A stretch of 64,000 bases of DNA, taken from positions 62,001 through 126,000 of the forward strand of contig JAQCEA010000004.1 of NCBI GenBank assembly GCA_027620495.1. Direction: 5' to 3'. Below the pieces are notes generated by a model, which was not told where the DNA came from, made no database searches, and worked only from the letters and a program-made list of their open reading frames with translations. This DNA comes from Pseudomonadota bacterium (GTDB taxonomy: Bacteria; Pseudomonadota; Alphaproteobacteria; Puniceispirillales; Puniceispirillaceae). The translations under genes were made by a program, and so were the position numbers. This document shows, piece after piece, positions 1 through 64,000 of the stretch (positions are counted from its first letter, which is position 1; every line of letters begins with the position of its first letter).

Positions 1-271
1 CCTCAAACACCGGAAAGGCGGCGGCAACTGAAACCTTTGCCAGCTCTTCTAACACCAACACAGCCTCGAAATGACCCAATCCAGCCCCACCATAGCGGGT
101 TGGCAAATTCATCCCCAAAAACCCCATTTCAGCAAATTTTTGACGCAGCGCGTGGCTGGCTGGCACATCATGCTGTTCAATATGTTTGGCCTCGGCAGAC
201 AAGATATCTGCGGCAAATTTTCTTGCCGTTGATTGCAACATCTGCTGTTCGTCATTTAGTGAAAAATCCAT
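1..271 (-). CDS. acyl-CoA dehydrogenase, N-terminal part (gene runs off the left edge)
   Basis: Reading the minus strand from an ATG at 271 gives an open frame to the window edge, about 90 residues, opening MDFSLNDEQQML. This is the typical start of the helical N-terminal domain of acyl-CoA dehydrogenases, and the segment GFLGMNLPTRYGGAGLG matches the family's 'G..G...P..yGG.g' stretch. The FAD-binding middle and the catalytic glutamate region lie outside the window, so the substrate cannot be judged. The gene is divergent from the CoA-transferase at 427 with about 155 bp between them, which suggests a shared control region and perhaps a shared acyl-CoA pathway (inference). Confidence 0.85.
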   Translation of the reverse strand, partial: MDFSLNDEQQMLQSTARKFAADILSAEAKHIEQHDVPASHALRQKFAEMGFLGMNLPTRYGGAGLGHFEAVLVLEELAKVSVAAAFPVFE

Positions 272-426
272 ATTATCATATCCAGATTTTAGCTATGCCG
301 CTGGGTATTGGTGCGGCAATGATGTGGTCGGGGATGCGGCCGATACAGGCCGCGTTTATGATGGCAAGGGTGCCAAGTTTGGCCTAATGTGTAAATCGAA
401 AACAGGTAATATAAGAGGCAATATTT

Positions 427-1665
427 ATGGCACAGCAAGATCAACAGCCAATGGCACTTGCCGGAGTTAGAGTTCTTGACCTTAGTCGCATTTTGGCTGG
501 CCCGTACGCCACGCAATTATTTGCTGATCTTGGGGCGGATGTTGTCAAGGTTGAAAACCCAGATGGCGGTGATGATACCAGACGCTGGGGGCCGCCCTTT
601 ACCACAAAGGCAGATGGCGGTCGCGGTGATGCGGCTTATTTTTCTGCATGCAATCGCAACAAAAGATCAATCACCGTTGATTTTGCCAGTAAAGCGGGGG
701 CGGATTTATTGCGCGATCTTGCCGCCAAAGCTGATATTATTGTGGAAAATTTCCGCCCCGGGGGGTTGCAAAAATATGGGCTTGATTACGCCAGTATCGC
801 CGCTATTAACCCGGGCATCATTTATTGTTCAATCACTGGATTTGGTCAAACCGGCCCCTATGCCAACCGCCCGGGATATGATTTTTTGATTCAAGGTATG
901 GGCGGGTTGATGAGCATCACCGGCCAGCCTGATGGTAGCCCCGGTGCGGGGCCGGTCAAGGTCGGTGTCGCCGTATGTGATTTATTTACCGGGCTATTTA
1001 CCGCCAATGCCGCATTGGCCGCGCTGGCCTATCGCAACCGCACCGGCAAGGGGCAGCATATCGATTGCGCGCTTCTTGATAGCCAAGTTGCGATGCTGGC
1101 GAACCAATCGGCAAATTGGCTGAATGCTGAATTCTGTCCAACACGTATGGGCAACCATCATCCAAGCGTGGTGCCTTATACTGTCTATAAAGCGGCTGAT
1201 GGGTTTGTCATTGTGGCCTGCGGAAATGACAAACAATTTATCAGGCTGACAGCCGCGCTTGGGGTGCCAGCATTGGCCGATGACGAAGCTTTCATTACAA
1301 ATGAGGCGCGCATAAAAAACCGTGACCGCCTTGATACAGAATTAGGCGATGCGATTGCGGCATTTGATCGCGAAACGGTGATCAGATTGCTGGAACAGGC
1401 CGGTGTGTCATGCGGCCCGATCAACGATATCGCCGAAGTGTTTGATGACCCACAAGTGCAGGCACGCGGGCTTCGCATTGATCAGCGAAGATCGGATAAT
1501 AGCCCCATTTCAAGCAACGCATTTCCAGCAAAATTGAGCGAAACGCCAGCCCATTATCACAGCGCACCACCGCTTCTTGGCGAGCATAATGATGAAGTGT
1601 TGCGGCAATGGGCTGACCTGTCGGACGAGGCCATTGCCGCGCTTCGCTCGGCCAAGGTTATTTGA
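427..1665 (+). CDS. CaiB/BaiF (family III) CoA-transferase
   Basis: A 412-residue protein of family III CoA-transferases, which move CoA between carboxylic acids through an aspartyl-CoA thioester. The N-terminus (LAGVRVLDLSRILAGPYATQ, then LGADVVKVENPDGGDDTR) is the diagnostic Rossmann-like start. The active-site Asp is probably in the segment beginning KVGVAVCDLFTG, with HIDCALLDSQ in the following helix region. Length is normal for the family. GAGG sits 8 nt before the ATG. The neighbour upstream is a divergent acyl-CoA dehydrogenase, a pairing seen in glutarate and other dicarboxylate or carnitine-type acyl-CoA pathways. The CoA donor and acceptor cannot be named from sequence alone. Confidence 0.88.
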   Translation: MAQQDQQPMALAGVRVLDLSRILAGPYATQLFADLGADVVKVENPDGGDDTRRWGPPFTTKADGGRGDAAYFSACNRNKRSITVDFASKAGADLLRDLAAKADIIVENFRPGGLQKYGLDYASIAAINPGIIYCSITGFGQTGPYANRPGYDFLIQGMGGLMSITGQPDGSPGAGPVKVGVAVCDLFTGLFTANAALAALAYRNRTGKGQHIDCALLDSQVAMLANQSANWLNAEFCPTRMGNHHPSVVPYTVYKAADGFVIVACGNDKQFIRLTAALGVPALADDEAFITNEARIKNRDRLDTELGDAIAAFDRETVIRLLEQAGVSCGPINDIAEVFDDPQVQARGLRIDQRRSDNSPISSNAFPAKLSETPAHYHSAPPLLGEHNDEVLRQWADLSDEAIAALRSAKVI

Positions 1666-2076
1666 CTATCCGCCGAATTTGTCTTTCATCGCACCAAAGA
1701 TAGATTTCAGCCGCGGTGACACCGCACAATCTGCCACCAGCACCATGTTTGGTGACACAAGTTCAGGCACGCCATCATATGTAAAATCAGGAAATGCCGG
1801 GCTAACAGATAATTTAACTTTGGCATTTTCCGGTAAACGCATCACCGCGACACCATTGAAAAATTTACTGCGTTTGCGTTGCTGTGGGGCTTCAACGATA
1901 AAGGCAGCATCAGTGACACTACATTCATTTTTCAAACGGATTTCAACATCGATAATCTTTACCGGTTCTAGATTTTCGCTAAAGCTGGGAATCAGCACAT
2001 AATAGATACCCAGCATCAGTGCCAACGTTAAAGCCCCGCCAAAAACCGCGATCAAAATTTTTGTTGCCGTGCCCAT
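1666..2076 (-). CDS. membrane-anchored protein of unknown function
   Basis: I do not recognise this 136-residue protein. It has a single hydrophobic segment at about residues 6-30 (ILIAVFGGALTLALMLGIYYVLI) and then a soluble C-terminal part of about 105 residues with two Cys, so it is likely a type II membrane protein with an exported domain. The start at 2076 is chosen because GAGG lies 6 nt upstream. An ATG at 2160 would add 28 mostly polar residues and is possible. Still longer readings would run into the divergent ureohydrolase at 2244. The stop codon directly abuts the stop of the CoA-transferase. Confidence 0.6.
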   Translation of the reverse strand: MGTATKILIAVFGGALTLALMLGIYYVLIPSFSENLEPVKIIDVEIRLKNECSVTDAAFIVEAPQQRKRSKFFNGVAVMRLPENAKVKLSVSPAFPDFTYDGVPELVSPNMVLVADCAVSPRLKSIFGAMKDKFGG

Positions 2077-2243
2077 TTGCTGCCTCAAATTTCCACCTCG
2101 AAACTGTATCTTTTCCACTATTTTTCCACCAGTGATTTTTTCCTCGTTTTTTGGGGTCATGCAGACCGCAAACAAACCATAAATAAGTGGCATGAGGCAA
2201 ACAGCTATGCCACAGTTTGATGGCGGAAAAGAGGAGATGAACA

Positions 2244-3215
2244 ATGCGTAAGGATGCGTTTTTTCAACCGGTATCAGCGCTGGAAATGCCACGGTTTGCC
2301 GGCATGCCCAGCTTTATGCGGCTGCCACATTTGACCATGGAGTCACAAGAGATCAACCGCGTTGACATGGGGCTTGTCGGGGTGCCGTGGGATGCTGGCA
2401 CCACCAACAGGCCGGGGCCGCGGCATGGCCCGCGCCAGCTTCGCGATCTATCGACAATGATCCGCGCGTTGAACCCGGTCACCGGGATCAATCCGTTTGA
2501 GCTGGTGAATTGTGCTGATCTTGGCGATGTCGGCCCCAACCCGATTGATCTGCAAGATAGTCTTGATCGTATCACGGCCTTTTATGCTGAATTGAAACAG
2601 CGGCGAATCACCCCGATGACGGCTGGTGGTGATCATTTGGTGTCATTACCAGTTTTGCGTGGTCTGGCGGCTGATCAACCGCTGGCAATGATCCATTTTG
2701 ATTCGCATACCGATTTGTTCGATAGCTATTTTGGTGGATTCAAATATACCCATGGTACGCCATTCCGCCGCGCCATTGAAGAAGGGTTACTCGATCCGAA
2801 ACATGTCGTGCAAATTGGCATCCGTGGCACCGCATATAATTATGATGATATTGAATGGGGCGAATCTCAGGGGGTGCGGATTATCCGCATCGAAGAATTA
2901 TTTGACCGCGGCATCACCGCGGTGATGGATGAAGCGCGCACGATCGTTGGTGATCGTCCAACTTATTGTTCATTTGATATTGATTTTGTCGATCCAACCT
3001 ATGCGCCGGGTACAGGCACACCAGAAATTGGCGGCCCAAACGCCTTTCAGGCCCAACAAGTTATCCGGGCGTTGCGCGGTGTTGATTTGGTTGGGGCGGA
3101 CCTTGTCGAGGTGTCGCCGCCATTCGACCCATCAGGCGGTACCGCTTGGCTTGGCGTGTCATTAATGTTTGAACTGATGTGCGTTTTGGCCGAAGCCATC
3201 GACCGGCGCCGATAG
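2244..3215 (+). CDS. agmatinase/guanidino-acid ureohydrolase family enzyme
   Basis: A 323-residue ureohydrolase (arginase/agmatinase superfamily) that would split urea from a guanidino compound with a binuclear metal centre. The metal ligands are visible: GGDH (His131), DSHTD (Asp153, His155, Asp157) and SFDIDFVDP near residue 245. The family's usual DAHxD is DSHTD here, as is seen in some guanidinobutyrase and guanidinopropionase-like members. Agmatine is therefore only one of several candidate substrates. A strong GAGGAGA ribosome-binding site precedes the ATG. The downstream gene is convergent, so it looks monocistronic. Confidence 0.87.
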   Translation: MRKDAFFQPVSALEMPRFAGMPSFMRLPHLTMESQEINRVDMGLVGVPWDAGTTNRPGPRHGPRQLRDLSTMIRALNPVTGINPFELVNCADLGDVGPNPIDLQDSLDRITAFYAELKQRRITPMTAGGDHLVSLPVLRGLAADQPLAMIHFDSHTDLFDSYFGGFKYTHGTPFRRAIEEGLLDPKHVVQIGIRGTAYNYDDIEWGESQGVRIIRIEELFDRGITAVMDEARTIVGDRPTYCSFDIDFVDPTYAPGTGTPEIGGPNAFQAQQVIRALRGVDLVGADLVEVSPPFDPSGGTAWLGVSLMFELMCVLAEAIDRRR

Positions 3216-3228
3216 CGATCATTTTTAC

Positions 3229-3263
3229 GGCCAAGGTTTTTTCTGTACCAGCTGACCTTGGCC
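3229..3263. terminator. 9-bp inverted repeat between convergent genes
   Basis: GGCCAAGGT at 3229-3237 pairs perfectly with ACCTTGGCC at 3255-3263 across a 17-nt spacer. It lies in the 80-bp gap between the tails of the ureohydrolase and the DapA-family gene. Only the rightward arm is directly followed by T residues, inside the spacer, so it may act as a bidirectional or imperfect terminator. Confidence 0.45.
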
Positions 3264-3294
3264 ATCCACATACAGAAACACTAGACAGGTAACA

Positions 3295-4194
3295 TTAAAA
3301 TTTCATGCCAAATTCTTGGTCCAGCGCATCAGCAAGAGCGGTTAGTTTATCGGTTGCCATTGGCCGCATTGGTGGGCGCAAATTGTTCCATGATGGCTGG
3401 CCAAGTTGGCGTGCCAGCAATGCCTTTTGTGCCGGGATCGGCGCGTAATCTTGAAATAACAGGCGCACAGCACAGACCTTTTTATGTTTGGCTTCGGCCG
3501 CATCCCATTCGCCAGCATGGCAAAGTGCGATCACTTCGGCGATATCGGTGCCATTCAAATTAGCCGTTGCTGATATACAGCCGGGGGCGCCCAAACGAAT
3601 GGCGTCAATGACCGGCAATTCAGCCCCCGGATAGACAATCAATCCGTCGATGCCAAGCAGGGCTTTGGTATTATCCCAATCGCCCGAGCTATCTTTGATG
3701 CCAACAATGATATCGGGAAATTCTGTATGTAGTTCTTTAACAAGCGGGATAGACAGGCCAACACCGCTTACCTGTGGTATGTGGTAGAGATAAATCTTCA
3801 ATCGGTCGTCATTTACCCCATCAATTAAACGCACAAAATAATCATAGAGACCGGCGTCACTCATACCTTTGAAATAGAATGGCGGCAATGTCATCACGCC
3901 AGCACATCCAAGCTTGATCGCATGTTGGCATAAATCAATCGTATCTGGCAGGTTGCACAGCCCGGTACCTGGAATCATCACTGACGGGTCAATGCCAGCC
4001 GCCACCAAACCTTCCAGCGCGGCCTTGCGTTCACTATGGCTGACCGACAACGCCTCTCCAGTTGTGCCAAATGGTGCCAGCCCAGAACAACCCGTGTCGA
4101 GCAACCGTTTCGCAAGGGCGTTAAATTTATCCTGATCAAGCGCCAGCTTGTCATCAAAGGGGGTCAAAAGAGGGGCAATCAAACCAGTAATCAT
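3295..4194 (-). CDS. DapA/NAL-family aldolase or dehydratase, not classical DapA
   Basis: A 299-residue TIM-barrel enzyme of the dihydrodipicolinate synthase/N-acetylneuraminate lyase family, which work on 2-keto acids through a lysine Schiff base. The GTTGE motif is at 43-47, the catalytic Tyr at 137 (LYHIP) and the Schiff-base Lys at 167 (GIKDSSGD). True DapA usually has Arg just after the Tyr motif (YNVPGRTG) to hold the substrate carboxylate. Here the segment is YHIPQVSG without that Arg, which argues against lysine biosynthesis. A keto-acid aldolase or dehydratase in sugar-acid or amino-acid breakdown is more likely. GAGA lies about 8 nt before the ATG. Confidence 0.82.
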   Translation of the reverse strand: MITGLIAPLLTPFDDKLALDQDKFNALAKRLLDTGCSGLAPFGTTGEALSVSHSERKAALEGLVAAGIDPSVMIPGTGLCNLPDTIDLCQHAIKLGCAGVMTLPPFYFKGMSDAGLYDYFVRLIDGVNDDRLKIYLYHIPQVSGVGLSIPLVKELHTEFPDIIVGIKDSSGDWDNTKALLGIDGLIVYPGAELPVIDAIRLGAPGCISATANLNGTDIAEVIALCHAGEWDAAEAKHKKVCAVRLLFQDYAPIPAQKALLARQLGQPSWNNLRPPMRPMATDKLTALADALDQEFGMKF

Positions 4195-4455
4195 AAAATG
4201 TCTCGCAGTGATGAAAGAAAAAAATTTTCAAAATTCGTATGTGTGAAGCACTATGGCGCGATTTTATCCATCGCTCAAGTTTTCAATGATGCGGCGATTA
4301 TTGTTTTGGCATATCTGCTGGCCTTGGCAAGATTGTGAATGCCAAAGATCCTGCTTTGCTTTCTGCGGCTTTCCTCATAGACTGTCACAAATTTGTAATG
4401 ATGATGTCCTAATCATCATCCCACCCGTTGACCGCCGATATAAAAAGAGAGTTCC

Positions 4456-5886
4456 ATGCCCGCGTTGCCGCACGACCCCGTTCCAGCCCGTTCAACCAAA
4501 ATTGTTGCGACTATCGGCAATGTTTCATCTGACCCAGCTATGTTGCGGCAATTGCATGACGCTGGTGTGAACGTGTTTCGTCTGAATTTTTCGCATGGCA
4601 CGCAAGCTGATCAAGGCGCGCGGATTGATGCGATACGTGCGATGGAAGCAGAAACCGGCATACCAACATGTATTTTGGCAGATTTGCAGGGCCCTAAATT
4701 CCGTGTTGGGTTGGTCGATGATGGCGTTGTTGTCACAGCTGGCAAGCAGATTGTGTTTGACATGAAAACCGACACTGGCAATGTGGCGCGTGTTGGCTTG
4801 CCGCATCCGGAAATCTTTAAATCTATGTATCCGGGGGCGCGGCTGTTGATGGATGATGGCAAGCTGGTGTTTAAAGTGGTGAAGATTGATGACGCCAGTT
4901 TTACCGCCGAAGTTATTGTTGGCGGCCCGCTGAAAAGCAATAAGGGTGTGAATTTGCCGGATATTATTCTGGATACCAACCCGCTGACTGAAAAAGACCT
5001 CAATGATCTCGAATTTGCGTTGAAAAAGGGCGTTGATTGGGTGGCATTGTCTTTTGTCCAACGGGTCAATGACGTTGTCGCCGCCCGGACCATTATTGGC
5101 AAGCAAGCTGGCATTATGGCCAAAATCGAAAAACCAGCGGCGCTTGATGATCTGCACAATATTATTGATGCGGTTGATGGTGTGATGGTGGCACGTGGCG
5201 ATCTAGGCGTTGAATTGCCACCAGAACAAGTGCCGGGTTGGCAGAAAACCATTATTTCCAAATGCCGGATGATTGGCAAACCGGTTGTTGTGGCCACACA
5301 AATGCTTGAATCGATGATCGATGCCCCCACCCCGACACGGGCCGAGGCATCTGATGTCGCTGGGGCGGTGTTTGATGGTGCTGATGCGGTGATGCTTTCG
5401 GCTGAAACCGCGGCGGGCCATTATCCGATTGAGGCGGTGCAATTTATGTCGCGCATTGTGATTGAAGCTGAAAGCCACATAGCCAAGCACCCTGAATCAG
5501 GCCCGGGTGAATTGCCGGTTGAACATAGTGTCTATCATGCTGTGGCCCGCACTTGTGTGGCGCTGGCAGAAACAGTTGAAGCCAAAGTGATGGTGGCTTT
5601 TTCAAGTTCTGGCAACACCGCCGTGCGGATTGCCCGCGAACGGCCAACAATTCCGTTTTTGGTTATGACGCCAAATCTTGTGGTGCAGCGGCGGCTGGGA
5701 TTGCTATGGGGAACGCGCACCGCGGCGAGCGCGTTTAGTGAAGATTTCGAATCAGCGATCACTGAAGCCATTGATGAAATCAAAAGACGCAATCTGGCCG
5801 GCCGCGGTCAACAGATTGTGGTTGTGGCGGGGATGCCATTTGGCATTGAAGGCACCACCAATTCGATGCGCGTTGTGACCTTGTAA
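4456..5886 (+). CDS. pyk: pyruvate kinase
   Basis: A 476-residue pyruvate kinase that converts phosphoenolpyruvate and ADP to pyruvate and ATP in the cytoplasm. The sequence shows STKIVATIG and VFRLNFSHG at the N-terminus, the catalytic lysine region AKIEKPAAL, the ARGDLGVELP metal and substrate motif, and the ATQMLESMI and PTRAEASDVAGAVFDGADAVMLSAETAAG signature region, followed by the C-terminal allosteric-fold domain. Length is normal. GAGAG lies 5 nt before the ATG. The 261 bp upstream contain no other supportable gene. Confidence 0.97.
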   Translation: MPALPHDPVPARSTKIVATIGNVSSDPAMLRQLHDAGVNVFRLNFSHGTQADQGARIDAIRAMEAETGIPTCILADLQGPKFRVGLVDDGVVVTAGKQIVFDMKTDTGNVARVGLPHPEIFKSMYPGARLLMDDGKLVFKVVKIDDASFTAEVIVGGPLKSNKGVNLPDIILDTNPLTEKDLNDLEFALKKGVDWVALSFVQRVNDVVAARTIIGKQAGIMAKIEKPAALDDLHNIIDAVDGVMVARGDLGVELPPEQVPGWQKTIISKCRMIGKPVVVATQMLESMIDAPTPTRAEASDVAGAVFDGADAVMLSAETAAGHYPIEAVQFMSRIVIEAESHIAKHPESGPGELPVEHSVYHAVARTCVALAETVEAKVMVAFSSSGNTAVRIARERPTIPFLVMTPNLVVQRRLGLLWGTRTAASAFSEDFESAITEAIDEIKRRNLAGRGQQIVVVAGMPFGIEGTTNSMRVVTL

Positions 5887-6013
5887 CAAACCGCCACAGA
5901 AAGGGTCACAGCTGGTGATCCCGGTTGCGATAAAACAAGTTGCATTTGCCGATCATTTGTTCTTAGGCTGATCCGTAAAACAGCATCAGATGATGCCTGT
6001 TGGGGGGATATGT

Positions 6014-6088
6014 GCCGGTATGAATTTTGCCGGTATGAATTTTGCCAGTATGAATTTTGCCAGTGTAATATTTGCCAGTGTAATATTT
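6014..6088. repeat. 15-bp tandem repeat, five copies
   Basis: Five consecutive 15-nt units: two identical GCCGGTATGAATTTT, one GCCAGTATGAATTTT, then two identical GCCAGTGTAATATTT, followed by a partial GCCGGGGAG that runs into the ribosome-binding site of the next gene. The unit length preserves reading frame, and the array is open in frame with the downstream gene, but no normal start signal precedes it. Similar units appear at 31695 (inverted) and inside the gene at 45580. Confidence 0.9.
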
Positions 6089-6106
6089 GCCGGGGAGAAC
6101 AAGGCA

Positions 6107-7063
6107 ATGCAAAAAGTAGGATTTATCGGGCTTGGTAATGTTGGCGGTAAACTAGCCGGAAGCCTGTTACGAAATAAATGTCAACTGATGGTTCGCGATC
6201 TGGATAAAGCCGTCGCCCAGCCATTTATTGATGCTGGGGCCAGCTGGGCAGATAGCCCGAAGATAATGGCTGAACAATGCGATATCATCATCACCTGTTT
6301 GCCATCACCAGCCGCAAGTGCCGCGGTCATGGAGGCCGAGGATGGTATTCTGGCTGGCTTGTCAGCGGGGAAAATCTGGGCAGAGATGAGCACCACCGAC
6401 GCGGCTGAAGTGACCCGGCTTGGGGCCTTGGTCAAGGCGCGTGGTGCTGACCCGGTGGATTGTCCGGTATCGGGTGGCTGTCATCGCGCCGCCACTGGCA
6501 ATATCGCTATTTTTGCAGGATGTGATCGGCCGGTATTTGAAAAAATGCTGCCATTTTTGAAAATTTTAGGCCGCCGGATCCTGCATACAGGCGGCCTTGG
6601 CACCGCATCGGTTCTAAAAGTGGTGACCAATTATCTGGCCACCGCCAATCTGGTGACATTATGCGAGGCGCTTGTAACGTCAAAAATGGCTGGTATGGAT
6701 TTGAATGTGGCGTATGAGGCCATCCGCATTTCATCGGGCAATTCATTTGTTCATGAAACCGAAAGTCAGGTTATTTTGAATGGCAGCCGCGATATTAATT
6801 TCACTATGGATTTGGTGTTAAAAGATATTGGGCTGTTTCAAGAAGTGGCTGACCGGCATAATGTGCCGCTGGAAATATCACCCATGTTGATTAAAATTTT
6901 TGAAGATGGGCAACGCCGGTTTGGCCCGCGTGAATGGTCGCCAAATATTATCAAACGTCTTGAAGCGGCGTGCGGTGTTGATATTTTAGCGCCCGGATTT
7001 CCCGCTGAAATGATTGATGATGAGGCCGAAGAAACCGGCTATGAAATCATTCCAAAATCCTGA
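6107..7063 (+). CDS. NAD(P)-dependent 3-hydroxyisobutyrate dehydrogenase-like oxidoreductase
   Basis: A 318-residue beta-hydroxyacid dehydrogenase. The N-terminus has the Rossmann motif FIGLGNVGGKLA, followed by the substrate-binding signature DCPVSGGCHRAATGN and the catalytic lysine segment LKVVTNYLATANL. Family members oxidise 3-hydroxyisobutyrate, tartronate semialdehyde-type or related acids, and the exact substrate is not readable. The ATG at 6107 is chosen because the Rossmann fold starts at once and GGGGAG/AAGG precedes it. The in-frame extension upstream consists of the 15-bp repeats. It shares its family, but not close identity, with the gene at 14017. Confidence 0.85.
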   Translation: MQKVGFIGLGNVGGKLAGSLLRNKCQLMVRDLDKAVAQPFIDAGASWADSPKIMAEQCDIIITCLPSPAASAAVMEAEDGILAGLSAGKIWAEMSTTDAAEVTRLGALVKARGADPVDCPVSGGCHRAATGNIAIFAGCDRPVFEKMLPFLKILGRRILHTGGLGTASVLKVVTNYLATANLVTLCEALVTSKMAGMDLNVAYEAIRISSGNSFVHETESQVILNGSRDINFTMDLVLKDIGLFQEVADRHNVPLEISPMLIKIFEDGQRRFGPREWSPNIIKRLEAACGVDILAPGFPAEMIDDEAEETGYEIIPKS

Positions 7064-7077
7064 TGATGATGGGTGTC

Positions 7078-7122
7078 ATGCCCGGCCTTGCAATGTCCGG
7101 TCTTATAATGCGCGGCCTTTCA
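7078..7122. repeat. 15-bp tandem repeat, three copies
   Basis: Three degenerate 15-nt units, ATGCCCGGCCTTGCA, ATGTCCGGTCTTATA and ATGCGCGGCCTTTCA. They lie in the junction between the tails of two convergent genes, and the last unit overlaps the end of the leftward gene. The period matches the other arrays in the window, but the sequence differs from the TATGAATTTTGCCGG type. Confidence 0.65.
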
Positions 7123-7666
7123 GACGCTTTTTCAAATCTTCGATTATTGTTTCAACATTGGCCAAATATGGATGAATGGAAAACGCCAATTCATAGGTTT
7201 TGAGCGCGTTTTGCCAGTCACCATTATGCATATGGATCATGCCAAGCCCGGATAGGGCACCAAAATGTCGCGGTTCGAGTTGCAAAACTTTGGCAATATC
7301 CGTGGCTGAGCCATTATGATTGCCAGCTAAAAACCGAACCGTCGCCCGTTTGTTCCAAGCTTCGGCAAATTGTGGCTCACGTTCAATGATGCGGTCAAAG
7401 ATGCGTTCGGCAGATCGCAACTGACCACGTTCCATCATCAGCATCGCCGCGGTCATGGTGTTTTCAATGGTCTGGTTATCCGGAAATGATAGCCAATATT
7501 CCCAAATTTGATTTTCGGTTTGTTGCACCGCTGTGGCGGAAAGCGGTGTCTGTAAATCGGCAAATAATGGGTCTAACCGCGGGTCATTTTGATCGGCATT
7601 GGCGGTGGCTATGTGGCCCGTCACAGCAATCATGCATAGGAAAATACCAATAAAAAATCTGATCAT
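7103..7666 (-). CDS. exported tetratricopeptide-repeat protein
   Basis: A 187-residue protein with a signal peptide at about 1-25 (MIRFFIGIFLCMIAVTGHIATANA). At about residues 75-180 there are two to three TPR-like helical pairs, with spans such as AEAWNKRATVRFLAGN and GALSGLGMIHMHNGDWQNAL. TPR proteins are protein-interaction scaffolds in the periplasm or envelope. The start at 7666 places the signal peptide first. Longer readings would add an unlikely 80-residue head overlapping the next gene. The ribosome-binding site is weak. It is divergent from the small exported protein at 7784. Confidence 0.75.
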   Translation of the reverse strand: MIRFFIGIFLCMIAVTGHIATANADQNDPRLDPLFADLQTPLSATAVQQTENQIWEYWLSFPDNQTIENTMTAAMLMMERGQLRSAERIFDRIIEREPQFAEAWNKRATVRFLAGNHNGSATDIAKVLQLEPRHFGALSGLGMIHMHNGDWQNALKTYELAFSIHPYLANVETIIEDLKKRLKGRAL

Positions 7667-7783
7667 AGGTAATCTTACCCAGCAATCGAAGCACAGCGCA
7701 AGAGGGCGGCTCTGTCGATGGTTTGTGGCAAATCCTAATGGCATTACCATGGCGCTGATGACAGGCGATATGGGGTTGGCATT

Positions 7784-8191
7784 GTGAGATATTTTTTCAG
7801 CGTGTTGCTGGTAACAGCTGGCTTGATGATACATCCGCTTGGATCCCCATCCGCGCATGCGTGGACAGATACAGATCCAACACCGCAAATCAAGCTGGCT
7901 CTGCAATCAGCAATGGCGGCCTTTATTGACAATGCCTCTGATGCGGATGGTGGGTTCCGCTATATCGATCGTGCATCAGGTGCCGTGCGAACGGCGTATC
8001 CCGGATCGATGCATCCAAAAATTATCCCACTTGGCCATGATTATTTTTTATGTATCGAAATGCTCGATGCCACTGGCGCGGTAAAACTTGTTGATTTTTT
8101 GTTGCGGCAGACGGCGGCTGGCTGGCTGGTTGTTGATGTCATCATTGATCGGTGTGATCTCGTCAAAAAAGCGCTGGCCAGCGTGGGATAA
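7784..8191 (+). CDS. small exported protein of unknown function upstream of the phosphatase gene
   Basis: I do not recognise the family. The 135-residue product begins with a clear signal peptide (about 1-26, ending PSAHA) and would be periplasmic. The mature part has two Cys (CIEML, DRCDL) that could form a disulphide. The start is a GTG at 7784, with GGGG about 8 nt upstream. The stop is only 6 bp before the start of the SiaA-like phosphatase, so the two are probably co-transcribed. A role in sensing for the phosphatase's extracytoplasmic domain is possible but is inference from position only. Confidence 0.65.
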   Translation: MRYFFSVLLVTAGLMIHPLGSPSAHAWTDTDPTPQIKLALQSAMAAFIDNASDADGGFRYIDRASGAVRTAYPGSMHPKIIPLGHDYFLCIEMLDATGAVKLVDFLLRQTAAGWLVVDVIIDRCDLVKKALASVG

Positions 8192-8197
8192 ACCTTT

Positions 8198-9679
8198 ATG
8201 GCCACGCTGCAAGTGCCAAAAACACACTATTCTAAATTGCTTGCCTCATGCGGTATCGCGGCATTGCTGATCAGCGCGGTGGCGGTGGCGTCATTCTATG
8301 GCTATCGGCATAACCGGCTTGGCAACAGCCTATCGGTTGATATCAGCAATACCGCCCAACGGATCAGCCCTTTGTTAAATCGGTCATTGCATAGCGGCCG
8401 GCCGCGTGAGGCCCGCCGGTTGCTGGGCATATTTGCTGGTTTGCCCTATGTACGCTGTGTTGACCTTAATGGCCCAACGGGACGCATTATATCTTGGCCA
8501 GCACCCGGTTGTATTTCAACTGGCAACCAGCAGGTGCTGGCATTTGGCAACGGCCCCGAAGACCGCCAACTTGTGGTGCATATCAATGACCATATTTTGC
8601 GGCGCGATCTATTTTTTGAAACCAGCTTATTTGGTGGTGTTCTGGGCATCGTCATGATTTTGATGTTCGTCAGTCTGACCGCATCATTTCGTCATATTGT
8701 TTTGGTGCCGCTTGATGCATTAAAGTCTGCCATGCATGCATCACGCCCGGAACGCCCGGTGCGGGAAAAATTTATCCGCCATGATGAAATTGGTGATCTT
8801 GTGACGGTTTATAATAAACTTGCCGCAACATCACAATATTATATGCGACAGCTCGATCAATCACGGCGCAGCCTGCAAGAACGTGAAGCGCTGTTACAAG
8901 ACAGTAACCGCTATTTGAATGAATCGGTGCAATATGCGTCAACCATACAACGCGCGTTATTGTCTGACCGAAAAACCATTGCCGAAAAACTGGGAAAAAC
9001 GGCGGTGATCTGGCAACCAAAGGATTTTGTTGGCGGCGATTTTTACTGTTTCGGCCAAATCGCGAAACAGGATTTTTTAATATTTTTTGACTGTACCGGA
9101 CATGGAGTGCCGGGGGCGTTGATGACGTTAATTTTGGTGTCGGAAATTGAAAAAATATCAATTGCCGCCAACGCCCCTGTATCGACAGCTGATTTGTTGC
9201 AAACGATTCATATCGGGGTGTGTCGTTCGCTTGGGCTGACCGATTTATCGGCACCTGGCGGCGATGGTCTTGATTGTGCGGTGATCCGGTTTTCTGTTGA
9301 TCGGTCTAACGCGCAATTTTCCTGGGCATCTATGGATCTTCATATTGTGCCAGAGGCTGGGAATTCTTGGCGGTTACGCGGCCAGCGTGTCAGCCTTGGT
9401 TATCAGCTTGGTTCGGATTTGCCGCTATTTGAAACGCACCACGCGCCAATTGAAAAAAACAGCTTTGTGATTGCCAGCGATGGTCTTGTGACACAAGTTG
9501 GTGACACCAGTCGGCGTGCTTTTGGCAGCTGCTGGTTTGTTGCCACATTGGATGATGTTACCGGCAATGATCCGGCGCATTTGGTGCGCGGTCTGGCACG
9601 TGCGCTCAATAACTGGCAGGGGTCACAGGATCGGCGCGACGATGTGACGGTTCTGGCATTCAATCCAACAATGCCCTAG
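8198..9679 (+). CDS. siaA: SiaA-like membrane HAMP-PP2C serine/threonine phosphatase
   Basis: A 493-residue protein that fits the phosphatase of a partner-switching module. It has TM1 at about 13-35, an extracytoplasmic domain of about 110 residues, TM2 at about 146-168 and a HAMP linker ending near HDEIGDLVTVYNKL. A short coiled coil follows (DQSRRSLQEREALL), then a PP2C/SpoIIE catalytic domain from about 270. Metal-binding motifs are present: FVGGDFY, DCTGHGVPGALM, GGDGLD, ASDGL and DRRDDVTVL. In Pseudomonas SiaA has this architecture and dephosphorylates SiaC. Here siaC- and siaB-like genes lie on the opposite strand just beyond. The symbol is by similarity of architecture and context. Confidence 0.85.
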   Translation: MATLQVPKTHYSKLLASCGIAALLISAVAVASFYGYRHNRLGNSLSVDISNTAQRISPLLNRSLHSGRPREARRLLGIFAGLPYVRCVDLNGPTGRIISWPAPGCISTGNQQVLAFGNGPEDRQLVVHINDHILRRDLFFETSLFGGVLGIVMILMFVSLTASFRHIVLVPLDALKSAMHASRPERPVREKFIRHDEIGDLVTVYNKLAATSQYYMRQLDQSRRSLQEREALLQDSNRYLNESVQYASTIQRALLSDRKTIAEKLGKTAVIWQPKDFVGGDFYCFGQIAKQDFLIFFDCTGHGVPGALMTLILVSEIEKISIAANAPVSTADLLQTIHIGVCRSLGLTDLSAPGGDGLDCAVIRFSVDRSNAQFSWASMDLHIVPEAGNSWRLRGQRVSLGYQLGSDLPLFETHHAPIEKNSFVIASDGLVTQVGDTSRRAFGSCWFVATLDDVTGNDPAHLVRGLARALNNWQGSQDRRDDVTVLAFNPTMP

Positions 9680-9771
9680 CCCGCTTATTCTTCTGATTTA
9701 AATTGGATGAATAATTCTGCATTAAAAATTGTTGTTTCCGGGCTTAATGCCCGTGGGATTGTTGTCGCCCC

Positions 9772-9987
9772 TTACATTGATGATTGCACCCACTGCATGG
9801 CATCTTCATCTGGATATTCCCAGATTTCGAACAATGTCGTTGGATCATCGGTGACATGATAGACCCGGTAGGTGGCATCGACAGCAGTAATGCGTTCGGT
9901 TACCAATTTGGTGGCGTTTAAAAATGAGTCTGCATCTTTGGCGGTTTTAAATTTGCGGTGATAAATGCGGGCAAGTTTGCGGTCCAT
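9772..9987 (-). CDS. small protein, possibly an antibiotic-biosynthesis-monooxygenase-like (dimeric alpha/beta) fold
   Basis: A 71-residue product with a ribosome-binding site (AGAGG about 8 nt upstream of the ATG). The pattern of short strands and a helix, ending TTLFEIWEYPDEDAMQWVQSS, resembles ABM-type or related dimeric ferredoxin-like small proteins, but the match is by eye and weak. It is the last gene of the siaB-siaC-cyclase operon, about 85 bp after the cyclase stop. Function is unknown. Confidence 0.55.
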   Translation of the reverse strand: MDRKLARIYHRKFKTAKDADSFLNATKLVTERITAVDATYRVYHVTDDPTTLFEIWEYPDEDAMQWVQSSM

Positions 9988-10071
9988 GAATGGCCTCTTC
10001 TGCTTGTCAAAACAAAGGGCAATGAGCCAGTTTAGCCAAATAAACAGTGGCGGATAATGGCCCCCTATTGG

Positions 10072-11091
10072 CTATCCATCTGGTGCCTTTGTTTGGGTGT
10101 GATCGGTGATCTGTATGGCATCAAGGGCCGAGGTCAAAAGTCTGGTGATGCGGTCACGATCGGTCACATTTGTGGCGTCAAGATATAGTTTGAAGCCATT
10201 TTCATTGCCGACAATCAGATCACTGGTTTGTGTTGTGTCGGCGTTATCGTGCGGATGATATAATTGCACCTTTCTTTGGCGCCCTTGTAATGTCGTGGCG
10301 ATATAAGGCTGGCAACTGATTCGTTGGCAAATCAATTGATATGTGTCTTCCGACAACAGCACCCCGTCAGCTGGACATAAGGCTTGGATGCGGGCGGCCT
10401 CATTCACCACATTGCCAAGCGCGGTATAATGCAGGCGGTTCTGCGAGCCAATATTGCCAACTGTGCAAAATCCAGTGCTGATGCCGATGCGAATATGCAT
10501 AGGCATGCGGATGCCAGAGGCGGCCCATTCGGAGTGCAATGCGGTTAATCTTTGCTGCATTTCCAGCCCCATCAAGGTGGCGGCACAGGCATCTTCGGCG
10601 CTGCCTTTGCTATCTGGGTCACCAAAAAAAATGACCAGCGCATCACCAATAAACTGGTCCAATGTGCCACCCCAGCGATGACAGATTTTTGTCATTTCGG
10701 TGAAATAGGCATTCATTAATGATGCCAACTGTTCTGGTTCTAGCTGTTCGGCCAGCGCGGTAAATTCAACAATATCTGAAAAAAACAAGGTGAGTTTGGC
10801 GCGTTTTGCCGCTTGCAAATTTTGCGCACGGCCCTCTAACAACCGGTGATAGACGGGTTGCGGCACGAATCTGGACAGATTGTCACAAAGCTGTTCAAGC
10901 GCTGCGTTGCTTGTTGCCAGCTTGGCGGCATTGGCATCTGCCATTTTGACAAGCCGGTTTAATTGGCGGGTCTGCCGTTTGTGCTGTTTTAACAGATGTT
11001 GATAGGCATCGCGCAGGGTGGCCGGGTCCGAACTGCCAGCAAGGATATCATCAAAATTATATGGAAAATGCGGGTTAAGAGAATCAGCCAT
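10072..11091 (-). CDS. class III adenylate/guanylate cyclase, predicted output of the Sia-like switch
   Basis: A 339-residue soluble protein. Residues 1-100 include a coiled-coil stalk (about 28-72) and the linker SRFVPQPVYHRLLEG common in bacterial cyclases. The class III catalytic domain follows. Metal-binding Asp106 (FFSDIVEF) and Asp150 (FIGDALVIFFG) are present, as are Asn230 and Arg234 (NVVNEAAR), which support the transition state. The residue that normally reads the base, Lys in DKFIGD, is Gln146 here, so ATP versus GTP preference is open. The ATG at 11091 overlaps the siaC stop by 8 nt (ATGGCTGA), implying translational coupling. A longer reading starting inside siaC is unlikely. No membrane segment is seen, so input must come from partner proteins. 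Confidence 0.9.
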   Translation of the reverse strand: MADSLNPHFPYNFDDILAGSSDPATLRDAYQHLLKQHKRQTRQLNRLVKMADANAAKLATSNAALEQLCDNLSRFVPQPVYHRLLEGRAQNLQAAKRAKLTLFFSDIVEFTALAEQLEPEQLASLMNAYFTEMTKICHRWGGTLDQFIGDALVIFFGDPDSKGSAEDACAATLMGLEMQQRLTALHSEWAASGIRMPMHIRIGISTGFCTVGNIGSQNRLHYTALGNVVNEAARIQALCPADGVLLSEDTYQLICQRISCQPYIATTLQGRQRKVQLYHPHDNADTTQTSDLIVGNENGFKLYLDATNVTDRDRITRLLTSALDAIQITDHTQTKAPDG

Positions 11092-11473
11092 TTTCAGATA
11101 GTTTGGCAATGGTAATCTGCACATGTTCCAGATCGATGGCCAAATCCTCGGCAAACTCTCGCGTGATATCGTCGTCATCGTCGCAAAACCAGATGATCTG
11201 AATGTTGGCACCGTCTGCTGCCCGTGCATCAAAAAGATCGCATAATTCAGTCAAAGCCCGCGCAGAAGACGAATTGAAATAAATCAGCTTGATTTCAACT
11301 GTGAGGGTGGCACCAGCCTCAGTCAGATAGGTATTTACCGCCTCCATAACCGGCTGACAAAATCTGCTGACATCTTCTGGATAGGATTCGCCATCAAGAA
11401 GCAATTTACCAGCCGCCGGGTCAAATATGATTTCAGGTGTCCGCGCGGTTGCGGCCAATGTCAATTTTTCCAT
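11084..11473 (-). CDS. siaC: SiaC-family (DUF1987) switch protein
   Basis: A 129-residue protein matching the SiaC/DUF1987 family: the N-terminal segment TARTPEIIFDPAAGKLLLDGESYPED and the central YFNSSSARAL are typical. In Pseudomonas, SiaC is phosphorylated by SiaB on Thr68 and dephosphorylated by SiaA, and the unphosphorylated form activates the diguanylate cyclase SiaD. Here residues 68-70 are Ser-Ser-Ser in that place, so a serine would take the phosphate. The acidic run DDDDD near residue 100 is notable. It lies between siaB (12-bp gap) and the cyclase (8-nt overlap), which points to the cyclase as its target (inference). Confidence 0.88.
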   Translation of the reverse strand: MEKLTLAATARTPEIIFDPAAGKLLLDGESYPEDVSRFCQPVMEAVNTYLTEAGATLTVEIKLIYFNSSSARALTELCDLFDARAADGANIQIIWFCDDDDDITREFAEDLAIDLEHVQITIAKLSENG

Positions 11474-11485
11474 GATGACAGCCTC

Positions 11486-12040
11486 CTAAACGCCTGCCTT
11501 GATCATGATAAAGCAGCAATCCTCGCCGGTGTCTTTGATGGCACATTGCAAGGGTGTTGATGATCGGCGGGCGATTTCAATCAACCCAATCGAGGCGCCT
11601 TTGCTTGCGTTATCTGGTGGCTGCCTCAATCGCTCATAATAAATCTGCCGCAATTCCTCGGCAGACTTAGTATTGAGAAAATTCACTTTTTCCTGCAAGG
11701 CATTGGCTTCGTCATTTGTCACATAATTGCCGGTGAGCAGATTAATCTGCTGGCCATTTTGCGCGACCAGCACAAGGCCAACAGGTTTTTGCGCTGGCAT
11801 AGACAGGCTGGGCTGCGGCCCTTCATGTCCATAGCGAATGACGTTCTGCATCAATTCAACAAACACTGAAAACAGGTTTCTGACTTGATTTCTGTCATGT
11901 GATTTGACCAACAATTGTTGACGCAAGGTATCGCCAATGGCTTGCAAGATGTCTTCGGTAACATAACCGCTATAGGTCAGGACAAAATCATCTTCAATCA
12001 GCAGGCTGGCAAAATGGTGAAACCTGTCAAATTCCATCAT
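11486..12040 (-). CDS. siaB: SiaB-like GHKL-fold protein kinase
   Basis: A 184-residue protein of the SiaB family, a histidine-kinase-like ATPase fold that phosphorylates SiaC. An N-box is visible at FVELMQNVIRYGHEG (about 58-72), and a glycine-containing ATP-lid segment at SKGASIGLIEIARR (about 148-161). No sensor, transmembrane or dimerisation domain is present, as expected for a partner-switch kinase. AGGG precedes the first of two adjacent ATGs at 12040. It is the first gene of the leftward operon siaB-siaC-cyclase. The 187 bp to the divergent acuI would hold its promoter. Confidence 0.85.
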   Translation of the reverse strand: MMEFDRFHHFASLLIEDDFVLTYSGYVTEDILQAIGDTLRQQLLVKSHDRNQVRNLFSVFVELMQNVIRYGHEGPQPSLSMPAQKPVGLVLVAQNGQQINLLTGNYVTNDEANALQEKVNFLNTKSAEELRQIYYERLRQPPDNASKGASIGLIEIARRSSTPLQCAIKDTGEDCCFIMIKAGV

Positions 12041-12227
12041 ACGAGGCCCTACGTTACCAAACAGGCCGCAAGAGTGTGGCTAATTAAGACTTTTCTCAAA
12101 TAGCTTTTTCATCTGAAAGTTGGCATAGCGCAGGATAGGGAGAGGGTGGCCATTTCAGAAATATGCTGAATAGAGGCGGTAAAAGTGATAGGCATATGAA
12201 TAGCGATTTTTTACAGGATAAAGCCAG

Positions 12228-13226
12228 ATGTCAGAATGCAAAGCTTTGATGGTCAACCGCGGTGAAGATAAATCGATCAGCCACCAGATCGAGACAATAA
12301 AGATTGATGATTTGCCGGCTGATGGCGATGTGCTTGTGGCGGTTGAATATTCAACAGTGAATTATAAAGACGGTTTGTGCCTTGGCGGCAAAGGGGGGCT
12401 GGTGCGCACCTATCCGCATATTCCGGGCATTGATTTTGCTGGCGAAGTGGTTGAGAGCAAAGACCCGCGTTATGCCCCTGGTGACAAGGTTGTTTTGACC
12501 GGATGGCGCGTTGGTGAAATATGGTGGGGCGGCTATGCGCAATATGCCCGGATCAAGGCAGATTGGCTGGTGCCGTTGCCAGATGGGCTAAATTGCCAAC
12601 AGGCGATGGCGATTGGCACCGCTGGCATCACGGCGATGCTGTCGGTGCTGGCGCTAGAACGTCATGGCGTTGCTGTTGAGGACGGCCCGATTTTGGTGAC
12701 TGGTGCTGGCGGTGGTGTTGGGTCAGTGGCAACAGCTTTGCTGGCGGCGGCCGGATTTGAGGTGGCAGCTGTCACCGGGCGCCCAGATGTGGCCGCGTAT
12801 CTGCAAACACTTGGGGCCGCCACTGTGATTGACCGAAATAGGTTAATGGATGGCGACAGCAAGCCGCTGATGTCTGAACAATGGGCTGGCTGTATCGATT
12901 CGGTTGGCAGCCAGATGCTGGCACGGGTATTGAGCCAGATGAAATATAATGCGGCGGTTGCCGCGGTTGGGCTGGCTGGCGGGGCTGATCTGCCAACAAC
13001 AGTGATCCCGTTTATTATTCGCGGCGTTGCCTTGCTTGGCATTGATTCGGTGATGTGTCCGTTTGATCGACGGGTAGAGGCCTGGAACAGGCTGGCCACA
13101 GACCTGCCAAAACCGGCATTAGATGCGGCAACATCCGTGATCGGACTGTCTGATGTGCCAGCGGCTGGTGCTGATATTTTGGCTGGCCGGGTGCGCGGGC
13201 GTTTGGTTGTTGATCTGAATCGATAA
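12228..13226 (+). CDS. acuI: acrylyl-CoA reductase (NADPH), AcuI/YhdH type
   Basis: A 332-residue medium-chain dehydrogenase/reductase of the zinc-free quinone-oxidoreductase type. The stretch VVLTGWRVGEIWWGGYAQYARIKADWLVPLP is characteristic of AcuI/YhdH, as is the NADPH-binding motif VTGAGGGVGSVA. AcuI reduces the toxic acrylyl-CoA to propionyl-CoA and is widespread in marine bacteria that degrade DMSP. AGGA lies 9 nt before the ATG. No DMSP lyase or demethylase is adjacent, so a general acrylyl-CoA detoxification role is equally possible. Methylmalonyl-CoA mutase, which would take the product further, is at 37517-41385. Confidence 0.9.
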   Translation: MSECKALMVNRGEDKSISHQIETIKIDDLPADGDVLVAVEYSTVNYKDGLCLGGKGGLVRTYPHIPGIDFAGEVVESKDPRYAPGDKVVLTGWRVGEIWWGGYAQYARIKADWLVPLPDGLNCQQAMAIGTAGITAMLSVLALERHGVAVEDGPILVTGAGGGVGSVATALLAAAGFEVAAVTGRPDVAAYLQTLGAATVIDRNRLMDGDSKPLMSEQWAGCIDSVGSQMLARVLSQMKYNAAVAAVGLAGGADLPTTVIPFIIRGVALLGIDSVMCPFDRRVEAWNRLATDLPKPALDAATSVIGLSDVPAAGADILAGRVRGRLVVDLNR

Positions 13227-13254
13227 TAAAGCCGCTCGGCCAAAAATGGCACCC

Positions 13255-13285
13255 CAGCCTTTATCAACCGCAGCCTTTATCATTG
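13255..13285. repeat. 16-bp direct repeat, two copies
   Basis: CAGCCTTTATCAACCG is followed directly by CAGCCTTTATCATTG, in the 67-bp gap between the convergent acuI and hpt genes. It is a short tandem duplication of the same scale as the other arrays in the window. Confidence 0.6.
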
Positions 13286-13293
13286 GCAAGAGA

Positions 13294-13884
13294 CTAGCTG
13301 GTGGTTTTGACCACGCCAATATGCGGCAGGTTACGGCCCTGCTGGGCATAATCAATGCCATAGCCGATCACAAAATCATCTGGGATATCAAATCCAACCC
13401 AATCAACCTCGACATCAATTTCACGGCGTGATTGTTTGTTCAACAAAGTGCAAACAGACAGGCTTTTTGGCGCGCGGGTCAACAGGATTTGTTTGACCTG
13501 AGATAATGTATGGCCAGTGTCGACAATGTCTTCGACCAGCAATACGTCACGGTTTTTTATCGGCGTTTCCAGATCCTGAATGATGCGTACCTGACGCGAT
13601 GATTCAGTGTTGTTGCCATAAGAGGACACCGTCATAAAATCGACTTCCACCGGCAAGGCCATGCGGCGCACAAGATCAGCAATGAAAATAAATGAACCTC
13701 TTAACAGCCCGACAACAACAAGCTGTTCGGTGCCTTTAAAGTGATCCGTGATGATGCGTGCAAGCTGGTTTGTGCGGGCGGCAATTTCTGCATCGGTAAT
13801 CAGAATATCGATATCTTGCTGGTTTGATAATACGGTCATTGGCTTTGGCGCTTTCTGCCCTGACAAGTAACTGAAATTGATCAT
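13294..13884 (-). CDS. hpt: hypoxanthine phosphoribosyltransferase
   Basis: A 196-residue purine-salvage enzyme that transfers phosphoribose from PRPP to hypoxanthine or guanine. The PRPP loop is clear (LLVEDIVDTGHTL), as are the flexible-loop segment TVSSYGNNTESS, GLLRGSFIFIADL near the N-terminus and the C-terminal base-binding part WVGFDIPDDFVIGYGIDY. Typical members are about 180 residues, so translation may start at the internal ATG at 13839 (MTVLSNQQ). Neither ATG has a strong ribosome-binding site. Confidence 0.93.
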   Translation of the reverse strand: MINFSYLSGQKAPKPMTVLSNQQDIDILITDAEIAARTNQLARIITDHFKGTEQLVVVGLLRGSFIFIADLVRRMALPVEVDFMTVSSYGNNTESSRQVRIIQDLETPIKNRDVLLVEDIVDTGHTLSQVKQILLTRAPKSLSVCTLLNKQSRREIDVEVDWVGFDIPDDFVIGYGIDYAQQGRNLPHIGVVKTTS

Positions 13885-14016
13885 AGACCCTGTGACGACG
13901 ATTCAGTATAAACAGGCGGCGCCAAATGGCTAGGCGCAATCGGTGCAAAAAGCACAACAATATGATAATGGCGCGACAAAGGACGTCATTCTGGCCAGCT
14001 GGAAAAAGAGGATCAT

Positions 14017-14889
14017 ATGGCGAAAATTGCGTTTCTGGGATTGGGTGTGATGGGATTTCCAATGGCTGGGCATATTGCCGCGGCTGGCCATGATGTCACG
14101 GTCTATAACCGCACCTCTGCCAAAGCCGAGGCATGGGCCGCCCAACATGGCGGGGGGCATGCTGCGACCCCGGCAGCTGCCGTGACGGATGCTGATTTTG
14201 TATTTTGCTGTGTTGGTGATGACCCTGATGTGCTGGCGGTGGCGCTTGGCGATGAGGGGGCGATCCCGGCAATGAAACCGGGGGCTGTCTTTATTGATAA
14301 CAGCACCGTATCAGCCGATGTGGCGCGCCAGCTTTATACAGCCGGGCAAGAATATGGTGTGATGACACTTGATGCGCCTGTATCTGGTGGGCAGGCTGGT
14401 GCCGAAAATGGTAAATTAACAGTTATGGTTGGCGGCGATGACGCCGCCTTTGCCACGGCCTTGCCGGTGATGCAATGCTATGGCGCACGGGTGGTTCATA
14501 TGGGGGCCGCTGGACAGGGCCAACAGGCCAAAATGGTCAATCAAATCTGTATTGCCGGGCTGGTACAAAGCCTGTCTGAAGGATTGAATTTTGCCATAGA
14601 GGCCGGTCTTGATACTGACAAGCTTTTAGAAGCCATTTCAGGTGGCGCCGCGCAATCATGGCAAATGGTCAACCGCGGCCATACCATGGTCAAAGGTGAA
14701 TTTGATTTTGGCTTTGCGGTTGATTGGATGCGCAAAGATTTGCGGATTTGTATTGAAGAGGCAAAACGCAATGGGGCGCCGCTACCGTTAACCGAAATTG
14801 TCGCTGGTTATTATGCGGAATTAAGTGCGAATGGGCATGGCCGCAACGACACGTCAAGCCTGATCCGGCGTTTGACAAAAGCGCGCTAA
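14017..14889 (+). CDS. 3-hydroxyisobutyrate/tartronate-semialdehyde-type dehydrogenase
   Basis: A 290-residue beta-hydroxyacid dehydrogenase of the usual length. Motifs are the dinucleotide-binding FLGLGVMGFPMAGH, the substrate signature LDAPVSGGQAGAENGKL, the catalytic Lys in AKMVNQICIAG and a C-terminal helical domain with DFGFAVDWMRKDL. AGAGGA lies 5 nt before the ATG. The family includes HIBADH (valine breakdown), tartronate semialdehyde reductase and succinic-semialdehyde-reducing members. The neighbouring convergent succinate-semialdehyde dehydrogenase makes a C4-semialdehyde role conceivable, but this is not shown. Confidence 0.87.
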   Translation: MAKIAFLGLGVMGFPMAGHIAAAGHDVTVYNRTSAKAEAWAAQHGGGHAATPAAAVTDADFVFCCVGDDPDVLAVALGDEGAIPAMKPGAVFIDNSTVSADVARQLYTAGQEYGVMTLDAPVSGGQAGAENGKLTVMVGGDDAAFATALPVMQCYGARVVHMGAAGQGQQAKMVNQICIAGLVQSLSEGLNFAIEAGLDTDKLLEAISGGAAQSWQMVNRGHTMVKGEFDFGFAVDWMRKDLRICIEEAKRNGAPLPLTEIVAGYYAELSANGHGRNDTSSLIRRLTKAR

Positions 14890-14930
14890 GGCCGTTCATT
14901 TAAAAATGTTCTACAATTAACGACCAATAA

Positions 14931-14960
14931 AAAAGGCGTGGCCAATAACCACGCCATTTT
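14931..14960. terminator. bidirectional Rho-independent terminator
   Basis: GGCGTGG at 14935-14941 pairs with CCACGCC at 14949-14955. It is flanked by AAAA on the left and ATTTTATTT on the right, so it can stop transcription in both directions. It lies between the tails of the convergent genes at 14017 and 14995. Confidence 0.82.
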
Positions 14961-14994
14961 ATTTATTACAGCTTTGGCATATTTGCGGTACGGC

Positions 14995-16446
14995 CTAGAT
15001 GCCGATACAGACAAATTTAATTTCCAGAAATTCATCAATGCCGTATTTTGACCCTTCACGGCCAAGACCTGAATTTTTCACCCCGCCAAACGGCCCTACC
15101 TCAGATGAAAAGATGCCAGTATTGGCGGCGACGATTCCATATTCAAGCGCTTCACTGACTCGGAAAAGCCGTGCCGCATTTTCGGTGAATAAATAAGCGG
15201 CCAGCCCGAATTCGGTGTCATTTGCCGCCTCTATGGCTTCAGCTTCATCACAAAAGCGGAATAGCCCAGCAACAGGCCCAAATGTTTCTTCGCGGAACAT
15301 ACGCATTTTTGGTGTCATTCCGGTCAGCACGGTTGGTTCAAAAAATGTCCCGCCAAGGCTGTGCGGCTTGCCGCCAGCCATCACATTGGCACCATTGGCA
15401 ATCGCGTCTTCGACATGGCTACAAACTTTGTCAAACCCCTGCTGATCAATCAGTGGGCCTTGTTCAACGCCTTCTTTGGTGCCGGCCCCAACTGTCATGC
15501 TGGCGGCTTTTTCGGCAAGCCGCTTGGCAAAGGCATCATAAATGCCATCCTGAACAAAAATACGGTTTGCACAAACACATGTCTGACCAGCATTGCGGAA
15601 TTTAGACAGCATGGCCCCTTCGACAGCGACATCAAGATTGGCATCATCAAATACCAACAACGGCGCGTTGCCGCCCAATTCAAGGCTCATTTTCTTGACC
15701 GTATTGGCACTTTGACGCATCAAAATCCGGCCCACCTCGGTCGATCCGGTAAAGGTCATTTTACGGATACGGCAATCAGAACATAACGCCTGACCAATGG
15801 CTGGGGCATCCATGCCGGTGACAATATTCATTACCCCGGCTGGAATGCCAGCACGTGTGGCAAGTTCTGCTAGTGCCAGCGCTGATAGCGGTGTTTGTTC
15901 TGCAGGCTTTAGCACACAGGCACAGCCAGCGGCGATGCCGGGGGCCACCTTACGGGTGATCATGGCAATCGGAAAATTCCACGGTGTGATGGCACCAAAT
16001 ACACCGATAGGTTGTTTAAAGGTTAAGAGCCTTTTGTCGGCTTGGGGGCTTTCCAAAACATCGCCGCAAATACGCCGGGCTTCTTCGCCAAACCAGTCAA
16101 CAAAGCTGGCACCATAGGCAATTTCACCTTTGGCCTCGGCAAGTGGCTTGCCCATTTCAGTGGTTAGAATCAGCGCCAGATCATCGGTGTTTTCAATAAT
16201 CAAATCATACCAGCGCCGCAAAATCATGGCGCGCGTTTTCGCTGGTGTGGCGGCCCACGCCTTTTGTGCTGGTACCGCCGCATCAATGGCGCGGGTGACA
16301 TCTGCCGCACCCAAATCAGCCACTTCGGCAATTAATGAACCATCAGCGGGGTTATGAACGGCAAAACTGCGCCCGTCAGCGGCGCCGACCCATTCGCCAT
16401 TAATATAGGACTGGGTGCGTAGCAAGGATGCGTCTTTTAACTTCAT
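14995..16446 (-). CDS. gabD: succinate-semialdehyde dehydrogenase-like aldehyde dehydrogenase
   Basis: A 483-residue aldehyde dehydrogenase closest in pattern to NAD(P)-dependent succinate/glutarate-semialdehyde dehydrogenases (GabD). Visible features are the N-terminal YINGEWVGAADGRSF, the Asn-containing FGAITPWNFPIAMITRK, the coenzyme loop FTGSTEVGR, the glutamate motif LELGGNAPLLVF, the catalytic cysteine in GQTCVCANR and the C-terminal GGVKNSGLGREGSKYG. It would feed 4-aminobutyrate-derived semialdehyde into the TCA cycle as succinate. GGGAG lies about 9 nt before the ATG. A mobile or regulatory partner is not seen. Confidence 0.85.
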   Translation of the reverse strand: MKLKDASLLRTQSYINGEWVGAADGRSFAVHNPADGSLIAEVADLGAADVTRAIDAAVPAQKAWAATPAKTRAMILRRWYDLIIENTDDLALILTTEMGKPLAEAKGEIAYGASFVDWFGEEARRICGDVLESPQADKRLLTFKQPIGVFGAITPWNFPIAMITRKVAPGIAAGCACVLKPAEQTPLSALALAELATRAGIPAGVMNIVTGMDAPAIGQALCSDCRIRKMTFTGSTEVGRILMRQSANTVKKMSLELGGNAPLLVFDDANLDVAVEGAMLSKFRNAGQTCVCANRIFVQDGIYDAFAKRLAEKAASMTVGAGTKEGVEQGPLIDQQGFDKVCSHVEDAIANGANVMAGGKPHSLGGTFFEPTVLTGMTPKMRMFREETFGPVAGLFRFCDEAEAIEAANDTEFGLAAYLFTENAARLFRVSEALEYGIVAANTGIFSSEVGPFGGVKNSGLGREGSKYGIDEFLEIKFVCIGI

Positions 16447-16608
16447 TGAGATATCTCCCGAACTTTATAAGCAGCTATTTCGTTGGTTTTGCAAACTGGC
16501 GGGTCAAAACAAACGTGAATTCGATTTATTGAGGTGTTTTGCATAGCATCAAACCGCTGGCGAGTGCCACCCATTTTGACAGATTTTGCGATCAAAACAC
16601 CAGCGCTA

Positions 16609-16655
16609 GAGAAGGTGTCTGCCGAGGATGGTGTTTGCCGGAGAAGGTGTTTGCC
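16609..16655. repeat. 15/16-bp tandem repeat, three copies
   Basis: Three units ending in GTGTYTGCC: GAGAAGGTGTCTGCC, GAGGATGGTGTTTGCC and GGAGAAGGTGTTTGCC, followed by GGG. They lie in the 241-bp gap between gabD and the gamma carbonic anhydrase gene. The TTTGCCGG junction is shared with the array at 6014. No gene is supportable in this gap. Confidence 0.75.
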
Positions 16656-16687
16656 GGGTCCTGTCTTGGATCCATGGCTGGCAGCAA

Positions 16688-17269
16688 TTATTTTGGTGGC
16701 AGAGGGTGGCTATGCATATCTTGAAACGGGGCGCCCTTTGTTCCATATCTATGCGCCCGGCCAACCTCGATATAATGTCTGGCGATTCTGCGGTTTTCGG
16801 CGATGTCTTGCGGGGTAAGTATCCGCATTTTTCTGGCTGGCCGCCCGGCCCAAAGCTCGCCAGACGGGATTCGTTTTCCCGGTGTCAACATGGCCCCGGC
16901 GGCAAGCATGGCATCACTCTCAATAACCGCGCCATCCATCACAATAGCCCCCATACCAACAAAGCTGTGATCTTGCAATTTGCAGGCATGCACCAACGCC
17001 GAATGACCAACCAAAACATAATCGCCGATGATGGTGGGAAATTCACGGCTGCTGATATGAATGCAACTGTTATCCTGAATATTTGTGCCAGTACCAATGG
17101 TGATATAGTTATTGTCGCCGCGCACCGTCACTTGATACCAAATGCTGCTATCTGCGCCAATGCGCACGTCCCCAATCACCGCCGCTGTTGGCGCGATAAA
17201 GGCGCGATCATCAATTTCTGGCACATGATCAAGAAACGCCGCAATATGTGGTGGGTTGTGGGGATTCAT
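16688..17269 (-). CDS. gamma-class carbonic anhydrase family protein
   Basis: A 193-residue left-handed beta-helix protein built of hexapeptide repeats. Residues conserved in gamma carbonic anhydrases are visible: VRGDNNYI (Arg, Asp), IQDNSCIH (Gln and the first zinc His) and VGHSALVHAC (the second and third zinc His). A C-terminal helix packs on the barrel. Many bacterial members (YrdA/CaiE/PaaY type) have uncertain activity. CaiE and PaaY relatives accompany carnitine or phenylacetate pathways, but this gene is far from the carnitine cluster. The ATG at 17269 is preferred over an upstream start that adds 21 basic residues not typical of the family. Confidence 0.87.
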   Translation of the reverse strand: MNPHNPPHIAAFLDHVPEIDDRAFIAPTAAVIGDVRIGADSSIWYQVTVRGDNNYITIGTGTNIQDNSCIHISSREFPTIIGDYVLVGHSALVHACKLQDHSFVGMGAIVMDGAVIESDAMLAAGAMLTPGKRIPSGELWAGRPARKMRILTPQDIAENRRIARHYIEVGRAHRYGTKGAPFQDMHSHPLPPK

Positions 17270-17432
17270 TATGATATTTCGCCTTATCTTATGATGGGGT
17301 CTGGTGATGGGCCGATTTATAGAGTGGTCCATCAGTCACTGTCCAGTTATCACCGGTTCTGACCATCTCTGTCTAGTGATTGTCGTTGATATAATTTTTC
17401 AAAAATATCATGGCCGCGTTATGTCTATTCCC

Positions 17433-17474
17433 TTGGAAATCGGCTATAAAGGCTTATATCAACGGTTATAACCG
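17433..17474 (+). promoter_or_regulatory. putative sodB promoter with overlapping palindromic operator
   Basis: TTGGAA at 17433-17438 and TATATC at 17455-17460 are spaced 16 bp apart. The 12-bp perfect palindrome CGGTTATAACCG at 17463-17474 lies just where transcription would start. This is the layout of a repressor site over a start point, and it sits about 30 bp before the sodB ATG. Regulation by a metal- or redox-responsive repressor is inference. Confidence 0.4.
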
Positions 17475-17503
17475 AAACGGCACATTAAATTTTGGAGACC
17501 AAA

Positions 17504-18103
17504 ATGGCATTTACCCTACCTGACTTGCCCTATGCACATGACGCGCTGGCTGAATTTGGCATGAGCGCTGAAACCCTCGAATATCATCATGATCTCCACC
17601 ATAATGCCTATGTGGTCAATGGTAATAAATTGATCGCTGGTACAGAATGGGAAAACAAATCGCTCGAAGATATCATTACTGGCACCTATGATGCAAAAGC
17701 GGTGGCGCAAAATGGTATTTTCAACAATGCGTCACAACATTGGAATCATATGCAGTTTTGGGAAATGATGGGCCCTGGCAAATCAGCCATGCCATCTGAA
17801 CTTGAAGCCGCATTGACCGAAAATTTTGGATCAGTCGATGCCTTTAAAGATGAATTTAAAGCGGCGGGTGCTGGCCAATTTGGATCTGGCTGGTGCTGGC
17901 TGGTCAAAGCATCTGACGGCAGCCTGAAAGTGACAAAAACCGAAAATGGGGTGAACCCACTTTGTTTTGGTCAAACAGCTTTGCTTGGCTGTGATGTCTG
18001 GGAACATTCATACTATATCGATTTCCGTAACAAACGGCCTGATTATCTGGCAAATTTCCTCGATAATCTTGTCAATTGGGACGATGTAGCGGCGCGTCTC
18101 TAG
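17504..18103 (+). CDS. sodB: superoxide dismutase, Fe/Mn family (iron-type features)
   Basis: A 199-residue superoxide dismutase. Metal ligands are visible: His in EYHHDLHHNAYV, His in SQHWNHMQFW, and Asp/His in GCDVWEHSYY. Gln in NNASQHWNH occupies the position typical of iron enzymes. The FGSGWCWLV segment and the WEHSYYIDFRNKRPDY tail are standard. The start at 17504 has GGAG 7 nt upstream, and the in-frame TTG at 17492 is not needed. No signal peptide is present, so it is cytoplasmic. It removes superoxide produced in respiration. Confidence 0.95.
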   Translation: MAFTLPDLPYAHDALAEFGMSAETLEYHHDLHHNAYVVNGNKLIAGTEWENKSLEDIITGTYDAKAVAQNGIFNNASQHWNHMQFWEMMGPGKSAMPSELEAALTENFGSVDAFKDEFKAAGAGQFGSGWCWLVKASDGSLKVTKTENGVNPLCFGQTALLGCDVWEHSYYIDFRNKRPDYLANFLDNLVNWDDVAARL

Positions 18104-18162
18104 CCAAATAGATAAACCATCTAGCCAGTGTTTGCTGCACTGGTTAACCGGTCTAAAATAAA

Positions 18163-18193
18163 AACGTCACCTGTTTGAAATAGGTGGCGTTTT
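18163..18193 (+). terminator. Rho-independent terminator after sodB
   Basis: AACGTCACCT at 18163-18172 pairs (one G-T wobble) with AGGTGGCGTT at 18182-18191 over a 9-nt loop and is followed by TT. It starts about 60 bp after the sodB stop. Confidence 0.75.
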
Positions 18194-18296
18194 CACGTTT
18201 ATGACACTATTCGGGCGAAATGGCGCCATATTCAGCAGGTAACAAATATCTTGAAAAAAAGCGATCATCGCTTTTGATATAAAAAGGTAAATCGCC

Positions 18297-18521
18297 ATGT
18301 GGGCAATTGTTGTTATTTTGGGCGTTGTAGGCATCTATAAGACAGATTCCATGCAATCCTTTCAACAGCACAGCAATCACAATCCAGTCTATGAATTTGT
18401 GTGGGCTGTACCGTGTGAAAATGGTTTGCGATCATCAGGCTACAGTGTTGTGCCAACCGGTCGCTTGTTTTTAAAACAAGTCAATAAAGATGGTACCGTT
18501 GGTGCGGTTTGTAGTGATTGA
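18297..18521 (+). CDS. small single-pass membrane protein of unknown function
   Basis: A 74-residue product with a hydrophobic N-terminus (about 2-15, WAIVVILGVVGIY), then a polar tail with two Cys (VPCENG, AVCSD) and the pattern GYSVVPTGRLFLKQVNKDG. I do not recognise it. AAGG lies about 10 nt before the ATG. Just before it, at 18256-18281, AAAAGCGATCATCGCTTTT forms a small palindrome. It stands alone between sodB and the convergent argG, so its reality rests on the ribosome-binding site and composition only. Confidence 0.5.
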   Translation: MWAIVVILGVVGIYKTDSMQSFQQHSNHNPVYEFVWAVPCENGLRSSGYSVVPTGRLFLKQVNKDGTVGAVCSD

Positions 18522-18535
18522 TCGAAAATCAAAGG

Positions 18536-18570
18536 CGCGGCGATCAACGGCATACAGCCATGTCGCCGCG
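18536..18570. terminator. inverted repeat between convergent genes
   Basis: CGCGGCGA at 18536-18543 pairs perfectly with TCGCCGCG at 18563-18570, in the gap between the small membrane protein gene and the tail of argG. AATTTTAT follows on the plus strand. It is likely a terminator, but the 19-nt loop is long. Confidence 0.45.
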
Positions 18571-18577
18571 GCAAATT

Positions 18578-19801
18578 TTATGACCCTTTTGTGCGCACCA
18601 TTTGTTGAACGCGCAAGCGCAAAGCATTCAATCTGATAAAGCCATGTGCATCGCTGTGATCATAATCAACAGCGCCTTCTTCAAAGGTTACCAAATCGGC
18701 GTTATAGAGTGAATTTGGTGATTGCCTGCCGGTGACGATCACATTGCCCTTATACAGCTTTACCCGCACCACGCCATTGACCGCATCGCGGCAACTATCA
18801 ATTGCCGCTTGCAGCATTTCGCGTTCGGGTGAAAACCAAAAGCCGTTATAGACCAGTTCGGCATAGCGCGGCATCATTTCGTCTTTGGTATGTTGGGCAC
18901 CGCGGTCAAGGGTGATTGATTCCATGGCCCGCCGCGCGGTGAGCAAAATGGTACCGCCCGGGGTTTCATAAACGCCGCGTGATTTCATCCCGACAAACCG
19001 GTTTTCGACAAGGTCCAACCGGCCAATGCCATTGGCCCCGCCAAGCCGGTTTAATTCTTCAAGAAGACGCGCCGGTGACATGGCTTGATCATTGATTGCA
19101 ACTGGATCGCCAGCTTCAAATCTTATGGCAATTTCAGTCGGTTTATCGGGGGCATCTTCAGGTGAAACGGTGCGCGAAAACACATATTCTTCTGGGGCCA
19201 CCCATGGGTCTTCAAGCACTTTGCCTTCGGCCGAAATATGCAGCAAATTGGCGTCGACGCTAAAGGGTGCTTCGCCGCGCTTATCCTTTGGAATGGGGAT
19301 TTGATTTTGTTCAGCATAGCTGATCAGCTTGGTACGCGATCCAAGATCCCATTCACGCCACGGGGCGATCACTTTGATATCTGGCTGCAGGGCATAATAG
19401 GCCAGTTCAAAACGCACCTGATCATTGCCTTTGCCAGTCGCCCCATGCGACACCGCATCGGCATCAACCGCTTTGGCAATTTCAATTTGCCGTTTGGCGA
19501 TTAATGGCCGGGCAATTGAGGTGCCAAGAAGATAGGCCCCCTCATAGAGCGGGTTGGCCCGAAACATTGGAAACACATAGTCACGAACAAATTCTTCACG
19601 CAGGTCTTCGATGAAGATTTCTTTGATTCCCATCAGCTCGGCTTTGGCGCGGGCTGGCTCGATATCCTCGCCTTGCCCAATATCGGCGGTAAAGGTTACG
19701 ACCTCGGCATGATAATGATCCTGCAACCAGCGCAGAATAACCGATGTATCAAGCCCGCCCGAATAAGCAAGCACGACTTTATTGATGTCTTTTGTGGCCA
19801 T
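18578..19801 (-). CDS. argG: argininosuccinate synthase
   Basis: A 407-residue enzyme that joins citrulline and aspartate using ATP, in arginine biosynthesis. The N-terminal PP-loop [15 protein letters not shown] and the downstream [29 protein letters not shown] and YHSDAHGFI-type segments (here [14 protein letters not shown]) are diagnostic. Length is normal. AGG lies about 10 nt before the ATG. argH is not adjacent. The gene is followed 60 bp away by nothing on the same strand except the terminator-like repeat at 18536. Confidence 0.97.
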
Positions 19802-19868
19802 GGGAAATTAACCTATTTGTCCTGATACCCCGTTCATATCCGATCGGACGTGGTCTCGCAACGTTGAT

Positions 19869-22415
19869 TTACAGCTCGCGTAAGACGGGGGCAGGCTTGC
19901 GGCCAAGCGTTTGCATGGCGCTGACCAATCCCAAAACAGCTGTCAATAAGGCCCCGCCAAGTGTGGTGACCAAAACCAGCCAGCCTTTAAATTCGAAATC
20001 AGCTTCCAAAATCTGATCAACCAACGCCCAGCTGGCAATGGTGCCGATACAGGCGGCGGCAATCGCTGTTAACAAGCCTAAAAGCGCATATTCAAAAAAC
20101 CAGGCCAGCCCAATCGAGATGCGTGTTGCCCCTAGCACTTTTAAAATCACTGAATCGGCAAGTCGCTGGGCCTCGCTGCTCGCCACGGTGCCAGCCAAAA
20201 CTGCAATGCCAGCGATCAATGTGACAAGCGCGGTTAATCTGATGGCCCCGCCAAGAAGCGCAATAACCTTTTGTGCGGTGGCGACTGCCTCTTTGACCGA
20301 TACAGCCGACACATTAGAAAATTGGCTGGTGATCGCGCGTTCAACAGCATCAGCGGCGGCGGCGTCATCAGCATGGGTGGTGGCAATCCAGCTATGTGGG
20401 GCCGCATCAAGAACCCCGGGGTTTAGAACAAACACAAAATTGATGCTAAAGCTTTCCCAGTCAACAGCGCGCAGGCTGGTTATGGTGGCGGTGATTTCGC
20501 GACCAAGTACATTGATGCTGACACGATCACCAATGGTCAGGCCAAAATCATTGGCGGCTTCATAGGACATAGAGACCAGCGGTGGGCCGTTATAATTGCT
20601 GTCCCACCACGCGCCCTCGACAAGCTCTGAACCTTTTGGCGGTGTTGCCGACCATGTTAGCGCGCGATCACCGCGTAAAATCCACGCAGAACCCTCAGTC
20701 GGGGTGATTTCGGATACCGGCACATCGGCCAGCTTTACCACCCGGCCACGCAACATCGGCGTTTTATTCATTTGTGAAATGCCATCGATCGCGGCGACCG
20801 TTTGTTCAAAGTCAGCCATCTGTTGTGGCTGAATATCGATAAAGAACCAGTCTGGGGCATCATCGGCCAATCTTGTGTCAATTTGCCGCCCTAAATTAGC
20901 CTCGCTCAATGACACGGTGACCAGCACCGACAACCCAAGGCCAAACGCAATAATGACTGAACGAACCGGTGATCCGGGGCGGATGATGTTGGAAATGGCC
21001 AGCCTGACAGGCACGAATCTTGGTTGCGGCATGAGTCGTAACAGCTTCACCAAAACATGGCCTAATAAGGATAATAACAGCAACGCCAACAAAGACCCGC
21101 CGATAAAGCCGCTGGTGATTTTGATGTCGCGCGTTGCGATCAGCGCCAGCATTGCCAGCCCGCAGGCGGCCAAGACCATGCCAAAAAGATAGGGCGATTT
21201 CGGCCGGCCTTCGGGGATTGCCACAAGCCGTCTAAACAAATCAGCTGGCCGCACTTCTTCAGCTTTGGCAAGCGGCCAGACCGCAAATAGATAGGCGGTG
21301 CCAAGACCAAATCCGGCGGCCACCAACAGCGGCAGAGGGTAGATTGCCAATGCCAGCGGTACGGTCACATAATCTGCCAGTATCTGGATGGCAAACAGCG
21401 GCGCAATTGCCGCCACAACCACACCAGCGGTTACGCCAATGCCAGCGATACACATCACCTGCAATAGATAAATTCGAAAAATCAATCGGGCCGGGGCGCC
21501 AACACATTTCAGCGTCGCGATGATATCAATGCGGCTTGCAAGCCACGCACTCACCGCGCCAGCAACACCAAGCCCGCCAATCAACAAAGCGGTCAATCCA
21601 ACCAAAACCAGAAACACTTCCGCCTGATTGATAAACCGGCCAAACCCGGGCGCGGCATCGGCCAGATCACGTACCCGCACATGCGTATCATTGGTGGCAT
21701 CACGTAACGCGGTTAACGCCGCTTGTCGGTCGCTCTGCTTGTCTAGGATCAAACGGTGCCGATAGGTGATAAATGACCCCGGCTGCTGCAAGCCAGTTGC
21801 CTTTAGCGTGGCTTGTGAGATCAATACCCGTGGCCCAAAGCTCACAAAGCTGATCGACCGGTCTGGTTCACTGACCAATTCGGCGCTGACCCGTATATCA
21901 AGATCGCCAAGCCTAGCGGTATCGCCCGGAGCCAGACCGAGGCTGCGCAATAATGACGGATCCGCAATAATGGCGTGATCGGCAAGCGCCGCGGCAAGGC
22001 CAATATCCGGTGTTATTGCGCTGGTACCAACAAGCGGCCAGCGATTGTCTACTGCCTTGAGTTCAACAAGTTTGCGGGCGGTTGGTGTTTGCAACATGGC
22101 GCGCATTTGTACCACTTGGGACACGGTGCCAAATGTCTCGGCAATCTCGACGATGCGGCCATCTGGTTCGGTATGCAGGCTGCTAAATTCAATATCGCCG
22201 CCAAGCAATATCCGGGCGTTGTCGCCAATACCGCTGCGCATGGATTCGGCAACAGAACCAACGGTTCCAATCGCCGCCACGCCAAGCAATAAGGCCCCTA
22301 AAAATACGCGGAAACGGCCAATGCTGCCGCGGATTTCGCGGCGGGCAAATTGCCATGCTAATGCCCAGCTATACAGGCTTGGACGGGGAATATTTATCGG
22401 TGCTGGATGCGTCAT
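19869..22415 (-). CDS. ybbP: YbbP-like ABC transporter permease (FtsX/MacB-type)
   Basis: An 848-residue inner-membrane permease. It has one TM segment near residues 35-55, then a long extracytoplasmic domain, a bundle of about three to four TM segments (about 265-390), two more TM segments with a second periplasmic domain (about 420-480, then 480-710), and a final FtsX-type TM bundle (about 715-840). The layout matches YbbP/putative lipoprotein- or envelope-lipid-handling exporters. Its ATG overlaps the stop of the ATPase gene by 4 nt (ATGA). The ybbA-ybbP pair divergent from tesA is the same order as in E. coli. Its substrate is unknown. Confidence 0.88.
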   Translation of the reverse strand: MTHPAPINIPRPSLYSWALAWQFARREIRGSIGRFRVFLGALLLGVAAIGTVGSVAESMRSGIGDNARILLGGDIEFSSLHTEPDGRIVEIAETFGTVSQVVQMRAMLQTPTARKLVELKAVDNRWPLVGTSAITPDIGLAAALADHAIIADPSLLRSLGLAPGDTARLGDLDIRVSAELVSEPDRSISFVSFGPRVLISQATLKATGLQQPGSFITYRHRLILDKQSDRQAALTALRDATNDTHVRVRDLADAAPGFGRFINQAEVFLVLVGLTALLIGGLGVAGAVSAWLASRIDIIATLKCVGAPARLIFRIYLLQVMCIAGIGVTAGVVVAAIAPLFAIQILADYVTVPLALAIYPLPLLVAAGFGLGTAYLFAVWPLAKAEEVRPADLFRRLVAIPEGRPKSPYLFGMVLAACGLAMLALIATRDIKITSGFIGGSLLALLLLSLLGHVLVKLLRLMPQPRFVPVRLAISNIIRPGSPVRSVIIAFGLGLSVLVTVSLSEANLGRQIDTRLADDAPDWFFIDIQPQQMADFEQTVAAIDGISQMNKTPMLRGRVVKLADVPVSEITPTEGSAWILRGDRALTWSATPPKGSELVEGAWWDSNYNGPPLVSMSYEAANDFGLTIGDRVSINVLGREITATITSLRAVDWESFSINFVFVLNPGVLDAAPHSWIATTHADDAAAADAVERAITSQFSNVSAVSVKEAVATAQKVIALLGGAIRLTALVTLIAGIAVLAGTVASSEAQRLADSVILKVLGATRISIGLAWFFEYALLGLLTAIAAACIGTIASWALVDQILEADFEFKGWLVLVTTLGGALLTAVLGLVSAMQTLGRKPAPVLREL

Positions 22416-23125
22416 GATGCTGATTTACTGTCGCGCACGATTACGCCATCTTCAATATGTAACACCCGTGAACATTGCGCCGCAAGGTTGGCATCATGCG
22501 TCACCAAAACCAGTGCCGCATTGGCATCGGCCGCGCTTTGAAACAGGCTTTTGATGACTTTTTCGCCGGTGACGCTATCAAGGTTGCCAGTTGGTTCGTC
22601 GGCAAGCAAGATACGCGGCTTGGCAACCATCGCCCGGGCAATCGCCACACGCTGTTGCTCACCGCCAGACATTTGGTCAGGAAGATGCGACAAACGATGT
22701 GCCAAGCCAACTGACTGCAACGCCGCTTTTGCCATATCAACCGCATCATCACGCCCGGCAAGTTCAAGCGGGATGGCGACATTCTGCAACGCTGTCAGCG
22801 ACGGAATTAACCGAAATGCCTGAAACACAATGCCAACAAGGTCACGGCGCAGCGCTGCCAACCGGTCTTCATCCAACCCGGTAATGTCAGTGCCATCAAG
22901 TGAAATCCGCCCTTTGCTGAGCGTTTCTAAACCCGCCAAAATCATCAATAAGCTGGTTTTTCCGGCACCGCTTGGCCCTAAAATGCCAACGCTTTCCCCC
23001 GCATCAATATGCAGTGAAATGCCTTTTAAGATATGAACGCTTGCCGCATCGCTACCAAGCGATAAATGCGCATTTTCCAGCGCAATAACTGGCGTCTGGG
23101 GTGATGGCGAAGGGGTATTGGACAT
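22412..23125 (-). CDS. ybbA: YbbA/LolD-type ABC transporter ATPase
   Basis: A 237-residue ATPase of the MacB/LolD/YbbA class. The Walker A is GPSGAGKTS, the Q-loop [16 protein letters not shown], the signature [14 protein letters not shown] and the Walker [13 protein letters not shown], followed by the switch His in VTHD. It pairs with the YbbP-like permease immediately downstream (4-nt overlap). The complex would be a mechanotransmission-type ABC system working on the periplasmic side. The region between it and the divergent tesA carries the control sequences. Confidence 0.92.
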
Positions 23126-23291
23126 AATTTATGGCTCTTTATCAATCGGGATTTGCGGCAAAATTTGATCGGGGGGCTGGATGTTTTGTCGTATTGTTCC
23201 TACATCGGTGTAACGGCGTCAGGCAACCGGCCCGTTGGGTTTGGCTGATTTGCCAATGGACATGTTCTTTAGCGATATGGTGGTCATAGAT

Positions 23292-23960
23292 ATGCAGGTC
23301 AATGTATCTGGCAAAAAAACTTGGTACAGGCTGCAATGGTATTTGCGCCATTTTCTGACTGGGTTGATGATGATTTTCATGCCGCTAGCCCCGGCTGGTG
23401 CAACGCCGGTGATTATGGTTTTGGGTGATTCATTGGTGGCTGGCCATGGTTTACCACAGGGGCAGGCCTTTCCCGATATTCTTGCAAACAAGCTAGCGGC
23501 CGATGGCATTGATGTGACGATGATCAATGCTGGGGTATCTGGTGATACAACCGCTGGCGGTTTGGCGCGTCTTGATTGGTCGCTTGCCGAAAACCCCAAT
23601 GGGGCCATTATTGTTCTTGGCGGCAATGATTTGTTGCGCGGTCTTGATCCAAAAGCAAGCCATGACAATTTAGACGCAATCATCAGTCGGCTCAAAGACC
23701 GCAATGTAAAAATCTTGCTTGCCGGCATGCAAGCCCCGCGCAATCTAGGGGCGGATTATGCCGCTGAATTTGATTGCATTTATCCGGCTCTCGCCGCCAA
23801 GCATGATGTTCTGCTCTATCCGTTTTTTCTGGATGGGGTGGCGCTAATGGTTGATTTAAACCAGCCTGACGGCATGCATCCAAACAAAGCCGGTGTTGAA
23901 GTTATCGCACAGAAAATCATGCCTCTGGTAAAACAGCTTCTAGACCAGCTTGATGGATAG
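23292..23960 (+). CDS. tesA: periplasmic GDSL-type lysophospholipase/arylesterase, TesA-like
   Basis: An SGNH hydrolase of about 222 residues with an N-terminal signal peptide (basic KKTW...R then a hydrophobic run ending PAGA). Block I is VLGDSLVAGHGL with the nucleophile Ser, block III contains GGNDLLRG and block V DGMHPNKAG with the catalytic Asp and His. TesA-type enzymes hydrolyse acyl-CoA, aryl esters and lysophospholipids in the periplasm. The start is uncertain: GGTGG lies about 8 nt before the ATG at 23292, and ATGs at 23256 and 23262 are alternatives. It is divergent from ybbA-ybbP, a conserved arrangement. Confidence 0.88.
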   Translation: MQVNVSGKKTWYRLQWYLRHFLTGLMMIFMPLAPAGATPVIMVLGDSLVAGHGLPQGQAFPDILANKLAADGIDVTMINAGVSGDTTAGGLARLDWSLAENPNGAIIVLGGNDLLRGLDPKASHDNLDAIISRLKDRNVKILLAGMQAPRNLGADYAAEFDCIYPALAAKHDVLLYPFFLDGVALMVDLNQPDGMHPNKAGVEVIAQKIMPLVKQLLDQLDG

Positions 23961-24170
23961 GCAAGCCGATAAGAAACACCAGATTTTGGTGGAAAAATCT
24001 TTGCATCCATCCCCCGGCTGTCCTAAAACAACACAAGAAAAAGCGCAGCATGCTGTTCATGCCGATCATAATGCTGCCATAAAACGCCGCTATCACTTTG
24101 TCCAACGTGATTGATGTTATGTGATGGCAATGACCGATCTTGCCGACTGCCAAGGAGACGATACGTTAAG

Positions 24171-24692
24171 ATGTTTAAAGCCATCAAAATAGTGGGTCTT
24201 GTTCTGGGTTTGCTTCCTGTTGCTTTTGGCGCTTTGCCAGCCAGCGCTGACCCAAAGGAAATGTTGATTGAAAAAGATTGGGGCGCCTATCGCTATGATG
24301 ATAGCGCCGGTCGGATGTGTTTTGTCAGCAGCGTGCCTACAGAAAGCAAAGGCAATTTCGACCCGAATAACCGCGGTGAAACGCGGGTGTTTGTCTCGCA
24401 TGGCCCGGATAAAGCCGAACGCAATGTCGTACAGATTGTTGCTGGCTATCGCTACAAGCCGCAATCTGATGTCACTGTGACGATTGAAGGGAAAAAATTT
24501 ACCCTGTTCACGATTGAAGATCGCGCTTATGCAAGCAGCGAGGAAGATGATTTACGGATGATTGCTGCCATGAAGCGCGGGTCAAATATGACCATTGTCG
24601 GTACATCTAGCCGCGGCACCCAAACCACCGACAAATATTCCCTGTCTGGGTTTACCAAAACAAAATCTGTTATTGATAAGGCCTGCAAGTGA
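24171..24692 (+). CDS. IalB-family (invasion-associated locus B) exported protein
   Basis: A 173-residue protein with a signal peptide (about 1-26, ending PASA). Its C-terminal half matches the IalB family: [28 protein letters not shown] followed by [19 protein letters not shown], with a conserved terminal Cys. The family is common in alphaproteobacteria, most of them not pathogens, and its biochemical role is unknown. AAGGAG lies 13 nt before the ATG, a long spacing. The stop overlaps the rlmN start (GTGA), so the two are translationally coupled. Confidence 0.82.
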
Positions 24693-25828
24693 GCCTGCCC
24701 GCCGCAAATATGGCAACGACGCCAGTGCCAAGCCGGGTCAATATATTGGGGCTATCACGCGCGGCTTTGGAAGCAGAAGTTACCGCACTTGGCCTGCCAA
24801 AATTTCGCGCACAACAGCTTTGGCGCTGGGTATGGCGGCATGGGGTAACAAGCTTTGATGAAATGAGCGACCTTGGCAAACCGGTTCGTGACCAATTTGC
24901 CGAATTATTCACCGCGGACCGGCCAGCGGTATCACGGCGCCTGCAATCCGTTGATGGCACCATCAAATGGCTGTTGCGATTTGCTGATGGCAATGAGGCT
25001 GAATCTGTTTACATCCCCGATAAGGATCGTGGCACCTTGTGTATTTCATCGCAGGTCGGATGCACATTGACCTGCAGCTTTTGTCATACCGGCACGCAAA
25101 AACTTGTGCGCAATCTGACAGTTGACGAGATTTGTGGACAGGTGTTGCTGGCCATGGATGAATTGGCAGACTGGCCAGCAGGTAAGCCAGATCGCCGGTT
25201 GACCAATATCGTGCTGATGGGTATGGGCGAGCCGCTTTTCAATTATGAAAATGTGGCCGAAGCCATACGCATCGTCATGTGTGGTGAAGGGGTGGCGTTA
25301 TCAAAGCGACGTATCACATTATCAACATCTGGTGTGGTACCAGAAATCAAACGCTGCGGTGACGATCTTGGTGTTAATCTGGCCATTTCGCTGCATGCGG
25401 TGCGGGATGAACTGCGCAATGAACTGGTACCAATCAACAGAAAATATCCGCTGGCTGAATTGATAGAGGCCTGCCGGAATTATCCCGGGTTGTCGAATGC
25501 GCGGCGTATCACATGGGAATATGTCATGTTGGATGGGGTAAATGACAGTGATGAAGATTGCCGGGCGTTGTTGCGCCTGATCAAAGGCATTCCGTCAAAA
25601 TTAAATCTGATCCCTTTCAACCCATGGCCGGGAAGCCCCTATGTGTGTTCGTCTGAAGACCGGATCAATGCGTTTGCCAACCGGGTGATGAAAGCTGGGT
25701 ATGCATCGCCTGTGCGTACCCCGCGTGGGCGTGACATTTTGGCGGCGTGTGGGCAGTTAAAATCAGCCTCTGAACGTGACCGGCGGCAAAAGACTGGCGT
25801 TGCAAATCGGCCCACGTCATCAGCATAG
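24689..25828 (+). CDS. rlmN: 23S rRNA (adenine2503-C2)/tRNA (adenine37-C2)-methyltransferase
   Basis: A 379-residue radical-SAM methyltransferase. The cluster-binding CxxxCxxC is CTLTCSFC, followed by [12 protein letters not shown]. The [12 protein letters not shown] and STSGVVPEI motifs are standard, and the second catalytic Cys is in the tail (ILAACGQL). The enzyme forms 2-methyladenosine at A2503 of 23S rRNA, and in some bacteria at tRNA A37. It starts with GTG at 24689, overlapping the IalB-family stop by 4 nt. Confidence 0.95.
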
Positions 25829-25931
25829 ATGGCGATCATTTTTGGTATTAAAATCGGAACAATGGTCTTGAATAATATGCCTGCATTGCCTACATTTGTT
25901 CCATATTCAATGCCTTTTTGGGGGTTACAAA

Positions 25932-26675
25932 ATGCAGGATAATCGCTTTATGAATACCGCTGCGGCCACGTCGTCACAAATTGACGTTGGGTTGCGCGCT
26001 TATATGCTGGGTGTGTATAATCACATGACCACAGCATTGTTGCTGACTGGATTTTTCGCTTACGCCACAAAAATGCTGGCGACAACAACCGCTCCTGATG
26101 GACAAATCTATCTCACACAATTTGGGTCATTATTGTTCAACACCCCTCTGCAATGGGTGGTGATGCTGGCACCTTTGGGTATGGTGTTCTGGTTGTCTGC
26201 CCGCATTCAGGCCATGTCAGCAGGCAAAGCCCGCAGCATGTTCTATGTTTATGGGGCGATGATGGGCGTGGCACTTTCGTCAGTTCTGATCGCCTATACA
26301 GGGGCGAGTGTGGCGCGGGCCTTTTTCATCACCGCGGGCGCCTTTGCAGGGTTAAGCCTTTATGGCTACACCACCAAGCGCAGCTTGTCTGCAATGGGAT
26401 CATTTATGGTGATTGGCCTGTTTGGTTTGATCCTGGCGTCAATTGTGAATATTTTCATGGCGTCAACACAGCTTGAATTCATGATTTCAATTGCTGGCGT
26501 GCTGATTTTTGCCGGGCTTACCGCGTGGGATACACAGCGCATTAAATCAATGTATATGGCAGGTGACAGTGCCGATGTTGCGGCGAAAAAGTCTATTTTC
26601 GGCGCGTTAACTCTGTATCTTGATTTCATCAATATGTTCTTGTTCATTTTGCGGCTGTTCGGTAACCGCGAATAG
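25932..26675 (+). CDS. Bax inhibitor-1/YccA-family membrane protein
   Basis: A 247-residue integral membrane protein with about seven TM segments. The family signature is present: the late segment ITIAGVLIFAGLTAWDTQRIKSMY (here SIAGVLIFAGLTAWDTQRIK) and the C-terminal ALTLYLDFINMFLFILRLFG. Family members are proton- or calcium-leak channels or modulators of membrane proteases such as FtsH. The ATG at 25932 has GGGGG about 7 nt upstream and gives the normal short cytoplasmic head. Confidence 0.93.
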   Translation: MQDNRFMNTAAATSSQIDVGLRAYMLGVYNHMTTALLLTGFFAYATKMLATTTAPDGQIYLTQFGSLLFNTPLQWVVMLAPLGMVFWLSARIQAMSAGKARSMFYVYGAMMGVALSSVLIAYTGASVARAFFITAGAFAGLSLYGYTTKRSLSAMGSFMVIGLFGLILASIVNIFMASTQLEFMISIAGVLIFAGLTAWDTQRIKSMYMAGDSADVAAKKSIFGALTLYLDFINMFLFILRLFGNRE

Positions 26676-26703
26676 ACAAAAATGTAAATGCCAACATGAA
26701 TGT

Positions 26704-26741
26704 AAAAACACCCGTTGCTATATATGCGGCGGGTGTTTTTT
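26704..26741 (+). terminator. strong Rho-independent terminator
   Basis: AAAAACACCCG at 26704-26714 pairs perfectly over 11 bp with CGGGTGTTTTT at 26730-26740, ending in a T run. It lies 28 bp after the stop of the Bax1-type gene. Confidence 0.9.
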
Positions 26742-26809
26742 GTTAATCTAACCCCTATCAATGCCAACTGACTGGCGTAACAGTGAAACCCGCGGATAAC
26801 GGAACAGCG

Positions 26810-27757
26810 ATGGCCACTCTATCGAAATCACTGACAACTATGCCAGCAGATCGCCAGCCGGTTGCCGGTGCGGTTGCGGCGCTTGCGGCGGTGGCGGCTG
26901 AACTTTCAGCTTTGATCCGCCACGCCGAATCCACGGCCCAGCTTGGGGCGGTGCGTGGCAGTGCCAATGCCGATGGCGATGATCAAAAAAAGCTTGATGT
27001 GCTAGCAGATGAGATGATTGCCAGCGCGTTGGCTGATTGTGTCGGTGTTGCCGCCTATTTATCCGAAGAACGTGACGACGCTGTGACCCTGCATGACGGC
27101 GGCGATGTCATTGTTGCCAGTGATCCGCTTGATGGGTCATCAAACATTGATACGAATGTGTCAATCGGTACGATTTTTTCGATTTTGCCAGCCGCTGGGG
27201 GGCATTTGCAAGCCGGTCGCAATCAATTGGCAAGCGGTATTTTTGTTTATGGCCCGCAGACCACATTGCTTGTCACATTCGGTGATGGCGTGCATGCATT
27301 TCAGCTTGCTGAAGACGGACAATTTTATGATATGGGCTGGCAGGTGCAGATCCCGCCCAAGACATCAGAATTTGCAATTAATGCGTCAAACAGCAGACAT
27401 TGGATGGCACCGGTGTCGCGCTATATCGCCGATTGCCTTGCTGGTGATGCTGGGCCGCGTCAGCGTAATTTCAATATGCGCTGGGTGGGGTCGCTGGTGG
27501 CTGATGGCTGGCGCATTTTTCGGCGCGGCGGTATTTTCCTGTATCCGGCAGATGCCCGTAAAGGATATGAAGCAGGCAGGCTGCGGCTTGTGTATGAGGC
27601 AAGCCCAATGGCCATGCTGGTTAGCCAAGCTGGGGGCCGTGCCAGCGATGGACAGCAGGACATTCTTGATATTGTCCCAACTAGCTTGCATCAGCGGGTC
27701 CCGCTGGTTTTTGGATCGGCTAATGAAGTTGACGAATTTATCAATTATGGGTCATAA
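26810..27757 (+). CDS. fbp: fructose-1,6-bisphosphatase, class I
   Basis: A protein of about 315 residues that removes the C1 phosphate of fructose-1,6-bisphosphate in gluconeogenesis. The metal and catalytic motif SDPLDGSSNIDTNVSIGTIF is clear, together with EERDD near residue 90 (class I acidic site) and the C-terminal KGYEAGRLRLVYEASPMAMLVSQAGG. Start choice: the ATG at 26810 has GGAAC about 5-9 nt upstream, while a GTG at 26783 would add nine residues. The aldolase gene follows within 41 bp, forming a gluconeogenic pair. Confidence 0.95.
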   Translation: MATLSKSLTTMPADRQPVAGAVAALAAVAAELSALIRHAESTAQLGAVRGSANADGDDQKKLDVLADEMIASALADCVGVAAYLSEERDDAVTLHDGGDVIVASDPLDGSSNIDTNVSIGTIFSILPAAGGHLQAGRNQLASGIFVYGPQTTLLVTFGDGVHAFQLAEDGQFYDMGWQVQIPPKTSEFAINASNSRHWMAPVSRYIADCLAGDAGPRQRNFNMRWVGSLVADGWRIFRRGGIFLYPADARKGYEAGRLRLVYEASPMAMLVSQAGGRASDGQQDILDIVPTSLHQRVPLVFGSANEVDEFINYGS

Positions 27758-27798
27758 CTGACCGACTAGCGCTAACAAGATACAAATAGGATAATGTG

Positions 27799-28860
27799 AT
27801 GCTGATTTCACTTCGCCAACTTCTCGATGATGCTGCCGAACATGGCTATGGTGTGCCGGCATTTAACATCAATAATATGGAACAGGGGCTGGCGATATTA
27901 AAAGCGGCTGATCGGGTAGATGCCCCGGTGATCATTCAGGCCAGCCGCGGCGCCCGTAATTATGCTGGCGATGTGATGTTGCAAGCCATGGTCAAAGCGC
28001 TGGCTGAAATGTACCCGCATATCCCGGTCTGCATGCATCAGGATCATGGCAATAACGAAGCCACCTGTATGACCGCTATCCAATATGGGTTTACCTCGGT
28101 GATGATGGATGGGTCTTTGGAAGCTGATGCGAAAACGCCAGCGTCTTATGCCTATAATCTGGATATCACCAAACGGGTTACCGAAATGGCGCATCATGCT
28201 GGCGTCTCGGTTGAAGGTGAGCTTGGTGTTTTAGGATCACTTGAAACCGGTGAAGGTGAGCAAGAAGATGGTCATGGAGCCACCGCTAAATTATCCGAAG
28301 ACCAGCTTTTGACAGACCCGGATCAGGCCGTAGATTTTGTCAAACAGACCAAGGTCGATGCCCTCGCGATCGCTATGGGTACCAGCCATGGGGCCTATAA
28401 ATTCACCCGCAAACCAGACGGTGAAATTTTGGCGATGAATGTGGTGGAAGAAATCAATCGACGGTTGCCGAATATCCATCTGGTGATGCATGGCTCGTCA
28501 AGTGTGCCGCAGGAATTGCAGGATGTGTTTAACGCCCATGGTGGTGAGATGCCGCAAACATGGGGGGTGCCGCTTGAAGAAATCGAACGCGGCATCAAAC
28601 ATGGGGTTCGCAAGGTCAATATTGATACAGATTGCCGCCTAGCAATGCTGGGTGTGATCCGCAAAATTGCCGATGAAAATAAATCTGAATTTGACCCGCG
28701 CAAATTCCTTAAACCAGCTATGGATGCTATGGAAAAGCTATGTGCTGATCGGTTTGAACGGTTTGGAACGGCTGGTAATGCGGCGCGAATTAAGCCGATA
28801 TCGCTGGCGGCAATGGCGGCACGCTATGCTGGTGGTACGCTGGATCCGTCGATCAGCTAA
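27799..28860 (+). CDS. fba: fructose-bisphosphate aldolase, class II (Calvin-cycle subtype)
   Basis: A 353-residue zinc-dependent aldolase. The N-terminus [14 protein letters not shown], the zinc-ligand motif [35 protein letters not shown] and [12 protein letters not shown] are typical of the class IIA/Calvin subtype. AGGA lies about 8 nt before the ATG at 27799, and an in-frame GTG directly before it is unlikely. With fbp it covers the two steps from triose phosphates to fructose-6-phosphate. No other Calvin-cycle gene is present here, so the subtype name does not imply carbon fixation. Its TAA shares the CTAA tetranucleotide with the TAG of the convergent epimerase gene. Confidence 0.95.
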
Positions 28861-29720
28861 TCGGTCGGTTTTTCTGCCTGTAAAATGGCCGCCAACCCGG
28901 CTTTGTAGTCAGGATACAACAAATCAACACCTAGTTCTGGTTTTATCACGCGCGATCCAATATGGCGGTGCGCGCGATAAAAGCTCTGTGCCATTGGTGA
29001 CAAATTTGCCTCGTCAAGCTGCTGTGGCACTGGTGGGGTAACACCAAGCAATGCCGCGGCATGGCGAACAACGTCACCTTGTGATGCTGGGTTTTGGTCG
29101 GCCAAATTAATAATGCGGCCAGCGCGTGGCTGCGATCGTGCCGCCATCATAATCCGGCATATATCGTCGCGGTGAATACGGTTAAACAGATGTCCGTCAT
29201 GTTCGATAATCCGCGCGGTACCATCTAACAGCCCATCAAACGCACTGCGCCCGGGGCCATAAATGCCAGCCGCCCGGAATAGTTCGGCGTTGCATAATTT
29301 CTGCCATCTGGCCTCTGCGTCTAGCCGGGCTTTGCCGCGTATGGTAGATGGGTCTGGTTTGGTGTCTTCATAGCAGATGCCGTCCAGCTTATCGGGATAA
29401 ACAGACGTAGCAGATAAATAGCCCACCCAGCCAGAAAAGCCAGCAAGGTCATCGGCGTGTAAATCTAGAACCGGGTCATGTCCAGAAACTGGTGCAATGG
29501 TGGAAACTATAGCCGCCACCCCATCAAGGGCGCCCGCGGGGTCCGGCATTTTTTGTTGGTCACGAAACGCAATGATGTCCCATCCGGCGCCGCGTTCTGC
29601 GGTGAAATTTTCTGGATGTCTGGTTGTGCCGCGCACCGACCAGCCTGCGGCCGCCATCATATGACCAAATGCACGCCCGACATAGCCAAGGCCAAAAATG
29701 AAAATCACCGGTGGTGCCAT
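28857..29720 (-). CDS. SDR-family NAD(P)-dependent epimerase-like protein (YeeZ type)
   Basis: A 287-residue extended short-chain dehydrogenase/reductase. The dinucleotide motif is [13 protein letters not shown], with [10 protein letters not shown] containing the Ser/Thr active-site region and [10 protein letters not shown] typical of the family. The usual YxxxK is not obvious, as in the atypical YeeZ-like group. It starts 3 nt after the stop of the peptidase gene (AGGA 6 nt before the ATG), so the two form an operon. Substrate unknown. Confidence 0.8.
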
Positions 29721-29723
29721 GAC

Positions 29724-30581
29724 TTATCCTGCAGGTGGCATAGGCCCGGCAACAAGACTGGCATCAATGCGGCGGCCTTGCCAATCCAATCGCCAGTCAA
29801 GATGCGGCCCGGTGGATCGGCCTGTTGATCCAACCGTGCCAATGATATCGCCGCGTGACACCTTGTCGCCAGTGCTGATTGCGACATGATCCAAATGCAA
29901 AAATGATGAATTGAGGCCAAGCCCATGATTGATGATCACGGTCCAGCCAGAAAAATATAAATCTTTCACCAGTGTCACTAGACCGCTTGCCGGGGCTTGA
30001 ACCGGGGTGCCTCTTGGCGCGGCAATATCAATCCCATAATGCGGTTGACGCGGGTTGCCGTTCAAAATGCGCTGGCTTCCAAAAACGCCTGAAATCCGGC
30101 CCGTGACCGGCCAGTCAATGCCTTGCCAAAAATCGCCTGCCGCAGCGGTTTGTTGGCGCGCCACCGCAACCGCCGCTTGATCTGATTTGATGCGGGCAAG
30201 AACAGTGTCAGGCGGCGTCACCATATTTTGCTGTAAACCATCAATGCGCTGGATATCATAGTCCCGCTGTTTTGGCGTTACGACTGTAAGCTGGCTTGTC
30301 CCATCAGACTGGATGATTTTGATGGTGACAGGCTGGTCTGAATCGCGGTGAAACCCGATAATAAACAGCCCGTCTTGGGTGGCTGGTATCACCGCATCAT
30401 CCAATGTGACAACATTACCCGCCGCGGTTCGCGCCATGATCAACCCGCCTTCAATAGCGTCGCCGCGTAATACTGTTGCCCCGTTGATTTCGGCCGCATG
30501 CCCACTAAATGCAAACAGCAAGATGCAGGCCTTGGCGATCAGGCAGGATATAATTCGGCATTTGATTGTGACAGCTGACAT
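29724..30581 (-). CDS. exported M23-family metallopeptidase (LysM-free, LytM-like)
   Basis: A 285-residue protein with a signal peptide (about 1-30, ending GHA) and a C-terminal LytM/M23 domain at about 155-275. Zinc-site segments are PHYGIDIAAPRGTPVQAP (His, Asp) and GPHLDWRL near residue 258. The canonical HxH at that place reads His260-Leu-Asp262, an H-to-D change that recurs in some proteobacterial members and might alter activity. M23 enzymes cleave peptide cross-links in the cell wall or activate amidases. It is co-transcribed with the downstream epimerase-like gene. Confidence 0.88.
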   Translation of the reverse strand: MSAVTIKCRIISCLIAKACILLFAFSGHAAEINGATVLRGDAIEGGLIMARTAAGNVVTLDDAVIPATQDGLFIIGFHRDSDQPVTIKIIQSDGTSQLTVVTPKQRDYDIQRIDGLQQNMVTPPDTVLARIKSDQAAVAVARQQTAAAGDFWQGIDWPVTGRISGVFGSQRILNGNPRQPHYGIDIAAPRGTPVQAPASGLVTLVKDLYFSGWTVIINHGLGLNSSFLHLDHVAISTGDKVSRGDIIGTVGSTGRSTGPHLDWRLDWQGRRIDASLVAGPMPPAG

Positions 30582-30707
30582 GCCAGCAAACTAACATGAT
30601 GTTGTGTAAATGACACTTGAAAACACTATCTATGGAGTGTTATGCCCAAATAGAGGTGGCGTTCGCCGCTATGGTTTTATCTCTGCTATCATGTGAGTGT
30701 CTTAAAA

Positions 30708-31670
30708 ATGTCTGATCCTGCTGTGAATGCGAAACCGTCGACCCACGAACATATTGTGATCATCGGGGCTGGGGCGGCTGGATTGACAGCGGGCATCTAT
30801 ACCGCGCGGGCTAATTTATCGCCGCTTATTATCGCCGGGCTTCAACCGGGGGGGCAGATGACCATCACCACCGATGTTGAAAATTACCCGGGATTTGCCG
30901 AGGTGATTCAGGGGCCATGGTTGATGACAGAAATGCAGACGCAGGCAGAAAATGTCGGGGTGCGGGTGATGTATGATATTGTCACCGGGCTTGATTCAAC
31001 ATCAAGACCCTTTCGCCTGACGCTTGATTCGGGTCAGGACATCACCGCAGATGCGGTGATTCTGGCAACCGGTGCACAGGCACGCTGGCTTGGTCTTGAC
31101 TCAGAGATGCAGTTTAATGGGCGCGGCGTTTCGGCTTGTGCGACATGTGATGGATTTTTCTATAAAGGCCGTGATGTGGCGGTGATTGGCGGCGGCAACA
31201 CGGCTGTTGAAGAGGCGCTGTATCTTGCCAATATCTGCAACAGCGTCACACTTGTGCATCGGCGGGACAGTCTAAGAGCCGAACAGATCATGCAGGACCG
31301 ATTGTTCAAAAAAGATAATATTTCGGTGGAATGGAACCGCCAAGTTGCCGAAGTGCTTGGTGATGATACTGGTGTCACCGGATTGCGTCTGGCGGCAACC
31401 GATGGCGCAGATGACAAATCCATATCAGTCCATGGTATGTTTGTGGCCATTGGGCATGATCCGGCAACCGCGGCATTTGCCGGTGCTGTGGCGCTTGATG
31501 AAGAAGGGTATATCAAGGCCGCGCCCGGGACCACGCGCACATCTGTCAGCGGTATTTTTGCCGCGGGTGATTGTGTGGATAAGATTTATCGCCAAGCTGT
31601 CACCGCGGCGGGTATGGGCTGTATGGCGGCACTGGATGCAGAACGCTGGCTTGGTGAACAAAATAGCTAA
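30708..31670 (+). CDS. trxB: thioredoxin-disulfide reductase
   Basis: A protein of about 320 residues, NADPH- and FAD-dependent, that reduces thioredoxin. Motifs are the FAD-binding VIIGAGAAGLTAGIYTARAN, the redox pair CATC followed by DGFFYKG, the NADPH motif VIGGGNTAVEEA and the C-terminal FAD motif GIFAAGDCVDKIYRQ. The ATG at 30708 is preferred (GAGTG about 9 nt upstream). A GTG at 30693 would add five residues. The 15-bp repeat array begins about 25 bp after its stop. Confidence 0.96.
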   Translation: MSDPAVNAKPSTHEHIVIIGAGAAGLTAGIYTARANLSPLIIAGLQPGGQMTITTDVENYPGFAEVIQGPWLMTEMQTQAENVGVRVMYDIVTGLDSTSRPFRLTLDSGQDITADAVILATGAQARWLGLDSEMQFNGRGVSACATCDGFFYKGRDVAVIGGGNTAVEEALYLANICNSVTLVHRRDSLRAEQIMQDRLFKKDNISVEWNRQVAEVLGDDTGVTGLRLAATDGADDKSISVHGMFVAIGHDPATAAFAGAVALDEEGYIKAAPGTTRTSVSGIFAAGDCVDKIYRQAVTAAGMGCMAALDAERWLGEQNS

Positions 31671-31694
31671 GCAACCGTGGCAAACTAACGCCAA

Positions 31695-31793
31695 CCAAAA
31701 TAGCCCTGGCCAAAATAACTCTGGCCAAAATAATCCCAACCAAAATAACTCTGGCCAAAATAGCCCCGGCCAAAATAACTCTGGCCAAAATAG
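31695..31793. repeat. 15-bp tandem repeat, about seven copies
   Basis: Units of the form CCAAAATAACTCTGG: copies 2, 4 and 6 are identical and alternate with CCAAAATAGCCCTGG, CCAAAATAATCCCAA, CCAAAATAGCCCCGG and a final partial CCAAAATAG. The array fills the gap between trxB and the tail of the MFS gene. Read on the minus strand the unit becomes CCAGAGTTATTTTGG, which resembles the GCCAGTATGAATTTTG unit at 6014. The alternating pattern suggests duplication of a 30-bp dimer. Confidence 0.9.
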
Positions 31794-31805
31794 ATTATGG
31801 TGTTT

Positions 31806-33011
31806 TTAAGCGGCCGCCGCCATCGGCCTTGGTTCGCGAATGGCCCAATTGACAGCAAAGGCAAATAGGCCAGCCGCCGCATTTAGCCACCACATGGCTT
31901 CGTAATTGCCAAACCAGTCATACCAAATGCCGCCAAGCCATGCGCCGACAAATGATCCAATCTGGTGCGATAGAAATACCAGACCATATAACATGCTAAG
32001 GTAACGCGGCCCAAAAAATACCACGATCAGACCACTGGTTAGCGGAATCGTGCCAAGCCATAACAGCCCCATACAAGCACCAAATAAAAGCGCCGTTACC
32101 GGTGTTGGAGGGATCAATATAAAGGCAGCTATGGTGATGCCGCGCAGTAAATAGACTGTTGCCAATGACTTCTTTTTCGATACAACGCCGCCAAGCCAAC
32201 CACAAATAAAGGCGCCGATGATATTAAACAGCCCAATCAGCGCGAGCGCCCAACTGGAAATATTTGGTGATAGCCCTGCATCCTGAAGATAGGTCGGGAG
32301 ATGCGTGGTGATAAAAACAAGCTGTAGCCCGCACACAAAAAATCCGACGGTTAGCAGAATATAGTCGCGGCTACGCACCGCCTGTTGCAAGGCCGCACCT
32401 ATGGTCAAATCTGGCCCCTCAATCGGACGGGCACTGCCAGCAGGGGTGCGCAACCCCATAGCCACGGCGACCATTGACGCCATAATGACTGACAGCATCA
32501 GCAAGGCAAATTGCCAGCCCCCAGTGACCATCAAAATTTGCGTCACCGGTACCAGCGCGAATTGGCCAAATGATCCAAAGCTGGTGACAAGCCCCATTGC
32601 AAGTGATCTTTTTTCAGGGGGCGCCGCCCGTGCCACCGCGCCAATGGCAATTGAAATTCCGGCGCTGCCAAGGCCAAGGCCAATCAAGATCTGCCCCATA
32701 AATATGCCAGCTTCGGTGACATAGGATGCCATCAAAAACAACCCGCCACCATACAGCAGCGCACCAATTGCGGCGACCCGCCATGGCCCATACCGATCCG
32801 CCGCCGCGCCAAATAATGGCGATGATAAGCCCCACACTAAATTTTGCACGGCGATGGCAAGGGAAAAGAGCTGAAAGCCGGTTCCAAGTTCGACCGAGAT
32901 GGGCTGGAGAAACAGGCCAAAAACCTGTCTGATGCCCAATGTTGCCGATACCAATGTTGCACCGGCAAGCATGATCACAAGCCAGCGCTGGCGCAACGAT
33001 GATGGAATCAT
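31806..33011 (-). CDS. MFS transporter (OFA/monocarboxylate-like)
   Basis: A 401-residue permease with 12 predicted TM segments. It has the N-terminal motif GIRQVFGLFLQPISVELGTG, the intracellular loop GAAADRYGPWRV (MFS motif A) and a repeated motif in the second half (GWLGGVVSKKKSLATVY). The pattern is like the oxalate/formate or monocarboxylate antiporter branch, but the substrate is unknown. The ATG at 33011 is chosen (AAGGA about 11 nt upstream). An upstream TTG would add ten residues. It has no clear operon partner. Confidence 0.87.
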   Translation of the reverse strand: MIPSSLRQRWLVIMLAGATLVSATLGIRQVFGLFLQPISVELGTGFQLFSLAIAVQNLVWGLSSPLFGAAADRYGPWRVAAIGALLYGGGLFLMASYVTEAGIFMGQILIGLGLGSAGISIAIGAVARAAPPEKRSLAMGLVTSFGSFGQFALVPVTQILMVTGGWQFALLMLSVIMASMVAVAMGLRTPAGSARPIEGPDLTIGAALQQAVRSRDYILLTVGFFVCGLQLVFITTHLPTYLQDAGLSPNISSWALALIGLFNIIGAFICGWLGGVVSKKKSLATVYLLRGITIAAFILIPPTPVTALLFGACMGLLWLGTIPLTSGLIVVFFGPRYLSMLYGLVFLSHQIGSFVGAWLGGIWYDWFGNYEAMWWLNAAAGLFAFAVNWAIREPRPMAAAA

Positions 33012-33120
33012 GTTTTGGCTAATCCTTAACGGGTCAAACAATGACAGTGTGTCTACACGTCATATCCAGAGGACGCCCCTGAATATCGTCAGCCTAATCC
33101 CCGATCAGCAACAAAACAAG

Positions 33121-33594
33121 CTATTCGTTTAATAGACGTACAGCTTGGACTTGTGGCCCTTTGCCAGCATCATCAACTTTGATCAACAGTTTTTGACCCT
33201 GAATCAGCGAGTGGAACCCACAATCATTGAGAACGCGTGAATGCACAAATACATCTTCGGCAATGTCCTCGGCGGTGACAAATCCATAGCCGCGGATGTC
33301 ATTGAAAAACTTTACCACAGCGCGCATTTCACCATCTGCTGGTTCCGATGCGGCCGGCGGTGCCGGGTTGACCGGCCGATCCACGCGCAACAGGTCTTGG
33401 ATCACCTCACCATGTTCATTCACCGTCAATGACACAGTCACCTTGTCGCCGGTTAACAATCGCACCAAACCAAACCGGTCAAGCGTTGAACGGTGCAGAA
33501 ATACCTCGATGTCATCAATTTTGACAAAACCATGTCCTTTGCGCTCATTATACCAAACAAGTTCACCGTCTTTGACATTAATATCGGTCACCAT
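33121..33594 (-). CDS. double cold-shock-domain protein
   Basis: A 157-residue protein with two CSD/OB folds, at about 8-72 and 90-155. The first has RNP1 KGHGFVKI and RNP2 VFLHRS. The second has RNP1 RGYGFVTA and RNP2 VFVHSR. They are joined by a Pro/Ala-rich linker. Two-domain CSD proteins of this size are typical of alphaproteobacteria and bind single-stranded nucleic acid, often acting in cold or stationary-phase adaptation. AAGGA lies 6-7 nt before the ATG. Confidence 0.93.
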   Translation of the reverse strand: MVTDINVKDGELVWYNERKGHGFVKIDDIEVFLHRSTLDRFGLVRLLTGDKVTVSLTVNEHGEVIQDLLRVDRPVNPAPPAASEPADGEMRAVVKFFNDIRGYGFVTAEDIAEDVFVHSRVLNDCGFHSLIQGQKLLIKVDDAGKGPQVQAVRLLNE

Positions 33595-33742
33595 AAATTT
33601 CCTTTAACAATCGTTAACACCTTGTTTTGGCGTTGAATTAAAGACTGTTGAGGATGGTTATGGTTAATAATTGATGCCAAGATCAAAACCGCGCCATTCG
33701 CCGTTGATCTGACTGCTTTTTGATCAAGATTGCGTGATGCAC

Positions 33743-33780
33743 GCGGCTTTTATGCGGCATGATGCAGGCCGTGAAGCCGC
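33743..33780. repeat. inverted repeat in the 219-bp gap downstream of pyrF
   Basis: GCGGCTT at 33743-33749 pairs with AAGCCGC at 33774-33780. It sits just after the pyrF stop (on the minus strand) and may be a weak terminator, since only short T runs follow. No gene is supportable between 33595 and 33813. Confidence 0.35.
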
Positions 33781-33813
33781 ATTTCTAGCGCGGCGATGGC
33801 TAGACCGGTCTGT

Positions 33814-34719
33814 TTAGAATGCAGCGTTTAAAATCGCGGTATTTTCAGCAATGGTAGAATCAATCGCGGCATGCCAGTCGGCAAGGCGGGTTGCGTTGGC
33901 GGCTGTTTTTGGAAAAATCAATCCGCGGGTGCTGTTCACAACGCCGCCTTCCCAGCCAGATACACCGCGCAATAAGCCGGTTGTGGCCATTTCAGCACCG
34001 GCACCTTGCGCCCCAAATCCGGGCACTAAAAAGGGCGCATGCGGCAGGGCCGTTCGCAGCTTTTTTGCATCATCCGGCCAGGTGGCACCAGCCACGATGC
34101 CAAGCGAGGACACCCCGCTATCGCCAACCCGCTCCGCCGCCAACGGGGCCAGCATGCTGGCAAGATGCGTATATAGTGGGGCACCATCAACCATCTGGTC
34201 CTGTAAATCACCAGCCCCGTCATTGCTGGTGCGGTTCAGCACAAACAATCCGCTAGATGTCGCATCTGCGCGGGCAAGAAATGGGTCAAGCGTATCAATG
34301 CCAAGCCACGGATTTACCGTCAGGGCATCGCTTGGAAATGCGGCGTCATGGCCAATCCAAGCCTTTGCATAGGCGGTTGAGGTGCTGCCAATATCGCCGC
34401 GCTTGGCATCCATGATGACCAGCATGCCCGCATCAATAGCCGCCCGTCCAAGCGTTTGTAACAGCCGCATACCATCTGGCCCTTGCTGTTCAAAAAAGGC
34501 GGCTTGCGGTTTGATGGCGGCCACTTTGCCAATGGCACTGTCAAGACAGGCGGTAACAAAATTGCTGATGGCGTTGATGGCTTGCGGGCTGCCAGCTTCG
34601 GCGGTGGCATCGCCAAATAATGCAGGGATCATCTGGCAATGCGGGTCAATGCCCATACACAGCACACTGCCTGTCCGGCGATTGGCTTCGGTCAGGCGAT
34701 CTCCGAAATTTGCAGTCAT
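33814..34719 (-). CDS. pyrF: orotidine 5'-phosphate decarboxylase, type 2
   Basis: A 301-residue enzyme that makes UMP from OMP. The longer type-2 form is indicated by LCMGIDPHCQMIP at the N-terminus and the catalytic Asp-Lys-Asp motif in VIMDAKRGDIGSTSTAYA. The C-terminal phosphate-binding GFGAQGAG and NSTRGLIFP are also present. GAGG lies 6 nt before the ATG. It follows the gapR-type gene by 35 bp on the same strand and may be co-transcribed with it. Confidence 0.95.
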   Translation of the reverse strand: MTANFGDRLTEANRRTGSVLCMGIDPHCQMIPALFGDATAEAGSPQAINAISNFVTACLDSAIGKVAAIKPQAAFFEQQGPDGMRLLQTLGRAAIDAGMLVIMDAKRGDIGSTSTAYAKAWIGHDAAFPSDALTVNPWLGIDTLDPFLARADATSSGLFVLNRTSNDGAGDLQDQMVDGAPLYTHLASMLAPLAAERVGDSGVSSLGIVAGATWPDDAKKLRTALPHAPFLVPGFGAQGAGAEMATTGLLRGVSGWEGGVVNSTRGLIFPKTAANATRLADWHAAIDSTIAENTAILNAAF

Positions 34720-34753
34720 ATCAGCCTCATTGACTCAGTCGAAACGGCGGCGG

Positions 34754-35005
34754 CTAGCGCAGGCCAAGGGCGTCTCGATAGGTGTCCAACAACGCATCTT
34801 GTTCGCTGAGCAAATCACGGTCCATGGCGCGCAATCTGACAACTTGCCGCATAATTTTGGGTTCAAAGCCGGTGGCTTTTGCCTCGGCATAGACATCTTT
34901 GATATCGGCCATCAGGGCGCGTTTTTCTTCTTCCAGACGTTCGATGCGTTCGATGAATTGGGTCAGTTGTTCGGCACCTGTGCCGCTTCCTGGAATAACA
35001 CTCAT
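34754..35005 (-). CDS. gapR: GapR-family (DUF2312) nucleoid-associated protein
   Basis: An 83-residue, largely helical protein with a coiled-coil core (about 12-45, QLTQFIERIERLEEEKRALMADIKDVYAEAKATGFE), followed by KIMRQVVRLRAMD. This is the DUF2312 signature. In Caulobacter the family member GapR is a nucleoid-associated protein that prefers AT-rich, overtwisted DNA ahead of replication and transcription. AAGG lies about 7 nt before the ATG. It is preceded 9 bp upstream by the DUF1244 gene, a common alphaproteobacterial pair. Confidence 0.9.
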   Translation of the reverse strand: MSVIPGSGTGAEQLTQFIERIERLEEEKRALMADIKDVYAEAKATGFEPKIMRQVVRLRAMDRDLLSEQDALLDTYRDALGLR

Positions 35006-35014
35006 GATGATGCC

Positions 35015-35314
35015 TTATGATTTATGCGGGTGTGATTCGTTATATTTGGCCTTTTGTTCGGCAGTGGCTTCGGTTTGGAATTTGTCTTTCCAGTCAGCAT
35101 AGTCCATGCCGTAAATAATCGCGCGCGCCGCGGTTTCATCCATATCAAGGCCATACTCATTCGCCGCTTCCCGGTACCAGCGGGACATGCAGTTGCGACA
35201 AAACCCAGCCAAATTCATCATATCAATATTTTGGACATCTGTGCGGTTTTGAAGATGTGCCACTAGCCGGCGAAAGGCGGCGGCTTCAAGTTCGGTCGTG
35301 GTGGTCTTGTCCAT
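35015..35314 (-). CDS. DUF1244 family protein
   Basis: A 99-residue protein of the DUF1244 family. Features are AAAFRRLVAHLQNRTDVQNIDMMNLAGFCRNCMSRWYREAA, with a CxxC pair, and ARAIIYGMDYADWKDKFQ. The function is unknown, and the cysteine pair could bind metal. The ATG at 35314 gives the normal head. A GTG seven codons further up is possible. It lies directly before gapR (9 bp) on the same strand. Confidence 0.85.
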   Translation of the reverse strand: MDKTTTTELEAAAFRRLVAHLQNRTDVQNIDMMNLAGFCRNCMSRWYREAANEYGLDMDETAARAIIYGMDYADWKDKFQTEATAEQKAKYNESHPHKS

Positions 35315-35533
35315 GGCTATCGGATACTCCGTCACTTATGGCGTTTGTGGCATTGCGTGAATGGCCGCACTCTAACGCATTGGACGCTTGTTGTGCAACC
35401 GAAATGGATTGGTGATAAGGCTTTGGTGGTTGGCATAATAAAGCTATTATAAAAACTTTGTTATGGCTAAATTTGTTGGAAAATCTTAACCTAGGCCATT
35501 ATTAGCCAGAAACGACAAAAGGACCGGCGGTTT

Positions 35534-35959
35534 ATGACCAGCCCGAACATAAATAACAGCGCCGCCAAATTTGACCGGATCAGACGCGCGCATCAGTCAG
35601 AAGTGGCTGAAGATTATGTCGAGATGATTGCCGAACTGATCGAGGAGACTGGCGAGGCCCGCACCGTCGATCTGGCCGCTAGATTTGGTGTAACCAGCCC
35701 GACGGTGAATGCGATTATCCAGCGATTGCAACGTGAAGACCTTGTTGAAAGTCGGCCCTATCGGTCAATTTTTTTAACTGATGCGGGGCGCGATCTGGCC
35801 GAGGCAAGCCGCAAACGGCACAAAATTGTGTATGATTTTTTGGTGTCAATTGGCGTACCGCCGCAAATTGCCGAGGAAGATGCCGAGGGGGTTGAGCATC
35901 ATGTCAGCCCGGAAACATTGGCGGTGTTTGAGACCATTACAAAATTGCGGCTTGGCTGA
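35534..35959 (+). CDS. mntR: manganese-responsive transcriptional regulator, MntR/DtxR family
   Basis: A 141-residue regulator with a winged helix-turn-helix at about 40-85 (TVDLAARFGVTSPTVNAIIQRLQREDLV) and a short metal-binding dimerisation domain. Candidate metal ligands are Asp27 and Glu30 (EDYVEM), His96 (KRHKIVYDFL) and Glu118, Glu121 and His122 (AEGVEHH), in the order found in MntR. It would repress manganese uptake genes when Mn(II) is abundant, but no manganese transporter lies nearby. AAGGA lies about 11 nt before the ATG. Confidence 0.9.
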   Translation: MTSPNINNSAAKFDRIRRAHQSEVAEDYVEMIAELIEETGEARTVDLAARFGVTSPTVNAIIQRLQREDLVESRPYRSIFLTDAGRDLAEASRKRHKIVYDFLVSIGVPPQIAEEDAEGVEHHVSPETLAVFETITKLRLG

Positions 35960-35977
35960 ACAACTGCCGGGTTGGCG

Positions 35978-37444
35978 TTATTCGATGCCGCGATATATTG
36001 TAAATTGCCGCTGTTTGTTATGGCTAATGCTAACGCGGCTTGTCGCGGTTGGCATCAGCCAGCGCACCCCTGGCAAAGCGGGTGGTACATCACCGCCAGT
36101 CAGCGCGATTAGCCGCCTGCCAGCTTGCGGTGACCAGCTATGGTTGGCCTCAAAATGGTTGCTGGGGATGCCATCGTCATCATGCACGAGAATCTTCAGA
36201 TCGCTTTGGTAAAAATGCCAGCTAAGAAGTGCCGCGGTGGCGCGGCGATCGGCGATGATTACAGCGGCATCATGCGCGGCGATATGCGGGGTGATATCTG
36301 CGGCAAGCTGTTGCCAGCCGCGAAGCCGCCGCAACGAGTCAGACTGTGGGGTGAATGGCCCCATACTGCCAGCAATTGTGACCAGCAGCACCATCAGGCT
36401 TAACCCAAAATTGATGCCAATCGCGACAATCCCATAGCGCCGATGTTGCATTTTGCCAAGCCAGCCAGCCAGCAAAATCGTCAATGCCGGAAAAGCCGTC
36501 ATCGCCCAATTGGCATTGGCTTCGCTGAGATAGGATTGGATAATCATCAAGGCCAGCACCGGGGCGCTCATCCAGATCAGCCAACGTGTTTTATGATCAT
36601 GCCAGTGCGTTATCGCGGCGATCATCATAAACAGAAACACAACCGGCCCAGCTACGGCAAATTGCCCACCAATGAACTGCAAAACACCAGCCATTGAGGC
36701 AGATTGCTGGCTGATATTGGCATTATCGCCAAGATGCCGCACGGTCGAAAATTCATTGGCAAAATTCCAGATGATGTTGGGGCTGGCGGCCAAAACAAAG
36801 GCAAGCAAGGCGATAGCAAAATCACGCCAATTAAATAGTTTTTGCCGTGTCATATGCCCATGTAGAAAAATCAGCATCAGTCCAATGAGGGCATAAATGG
36901 CGGCGAATTTGGCAAGCATGGCGGCGCCGAATGCCAGCCCGGCAAGCCCCATACCGACGGATGATGAGAGGCGCCCGCTGGCAATGCCGCAAACCGCCAG
37001 AAGGCCAGCCGACCATAAAGCTAGAAGCGGTGTATCAGTAGAGATTAGAAAGCTACCAAGGCTGGTGGCTGGCAAACTGATCCAGATTAGGGCGGCCAAC
37101 CGGCCAGCTTGTTGTCCAAAAACCCACGACGCTCCCCACCATAATAACAGCGCGGTGATCAAATGTATCCAGCAGGCGGGCAACCGTACCGCCCATGTGT
37201 GATGCCCAAATATCCAATGGGCAAGACCAATGATCCATGCAATCAGCGGGGGTTTGGTAAAGTAACCAAAATCTGGTGTTTGGCTCCACAACCAATATTG
37301 GGCTTCATCAACACCAAGTTCCAGAGGCGTGGTGATCACCGCTGCGCTCCGCAGCAGGGTAATCATCAACAGGGCGCCGCCAATCAGCCAGTTATGCGTC
37401 TGGCCAGATGCCGAATGATGCGAAGAGGTAAACGCCGAAGCCAT
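35978..37444 (-). CDS. GT39/ArnT-like membrane glycosyltransferase
   Basis: A 488-residue polytopic protein with about 11-12 TM segments. The first extracytoplasmic loop carries the catalytic-type motif GVDEAQYWLWSQTPDFGYFTKPPLIAW, characteristic of dolichyl- or undecaprenyl-phosphate-sugar transferases of family GT39/GT83. Such enzymes move a sugar from a lipid carrier to a protein or lipid A on the outside of the inner membrane. AAGGA lies about 9 nt before the ATG. It ends 18 bp beyond the tail of mntR (convergent). Confidence 0.85.
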   Translation of the reverse strand: MASAFTSSHHSASGQTHNWLIGGALLMITLLRSAAVITTPLELGVDEAQYWLWSQTPDFGYFTKPPLIAWIIGLAHWIFGHHTWAVRLPACWIHLITALLLWWGASWVFGQQAGRLAALIWISLPATSLGSFLISTDTPLLALWSAGLLAVCGIASGRLSSSVGMGLAGLAFGAAMLAKFAAIYALIGLMLIFLHGHMTRQKLFNWRDFAIALLAFVLAASPNIIWNFANEFSTVRHLGDNANISQQSASMAGVLQFIGGQFAVAGPVVFLFMMIAAITHWHDHKTRWLIWMSAPVLALMIIQSYLSEANANWAMTAFPALTILLAGWLGKMQHRRYGIVAIGINFGLSLMVLLVTIAGSMGPFTPQSDSLRRLRGWQQLAADITPHIAAHDAAVIIADRRATAALLSWHFYQSDLKILVHDDDGIPSNHFEANHSWSPQAGRRLIALTGGDVPPALPGVRWLMPTATSRVSISHNKQRQFTIYRGIE

Positions 37445-37516
37445 ATGAGCGGTTCCTTGATTTGATGCAGGCGCGCTGTTAAATTCGAAAGCTGTATTCT
37501 AAACAAAAGGTTCGAC

Positions 37517-39223
37517 ATGTCATCACCCGTTCTATCCTTTCCGTCGGCTGACCGCCAGCAATGGCAGGATATTGTCGCCAAGGCGTTAAAAGGGGTGTCA
37601 GCAGACAGCTTGCACCGCATTGACGAGGATGGGCTTGATATTGCCGCGCTTTATCAGATTGAACCGGCGGCAGATATCAGTTCTGGTCAGGTACCCATAC
37701 ACCGGTTGACCGCCAATCCAGCACAGCGATTGGCCTATGGCTGGCGCGTTTGCCAGCCGGTGGATGGCGGCGGCAAGGCTGACGAGGTAAACGGTAAAAT
37801 TCTTGATGAGCTTACCGGTGGGGCGACGGGTGTGTATCTGTCATTTGGGCCAGTGTCCGCGCCAGATCTGGAACAGATGTTACATAATGTTGTGTTGGGT
37901 GCCGCAGATATAATGATCGATGCTGGCCCGCATATCGGCCATGTGTTGGGCGCCTTTGAAACGCTATTACAGGGCCAAAACAAAACCCTATCTGATATTG
38001 GTCTTGATCTGGCGATAGACCCATTTGCCCCGCAATCAGATGCTTCATTGCTCGAAGATGGGTTGGGGGTGTTATGCCGCACTGATGCACGCCAAATCCC
38101 GCATGGCGTGTTTCGGCTGAATGGCTGGCAGTGGCATAATCAGGGCATGAGCCAGGTACAGGAACTTGCCTATCTCTTGGCCGCAACAACGCAGATTTTC
38201 CGGTCTGGTATGGCGGCGGGGCTGTCAGCGGCGCAGATCGCGCCTAAAACATCGATGTGTATTGCGTTGCCTGCTGATCTGTTTGACGGCATTGCAAAAT
38301 GCCGGGCGATTAGGCGTGGCTGGGCTGGGCTGGTGACAGCGCTAGGGCTTGATGCTGACAGTTGCCGTCTTCAGCTTCAGGCATTGCCATCATTGCGGAT
38401 GTTCAGCCTCGCAGATGCCGACATTAATATGTTGCGCACCACCACAGCTTTGCTTGGCGGGGCGATTGGTGGGGCCGATATAATGACGGCCTTTGCCCAT
38501 GATGAATTGACCGGGGCCAGCCCAATGGGGCGGCGTTTGGCGCGGATGCAGCAGATTATGATGATTGAAGAATCCGGGCTAGGGCGCAGCCTTGATGCGG
38601 CTGGCGGCGCTGCCTTTATCGAGGCGCGCAGTGACGCATTGGCCGAGGCGGCATGGGCCGCTTTTCAGGACATCGAAGCAAGTGGCGGTGCCGCGGCGGC
38701 ACAGTCTGACCAGCGATTTATCGCCATGGCAGAGGCCGCGGCCACAAAGCGCAACAAAGAATTTGCTGCTGGGGCGTTGCCGATGCTTGGCGTCACCCTG
38801 CAGCCCGATGGCCAGCCTGTCGGCGATCTGATACCGCGTTGGCAGGCTGTATCACGCCCTGCGGCGGTGATAGAGGCGATCCGCAGGCAGACCGCGTTGA
38901 ATCCGCCCCGCATCTTGATTTTGCAACAGGGCGGTGCGGACATTTCAAAATTGCAAGCGGTCAGGCGGGTGTTGCAAATTGGCGGCATGTCGGCGGTTCA
39001 TTTAACCTTGCCGCTAGACCAGCCTGATGCAGTGACCACAGCGCGCCCGGCTATTGTTGTGTTGCTTGATATGGAAATCGATGCGCTGGACCCGGCGATA
39101 CAAGCACAGCTTGATCTCAGTTTGTTGGCTGGCGGCATTTTCATGGCGGATGATATTTTAAAAGGCGAGGCGCAAATTGCGTGGTTGATTACGCTGGCCG
39201 ATATGACAAAGGAGCCGAACTAA
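37517..39223 (+). CDS. mutA: methylmalonyl-CoA mutase, small subunit
   Basis: A 568-residue subunit related to the catalytic one but degenerate. The TIM-barrel part is visible ([33 protein letters not shown] and [17 protein letters not shown]-type helices), and the C-terminal Rossmann part lacks the DxHxxG cobalamin motif, as expected. It forms a heterodimer with MutB. The stop codon shares one base with the mutB ATG (TAATG), so they are tightly coupled. AAAGG lies 7 nt before the ATG. Confidence 0.92.
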
Positions 39224-41385
39224 TGGGCGTCTTTCCTGACTTTACCAAAATTGCCCTGCCCGGTGCCGACCAGATCAACACGACATTAGGAGAAATGCCG
39301 CCAGCACTTGCCAATGCCGAACAATTGCCTCTGCCAGCAATAGGGTGCGCTGATGCCGCCACACAGGCCCAGCTTGCCGGCAGCCAACCCGGCATTGCGC
39401 CATTTTTGCGTGGGCCATACCCCAGCATGTATGCCACCCGCCCATGGACAATCAGACAATATGCAGGCTTTTCAACAGCCGAAGAATCAAATGTCTTTTA
39501 CCGGAAGAATCTAGCGGCAGGTCAGATGGGATTGTCGGTAGCGTTCGATCTGCCAACGCACCGGGGGTATGATTCGGATAACCCATTGGTGGCCGATGAT
39601 GTTGGTTTGGCTGGTGTGGCGATTGATTCGATTGCCGATATGGCGGTTCTGTTCGATTCGATCCCGCTTGATCGAATGACGGTATCAATGACGATGAATG
39701 GCGCGGTTCTGCCGGTGCTGGCGCTGTTTATTGTGGCCGCCGAAGAACAGGGCGTATCTGCTGAAAAACTGGCTGGTACCATTCAAAATGACGTGTTGAA
39801 AGAATTTATGGTGCGCAACACCTATATCTATCCGCCAACGCCCTCGATGCGGGTTGTGTCGGATATTTTCGCCTTTTGCGCCAAAGAGATGCCAAAATTC
39901 AATTTTATTTCGGTGTCAGGCTATCACATGCAAGAAGCTGGGGCTTCGGCTGATTTGGAACTTGCCTATACGTTGGCTGATGGGCTTGCCTATATCCGTG
40001 CGGGTGTCGATGCGGGTCTCAAGGTTGATGATTTTGCACCGCGCCTGTCATTCTTCTTTGGCATTGGCATGAATTTCTATATGGAAGTTGCCAAATTGCG
40101 GGCGGCACGCATTTTATGGGCTGAATTGATGCAAACCCATTTTGCCCCGCAAGATCCAAAATCTTTGATGCTGCGAACGCATTGCCAAACATCTGGCTGG
40201 TCATTGGCGGCGCAAGATGTGTTTAATAATGTCCCGCGCACATGTATCGAGGCGGCCGCGGCGGTGGCTGGCCATACACAATCATTGCATACAAATTCGC
40301 TTGACGAGGCATTAGGTCTGCCAACCGATTATGCCGCACGCATTGCCCGCAACACCCAAATCCATCTGCAAAATGAAGCCAATATGGCACATGTGATTGA
40401 CCCGTTTGGCGGTAGCTATCTTATTGAACAATTGACCCAGCAACTGGCCGACAAGGCAAGGCGGCATATTGCCGAAATAGAATCGCTTGGCGGCATGGCC
40501 GCGGCGATTGAATCAGGCATCCCAAAATTGCGAATTGAAGAAGTGGCAACCGCCACGCAGGCGCGCATCGATTCGGCAGACCAGGTGATTGTTGGCGTTA
40601 ATAAATATCAGCCTGACATCACCGATAGCCGCGCCGAACAAGTTGAGGTGCGCCGGATTGATAACGCTGATGTTCGTGAACGGCAAATTGCACGATTGAA
40701 AACATTGCGTGAAACGCGTGATCAAGCGGCTGTCGAAGCGGCATTGGCGGCATTGTCAGATGCGGCATCAGGCACAAAAAATTTAATGCCTTTTGCCATT
40801 GAAGCGACGCGCCAGCGGGCCACGGTTGGTGAAATGTCTGATGCGCTGGCGGCAAAATTTGGCCGTCATACGGCCAAAATTCAGGGGGTTCGGGGAATCT
40901 GGCGCCAACATATAGCGGCCAGTGCCGATCTGGATATGTTAAAAGAACGGGTTGCTGCCTTTCACAAAGCGGCGGGTCGTCCGCCTAGGTTTCTGGTCGC
41001 AAAATTAGGACAGGATGGGCATGACCGCGGGCAAAAAGTGATTGCCTCGGCCTTTGCCGATCTAGGATTCGAGGTGATCACCGGGCCGTTATTCCAAACT
41101 CCGGATGATGTATATGATCTGGCCATTGATGGCGAGGTGGATGCCATTGGCGTGTCAACATTGGCCGCTAGTCACCTCTCGCAGGTGCCTGCATTGCGGC
41201 GTAAACTTGATGCGGGTGCGGGACGTCATATTGAATTGGTTGTTGGTGGGGTGATCCCGCCCGGTGATATTCCGGCGCTTGAAGCGGCTGGTGCTGGGGC
41301 GGTGTTTCTGCCCGGCACTAAATCGACCGATGCGGCGATGCGTCTTCTTGATCTGTTGGCACGGCGGCGCAATATCTCTGGGTAA
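39223..41385 (+). CDS. mutB: methylmalonyl-CoA mutase, large (cobalamin-binding) subunit
   Basis: A 720-residue enzyme that interconverts methylmalonyl-CoA and succinyl-CoA. The catalytic barrel has [41 protein letters not shown] and NDPFGGS-type (here IDPFGGSY) motifs. The C-terminal B12 domain has the lower-ligand motif GQDGHDRG, then GVSTLAASH and GGVIPPGD. The ATG at 39223 overlaps mutA by one base and has GGAG upstream. It completes the route from propionyl-CoA, for example the AcuI product. Propionyl-CoA carboxylase and epimerase are not in the window. Confidence 0.97.
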
Positions 41386-41433
41386 AAGCTGGTTGGCTAG
41401 CACATCATTTTTATACAAGAGGTAGATCAGGTC

Positions 41434-41856
41434 ATGACCGCACAAACCGCATCAACGGCGCAGGCTGAGGCCGACGCAATTGTCGAGGAGTTTGGATTTT
41501 TTGATGATTGGGAAGACCGCTATCAGCTATTGATTGATCAGGGGCGAAAATTGGCACCGTTTCCGGGCCAGCTTCGTGATGATTCGCACCGGCTTCGCGG
41601 GTGTCAGTCGGTTGTCTATTTCGCGGCTGAACGCGATTCGTCTGATATTGTCACATTCATGGCCGAATCAGATGCCGCCATTGTTCAGGGGCTGGTGGCG
41701 CTTTTATTGCGGGTCTATTCAGGCCGCCCTGCCGCAGAAATTCGCGAAACTGAGCCAAGATTTCTGGCGGAAATTGGCCTTGATTCACATTTGTCAGCAA
41801 CCCGTAAAAATGGCCTTGCCAGTATGCTTGGTGCGATTAAATCTGCAGCCAATTAA
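41434..41856 (+). CDS. sufE: SufE family sulfur-transfer protein
   Basis: A 140-residue SufE protein that accepts persulfide sulfur from the cysteine desulfurase SufS for iron-sulfur cluster assembly. The active Cys57 is in LRGCQSVVYF, and the RYQLLIDQGRKL and ATRKNGLASMLGAIK helices are typical. It stands apart from any suf operon in this window, as is common for alphaproteobacterial sufE. It begins 49 bp after mutB. Confidence 0.93.
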   Translation: MTAQTASTAQAEADAIVEEFGFFDDWEDRYQLLIDQGRKLAPFPGQLRDDSHRLRGCQSVVYFAAERDSSDIVTFMAESDAAIVQGLVALLLRVYSGRPAAEIRETEPRFLAEIGLDSHLSATRKNGLASMLGAIKSAAN

Positions 41857-41915
41857 AGATCACGCCTTGGCACCGGTCATGCGGGTTCTAGAGGGCTGAA
41901 TATTATCTGGCCTGT

Positions 41916-42905
41916 TTAATCGGGGCTACGTTCAGCCCGCGGTGTTCGGTCATAACATTCACGATAGCATTTAGAAAAATGCGAGGCCGATACAAAACCG
42001 CAAGCCAGCGCCACAGATAAAATCGACATAGATGTCTGGCGCAATAAATGACGCGCACGGGCAAGGCGCAAATTCAGATAATAGCGCGTCGGCGTGGTGT
42101 TCAGATATTTGCGAAATAATCGTTCAAGCTGGCGTGTTGACAGGCCCGTTTCATGTGCAATGGCGGTTTGCGGCAACGGTTCTTCCAAATTATCTTCCAT
42201 GGTTTTCACCACTGCCAATAATTTTGGATGGCTCACACCAATGCGTGAACGCAGTTCCATACGCTGTCGATCGGTTGGTTCGCGGATTCGGTCATGGATA
42301 AATTGATCAGATATTTCAGCCGCCAATTGCGCCCCATGCGAATGTGAAATGAGATTAAGCATCATATCAAGCGAGGCTGTACCGCCAGAACAGGTCACGC
42401 GGTTACCATCAATTTCAAAAAGATCGGTGGTGATGTTGAGGTTCTGAAATTCTTCTGCCAGCCCATCAATATTTTCCCAATGGATGGTACAGCGGCGCCC
42501 ATCAAGCAATCCAGCTGCCGCCATCACATAGGTGCCGGTGCAAATCGCGCCAATAATGGCACCATTGCGATCAAGCCGGCGCACCAAATTTAAAATCGCT
42601 TTGCTAGTGTTGTTTCGCACATCAACGCCGGCACAGACAAATACCATGCGGCAGTGTTTCAGCTGTTCTGGGTCAATGTTGGTTTGCACCTCTATGCCGT
42701 TGCTTGCCACACTGCTGATGCCGTTCGGGCTGGCAACCATCCATTCAAAAATCTGTTTGCCGCTTTGCCGGTTTGCGGCGCGCAATGGCTCTATGGCTGA
42801 TGCAAATGCCAGCATAGAAAACTGATTAAGCAACAAAAACCCTATCTTTTGTGCGCTGGCATCAGCGTCATTGTTCAGCAAGGTTTTTATGGTGCTATTG
42901 TCCAT
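41916..42905 (-). CDS. GlxA/GbdR-type regulator (DJ-1/PfpI domain plus AraC helix-turn-helix)
   Basis: A protein of about 329 residues with an N-terminal DJ-1/PfpI-like domain (about 15-190, with GAIICTGTYVMAAAGLLDGRRCTIHWE-type, here GAICTGTY and TIHWENI) and a C-terminal AraC domain. The AraC domain includes AIAHETGLSTRQLERLFRKYLNTTPTRYYL and the second helix-turn-helix LACGFVSASHFSKCYRECY. GbdR and CdhR are of this class and respond to betaine-type compounds. Betaine genes lie 4-10 kb downstream, so a link is plausible but unproven. The ATG at 42905 is favoured by AAGAG 6 nt upstream. Starts at 42956 and 43004 are possible. Confidence 0.87.
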   Translation of the reverse strand: MDNSTIKTLLNNDADASAQKIGFLLLNQFSMLAFASAIEPLRAANRQSGKQIFEWMVASPNGISSVASNGIEVQTNIDPEQLKHCRMVFVCAGVDVRNNTSKAILNLVRRLDRNGAIIGAICTGTYVMAAAGLLDGRRCTIHWENIDGLAEEFQNLNITTDLFEIDGNRVTCSGGTASLDMMLNLISHSHGAQLAAEISDQFIHDRIREPTDRQRMELRSRIGVSHPKLLAVVKTMEDNLEEPLPQTAIAHETGLSTRQLERLFRKYLNTTPTRYYLNLRLARARHLLRQTSMSILSVALACGFVSASHFSKCYRECYDRTPRAERSPD

Positions 42906-43103
42906 ACGCATCTCTTGGTCTAACGCCACGAGCAGGTTTCGTTTAATTACTTTCATTAAGCTGCAATTTGTCGGAAATGAAACAAAAAAATCGATCATCG
43001 CCATTTTTATGCGGGCGCCTTGACAGGGCCTAGCGGTAGTTCGGTGTTCGGCTGGGTGTTTTTTGTGTCAAAAATGAATGATATTTGCTATCACCCTGCC
43101 GCG

Positions 43104-43922
43104 ATGACCCAGTTTCCCGTTTCGATTCCTGATCCGATTACCAGTGCCGCTAATGCCGAGGTAAAATCCTTGCGGGCGTTGCATGAGCGTAAATATCGCA
43201 AAAAATCAGGCTGGTTTCTGGCCGAGGGTGCCAGAATTTGCCGCGAGGCGGTTGCACTTGGCTGGGATATGCATCGGCTTGCCTTTTTGGCCGGGCGTGA
43301 AACGGACGCGGTAATGCGCCCCCTATTAGACGGGCTTGCCGCTTCTGGTGGCCGGGCGTTGCCAATGACCGAGAATCTATTACAGCGCATCAGCCGCAAA
43401 GATAACCCACAGATATTGATCGGGGCGTTTGGCCAGCGTTGGCATGATTTACAGGCGATTGCCAACACGTCTGACAGAATTTGGGTGGCGCTTGACCGGG
43501 TGCGTGATCCGGGCAATCTAGGAACGGTGATGCGTACGGCGGATGCGGTAGGGGCCGCTGGTATCATTTTGGTTGGAGATTGCACCGATCCTTATTCGGT
43601 TGAGGCGGTGCGGGCGTCAATGGGCGCGGTGTTTAATGTCAAGATTATCGCCTGTAGCGAAGCTGAATTTATTGCGTTTGGAGCGGCGTGGCCGGGCCGG
43701 GTGATTGGCACGGCGCTGCCAGCCGCCGTGGATTACCGACGGGCTGATTATGATGGGTCTTTAATTATGTTGATGGGTAACGAACAAGCCGGGTTGACCG
43801 CGCCTTTGATGGATATGTGCGACCAGCTGATCAAGATTCCTATGCAGGGGCGGTCTGATTCGCTTAATCTGGCGGTGGCGACAGCTGTTGCTTTATACAC
43901 GGCCCTTGATCAACGGGGCTAA
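43104..43922 (+). CDS. TrmH/SpoU-family RNA 2'-O-methyltransferase
   Basis: A protein of about 272 residues. It has an N-terminal substrate-binding part (SLRALHERKYRKKSGWFLAEGARICREA) and a SPOUT knot domain with VALDRVRDPGNLGTVMRTADAVGAAGI, LIMLMGNEQAGL and the knotted C-terminal IPMQGRSDSLNLAVATAV. These are the three SpoU motifs. The target, rRNA or tRNA ribose, cannot be told. The start is uncertain (43104 or 43074), since neither has a good ribosome-binding site. The gene shares a CTAA with the convergent methyltransferase gene. Confidence 0.9.
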   Translation: MTQFPVSIPDPITSAANAEVKSLRALHERKYRKKSGWFLAEGARICREAVALGWDMHRLAFLAGRETDAVMRPLLDGLAASGGRALPMTENLLQRISRKDNPQILIGAFGQRWHDLQAIANTSDRIWVALDRVRDPGNLGTVMRTADAVGAAGIILVGDCTDPYSVEAVRASMGAVFNVKIIACSEAEFIAFGAAWPGRVIGTALPAAVDYRRADYDGSLIMLMGNEQAGLTAPLMDMCDQLIKIPMQGRSDSLNLAVATAVALYTALDQRG

Positions 43923-44842
43923 TATGCCGCCCACCGCGCAAAATTTGCCTGCGAGACATAGCGCCTTGTGTCTAGACCCGAAAGGGCTGATTCCTCAATC
44001 GCCAATTCGCCAGCTTCAATCGAACCAGGCCGGTCTTTGAATACGTCCGCAACTGCGTAATACGCCGCTAATGACGAGGCCCGAATCGCATAAATGGTCA
44101 GCAATAAAAATAACGCATCATCGCTCAATAAATCAGTCGCCTGCCGCAATAAAGGGCGTAAATCATCTTCAATGCGCCAGGTTTCGCCCTTTGGACCGCG
44201 GCCATATTTTGGCGGGTCCATAATGATTCCGTCATAGGTGCGCTGGCGTCTGATCTCGCGCGCTACAAACCCGCTGGCATCATCCGTGATAAAGCGAATG
44301 GGCGCGTCTTGAAGGCCGCATACATCCCGATTTTCAAATGCCTGTACGATGGCTTTTTTGCTGGCGTCAACATGCGTGACTTCGGCACCAGCGGCCGCCG
44401 CGTGCAGGCTGGCCAAACCAGAATAGGCAAATAAATTCAAAATGCGCGGGCGGCGATTATGTTTTTGCTGAAATTGATGAATTTTTTCTGCACACCAGTT
44501 CCAATGCGCCGCCTGTTCTGGGAAAAAACAAAGGTGACGAAACGGTGTTGGCCGCGCCAGAAAGCGCAGTTCCTGATACCTCATCTGCCAGCTCTCAGGA
44601 AGGTCTTTTGCCAGGTGCCAGCCACCTGATTCATTATTTTCGGAATCGTTTTTGTCAGGCCGGAACACGCCATCCGCCGCCCACGCATCAGTACCAAGTC
44701 GCGGTTGCCACATGGCCTGTGGTTCGGGGCGAATAAACCGAAAATCACCAAAGCGTTCTAGTTTTTTCAAATCGCCACTGTCTAGCAATTCATAATCATG
44801 CCAGTCAGCGCTGGTGAGTAAAGTTAAATGCGGTGCCGTCAT
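43919..44842 (-). CDS. class I SAM-dependent methyltransferase, RlmI/RlmK-like
   Basis: A 307-residue protein with a Rossmann methyltransferase domain. Motif I is ILNLFAYSGLASLHAAAAGAEVTHVDASKKAI, and the catalytic-type motif IV is IIMDPPKYGRGPKGETWRI. This is the pattern of the 23S rRNA m5C/m2G-type RlmI/RlmK enzymes without their PUA domain. An aromatic-rich N-terminal region (WHDYELLDSGDLKKLERFGDF) resembles the family's head, 'dyeLLDsGdg.KLErfG'. It is convergent with the SpoU gene, and the two stop codons overlap. Confidence 0.87.
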   Translation of the reverse strand: MTAPHLTLLTSADWHDYELLDSGDLKKLERFGDFRFIRPEPQAMWQPRLGTDAWAADGVFRPDKNDSENNESGGWHLAKDLPESWQMRYQELRFLARPTPFRHLCFFPEQAAHWNWCAEKIHQFQQKHNRRPRILNLFAYSGLASLHAAAAGAEVTHVDASKKAIVQAFENRDVCGLQDAPIRFITDDASGFVAREIRRQRTYDGIIMDPPKYGRGPKGETWRIEDDLRPLLRQATDLLSDDALFLLLTIYAIRASSLAAYYAVADVFKDRPGSIEAGELAIEESALSGLDTRRYVSQANFARWAAY

Positions 44843-45119
44843 GTCGGCGATACTGCCATAGATGATCTAGAATGCAATCACCAATCTGCCAGATGGCAAG
44901 ACCAGTTGATTTTGTTGGTTAGGTGCGCCCTGCGCCTTGCCCTAAGTAAGTAAAAAATTTGCGTTTCCAGCGTCTTATATTCCAGAAATATGCAACAAAA
45001 TTTGCTATATCTTCACATCTGTAAAAAATAATGATCTTTTTTGGCCATCTTGGCTAGCGATAGATTAATCACTATACAGACATAAAATTCAGTACCCTTT
45101 TTAAAGTCAGGTGTTGTGG

Positions 45120-45587
45120 ATGGACCAGATTGACAGACAAATATTAATGCAGTTGCAGAATAATGCCGCGCAACCAGTTGCTGATATTGCCCGCAAAGTG
45201 GGATTGTCGGTAACCCCCTGCTGGCGGCGAATCCAGCGGATGGAAGAAACTGGAATCATCCGCAAACGTGTTGCCCTGCTTGATTCAAAGGCGATTGGCG
45301 TTGGCATGTCGGTGTTTGTCGCGGTACGCACCGATCAGCATAATGCAGACTGGCTGGAAAATTTTGCAGGCATGGTGGCTGATATGCCTGAAGTGGTCGA
45401 ATTTTACCGAATGAGTGGCGAGGTGGATTATTTGTTGCGGGTTGTGGTGCCGGATATGGCCGCCTATGACAGATTTTACCGCAAGCTGATTACCAATGTT
45501 CAGCTTACCGATGTCAGCTCGTCATTTGCCATGGAAGAAATTAAATATACCACGGCCTTGCCATTGCCTGAGGCCGATGATGCCTGA
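45120..45587 (+). CDS. Lrp/AsnC-family transcriptional regulator
   Basis: A 155-residue regulator with an N-terminal helix-turn-helix (MDQIDRQILMQLQNNAAQPVADIARKVGLSVTPCWRRIQRM) and a C-terminal RAM ligand-binding domain (FYRMSGEVDYLLRVVVPDMAAYDRF). Such proteins sense amino acids. The ATG at 45120 gives the typical head, although the GTG at 45111 is also in frame. The last codons overlap the start of the glycosyltransferase gene by 8 nt, so they are co-translated, which is an unusual pairing. The 277 bp upstream hold no gene. Confidence 0.92.
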   Translation: MDQIDRQILMQLQNNAAQPVADIARKVGLSVTPCWRRIQRMEETGIIRKRVALLDSKAIGVGMSVFVAVRTDQHNADWLENFAGMVADMPEVVEFYRMSGEVDYLLRVVVPDMAAYDRFYRKLITNVQLTDVSSSFAMEEIKYTTALPLPEADDA

Positions 45588-46746
45588 GGTCGCACCAGTG
45601 GCATCGGTACAAAACCCGAGTATCGAAAAACCAAATATACTTGTGTTTCGGGATAAATTGTTATTGCCAAGCGAGGGGTTTATCAAAACCCATTACACCG
45701 CTTTTGACTCGGCAAATCTGGTCTATCTGGCTAGCCAATTTGGCTGGCGCGCCGCTGAATTAGATGGGCAAAGGATGGCAACAGCATCTGGTGCGCTGCA
45801 ACGGTTTTTATTCAAACAAACTGGCCACACGCCGCGGCTGGCTGATTTGCGCCGATTGGCACCACAATCTGTGCATGCACATTTTGGTCGGGGTGGGGCG
45901 TTGGCATTGCCGCTGGCCCAGGCACTAGGCGTGCCACTTTATGTGACATTTCATGGGGGCGATGCCACCAAAGAAACACACCGCCGCCGCCGATTAATAC
46001 CGACAATTTACCAGCGGCGCCTGTCTCAATTGCAAGCCTATGCCAGCGGATTTTTGTGCGTGTCACAATTTGTTGCTGACCGTCTGGCCGCACAAGGCTT
46101 TCCAAAATCCAAACTCATCACGCATTATATTGGTATTGATCTGGCCCAAATGACGCCGCCACATCAACGCAACGGACGGCTTTTATTTATTGGCCGCCTT
46201 GTCGATAAAAAAGGGGTGGATATTTTGCTGGCGGCAATGCGGCGCTTGCAAACTGCGCAAACTGCGCAAAATGTGAAAATGCCGAATATGAAAATGCCGG
46301 GTCTTGACATAGCTGGTGCGGGGCCGCTGGAAAATGAATTGCGCGCACAAGCGGCTGATTTGCCATCTGTCAGGTTTTTAGGGTGGCAAACACCGCAACA
46401 GCTGGCAACGATTATGCGCACGGCGCAAGCGGTTGTCGTGCCAAGCCGGATAGCGGCAGATGGCGATTGTGAGGGGTTGCCTACGGTTGTTCTGGAATCC
46501 ATCCGGGCAGGTCTGCCCGTTGTTGCAACCAACCATGCTGGCATTCCAGAAATTATTCGTGATCAAGAGACCGGGTTTTTGGTGCCGGAAAATGATCCTG
46601 ATGCACTGGCCGCGGCGTTGTCAGCGGTGATGCAACCGGGCGATCATATCCAGCAAATGGTGGTCAATGCACAAGCCCGCCTGCAACAAAATTTCAATGC
46701 CGCCATTCAATCTGAAAAGCTGCAACGCCGCCTTCTTGGCCGCTAG
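45580..46746 (+). CDS. GT4-family glycosyltransferase with in-frame repeat insertion
   Basis: A protein of about 388 residues of the GT-B fold. The N-terminal acceptor half contains VHAHFGRGGALALPLAQALGVPLYVTFHGGD, and the C-terminal half GRLLFIGRLVDKKGVDILLAAM and the sugar-nucleotide-binding EGLPTVVLESIRAGLPVVATNHAGIPEII (E-x7-E). Such enzymes build surface polysaccharide. Between the two, at about residues 224-241, lies the low-complexity segment TAQTAQNVKMPNMKMPG, which is encoded by tandem repeats and absent from ordinary relatives. The ATG at 45580 has GAGG 6 nt upstream and overlaps the Lrp stop by 8 nt. Confidence 0.85.
   Translation: MPEVAPVASVQNPSIEKPNILVFRDKLLLPSEGFIKTHYTAFDSANLVYLASQFGWRAAELDGQRMATASGALQRFLFKQTGHTPRLADLRRLAPQSVHAHFGRGGALALPLAQALGVPLYVTFHGGDATKETHRRRRLIPTIYQRRLSQLQAYASGFLCVSQFVADRLAAQGFPKSKLITHYIGIDLAQMTPPHQRNGRLLFIGRLVDKKGVDILLAAMRRLQTAQTAQNVKMPNMKMPGLDIAGAGPLENELRAQAADLPSVRFLGWQTPQQLATIMRTAQAVVVPSRIAADGDCEGLPTVVLESIRAGLPVVATNHAGIPEIIRDQETGFLVPENDPDALAAALSAVMQPGDHIQQMVVNAQARLQQNFNAAIQSEKLQRRLLGR
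46248..46299. repeat. tandem repeats inside the GT4 gene
   Basis: Two 9-nt GCAAACTGC units (46248-46265) are followed by two 15-nt units AATGTGAAAATGCCG (46270-46284) and AATATGAAAATGCCG (46285-46299). All are multiples of three and keep the frame. The TATGAAAATGCCGG stretch differs by about one position from the TATGAATTTTGCCGG core of the array at 6014. Confidence 0.85.
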
Positions 46747-46790
46747 CAGGTTACGACATTGCCGCATTTGGTCGTGGCCAGGCGATATGG

Positions 46791-48221
46791 CTACAGGGTG
46801 ATATGCACCGATTTCACCTCGCTATACGCATCCAGCGTATAGAGTGAATTTTCCCGCCCAAAGCCAGATTGTTTGGCCCCGCCAAACGGCAATCCGGGCG
46901 GCAATATATTAAAACTATTGACCCAGACATTGCCTGATACAAGCGCATCGGCCACCCGGTGCGCCCGCGACAGATCCGCTGTCATCACCCCGGCGCCCAA
47001 ACCAAATTCGGTGCTATTGGCGCGGTCAATGGCGTCTTGTTCATCATCAAAAACCAGCACTGACATCACCGGGCCGAAAATTTCTTCGCGTGTTATCCGC
47101 ATCGAATCATGACAATTTGTCATAATGGTAGGCGTCATAAAATTTCCGTTTTCAAACCCCTGCGGATGGATTTGTGTGCCGCCGGTGGCAATTTGTGCGC
47201 CTTCGTCAACGCCAATTTGCACATAGTCCAAAACCTTGGATAGATGCGCGGCTGAAATCAATGCGCCCATATGCACATCAGCTGCCATGGGGTCGCCAAC
47301 AACCATTTGTTCGGCTTTTTCCACCATGGCGGCGATAAATTTGTCGGCAATCGAGCGCTGGACAAAGACCCTTGTCGCATTTGAACAGACCTCGCCAGCT
47401 GTGTAAAAATTGGCATTTAAAGCGGTTTCCACCGCCACATCAAAATCGCAATCATCAAATACCAACAAGGCTGATTTTCCACCAAGCTCAAGGGTGATTT
47501 TTTTCAACGTGTTGGCGGATTGCGACATGATCAGCTTGCCCGTATCAACACCGCCGGTCAGAGAAATTTTAGCAATGCCCGGATGTTCACAAATCGCCCG
47601 GCCAATCTCATATGTGCCATGGATAATCTGAAACAAACCTGATGGTAGCCCGGCATCGGCCAGAATCTCGGCAACCTTGTGGGCCACCAAAGGTGTCATT
47701 TCAGACGGTTTCAAAATAAATGCATTGCCAGCGGCCAGTGCTGGTGCGGACTTCCAGCAGGCGATCTGCATCGGATAGTTCCACGCCCCAATGCCAGCAC
47801 ACACGCCAAGCGGCACCCGGCTGGTATAGCTAATCGCCCCGTCCCATTTATTATAGTCGCCTGTTTGCGTGGTGATGGCCGCGGCAAAAAAATCAAAGGC
47901 ATCGGTACCAGATGGCACATCGGCGCTTTCAGCTTCGGTATATAATTTGCCAACGTCCATGACTTCAAGACGGGCCAGTTCTGCATTTGCCTCGCGCATC
48001 AATGCGGCGGCACGGTGCAGAATACGGGCCCGTGCCAATGGTTCATATGCCGCCCAACTGCGCTGGGCAATGGCGGCAACAGCCACCGCCTCATCCAGCA
48101 TTTCTTTTGTGGCTGGTTCAATTTTTGCAACAACCTCGCCGGTTGCTGGGTAAATTTTTTCAATGGCCGGTAGCGGGCTGGTAACCGGTTTTCCGCCGAT
48201 CAGAGACTGGCAAATTTGCAT
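46791..48221 (-). CDS. betB: betaine-aldehyde dehydrogenase
   Basis: A protein of about 476 residues. Motifs include GVCAGIGAWNYPMQIACWKSAPALA, the coenzyme loop LTGGVDTGK, LELGGKSALLVFDD, the catalytic Cys in GEVCSNATRVFV and the tail PFGGAKQSGFGREN. These match BetB, which oxidises betaine aldehyde to glycine betaine with NAD+. The start at 48221 has GAGG about 9 nt upstream, and an ATG at 48239 would add six residues. No choline dehydrogenase is adjacent. A divergent class II aldolase gene lies 257 bp away. Confidence 0.9.
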   Translation of the reverse strand: MQICQSLIGGKPVTSPLPAIEKIYPATGEVVAKIEPATKEMLDEAVAVAAIAQRSWAAYEPLARARILHRAAALMREANAELARLEVMDVGKLYTEAESADVPSGTDAFDFFAAAITTQTGDYNKWDGAISYTSRVPLGVCAGIGAWNYPMQIACWKSAPALAAGNAFILKPSEMTPLVAHKVAEILADAGLPSGLFQIIHGTYEIGRAICEHPGIAKISLTGGVDTGKLIMSQSANTLKKITLELGGKSALLVFDDCDFDVAVETALNANFYTAGEVCSNATRVFVQRSIADKFIAAMVEKAEQMVVGDPMAADVHMGALISAAHLSKVLDYVQIGVDEGAQIATGGTQIHPQGFENGNFMTPTIMTNCHDSMRITREEIFGPVMSVLVFDDEQDAIDRANSTEFGLGAGVMTADLSRAHRVADALVSGNVWVNSFNILPPGLPFGGAKQSGFGRENSLYTLDAYSEVKSVHITL

Positions 48222-48477
48222 CGGACTAAACCTCGTCATGGTTGATGGTGGTATCGTTGGTGAAAGCGTGGCATATGCCTCTTCAGCACCTTATACAACC
48301 TAGCCTAAAAACAGAATGATGAAAAAATCATTTGCACAATTACCGGGGTGTCATGCACAGTTTTCCTAAAGATGTATAAGGCAATTTTTTTGAACAGGCG
48401 CGTTTCTAGAGAATTTTGCTAGCCTTGTGGATAGCGGCGAACTGGTGTGGCTGAAATAACATAAACTGGGGGGTGTG

Positions 48478-49212
48478 ATGTCTGAAATCATAGTTGATCT
48501 TGATGAAGCGCGGCGTGATTTGGCGGCGGTATTTCGTTGGACCGCGCGCGAATCGATGCATGAGGGCATTGCCAATCACTTTTCCTATGCGGTATCGGAT
48601 GACGGCCAGCAATTTTTAATGAATCCTTATGGGGTGCATTTTTCGCGGATGAAGGCCAGTGATTTATTGTTGCTCGACGCGCGCAAAACACCGGATGATT
48701 ACGGTGAAAATATCGACCCGACAGCGTGGTGGATCCATGGCGCCATGCACCGCAATAACCCGCAGGCACGTTGCATTGTCCATCTTCATTCAAAATATGC
48801 CACGGCGTTGAGCGCGCTCAAAGACCCGTCTTTGCCAGCTGTCGATCAGACCACTTGCCGGTTTCATAACCGCGTTGCCATCGATACTGGATTTGATGGT
48901 ATGGGGTTGGATGATGAAGCCGAACGGCTGTCGAAATGTCTTGGTAATAAACATATGATGATGATGGGTAATCATGGGTTTTTAAGTGTGGGCGAGACGC
49001 CAGCTTTGGCGTTTGATCTTGCCTATCATTATGAACGTGGTTGCCGCACCTACATCACGGCTCTATCGACCGGGGCACCATTATCATTTTTGCCTGACAA
49101 TGTTGCCGAAAAGACCGCCTGTCAATGGGAGCAATATGACAAGGCCGTTGGCAAACATCTGGCGGCAATTCGCACGATTCTTGATGAAGATGAGCCTGAA
49201 TATCGCCATTAA
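48478..49212 (+). CDS. class II aldolase/adducin-family protein
   Basis: A 244-residue protein of the class II aldolase/adducin family, zinc enzymes that cleave or epimerise sugar phosphates or related aldols. Visible features are EGIANHFSYAV, the zinc His pair in CIVHLHSKYATALSAL, a third His in MMMMGNHGFLSVGET, and the AYHYERGCRTYI helix. It is not the fuculose or ribulose subtype by eye. The Zn-binding family also includes decarboxylase-like and dehydratase members. GGGGGG lies about 6 nt before the ATG at 48478. Its place between betB and the betaine importer suggests a part in quaternary-amine or C-C bond chemistry, unproven. Confidence 0.82.
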   Translation: MSEIIVDLDEARRDLAAVFRWTARESMHEGIANHFSYAVSDDGQQFLMNPYGVHFSRMKASDLLLLDARKTPDDYGENIDPTAWWIHGAMHRNNPQARCIVHLHSKYATALSALKDPSLPAVDQTTCRFHNRVAIDTGFDGMGLDDEAERLSKCLGNKHMMMMGNHGFLSVGETPALAFDLAYHYERGCRTYITALSTGAPLSFLPDNVAEKTACQWEQYDKAVGKHLAAIRTILDEDEPEYRH

Positions 49213-49554
49213 TTCAGACGCCATATATGCCATTATTTACGGCCCAATATTTAAGGCCCATTATTTATGGCAAAATAGATGTCGGGCCCGATAAAAGAAG
49301 CACCGCCCCAAGCTGTCTTCGGTAAAGCTGAACACCGTCTTTGTTATAGAGGTTGTGACGATTACAATCACCAATAGAAAAATCAACCGCTGAATATAAA
49401 AATTTTGTCCGTATTTTCCAAAAAATGTCGATTTTGAGGCATTAAGACTGGATATCGACCCCTAACGTTGGCATGATAATAATGATTATGAATCAGATCC
49501 AACTGATTTTCGAATTGGTTAAAATTCAAAATTAACTTTAGGGAGAGGTATCCT
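49213..49554. other. 342-bp AT-rich intergenic region before the betaine transporter operon
   Basis: No gene is supportable here. It begins with a short tandem array (49227-49268) and ends with the ribosome-binding site GGGAGAGG of the binding-protein gene. The stretch from about 49380 is notably AT-rich (for example TGATAATAATGATTATGAATC), consistent with a promoter and regulator-binding region for a highly expressed osmolyte transporter, but no specific operator can be named. Confidence 0.6.
49227..49268. repeat. 14-bp tandem repeat, three copies
   Basis: Three units, ATGCCATTATTTAC, GGCCCAATATTTAA and GGCCCATTATTTAT, run directly after the class II aldolase gene and continue into GGCAAAATAG. 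The CAAAATAG end resembles the unit at 31695. Confidence 0.75.
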
Positions 49555-50559
49555 ATGAAGAAATTACTGATCTCGGCAGCGATTGTTGCCGGAGCAGCCT
49601 TTGGCATCAGCGGACAGGCGCAAGCCGCGTGCGGTGAATTCAAAATGTCAGACATGAGCTGGCCGTCAGCCACCTTGATGGCGAATGTGGACAAAATCAT
49701 CCTGGAAGAAGGCTATGGCTGTACCATTGAATTGATTCCAGGCGCGACAACAGCCACTTTTGCCACTATGAATGAAAAAGGTGAGCCTCATGTAGCGGCT
49801 GAATTATGGACAAACGCAGTCTCTGTTGAGCTTCAAAAGGCAATGGATGAAGGGCGTCTTCATTCAGCTATCAAGGGACCAATTACGGAACTTGGCGAAG
49901 GCTGGTGGGTAACACCAGAAACCCTGCAGCGTAACCCAGAGTTTAAGACAGTTATGGATATTTTGAAACGTCCAGACCTGTTTCCATACAAAGAAGACCC
50001 ATCAAAAGGCGCCTTCATTGGCTGTCCAGCTGGCTGGGGTTGCCAATTGGCCAACCAGCAGCTCTTTAAGGCCTTTGAAATGGAGAAAAAAGGTTGGGTT
50101 CTCGTTGATCCAGGTTCTCAAGCAGGGTTAGATGCGTCGATGGCGCAAGCTGCTCAGCGTGGAGATAACTGGCTTGGTTATTACTGGGCGCCAACAGCGC
50201 CAATTGGCAAGTATGAGATGCAGCTTATGGATTTTGGGGTGCCTTATGCAGGTGCTGAAAACTGGGATAATTGTATTGCGGTAGGTCCAGAAAAATGTGG
50301 GGATCCAAAGCCGTCTGCATGGACAGAATCTGTTGTTCAAACAGTCGTCACATCTGAAATCAACGCCATGCCAGATTTGATGGCATATTTTGGAAAGCGT
50401 ATTTATCCGGGTCCAATCATGAATGGCATGCTGGTGTACATGGAAGACAACCAAGCAACTGGTCCTGACGCGGCTCTGGAATTCCTAGAAAAGCATGAAG
50501 ACATTTGGACCAAGTGGGTGTCTGCAGATGTCGCCGCGAAAGTAAAAAAATCACTGTAA
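49555..50559 (+). CDS. proX: glycine betaine/quaternary-amine ABC transporter, substrate-binding protein
   Basis: A 334-residue periplasmic binding protein with a signal peptide (about 1-24, ending QAQA). The type II OpuAC/ProX fold is indicated by DMSWPSATLMANVDKIILEEGYGCTIELIPG, EGWWVTPETLQRNPEF and GWGCQLANQQLFKAFEM, with several Trp and Tyr (NWLGYYWAPTAP) suitable for a quaternary-ammonium cage. The strong GGGAGAGG sits 8 nt upstream. Codon choice looks slightly more AT-ending than in its neighbours, perhaps due to high expression. The symbol is by family only, and carnitine, choline or DMSP are possible ligands. Confidence 0.88.
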   Translation: MKKLLISAAIVAGAAFGISGQAQAACGEFKMSDMSWPSATLMANVDKIILEEGYGCTIELIPGATTATFATMNEKGEPHVAAELWTNAVSVELQKAMDEGRLHSAIKGPITELGEGWWVTPETLQRNPEFKTVMDILKRPDLFPYKEDPSKGAFIGCPAGWGCQLANQQLFKAFEMEKKGWVLVDPGSQAGLDASMAQAAQRGDNWLGYYWAPTAPIGKYEMQLMDFGVPYAGAENWDNCIAVGPEKCGDPKPSAWTESVVQTVVTSEINAMPDLMAYFGKRIYPGPIMNGMLVYMEDNQATGPDAALEFLEKHEDIWTKWVSADVAAKVKKSL

Positions 50560-50575
50560 AATAAAAAAACAAACG

Positions 50576-50599
50576 GCATGACCCTGAATTGGGTCATGC
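50576..50599 (+). promoter_or_regulatory. intercistronic hairpin after proX
   Basis: GCATGACCC at 50576-50584 pairs perfectly with GGGTCATGC at 50591-50599 over a 6-nt loop, 17 bp after the proX stop and before the permease. The stem is not followed by a T run, so it is likely an mRNA-stability or partial attenuation element that keeps binding-protein levels above permease levels, as is common in ABC operons (inference). Confidence 0.6.
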
Positions 50600-50622
50600 T
50601 ATGCATTTATTGGGGGGTGATT

Positions 50623-51516
50623 ATGCTTGAGTTTTTTACCGAATTCCCGGATATGTCACGCCGCGATTTGCGAGATTTTAAGCTGGCTGTCGATGCGGCA
50701 TTTCGTGATTTTTCGCGTGCCAACGGGGAAGCTATTGAAGGTTTTTTCGATCCCCTGCTGTGGTTTTTGATTTGGCTTGAAAAGCTGTTGGTGGCCACGC
50801 CTTGGCCAATTATTTTAATCGTCGTTGCCGGGTTGGCCTATCTTGGGTCGCGAAGCTGGAAACTGGCTGTTGGGTCAATGTTGAGCTTTGCGTTGATTGG
50901 CTATTTCGGGATGTGGGAAGACACCATGTCGACCATCGCGTTGATTTCGGTTGCGACGTTGCTATGTGTTGCGATCGGTATGCCGCTTGGTATTTGGATG
51001 GCAAAATCCGACCGCGTGCAATCTGTGATCACGCCTATTTTGGATGTGATGCAGACCATTCCAATTTTTGTCTATCTTCTTCCGGTTTTGATGTTGCTGG
51101 GTATCGGCAAAGTACCCGGGCTGATTGCTGTTTGTGTTTACGCGATGCCGCCAATGGTGCGCCTCACCAACCTTGGCATCCGTCTTGTTGATAAAGATGT
51201 GCTAGAAGCCGCCAATGCTTTTGGGGCAAATGATAAACAAAAGCTTTTTGGGGTGCAGATCCCCCTCGCTCTGCCGAATATTTTTGCCGGCATTAACCAG
51301 ACAATCATGATGGCACTGGCCATGGTGGTGATTGCCTCTATGATTGGGGTGCGCGGGCTTGGTATTCCTGTGTTGCAAGCCATTCAAAACCAATATTTGG
51401 CGCTTGGTTTCATGAATGGTTTGGCGATTGTTGGGCTGGCCATCATTTTTGACCGGGTGTCCCAGAAATACGGCAAGCGGTTGCAGGAGCACCGCGGAGG
51501 GCATGATCATGGCTGA
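50623..51516 (+). CDS. proW: glycine betaine/quaternary-amine ABC transporter, permease
   Basis: A 297-residue inner-membrane protein with about six to seven TM segments. The binding-protein-dependent transport motif is EAANAFGANDKQKLFGVQIPLALPNIFAGINQTIMMALAMVVIASMIG, and the C-terminal FMNGLAIVGLAIIFDRVSQKYGKRLQEH is typical of ProW. The ATG at 50623 has GGGGGG about 6 nt upstream and is preferred over earlier in-frame starts. The stop is overlapped by the ATPase start (8 nt). Confidence 0.92.
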   Translation: MLEFFTEFPDMSRRDLRDFKLAVDAAFRDFSRANGEAIEGFFDPLLWFLIWLEKLLVATPWPIILIVVAGLAYLGSRSWKLAVGSMLSFALIGYFGMWEDTMSTIALISVATLLCVAIGMPLGIWMAKSDRVQSVITPILDVMQTIPIFVYLLPVLMLLGIGKVPGLIAVCVYAMPPMVRLTNLGIRLVDKDVLEAANAFGANDKQKLFGVQIPLALPNIFAGINQTIMMALAMVVIASMIGVRGLGIPVLQAIQNQYLALGFMNGLAIVGLAIIFDRVSQKYGKRLQEHRGGHDHG

Positions 51517-52555
51517 CGCCAAAATTAAAATTAAAAATCTGTATAAAATTTTTGGCAACAAGCCGGATCAAATCATGCCTCTGGTTCGCCAAGGCGTGTC
51601 AAAGCAAGAACTGCTAGATGAGCATAAGCATGTTTTAGGCTTGTCTGATATCAACATCGACATCCCGGCAAAGCGCATTCATGTAATCATGGGCCTGTCT
51701 GGATCGGGCAAATCAACCTTGATCCGGCATATCAATCGTTTGATAGAGCCAACAGATGGCCATGTGATTATTGATGGCGATGATGTGATGCAGATGTCGT
51801 CAGATGAATTGATGCATTTCCGTCGGTTCAAAGCGTCAATGGTGTTCCAGAAATTTGCTTTGTTGCCGCATCGTACGGTGGCACAGAATGCGGCCTATGG
51901 ATTGACCATTCAGGGCGTTGATGAAGGCGAAGCTGTCGAACGAAGCCAGCGCTGGCTGGAACGTGTGGGGTTAGGCGGCTTTGAAAAACATTTTCCGGCG
52001 CAACTGTCTGGCGGCATGCAGCAACGTGTTGGGTTGGCACGGGCCTTGGCAACGGATGCCGAAATTCTTTTGATGGACGAGGCGTTTTCCGCACTGGATC
52101 CGCTTATTCGCAATGATATGCAGGGCATTTTGCTCGATTTGCAAAAGGAGCTGCATAAAACCATCGTCTTTATCACCCATGACCTTGATGAAGCATTGCG
52201 GATTGGCGATCAAATTTCGATCCTGCGTGATGGTGCGGTGATTCAAGATGGTGACCCGCAAGATATCATTATGCGGCCAGCAGATGATTATATTTCTGAT
52301 TTTATCAAGGATATTAATCGTGGCCGGGTGATCAAAGTATCGACCCTGATGACAAAAGCGGCCCGTGCATCCGGGCCAAAATTTGAAACCACGGCATTGC
52401 TTGAAGATGTGTTAACCACCTTGAACCAGTCAAAAACGGACAGCGGGGCGGTGGTTGATGGCAAAGGCAAGGTTGTCGGCAAGATCACTATGAAGGATGC
52501 TATTCAGGCGATGGCGCGTCCAAAACGGTTGGAAACCGGGACACGCTACAAGTGA
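51509..52555 (+). CDS. proV: glycine betaine/quaternary-amine ABC transporter, ATPase
   Basis: A 348-residue ATPase. The N-terminal extension (NLYKIFGNKPDQIMPLVRQGVSKQELLDEHKHVLGLSDINIDI) is typical of ProV/OpuAA. Walker A is GLSGSGKST, the Q-loop MVFQKFALLPHRTV, the signature LSGGMQQRVGLARA and Walker B ILLMDEAFSALDPLIR. A short C-terminal CBS-like part (VVDGKGKVVGKITMKDAIQAM) may sense ionic strength. The ATG at 51509 has GGAGG 8 nt upstream and overlaps the permease by ATGGCTGA. It overlaps the downstream dehydrogenase gene by 4 nt. Confidence 0.94.
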   Translation: MADAKIKIKNLYKIFGNKPDQIMPLVRQGVSKQELLDEHKHVLGLSDINIDIPAKRIHVIMGLSGSGKSTLIRHINRLIEPTDGHVIIDGDDVMQMSSDELMHFRRFKASMVFQKFALLPHRTVAQNAAYGLTIQGVDEGEAVERSQRWLERVGLGGFEKHFPAQLSGGMQQRVGLARALATDAEILLMDEAFSALDPLIRNDMQGILLDLQKELHKTIVFITHDLDEALRIGDQISILRDGAVIQDGDPQDIIMRPADDYISDFIKDINRGRVIKVSTLMTKAARASGPKFETTALLEDVLTTLNQSKTDSGAVVDGKGKVVGKITMKDAIQAMARPKRLETGTRYK

Positions 52556-53547
52556 CCAGCGTTACGCTTGAACTAGATGCTATTTACAAGCTTGCCCATG
52601 ACGTGATGCTGGCCAATGGGTGCGACGGAGACAATGCGGCGGCCCTAGCTGATATCATTTGCCGTGCTGAACGTGATGGGTCGCATTCACATGGGCTGTT
52701 CCGTGTGCCGGGATATGTCAAGGCCCTGCGTAGCGGCAAGGTAGATGGCAAAGCCAAACCAACAGTGAAACATCTCACCCCAGCTGTTATTCAGGTTGAT
52801 GGAAACGGTTGTTTTGCGCCGTTGGCACAGGCTGTGGGTTTGCCTTTATTGGCGGATGCCACCAGCAAGATTGGTATCGCCGCATTGTCGCTTGTCGGCA
52901 TCCATCATTTTGCCGCGCTCTGGCCGGAAACTGAATATATGGCGGATCGTGGCTTTGTTGGGCTTGCCTGTACCGCCTATATGCCGATGGTGGCACCAGC
53001 GGGAAGCAAACAGGCCTTGTTTGGTACCAACCCGATCTCATTTGCCTGGCCGCGGCCGGGCCATAGCCCGGTTGTCTATGATATGGCAACAGCGGCAATG
53101 GCCATGGGCGATGTGCAAATTGCCGCGCGTGATGGGCGCGAGGTACCCCTCGGCACCGGGCTTGATGCAGATGGTAATCCCAGCACTGACCCGGCCGCCA
53201 TTGCCAAGGGCGTGCTACTGCCATTTGGCGGCTATAAAGGGTCGGCAATTGCGCTCATGGTTGAATTGCTGGCGGCTGGTTTGACCGGCGAGCAGTTTAG
53301 CTATGAAGCACGCGAAACCGATAATAAAGATGGCGGTCCGCCGCGTGGCGGCGAAATGATTATCGGCATGTCCCCCGATATCATCGCCGGGGCAAATTGG
53401 CAGGATCATGTTGAGTCATTTATGCAGAAAATGACAAGCCTTGATGGGGTGCGCATGCCGGGGGCGCGCCGCCATAAAAACCGACTAGATACCGGCCCGC
53501 GCCAGATCAATGCGGCGCTTGTTGATACCATCAAAGCGCTGTTGTAA
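52552..53547 (+). CDS. Ldh-family NAD(P)-dependent oxidoreductase (malate/ureidoglycolate/Pip2C-reductase type)
   Basis: A 331-residue enzyme of the LDH2/MDH2 family. Characteristic segments are DGSHSHGLFRVPGYV (substrate-site SHG), ALFGTNPISFAWPRP, DMATAAMAMGDVQIAARDG and LLPFGGYKGSAIALMVELLAAGL. Members include delta1-piperideine-2-carboxylate/pyrroline-2-carboxylate reductase (DpkA), ureidoglycolate dehydrogenase and malate dehydrogenases. Translation starts with GTG at 52552, overlapping the ATPase stop (GTGA), so it is made together with the betaine importer. An imino-acid or proline-betaine-type substrate would fit, but this is only inferred. Its 3' end overlaps the convergent CoA-synthetase gene by 17 bp. 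Confidence 0.83.
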   Translation: MTSVTLELDAIYKLAHDVMLANGCDGDNAAALADIICRAERDGSHSHGLFRVPGYVKALRSGKVDGKAKPTVKHLTPAVIQVDGNGCFAPLAQAVGLPLLADATSKIGIAALSLVGIHHFAALWPETEYMADRGFVGLACTAYMPMVAPAGSKQALFGTNPISFAWPRPGHSPVVYDMATAAMAMGDVQIAARDGREVPLGTGLDADGNPSTDPAAIAKGVLLPFGGYKGSAIALMVELLAAGLTGEQFSYEARETDNKDGGPPRGGEMIIGMSPDIIAGANWQDHVESFMQKMTSLDGVRMPGARRHKNRLDTGPRQINAALVDTIKALL

Positions 53548-55699
53548 CCGCCTGCCAAAGCGTTTGTTTTAGGTGCAGCTGGCTGGCTGGCTGGTCATCT
53601 TGATCAATAACGGTAATTAACGCATCGGCGCAAATGGCGCTGTCGGTGCTGACCATCACTGGGTTGATTTCGATTTCAATTATATCTGGTCTCGCCTGCA
53701 TCAAGCGTACCAGCGTTTGTATCTGATCCAAGATCGCCTGACGTGATGCGGCTGGCCCCCCGCGAAATCCGTCAAAAAGTCGGGCCATACGCAAGCCATC
53801 CAAGGCCGCTTGCACGGACATATCATCGGCGGGGACAAGCAGGGTTGTTGCATCCTGCAAAATTTCCGTCATAACGCCGCCGCTGGCCATCGTTAATACC
53901 AGTCCAAATTGCGGGTCACGCCGCAGGCTGACCATCAATTCGACGATGGCATTGCTAATCATCGACTCAATTAAAATACCATCAAGCCGTGCATTTGGCG
54001 CATGAGTTTCTAAGCTGGTGATTATACTTGCTATAGCGGCGCTAAGTTCATCGCTTGATGTGATGTTCAACTGAACCCCGCCAATTTCAGTTTTATGACC
54101 AATGTCAGCACTGCAAATTTTTGCCGCCACCGGATAGACCAGATCAATATGATCAAATGTTTTGGACACCGCCGCTGTCATTGGCAGTTGGTGGAAAGGC
54201 GGCACGTGCAAACCAGCGTCTGCCAAGATGGCTTTTGCGGTTGCCTCATCAAGCTGCCTAAAGCGGCTACCCATCAGAGGGGCGGTGCAAAATGGGTGCG
54301 GCGGATTGGCCAAAAGGGCGGTGCGTCTTTTGCCATAATTTGCTGCGGCGCTCATTGCCTGCATACATGTTTCAATACCCTGCATGGGCGCGACACCTGC
54401 CTGCAGAATATGAGACCGCGTTTCTGCATCTAAATTTTCTGGCAAGATGCTGCAGATGGCCGCCGGTATGCTGGCTGTTTGGCAGGCCTTTATGAAGCTG
54501 TCGCTGTCAGCGCGATAATAGGGTTTGCTTTCGTCAAGTCCGGCCGCTGGGTAATCCTGTATTAAAACCGCACTATCATACCCGTCTTCAAGCAGGCATT
54601 TAAAGACCGGCAATGTCCGTTCATAATCGCCCCAAATTGGCGTTGTATAATCAAGCGGGTTGGTGACCGTGGCGGTGTGCGGTAAAAGCTGGGTGAGTGC
54701 GGCGGCGGTGTGGCTGGATGGCTGAACAAAATCAAGATCAAGCGGCGCGGCGTAATCTGCCAGCATTGTGGCCCCACCGCCAGAACAGGTAAATCCCGCA
54801 ATTTTTTGGCCAGTTGGCACCCCGGCAATGGTCAGGAATTTTAATAATTCAACAAATTCAGACGGTGTCGCAACACGGCAAATACCAAGTCGCTTGAAAA
54901 AGGCAGAATAAGTGGTGTCGGTTCCAGATAGTGACCCGGTATGGCTGGCGGTGAGACGGGCGCCAATTTCTGACACGCCGGTTTTTAGCGCGACAATAGG
55001 AATATTTTTTTCGATGGCACGCATCGCCGCGCTGGCAAATTTTTGCGTGTCTCGGATCGCTTCAATATGCAAGCCAATTGCCCGAACATGCGGCGCTTCA
55101 AGAAAAATATCAATGAAATCCTCTAGCCGTAATGACGCCTGATTGCCAACCGAAACCATATAGCTTAACGGCAAATGACGCTGGCTCATGGTGAGGTCAG
55201 ACGACAGCATGCCACTTTGCGTGATGATCGCCGCACCAAACCCCGGATGCGTGCCGCCATGCGCAAATGGCCAAAGCGCTAATTGGTCATGATAATTGAT
55301 CAGCCCGTAACAATTTGGCCCCAGCAACGCCATATCGCCAGCTGCCTCAATCAATTCAGCCTCGGCCTGTTGCCCCGTAGACCCAAGTTCAGAAAACCCC
55401 GCTGTATAACAAACAACCCCCCCAGCACCGCGGCGTGCCAGGCTGGCTGTAATGTCAATTGCCGCTTGTTTTGGCACCGCCAGAAAAGTCGCGTCCGGGG
55501 CCTCTGGCAGTGCATCAATATCGGGAAAACAGGGGATGCCAGCAATATCATTGCGCTTTGGGTTCACCGGCCATAATGCGCCGGTATAGCCAATGCGCCG
55601 ACATTCATTTATCACCGTTGCCACATCGCCGCCGCCAACAAGGGCAACATGACGGGGGCGAAGAAGGCGCCGTAAATTTTGCCGGCGTTGTGCGGTCAT
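53531..55699 (-). CDS. ADP-forming acyl-CoA synthetase (CoA-binding plus ATP-grasp fusion)
   Basis: A 722-residue protein of the acetyl-CoA synthetase (ADP-forming)/Pat-like superfamily. Its domains are an N-terminal CoA-binding domain (VALVGGGDVATVINECRR), a succinyl-CoA-ligase-like domain with AIITQSGMLSSDL, and the phospho-His in SHTGSLSGTD (near residue 250). A C-terminal ATP-grasp domain follows (YPVAAKICSADIGHKTEIGGV, then EINPVMVS). Such enzymes interconvert acyl-CoA + ADP + Pi with acid + CoA + ATP. Its ATG overlaps the acyl-CoA dehydrogenase stop (ATGA). In this cluster it could activate gamma-butyrobetaine or carnitine, or recover ATP from betainyl-CoA (inference). Confidence 0.88.
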   Translation of the reverse strand: MTAQRRQNLRRLLRPRHVALVGGGDVATVINECRRIGYTGALWPVNPKRNDIAGIPCFPDIDALPEAPDATFLAVPKQAAIDITASLARRGAGGVVCYTAGFSELGSTGQQAEAELIEAAGDMALLGPNCYGLINYHDQLALWPFAHGGTHPGFGAAIITQSGMLSSDLTMSQRHLPLSYMVSVGNQASLRLEDFIDIFLEAPHVRAIGLHIEAIRDTQKFASAAMRAIEKNIPIVALKTGVSEIGARLTASHTGSLSGTDTTYSAFFKRLGICRVATPSEFVELLKFLTIAGVPTGQKIAGFTCSGGGATMLADYAAPLDLDFVQPSSHTAAALTQLLPHTATVTNPLDYTTPIWGDYERTLPVFKCLLEDGYDSAVLIQDYPAAGLDESKPYYRADSDSFIKACQTASIPAAICSILPENLDAETRSHILQAGVAPMQGIETCMQAMSAAANYGKRRTALLANPPHPFCTAPLMGSRFRQLDEATAKAILADAGLHVPPFHQLPMTAAVSKTFDHIDLVYPVAAKICSADIGHKTEIGGVQLNITSSDELSAAIASIITSLETHAPNARLDGILIESMISNAIVELMVSLRRDPQFGLVLTMASGGVMTEILQDATTLLVPADDMSVQAALDGLRMARLFDGFRGGPAASRQAILDQIQTLVRLMQARPDIIEIEINPVMVSTDSAICADALITVIDQDDQPASQLHLKQTLWQAVTTAL

Positions 55700-56856
55700 G
55701 TACCAAGCGGCCGCAGCAGATTGCGGGTGATGATATGACGTTGAATTTCCGAGGTGCCATCCCAGATTCTTTCAAGCCGTGAATCGCGCCACAGGCGCTG
55801 GACTGGCAAATCATCCATTAACCCCATGCCGCCATAAATCTGCACCGTATTGTCAGCCACCCGGTTCAACATTTCCGAACAATAGAGTTTGACCATGGCC
55901 GCGTCACTATCTGTCATCACGCCCTGATCCGCCTTGCTAATGGCGTCTTTTACCAACAAATCGGCCGCGCGCAGTTCCACCGCCATATCAGCAAGCTTAA
56001 ATCCGGTGGCCTGAAATTTGCCAATGGCCTGACCAAATTGTTTGCGTTCTGCGGCCCAGCTTGTTGCCATCTCAAACAGACGTTCAGCCTTGCCGCAACA
56101 GGTGGCCCCAACCCAGATCCGTCCCATGCCAAGCCATTTGCCGGACAGTTCAAGGCCGCAACCTTCCTCGCCAAGAATATGATCCGGGCTCAGCCGCACA
56201 TCATTAAAATCCAGTTTGAAATTCAGATAGCCGCGATAGCTCACGCAATTATAGCCAACCTGTATGTCAAAGCCGGGCATGCCAACATCAACCAAAAAGG
56301 CGGTGATTCTAGGGCGTGGCCCCCGCGGTGTTTCATCATGGCCGGTCACGGCAAAAACAATCGCAAAATCGGGCATCACCGGGCCGGATATGAAATGTTT
56401 TGACCCGTTTAAAATCCAGTCGTCACCGTCGCGTTTGGCATTGCTCTTCATTGACATGATGTCTGAACCTGCTTCGGGTTCGCTCAGGGCAAAAAGCTCG
56501 CGTTTGGCACCGGTGACGCATGGGGCTAGATATTGTTCCTTTTGGGCGCCTTCGGTGGCAAGAAGCAATTCGGTGGGGCGCGCAACCCATGCGTGAAGCG
56601 CGTGGCTGGTGCGGCCAAATTCACGTTCAATGACCGCCATGCTGGTATAATCTAGACCGCCACCGCCAACATTTTCTGGCAAATTGGCGGCAAATAACCC
56701 CACTTCCTTGGCGCGGGACTCAATCTGCCGGCCCAGTTCAATCGGCACATGCCCCTCTCGATCGACAAGATCTTCATGTGGCAGCATCTCTTCATCAACA
56801 AACCGCCGCGTTGATTCCTGCAGCATCTGCTGTTCATGTGTTAGACCATCAAGCAT
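55696..56856 (-). CDS. acyl-CoA dehydrogenase of the carnitine/betaine cluster
   Basis: A 386-residue flavoenzyme with the FAD-binding segment ALSEPEAGSDIMSMKSNAKR, GSKHFISGP, and C-terminal RKQFGQAIGKFQATGFKLADM and YGGMGLMDDLPVQRLWRDSRLERIWDGTSEIQR. The usual catalytic base motif Y-E-G-T reads WDGT (Asp366). This occurs in a known subgroup but shortens the base. It plausibly oxidises gamma-butyrobetainyl-CoA to crotonobetainyl-CoA, given its neighbours. AGAGGA lies 8 nt before the ATG. Confidence 0.88.
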   Translation of the reverse strand: MLDGLTHEQQMLQESTRRFVDEEMLPHEDLVDREGHVPIELGRQIESRAKEVGLFAANLPENVGGGGLDYTSMAVIEREFGRTSHALHAWVARPTELLLATEGAQKEQYLAPCVTGAKRELFALSEPEAGSDIMSMKSNAKRDGDDWILNGSKHFISGPVMPDFAIVFAVTGHDETPRGPRPRITAFLVDVGMPGFDIQVGYNCVSYRGYLNFKLDFNDVRLSPDHILGEEGCGLELSGKWLGMGRIWVGATCCGKAERLFEMATSWAAERKQFGQAIGKFQATGFKLADMAVELRAADLLVKDAISKADQGVMTDSDAAMVKLYCSEMLNRVADNTVQIYGGMGLMDDLPVQRLWRDSRLERIWDGTSEIQRHIITRNLLRPLGT

Positions 56857-56879
56857 CGCTTTGTCCTCTGTTTTCTCGC

Positions 56880-57764
56880 CTACATCTTTTTTAGGTTAAG
56901 TTTGGCACGCGCTTCGGCTGGGGTCAGCACACGCCCCCCCATGCGTTCAATAATGCCAACAACGCGTTCAACAAGTTGCTCGTTGCGCGCTGGCACCCCG
57001 CGATCGAGATAGATGTTATCTTCCAGACCAACGCGGACATTACCGCCCATCGCCACTGCCGCGGCGGCCATCGGCATCTGCATGCGTGAAATGCCAAAAG
57101 AGGCCCAGCTTGCATCTGTTGGCAATTCGTCTTTCATCACCTTCATATTATCAACAGACTGGTCAGCGCCCCATGGAATACCAAGGCAGATTTGAAACAT
57201 TGGCGGGGCATCAATAATACCCTCGGCAATCATTTGTTTGGCAAATCTGATATGGCCAAGCTCAAATACTTCAAGTTCTGGTTTGACGCCAATTTGTTGG
57301 ACCATTGATGCCATTTTGCGCAAATAGGGCGGCGTTGAAATATAAATTTCATTGCCGTTGCCAAAATTCATTGTGCCACAATCAAGGCTACAAATTTCAG
57401 GCTTGCAGGCGATCACATGGGCCAATCGTTCTTCTGGGCCAACCATATCTGTGCCGGGTCCGGGTAGCGCCGGATCAGATTCGCTCGGCACCCAGTCACC
57501 ACCCATCCCCGAGGTCAGATTGATCACAACATCGGTATCGCTGTCGCGGATTAGATCGACGGTTTTGCGGAATAAATCGACATCGCGTGACCCTTTGGTT
57601 GTTTCTGGGTTGCGGACATGGATATGGGCAACAGCCGCGCCAGCCTTTGCCGCGGCAATGGCCGAGTCAGCAATTTCCTGAGGAGTCACAGGGACATGCG
57701 GGTTCTTGTCGCGGGTATCGCCAGCACCGGTGACGGCGCATGTTACAATCACATCATAATTCAT
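56880..57764 (-). CDS. cdhC: BKACE-family beta-keto acid cleavage enzyme, likely 3-dehydrocarnitine cleavage
   Basis: A 294-residue BKACE (DUF849) protein. The family's zinc and substrate motifs are present: [58 protein letters not shown] and [22 protein letters not shown] enzymes condense a beta-keto acid with acetyl-CoA to give acetoacetate and a shorter acyl-CoA. The CdhC member turns 3-dehydrocarnitine into betainyl-CoA. The assignment rests on the adjacent carnitine dehydrogenase and regulator. GAGGAGG lies about 10 nt before the ATG. Confidence 0.87.
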
Positions 57765-57914
57765 TGTTGCTTTGCCTCCTCAATAGACCATGTATCGTCC
57801 GATCATCTGACCAAATTTTGTACGAAATTTATAAATTTTCGACAGTAAAATCATTTTTTCGACCGATCATGCAGATTAAAAAACGTCCAATGTCATATGG
57901 CTGTTGTTGGTGCC

Positions 57915-58859
57915 TTAGCTCTTTTGCTGGGCGATCTTTAGGATGCGGGCGATTTTCTGGTCGCGTTCGGCAGCCATTGTCTTAAAACTTTCGCCCCCGG
58001 TCATATCATTGCAACCATCAACCATTGCATTACGCAATGCGGGTGTGAGTTCTGGTGCCTCTAGACGTGTCCACGGTAATTTCAAAGCTGGCCCAAACTG
58101 GTCAAGGTTTTTGGCCATACCGCCTTCACCACATGCGACATGAAAGGCCATACATTGGCCCTGAACGGCCATTCTTGATGCTGGGCCAAAGCGCAGTGCT
58201 CGGTCAATATCCTCGGGACTGGCCTCGCCATTGGCGACCATATGTAATGCCTCGCGCCACAACGCTTCTTGCAGACGTGTTGCCACAAAGCCGGGTATTT
58301 CCTTTTTCAACCGCAATGGCTCTTTGCCAGCATGGTGGTAAAATGCCATCGCCCAGTCAATGCTGTCTGTCGTGGTTTTAGCGCCGCCCACAATCTCGAC
58401 AAGTGGCAGCAGATAAGGCGGGTTAAACGGGTGTCCGACAAGTGTTCGTGCCGCGATGTCACACCGTGCCTGAATATCACTCATCAGCAAGCCCGATGTG
58501 CTAGATGCGATAACGATATCTGCACCAACAATCTTGCCTAATTTGTGATAGAGGTCCTGTTTTTCCTCCAGCCGTTCTACCGCGCTTTCCTGAATAAATT
58601 CGGCGCCTGCCACCGCATCTTCAAGATTGCTGGTGATATATAGCCGTTCAAGTGATGCCGTATCCGCCAAGCCAAGTTCAATTAAACAAGGCCAGGCGGT
58701 TTCAATGATCTCGCGAAATGCAGGCTCTTCTGCTGGGTCGTGAAGATAGGCCCGTACATCATAGCCGCGTGCCAGAAAATGCGCGGCCCAGCCACCGCCA
58801 ATCGGACCGCCGCCAATGCTGGCAATTGTAGACAAAGAGGATATTTCTGGAAGTGCCAT
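57915..58859 (-). CDS. cdhA: L-carnitine dehydrogenase-like 3-hydroxyacyl dehydrogenase
   Basis: A 314-residue protein of the 3-hydroxyacyl-CoA dehydrogenase family in the carnitine-dehydrogenase branch. Features are the Rossmann motif IASIGGGPIGGGWAAHFLARGYDV, SASTSGL-type (here ASSTSGLLMSD), the catalytic-His segment GHPFNPPYLLPLVEIVGG, PGFVATRLQEALWREALHMV and GPASRMAVQGQ. It oxidises L-carnitine to 3-dehydrocarnitine with NAD+. The ATG at 58859 is chosen because GAAGGAGG lies 6 nt upstream; the ATG at 58874 is part of that site. The 150 bp before cdhC suggest an internal promoter or spacing. Confidence 0.88.
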   Translation of the reverse strand: MALPEISSLSTIASIGGGPIGGGWAAHFLARGYDVRAYLHDPAEEPAFREIIETAWPCLIELGLADTASLERLYITSNLEDAVAGAEFIQESAVERLEEKQDLYHKLGKIVGADIVIASSTSGLLMSDIQARCDIAARTLVGHPFNPPYLLPLVEIVGGAKTTTDSIDWAMAFYHHAGKEPLRLKKEIPGFVATRLQEALWREALHMVANGEASPEDIDRALRFGPASRMAVQGQCMAFHVACGEGGMAKNLDQFGPALKLPWTRLEAPELTPALRNAMVDGCNDMTGGESFKTMAAERDQKIARILKIAQQKS

Positions 58860-58886
58860 GCTGGCCTCCTTCATGTTGATGGGGGT

Positions 58887-59690
58887 CTATTTACCTTTAA
58901 AGACAGGTTCACGTTTTTCGACAAAGGCGCGCACGCCTTCTTCTGCATCCTCGCTTTTCAGCATTGCCCGGTATGTTGGCAAATCGCCGCTGCGCATAAT
59001 GTCAAAAGCTGTGGACAGGGGTTGCTGGTCAATATGCCGCAAAACCTCTTTGATTGATTGCACGGCAAGCGGCGCAAACCAGGCGATATCATCTGCCCAT
59101 TTGCGCGCTGTTTCCATCAGCTTGTCGGCTGGGACGACTTTGTTGATCAGCCCATAATGCGCGGCTTCACTTGCTGGCATGCGCCGTCCCAACAACAGCA
59201 TTTCCATTGCAATATTATGCGGAATTAACCGCGGCAGGCGTTGGATCGCACCAGAATCGGGGATGATCCCAAGTGGCATTTCCGGCAGGGCAAATTCGAC
59301 ATGATCGGCCGCAATCATAAGATCACATGCCATCGCAATTTCAAATCCGCCCCCAATCACAAGGCCATTCAGCGCCGCGATCACCGGTTTGTTCATCGTC
59401 CAGTTTTCGGTCAATCCGGCGAATCCGCCATAGCCATAATCACCATCGTCCCACCATTCATCTAGCTTGGCATCACCGCGGTCCAGCGCTTTTAGATCCC
59501 AGCCTGCAGAAAAGATACGATCACCAGCGGCGGTCAAAATCGCCACGCGCAGATCATCATCCTTGTCAAATGCTACAAAGGCATCGGCAACGGCCTTGCT
59601 CATTTCATGGTCAATGGCGTTTACTTTCGGCTTGTTCAGGGTGATTTCCATCACATGCCCGCGTCGTTCAATCAGCACATGTTCCGACAT
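58887..59690 (-). CDS. caiD: CaiD-like enoyl-CoA hydratase (crotonobetainyl-CoA hydratase candidate)
   Basis: A 267-residue crotonase-family protein. The oxyanion-hole segments are AAGDRIFSAGWDLKALD and ALNGLVIGGGFEIAMACDLMIAADHVEFALPEMPLGIIPD, with Glu residues of the active site at the latter. GWDLKA and the genomic context suit CaiD, which hydrates crotonobetainyl-CoA to L-carnitinyl-CoA. AGGAGA lies 8 nt before the ATG. The last codons of the regulator gene overlap its start by 19 nt, so all genes in this run are closely coupled. Confidence 0.85.
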   Translation of the reverse strand: MSEHVLIERRGHVMEITLNKPKVNAIDHEMSKAVADAFVAFDKDDDLRVAILTAAGDRIFSAGWDLKALDRGDAKLDEWWDDGDYGYGGFAGLTENWTMNKPVIAALNGLVIGGGFEIAMACDLMIAADHVEFALPEMPLGIIPDSGAIQRLPRLIPHNIAMEMLLLGRRMPASEAAHYGLINKVVPADKLMETARKWADDIAWFAPLAVQSIKEVLRHIDQQPLSTAFDIMRSGDLPTYRAMLKSEDAEEGVRAFVEKREPVFKGK

Positions 59691-60742
59691 GTCGCTTTCT
59701 CCTGTTTTGCTTTTCGTTCAATGTGGGTGACGGCATAGGTCGTTCCCGGCCAATTTGGTGCCTGATCCTCATCTGGCCAGGCCCGGCGGTATTGGCTGGG
59801 TTTGCGGCCAAAGGTTCGGGTAAAACAAGATGAAAAATAAGACATAGAATTGAACCCGGTGGCCACTGAAATTTCGCGGATGGTCATATTTGTGCTGACA
59901 AGAAGCGTGCGTGCATATTGCAGTTTCACCAGTCGGCAAAACTGCACAACGCTACAGCCAACATGTTTGTTAAAAAGCCGCTCTAATTGACGCTGGGCTA
60001 TGCCAAGCTGTTTGCAAATATCTGGAATCAGGATACTGTCTTCGATCCGCTCTTCAAGATAAGCGATGGTCTTTTGAATGACTGGGTGGGCTTCGCCAGC
60101 CGTAGTTTTTGGGCCAGGCCTTTGCGGAAATTGGCCGTCACACCGAAAATGATGCAGCATCTGCGAGGCAACTTCTCTGGCAAGATCATGATCATGGGTC
60201 TGTTCAATACAGTGCAACATCAAATCAACCCCGGCCATACCACCAGCACAGGTCATGATATTTTGGTCGATGGTGAACATCTGTTCTGCTGGTTCAATTT
60301 GCGGAAAGGTTTCTGCAAAGCCGGCAAATAATGACCAATGCGTGGTGGCTTTCTTGCCTGTCAGCAGCCCGGCACGGGCGAATATATAAGCACCAATTTC
60401 AACACCAATCAGAAAAATGCCATGGCGGGCCTGACCGCGTAACCAGCTTGTCAGCTTTTCGTCTGAATAACGTTCGGCCCCCCAGCTTCCAAGCAGGACA
60501 ATATAACTGGCCTGGCTTTTGCCGCTGGCGATTTCATCACAAGTAATCGTCATGTCATTGCTGGCTTGAACCAAGCCGCCATGGCGTGACAAAAACTGCC
60601 AGCGATAGAGCGGATGCGTGCTGAGGTAATTGGCAATCCGCATCGGCTCAATCATTGTGGTCAAACTGGCCATGTTGAACCGTGGCAGCAAAATAAACTG
60701 CACCAATTCAGCCTGTTTCGATGCGGTGTTGGTAATTGCCAC
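59672..60742 (-). CDS. cdhR: CdhR-like GlxA-family transcriptional regulator of carnitine catabolism
   Basis: A 356-residue regulator with an N-terminal DJ-1/PfpI-like domain (about 12-195; GVEIGAYIFARAGLLTGKKATTHWS) and a C-terminal AraC-type domain (ICKQLGIAQRQLERLFNKHVGCSVVQFCRL, then ISVATGFNSMSYFSSCFTRTFGRKPSQYRR). In Pseudomonas the CdhR of this class activates carnitine genes on sensing carnitine. A GTG start at 60742 has AGAGGA 8 nt upstream. It lies within the operon it probably controls. It shares the family of the regulator at 41916 but is clearly different in sequence. Confidence 0.87.
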   Translation of the reverse strand: MAITNTASKQAELVQFILLPRFNMASLTTMIEPMRIANYLSTHPLYRWQFLSRHGGLVQASNDMTITCDEIASGKSQASYIVLLGSWGAERYSDEKLTSWLRGQARHGIFLIGVEIGAYIFARAGLLTGKKATTHWSLFAGFAETFPQIEPAEQMFTIDQNIMTCAGGMAGVDLMLHCIEQTHDHDLAREVASQMLHHFRCDGQFPQRPGPKTTAGEAHPVIQKTIAYLEERIEDSILIPDICKQLGIAQRQLERLFNKHVGCSVVQFCRLVKLQYARTLLVSTNMTIREISVATGFNSMSYFSSCFTRTFGRKPSQYRRAWPDEDQAPNWPGTTYAVTHIERKAKQEKATCRNMC

Positions 60743-60777
60743 CCGGCTATCCTCTTGTCTGCGTCAAATTTGTGGGG

Positions 60778-62262
60778 TCAGCGCATAACAAAAGGGTTGG
60801 TCATTGGCGCATCGGAAATATTCAGCCACGCCGTCTTTGGCCGGGTGTAATCATAAATCGCTTGCATGCCGCTTTCGCGCCCATAGCCAGACTCCTTGAA
60901 CCCACCAAATTCAGCAATTGGCGATACCACCCGGTAGGTGTTGACCCACACAATGCCAGCACGCAGCGCTTTGGTCATGCGCAACGCCCGCGCGCCATCA
61001 CGGGTAAACACACCAGCCGCCAGTCCAAACTGGCTGTCATTGGCAAGCTGCAGCACCTCATCTTCTTTATCAAAACGTAAAACACTTAACACCGGGCCAA
61101 ACAGCTCGGTGCCAACAATGGTCAAATCCTGACGCGGGCAAGCAATAATTGTTGGCGGGTAATACCAACCGCTAGCAGGGGTGTTGCCGCGATGACCACC
61201 GGTGAGAATGGTGCCGCCTTCGGCTTTTGCCATTTCGACTTGACGCTCGATATGTTCTATCTGTGCGTAGGTAGCCAGCGGCCCCATTTGGGTGGCTTCG
61301 TCTAGCGGGTCTCCCAGTTTAATGGTCTGGGCCTGTTGCAGCATTTTATCAAGAAATTCGTCAGCAATGCTGTTGTGCAGATACAGTCTTGACCCGGCTA
61401 CACAGCTTTGACCGCTGGCACCAAAAATGCCAGCGATTGATCCATTTACCGCACTTTCGATATTGGCATCATCAAAAACAATGAATGGCGATTTGCCGCC
61501 CAGCTCAAGCGAGACTTGGGCAAAGTTTTCTGCTGAATTGCGTACCACATGACGCGCCGCCGTGGTGCCGCCGGTAAAGCTAATCCGCTGGACAAGCGGG
61601 TGCGACGTCAATACCCGCCCACAAGGGTCGGCATGGCCGGTGACAATATTAACGACACCTTCTGGAAAGCCAGCCTCTTCAACCAGCTTGCCAAATTCCA
61701 GCATCGCCGCCGAGGCATGTTCAGATGCTTTCAAAACAACTGTATTGCCAGCCGCCAATGCTGGGCCAATTTTGACCGCAACAAGGAATAATTGCGAATT
61801 CCATGGCACCACTGCCGCGATCACGCCAAGCGGTTCACGCAAGGTTAAGGTGATCATGTCAGGTTTATCAATGGGCAGGGTTTGGCCACTGATTTTATCC
61901 GCACAGCCAGCATAAAAGTGAAAAAATTCGGCAATATATTTTGCCTGCCAGCGCGTTTCTTTCAGCATTTTGCCGGTATCAATCGTTTCGATCCGGCCAA
62001 GATGTTCTGATTTTTCATCCAGCAATTCAGCAAGGCGGCGCAAATATTTGCCGCGCTCGGTTGGGGTCAGACGCGCCCATGGCCCATATGTAAATGCCGC
62101 ATGTGCCGATCCAACCGCCTTGTTGATATCATCTTCGGTCGATTCGGGTATGCTGCACCATGGCTGTTCGGTTGCCGGGTTTATACTGTCAAATCTTTTG
62201 CCATCACTGGCATCTTGCCAGATGCCGTTAATGAACATTTTATAACGAACGCTTTCAGGCAT
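60778..62262 (-). CDS. NAD-dependent aldehyde dehydrogenase, trimethylaminobutyraldehyde/betaine-aldehyde type
   Basis: A 494-residue aldehyde dehydrogenase of the BetB/TMABA-DH branch. Features are FINGIWQDASDGKRFDSINPATEQ, GVIAAVVPWNSQLFLVAVK, the coenzyme loop FTGGTTAARH, LELGGKSPFIVFDDANIESAV, the catalytic Cys in GQSCVAGSRL and the tail FGGFKESGYGRESG. Its place at the head of the carnitine cluster suggests 4-trimethylaminobutyraldehyde oxidation to gamma-butyrobetaine, but substrate specificity cannot be read. The gap to cdhR is 35 bp. Confidence 0.86.
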   Translation of the reverse strand: MPESVRYKMFINGIWQDASDGKRFDSINPATEQPWCSIPESTEDDINKAVGSAHAAFTYGPWARLTPTERGKYLRRLAELLDEKSEHLGRIETIDTGKMLKETRWQAKYIAEFFHFYAGCADKISGQTLPIDKPDMITLTLREPLGVIAAVVPWNSQLFLVAVKIGPALAAGNTVVLKASEHASAAMLEFGKLVEEAGFPEGVVNIVTGHADPCGRVLTSHPLVQRISFTGGTTAARHVVRNSAENFAQVSLELGGKSPFIVFDDANIESAVNGSIAGIFGASGQSCVAGSRLYLHNSIADEFLDKMLQQAQTIKLGDPLDEATQMGPLATYAQIEHIERQVEMAKAEGGTILTGGHRGNTPASGWYYPPTIIACPRQDLTIVGTELFGPVLSVLRFDKEDEVLQLANDSQFGLAAGVFTRDGARALRMTKALRAGIVWVNTYRVVSPIAEFGGFKESGYGRESGMQAIYDYTRPKTAWLNISDAPMTNPFVMR

Positions 62263-62443
62263 GAGCCCCCCCCCTTTATCTTGCAGTGCTAGTAAAATCC
62301 CTACAATATCTCGTTAAAGCCTATGGCTTTGTTACGCTATTATTTTCATATTTTAGTCATATCGTGACGAAAAATTGAAAATCTGTATAGGCTGAATATT
62401 ACTTAATTGGCTGGGGCGAGGTCGGTAGCGAAGGGGAAAGCGC

Positions 62444-62830
62444 ATGACGAAGCAGATCATTGGTGATCCATTGGTGATCAACGGGCGGCGTCTGTCGCTG
62501 TCGCGTGCGGTGCGGGCAGGTGATTTTGTGTTTCTCACCGGTCAGGTGCCGATGCAAAATGGCGCGGTGATGACGCATGGCAGTATAGAGGATCAAACCC
62601 GCGTGGTGCTTGATGATATAACGGCGACGCTGGCATTGGCTGGCTGTGATCGCAATGATGTTGTCAAATCTATGGTGTGGTTGACGTCACGTGATGATTT
62701 TCCCGGGTTCAATGCGGTTTATGCCGAATATTTTCCAGAACAGCCTCCCGCACGCTCAGCCATTGTGAATGAACTGCTGGTTGATGTGAAAGTCGAAATC
62801 GAGTTGATTGCCTATAAGCCGCAGGCCTAA
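62444..62830 (+). CDS. RidA/YjgF-family protein
   Basis: A 128-residue protein of the RidA/Rid superfamily, small trimers that hydrolyse reactive imines or enamines. VRAGDFVFLTGQVPMQNGAVMTHGSIEDQTRVVLDDI and the tail RSAIVNELLVDVKVEIELIAYKP are typical. The catalytic Arg of true RidA sits in the R-[ST]-[CA] context, here RSAIVNELL, which may be a RidA-like subgroup (Rid2-7). AAGGGG lies about 9 nt before the ATG. It stands between the divergent carnitine cluster and the convergent luciferase-like gene. The 181 bp upstream hold no gene. Confidence 0.9.
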   Translation: MTKQIIGDPLVINGRRLSLSRAVRAGDFVFLTGQVPMQNGAVMTHGSIEDQTRVVLDDITATLALAGCDRNDVVKSMVWLTSRDDFPGFNAVYAEYFPEQPPARSAIVNELLVDVKVEIELIAYKPQA

Positions 62831-62907
62831 CCAGCACAATTTTGTGATTATGCTTAGCCATCCATGCGCAGGTGGGCAGGCGGCGCTATGCCCGCCAGTC
62901 AGACCGG

Positions 62908-63945
62908 TTAGCGAAAGGCTGGCATCACTTTGTCACAAAATAGCTCTAACGACTTGATTTGTTCATCATGATCAAGCCCCATTGAGGCGTAATAAATGAA
63001 CGAATCGACGCCGAGATTCTGGTATTTCTTTAGCTTTTCGATGGCTTGATCAGGCGATCCGAATAGCAGATTTTCTTCCAGCATATCGGCGTTATACTCA
63101 TCGCGGTTGACCAATTCAGCAAGTGGCGTCTGTGCCGGGAAGCCGTTGGTGACGCCGCCGATATTGCGGAACAGATTTTCAAACTGCCCGAGCACATTTT
63201 GGATAGCGGCAATGGCCTTTTCGCGGCTGGCCTTCGTTTCGTAAATGGCGGCATGGCGCATGAGTGCAAAATGTGGCCGTTTGGCGTTTTCAAATTTGGC
63301 CATCGATTCATCAAAACGCTGTTTATAGAGTTCAGCCTCGTCAAACCCACGGGTCAGCGGCCAGCACATGATGTTGCAGTTATTTTGGATGGCATAATCA
63401 TAGGTGATCGGTGATCGCGCCGCGACCCATAATGGGGGGTGTGGCTGTTGCAATGGTTTTGGCACTGATGTTGATGTTGGAAACTGCCAATATTCACCAT
63501 TATGTTCGTAATCACCCTGCCATAGCGCCAATACAGCTGGCAGCATTTCATTCATATATTTCCAACTATCTGATTGCTTTAGGCCCGGGTGCATGCGGTC
63601 GAATTCGCGCTGATAGGCACCTGATCCAATGCCAAATTCAAGCCGCCCATTGGTCAATAAATCCGTCATGGCGGCTTCACCGGCAAGCTTTATGGGATGC
63701 CAATAAGCGGCGTTTACCACGCCGCAGCCCAGCCGAATATTTTTGGTATGTTCGCCCCACCAGGTCAAAAGCGCAAACGGATTTGGCGCGATTGTCATTT
63801 CCAGTGCGTGATGTTCGGCCGCCCAGACAATTTCAAAGCCAGCGTCATCGGCCATTTTGACCATGCGAAGCGTATGATCGCGCACCGCCGTCATCGATGT
63901 CTGGTCATTCATCCGTTCTAAGTTGATGGCAATCTGGAACTTCAT
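62908..63945 (-). CDS. luciferase-like (LLM-class) flavin-dependent monooxygenase
   Basis: A protein of about 345 residues of the bacterial luciferase TIM-barrel family. Features are QIAINLERMNDQT..., GFEIVWAAEHHALEMTIAPNPFALL, GRLEFGIGSGAYQREFDRM and PPLWVAARSP. It uses reduced FMN from a separate reductase to oxidise an organic substrate. The ATG at 63945 has GGGGGAG 8 nt upstream. A longer frame to 63984 is unlikely. Substrate and reductase are not in the window. Sulfur, amine and alkane-type substrates all occur in the family. Confidence 0.87.
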   Translation of the reverse strand: MKFQIAINLERMNDQTSMTAVRDHTLRMVKMADDAGFEIVWAAEHHALEMTIAPNPFALLTWWGEHTKNIRLGCGVVNAAYWHPIKLAGEAAMTDLLTNGRLEFGIGSGAYQREFDRMHPGLKQSDSWKYMNEMLPAVLALWQGDYEHNGEYWQFPTSTSVPKPLQQPHPPLWVAARSPITYDYAIQNNCNIMCWPLTRGFDEAELYKQRFDESMAKFENAKRPHFALMRHAAIYETKASREKAIAAIQNVLGQFENLFRNIGGVTNGFPAQTPLAELVNRDEYNADMLEENLLFGSPDQAIEKLKKYQNLGVDSFIYYASMGLDHDEQIKSLELFCDKVMPAFR

Positions 63946-64000
63946 TTTTGGCTCCCCCCAGCTGTTCTTTGGTGAGGATGTCAAACATCGCTGAATTTAA

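Follow-up and report, generated by a model that had tools for sequence, protein, structure and literature searches.

A Sia-type partner switch with a probable class III nucleotide cyclase output in a SAR116-type alphaproteobacterium

Introduction

The SiaABCD system of Pseudomonas aeruginosa consists of the phosphatase SiaA, the kinase SiaB, the phosphoprotein SiaC and the GGDEF enzyme SiaD (PMC8457831, PMC7647112). The gene of the output enzyme lies beside siaC, and the enzyme has a helical stalk with two SiaC-docking motifs. Control by SiaC had been known for a single enzyme class from one crystal structure, and the authors of that structure proposed that DUF1987 proteins act as modulators of neighboring proteins. 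Diguanylate cyclases are also under the control of the partner switches HptB-HptR-HsbA/HsbD and BgrSTUWV/BgrR (PMC8457831). In these systems, a STAS-like partner in a phosphorylation-controlled switch likewise modulates a nucleotide-messenger enzyme, but the partners are STAS proteins instead of DUF1987 proteins and the outputs are GGDEF enzymes.

Here we analyzed a stretch of 64,000 nucleotides (the window) from a SAR116-type alphaproteobacterium, which codes for SiaB, SiaC, a soluble class III cyclase and a SiaA-type phosphatase. An earlier note had claimed that in this locus a Sia switch is plugged into a class III cyclase and not into a GGDEF enzyme. Our results support this claim, with SiaC binding and activation being inferred. 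A Sia-type partner switch with a class III nucleotide cyclase output is the likely reading (probability about 0.8), while the binding, its sign and the product remain unproven. The locus resembles SiaABCD in its three switch proteins, in the output gene beside siaC and in the stalk of the output enzyme. It differs in the class of that enzyme, in the single docking motif found (two in SiaD), and in its siaA, which is convergent and paired with a small secreted protein. The earlier note knew of no described case. We also found the link between SiaC and class III cyclases undescribed in the literature searched, which leaves out most subscription journals and bioRxiv, and no papers on SAR116 cyclases were found there. 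The arrangement is not unique to the window, however.

Organization of the locus

Table 1. Features of the sia locus in the window
Feature	Position	Strand	Basis or remark
Small secreted/periplasmic protein, 135 aa	7784..8191	+	GTG start, signal-like N-terminus, directly 5′ of siaA
SiaA-type membrane PP2C phosphatase, 493 aa	8198..9679	+	Pfam SpoIIE, NCBIfam SiaA model
Small soluble protein 3′ of the cyclase, 71 aa	9772..9987	-	Homologues in loci of the same order
Class III nucleotide cyclase, soluble, 339 aa	10072..11091	-	PF00211 Guanylate_cyc
Putative SiaC-docking stalk, cyclase residues 27-68	10888..11013	-	GGDEF-trained stalk profile, shuffles, hhalign
SiaC (DUF1987/PF09345) phosphoprotein	11084..11473	-	Pfam; phmmer to the chain of 6kko/6kkp/7e6g
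SiaB-type kinase (DUF6272)	11486..12040	-	Pfam PF19788; NCBIfam SiaB_fam_kinase

The genes siaB, siaC and the cyclase gene follow one another in this order in a single operon on the minus strand. The stop of siaC and the start of the cyclase overlap by 8 nt (ATGGCTGA), as had been claimed, and the overlap is real because the cyclase ATG is at 11091. A longer, TTG-started cyclase ORF (to 11232) was rejected and read as an open-frame artefact. siaA stands outside this operon in convergent orientation, with the gene of the small soluble protein in between. The interval described by the earlier note began at 7784, which is the start of the secreted protein, and this protein does belong to the cluster. 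Among the 49 distinct class III cyclases located within 3 kb of a siaC, 45 were downstream of it on the same strand. The arrangement of siaC and cyclase is therefore not due to chance.

The SiaB, SiaC and SiaA proteins

The SiaB-like kinase and the SiaC/DUF1987 protein of the earlier note both held by Pfam and NCBIfam family matches. SiaB matched DUF6272 (PF19788, E = 5.1e-34) and the NCBIfam SiaB-family kinase (NF038262, 150 bits, above the cut-off of 85); its score in the equivalog model NF038264 was under the cut-off of that model. It also matched chain A of 6kko (E = 4.1e-16), which was deposited as "putative serine phosphatase" and which we take to be SiaB. Its Glu62 sits in a motif aligning with the region of the proposed catalytic Glu61. 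SiaC matched PF09345 (E = 9.5e-34, over the cut-off) and the equivalog NF038265 (E = 3.4e-24), yet the latter score was under its cut-off. An ungapped phmmer alignment was obtained with the chain of 6kko/6kkp/7e6g (E = 2.8e-13). The window SiaC has Y65, N67, S68, S69 and W95. Its Ser68 occupies the position of the phosphorylated Thr68 of P. aeruginosa, so the phospho-site is Ser here and Thr there; the phosphorylation itself is inferred. Five of the 11 SiaD-contact residues checked were identical in the window SiaC.

SiaA matched Pfam SpoIIE (PF07228, E = 1.4e-11, over the cut-off). The NCBIfam model NF038263 matched it at 6.5e-48 over residues 144-489, with 164 bits, far under the equivalog cut-off of 700. 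There are hydrophobic peaks around residues 14 and 144, which is consistent with two membrane helices. The protein had been called a HAMP-PP2C phosphatase, and its PP2C part held. Pfam gave no HAMP match at E 0.01, and the SiaA model aligns across residues 144-489. No PAS domain was called in the window SiaA, whereas its relative in locus L051 has one.

The stalk of the window cyclase

We built a stalk profile solely from GGDEF partners (29 stalk segments, 22 partners), and the training segment was the part of SiaD that is gripped by SiaC in the crystal complex (7e6g). Among 6388 ORFs, this profile found the window cyclase with an E-value of 0.0063. The N-terminus of the cyclase scored 16.7 bits, a score that was not reached by any of 4000 shuffles; the maxima were 7.3 bits in 2000 plain shuffles and 13.2 bits in 2000 heptad-phase shuffles, so the closest of the latter came within 3.5 bits. 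When the N-termini of SAR116 cyclases were aligned with those of GGDEF partners by hhalign, the probability was 95.8 (E = 8.2e-9). The curated SiaD model weakly matched residues 27-142 of the window cyclase (E = 0.0012; 18 bits, cut-off 290). In the structural model of the cyclase, residues 23-72 form one helix, where the pLDDT blocks are about 58-79. The sequence evidence shows that the window cyclase carries a SiaD-type SiaC-docking stalk; that SiaC binds it is an inference.

The stalk reads A-D-A-N-A where its SiaD counterpart has S82-D83-R84-Y85-Q86. Thus, the equivalents of S82 and Q86 are both Ala in the window, which is a further difference from P. aeruginosa. The SiaD variant S82A-Q86A retained SiaC binding, but the binding was less stable and the activity reduced (PMC8457831).

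Distribution of the stalk among genomes and output enzymes

The GGDEF-trained profile found 44 further ORFs among the 6388 at E 0.01 or better, and 42 of them were at most 1.5 kb from siaC. Of the other two, one was next to a siaC that is interrupted by the end of its contig, and one was a PP2C gene at a distance of 5.7 kb from siaC. There are 19 class III cyclase ORFs in these loci; the profile matched 17 of them and missed those of L058 and of L055, which is masked. We compared siaC-linked cyclases with others after reducing 150 cyclase hits to 128 rows by removing identical domains, fragments of fewer than 130 residues and masked sequence (L055 included). At 8 bits or more, the GGDEF-only profile recognized 42 of the 46 linked cyclases but only one of the 82 others (L067, which lies beside the cut siaC). 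With the stalk alignment A3 at 10 bits or more, the numbers were 43 of 46 and 1 of 82. Here "unlinked" means that there was no siaC in the DNA examined, mostly a flank of 1.5 kb, and a more distant siaC would be missed. A3 was built from siaC-adjacent ORFs, and 10 of the 46 linked cyclases are among its rows. Therefore, independent testing is limited to the absence of the stalk elsewhere and to the later sample.

In a survey of the phylum, the stalk was found in 58 of 398 genomes, all of them among the 67 that have SiaC; none of the 331 SiaC-negative genomes had it (Fisher test, P = 1.3e-60). No stalk ORF was seen within 3 kb of 22 of the 80 siaC ORFs in this survey. A further sample comprised 385 Alphaproteobacteria. 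It gave 13 stalk hits, 12 of which had siaC and siaB in the locus; seven of the 12 genomes concerned had not been part of either earlier sample. The candidates scored per genome numbered at most 18 in the phylum survey and at most 19 in the further sample.

As a portable module, the stalk occurred in fusions with outputs of four kinds: GGDEF, class III cyclase, GAF-HD and histidine kinase. Class III cyclases are thus inferred from the fusions to be one of at least four SiaC output types. Output classes were assigned by our own profiles, and nine partner proteins were checked with Pfam. Locus L244 has its best stalk in a kinase and was therefore counted under histidine kinases, but a stalk cyclase also adjoins its siaC. 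The spacing between the stalk Asp and the catalytic Asp was 54, 61 or 68 residues in 36 of 41 cyclases (L134, without the catalytic Asp pattern, was left out) and 20, 27 or 48 in 21 of 22 GGDEF partners. Most spacings differed by multiples of seven residues.

The earlier note had proposed a search for DUF1987 beside class III cyclases in all genomes, together with a tree. The arrangement recurs in many Alphaproteobacteria and in some other lineages. A single origin of the SiaC-linked cyclases was rejected (AU test, P = 3.5e-5). This test rests on a quick tree with long branches and on a group named from the data, and two stalkless cyclases on the opposite strand had been set aside beforehand.

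Catalytic domain, product and receptor

The window cyclase matched Pfam Guanylate_cyc (PF00211, E = 8.6e-25) and no other family was called. Pfam found in it no GGDEF domain, which a SiaD diguanylate cyclase (NF038266) would have. The description of a soluble class III cyclase with a stalk and without a GGDEF domain, given in the earlier note, therefore held. We take Asp106 and Asp150 to be the metal residues, and Asn230 and Arg234 to be the transition-state residues, of a class III catalytic domain. The best PDB match was CyaB of P. aeruginosa (3r5g, E = 7.2e-54), which is the closest solved catalytic domain; the model superposed on it with a Foldseek E-value of 1.7e-22 and an rmsd of 1.5 over 189 columns at 45% identity. 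Unlike CyaB, the window enzyme is soluble and has a SiaC-docking stalk. Full-length CyaB is membrane-anchored.

The earlier note had inferred cAMP or cGMP as the output, which our results do not establish. The base-selecting pair is Lys with Asp/Thr in class III adenylate cyclases and Glu with Cys/Ser in guanylate cyclases (PMC7384201). CyaB 3r5g has the Lys, whereas Gln146 stands at this site in the window cyclase. Together with Thr223, it makes neither pair. The site is Gln in eight of the nine readable siaC-linked stalk cyclases of the order and Lys in that of L064. In a Ruegeria pair of siaC and cyclase, Lys likewise occupies this site, as it does in L258 and L285. As the ATP-selecting Lys is replaced by Gln in the window cyclase clade, the base of the cyclic-nucleotide product is uncertain. 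Rv0386 is a precedent for Gln at the Lys site. The cNMP-binding domain PF00027 had no match in this genome. Thus, no known cyclic-nucleotide receptor is recognized here, and CRP-type receptors were rejected for this genome. PF13545 gave three partial matches within positions 18-64, one of them just over the cut-off, which we read as other helix-turn-helix proteins.

Targets of SiaC within the order

A GGDEF target elsewhere in the genome, which the earlier note had named as a refutation, is excluded at the search sensitivity used. The search covered 15 of the 18 SiaC-bearing genomes of the order, this genome included, and no GGDEF domain was matched in any of the 15; the controls were positive in eight of 14. 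A hidden GGDEF target of SiaC was therefore rejected for these 15 genomes. The only class III cyclase and the only stalk match of this genome are both the window cyclase. Nine SiaC-bearing genomes of the order had a clear stalk match; each had only this one, and it lay in the siaC-adjoining cyclase. Six genomes of the order (G119 and G067 (99% complete), G116 contig 30, and G129, G130 and G133) possess siaB, siaC and a PP2C gene but lack a linked cyclase and any stalk match in the genome. In three of them (G067, G119 and G133), there is no class III cyclase at all. SiaC was seen in none of the 15 other listed genomes of the window's genus.

Proposed mechanism and alternative explanations

In the proposed mechanism, SiaB would phosphorylate SiaC at Ser68, and membrane-bound SiaA would sense a signal, perhaps via the small secreted protein, leading to dephosphorylation of SiaC. 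Unphosphorylated SiaC would hold the cyclase stalk by its parallel helices, in the way seen for SiaD in 7e6g. This grip may fix the register of the coiled coil and make the catalytic dimer active, and phosphorylated SiaC would release the stalk. The product would be a cyclic nucleotide of uncertain base. The occurrence of the same docking rod on a different signal-making enzyme points to a reusable plug and to a way of predicting new targets; one kind of switch would then drive at least four kinds of output enzyme.

It is possible that the stalk is only a generic coiled coil and its gene neighborhood incidental. Helical linkers are frequent in both enzyme classes, and heptad-phase shuffles reach 13.2 of the 16.7 bits. 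However, none of 2000 such shuffles reaches the window score, the single unlinked cyclase with the motif lies beside a cut siaC, and the motif is absent from all 331 SiaC-negative genomes. This explanation is all but excluded. An unlikely alternative holds that the cyclase is merely a neighbor and that SAR116 SiaC acts on the small downstream protein or on a protein without a stalk. The six genomes without a linked cyclase or stalk favor it, as does the small gene directly 3′ of siaC in L061. The genome-wide co-occurrence of stalk and SiaC argues against it, as do the nine genomes whose sole stalk match is the siaC-adjoining cyclase.

It is also improbable, though SiaC may bind the stalk, that the switch represses the cyclase or only localizes it. 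To our knowledge, there are no measurements for the considered outputs other than SiaD. The positions of S82, R84 and Q86 are changed in the window stalk. Compared with the other linked cyclases of the large clade, the window clade has a linker that is shorter, in most cases by 7 or 14 residues. Nevertheless, the heptad steps in the spacing suggest that the catalytic dimer is held in the same register, and the effect of SiaC on SiaD is activation (PMC8457831). Finally, the window copy might be a decaying remnant, wired in an ancestor and now losing its function. The A-D-A-N-A stalk, the SiaA without a PAS of the L051 type, the truncated small protein and the lack of SiaC in the 15 congeneric genomes speak for this. 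Against it, siaA, siaB, siaC and the cyclase gene have open frames (no selection test stands behind this argument), and the cyclase retains its metal, Asn and Arg residues and SiaC its Y65-N67-S68-S69 site. We regard decay as very unlikely.

The reading that we prefer remains a Sia-type switch acting on the cyclase. A bolder version, in which SiaC is a general adaptor for a portable stalk with at least four outputs, a heptad register, and an unusual messenger or receptor in SAR116, is possible as a whole. In this version, the main SAR116 output would be a cyclase clade whose base-selecting Lys is always Gln. Some of the genomes show no recognized cyclic-nucleotide receptor, and GGDEF enzymes were not found in these ocean bacteria. 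The Gln clade and the lack of a recognized receptor would then imply that the messenger is not ordinary cAMP, or that its receptor is unknown.

The docking site has become a sequence motif that predicts targets among diguanylate cyclases, class III cyclases, GAF-HD proteins and histidine kinases, and the specificity of the whole partner-switch family becomes directly testable. The fusions of stalk and catalytic domain in heptad steps are a natural set for studying how coiled coils drive cyclases. No GGDEF proteins were found in SAR116 bacteria, for which the locus offers a possible route from a membrane signal to a nucleotide, with product and receptor still open.

Small proteins of the cluster

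At E 0.01, neither Pfam nor NCBIfam had a match for the small secreted protein. Its model has an NTF2/cystatin-like fold with weak matches (best Foldseek E = 6.1e-3), and the best Z in the fold comparison, 8.1, was inside the range of common arrangements. Its profile found 14 ORFs in the loci examined (L057 and L220 being the same genome), all adjoining a siaA-type PP2C gene, and in 13 of the 14 cases the locus also has siaC and a class III cyclase. The protein is thus a co-conserved member of the cluster without a family name.

The small downstream protein has 71 aa in the window and 100-130 aa in its relatives; by alignment, an early stop ends the C-terminus of the window copy about 30 residues early. 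We found 26 ORFs of this protein in 12 distinct loci, several being represented two or three times, and all were in loci of the same order. In locus L061, the small gene sits immediately 3′ of siaC.

The SiaC locus and its parts

By its parts, the switch encoded in the window is SiaABC, but its presumed output enzyme is a class III cyclase and not SiaD. The phosphatase, SiaB-like kinase, SiaC and class III cyclase claimed by the earlier note were all confirmed as real with Pfam and NCBIfam. The cluster is larger than that note described, with two further small proteins, one of them secreted and the other encoded downstream of the cyclase. The end of siaC and the start of the cyclase gene overlap in ATGGCTGA. 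The NCBIfam model of the diguanylate cyclase SiaD matched the window cyclase weakly (residues 27-142, E 0.0012, 18 bits, cut-off 290). According to Pfam, the window SiaA is without the PAS domain found in the compared locus L051. Named relatives of the locus include the SAR116 cluster bacterium records MED-G116 (L220) and MED595 (L237), and therefore the window comes from a SAR116-type alphaproteobacterium.

Coordinates of the window cluster and of features in compared loci (L-numbers)
Feature	Position	Strand	Evidence or copies
siaB	11486-12040	minus	Pfam DUF6272 5.1e-34; NCBIfam SiaB-family kinase above cut-off
siaC	11084-11473	minus	Pfam SiaC/PF09345 9.5e-34; NCBIfam SiaC good match, under equivalog cut-off
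class III cyclase	10072-11091	minus	Pfam Guanylate_cyc 8.6e-25
SiaA-type gene	8198-9679	plus, convergent	Pfam SpoIIE 1.4e-11; NCBIfam SiaA good match, under equivalog cut-off
secreted small protein	7784-8191		copies also in L051, L057/L220, L063, L107, L250, L252, L258, L271, L272, L273, L284, L285
small protein after cyclase	9772-9987		copies also at L061:8239-8541, L060:7537-7839
second siaB-siaC pair with cNMP-binding proteins	L066:943-2489
SiaB-SiaC fusion	L063:7174-8208
PP2C-type protein with stalk	L080:14007-15038	minus

All 14 copies of the secreted small protein detected in the compared loci adjoin a siaA-type gene, being encoded directly before siaA, and 13 of them come from loci that have both siaC and a class III cyclase. 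The protein has no family name; a structure model and fold search gave an NTF2/cystatin-like fold with weak matches. The other small protein (about 100 aa) lies between the cyclase and siaA and, among the compared loci, was seen only in the order Puniceispirillales. It is retained where the cyclase is missing, directly after siaC in L061, and the window copy is truncated relative to its relatives.

A docking stalk shared with GGDEF partners

The shared docking stalk is the most general result of this analysis. In the crystal structure of SiaC bound to SiaD, SiaC holds on to a helical stalk of its partner, and SiaC T68 lies between the helices and touches S82 and Q86 (PMC8457831). We found the pattern L-L-x-x-Y-x-x-L-x-(R/K)-x-x-x-R-L-v-r-l-S-D-R at the N-termini both of GGDEF partners and of cyclases linked to siaC. 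We built a profile solely from 29 segments taken from 22 GGDEF partners and ran it against the 6388 ORFs in 100 loci. With a threshold of E 0.01, it matched 44 ORFs that had not been used for training. Of these, 42 were within 1.5 kb of siaC; the remaining two were the cyclase of L067, which adjoins a siaC cut by the contig end, and a PP2C gene with siaC 5.7 kb away. Among the 19 class III cyclase ORFs in these loci, 17 were matched, the window's with E 0.0063; the two not recovered were L058 and L055, the latter being masked. The window N-terminus alone scored 16.7 bits, against 7.3 for the best plain shuffle and 13.2 for the best heptad-phase shuffle (n = 2000 each). Profile-profile comparison of SAR116 cyclase and GGDEF-partner N-termini gave a probability of 95.8 (E 8.2e-9, 66 columns).

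With the GGDEF-only profile, 42 of 46 class III cyclases near siaC scored at least 8 bits, compared with 1 of 82 others. With a second profile, A3, from a 23-row stalk alignment that includes ten of the 46 linked cyclases, 43 of the 46 and 1 of the 82 scored at least 10 bits. "Unlinked" here means that no siaC was present in the DNA examined, mostly a 1.5 kb flank; the single unlinked cyclase with a stalk was that of L067, next to the siaC cut by the contig end. By A3, three linked cyclases had no stalk, two of them being encoded on the opposite strand and outside the cluster.

In the structure model, residues 23-72 of the window cyclase form one helix and its catalytic domain is CyaB-like. 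The window stalk reads A-D-A-N-A at SiaD positions S82-D83-R84-Y85-Q86, and its SiaC has Ser68 at the Thr68 position. Only Y65, N67, S69, D79 and D114 are identical among the 11 SiaD-contact residues of SiaC checked. In the SiaD S82A-Q86A mutant, SiaC binding persists and is less stable, and activity is lower (PMC8457831).

Spacing between stalk and catalytic domain

Counted from the stalk Asp, the first catalytic Asp lies 54, 61 or 68 positions further on in 36 of the 41 distinct cyclases; in the other five the distance was 55 (one), 56 (one) or 65 (three, of a different cyclase type). In 21 of 22 GGDEF partners, the distance to the domain-start Asp was 20, 27 or 48; the exception has two motifs, and its distance was taken from the first. 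Because related sequences inherit lengths by descent, the independent evidence amounts to three length classes per enzyme family. Such seven-residue steps are what a register-transmitting coiled coil would be expected to preserve. In engineered phytochrome-cyclases a related length dependence has been seen, although not for every construct (PMC5995499).

Co-occurrence of stalk and SiaC

Among 398 genomes of the Pseudomonadota sample, 67 had a SiaC match. The A3 stalk was found in 58 genomes, all within these 67, and in none of the 331 without SiaC (Fisher 1.3e-60). Sixty of the 83 stalk matches had siaC no more than 3 kb away, on the same strand in 58 cases, and the others were elsewhere in SiaC-bearing genomes. 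In the order, nine of 11 genomes with a stalk have SiaC; the other two gave weak partial matches (E about 6e-4). The stalk search of another sample, of 385 Alphaproteobacteria, gave 13 matches; 12 had siaC and siaB in the locus, and the thirteenth was weak (23 positions). Since A3 was built from siaC-adjacent ORFs, the independent evidence is limited to the absence elsewhere and to seven of these 12 genomes, which were in neither earlier stalk search.

The probable target of SiaC in the window's genome

Of the 136 genomes of the order, 18 gave a SiaC match; none of the 15 other listed genomes of the window's genus did. Fifteen of the 18 SiaC-bearing genomes, including the window's, were searched for the GGDEF domain, and none gave a match; the search matched eight of 14 control genomes. 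Genome-wide searches of the window's genome gave a single class III cyclase and a single stalk match, both being the window enzyme. The earlier note held that a GGDEF target of this SiaC elsewhere in the genome would refute its reading. With no GGDEF match, and the sole cyclase and sole stalk match being the window enzyme, such a target is excluded at the sensitivity of this search.

Six genomes of the order (G067, G116 on contig 30, G119, G129, G130 and G133) kept siaB, siaC and a PP2C gene without a linked cyclase. Genome-wide, none of the six had a stalk match, and G067, G119 and G133 had no class III cyclase at all.

Product and receptor

The base-selecting site is Lys in adenylate cyclases and Glu in guanylate cyclases (PMC7384201). 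Eight of nine readable siaC-linked stalk cyclases of the order have Gln there, in GTLDQF(I/V)GDA. The ninth (L064 of genome G103) has Lys, is encoded on the opposite strand and does not belong to the Gln clade; L055, masked at this site, was not counted. L067, one of the eight, is the sole Gln among 82 unlinked rows. The window cyclase keeps two metal Asp, Thr223, Asn230 and Arg234, and so far as sequence can tell it is likely to be catalytically competent; its product and receptor remain open. The cNMP-binding domain PF00027 was present in nine of 15 SiaC-bearing genomes of the order and had no match in the window's genome and five more. The window's genome, rated 100% complete, thus has neither a GGDEF nor a PF00027 match. 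Substrate sites differ among SiaC-linked cyclases: L103 and L138 have Ala at the Lys site (GTIDAFIGD) and L136 has Asn.

Proposed mechanism and known systems

What the analysis shows directly is which parts are present and in what order, the docking motif, the confinement of this motif to SiaC-bearing genomes within the samples examined, and a conserved spacing. By homology to SiaABCD, SiaB would phosphorylate SiaC, SiaA would dephosphorylate it, and unphosphorylated SiaC would bind the cyclase stalk and activate the dimer. Several observations count against this reading: the replaced residues in the window's stalk and in the contact site of its SiaC, the six genomes of the order that have neither a linked cyclase nor a stalk match, the missing PAS domain of SiaA, the truncated small protein, the lack of SiaC in the 15 other genomes of the genus, and the 22 of 80 siaC ORFs in the phylum survey without a stalk ORF within 3 kb. 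We further infer, as a new element, that the secreted small protein may act together with SiaA, because every detected copy adjoins a siaA-type gene, nearly all in cyclase loci.

DUF1987 proteins have been suggested to commonly modulate adjacent proteins (PMC8457831), and a survey noted PP2C/kinase/STAS sets merging with c-di-GMP enzymes (PMC9239204). No link between SiaC and a class III cyclase was found in the open-access literature searched, judged mostly from titles. It is thus likely that the SiaC switch with a class III cyclase output is new, the SiaABC switch type itself being already known.

Output enzymes and their origins

In the phylum survey, the stalk partner within 3 kb of 80 siaC ORFs was GGDEF in 22, GAF-HD in 22, class III cyclase in nine, histidine kinase in four and a cut GAF protein in one; 22 had no stalk ORF in this range. 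Classes were assigned with our own profiles, and Pfam was applied to nine partners. A biased set of 80 named loci, picked as most similar to cyclase-linked SiaC, gave 32 class III cyclases, 29 kinases, seven GGDEF, four GAF-HD and eight without a partner. The siaC-cyclase pairs occur in named Ruegeria, Palleronia, Roseospirillum, Magnetovibrio, Microvirga, Azospirillum canadense and Limnohabitans (stalk weak, about 15 bits), among others. A siaC lay within 3 kb of 49 distinct cyclases. Of these cyclases, 45 were downstream of it on the same strand, and 40 of the 43 such cyclases with a stalk overlapped siaC or followed it by at most 30 nt. In the absence of binding data, it seems probable that the stalk is a portable plug carried by several kinds of output enzyme.

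When 128 catalytic domains were placed in a tree, the Gln cyclases of SAR116 formed one clade (SH-aLRT 99, eight rows), nested in a 43-row clade with 31 other linked and four unlinked cyclases. We call the latter CyaB-like after CyaB (3r5g), which among solved structures comes closest to the window enzyme; CyaB itself is absent from the tree. The linked cyclases of genomes G236, G264 and G280 and of Granulosicoccus fell outside it. The tree was quick (LG+G4) and had long branches. It supports more than one recruitment of cyclases to SiaC, the exact number being uncertain. A single clade for the 45 linked cyclases was rejected (AU p 3.5e-5).

Some loci depart from these arrangements. On contig 16 of G116 (L066), a second siaB-siaC pair is followed by a short cNMP-binding-domain protein (4-nt overlap) and a second cNMP-binding stretch, so that SiaC is encoded with cyclic-nucleotide receptors in place of a cyclase. 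SiaB and SiaC are naturally fused in a single frame in G067 (L063), and PP2C and SiaB in one 629-aa frame in Magnetococcales (L128 and L283). In L080, a PP2C-type protein 5.7 kb from siaC itself bears the SiaC-docking stalk, and might possibly be a feedback or second-layer target.
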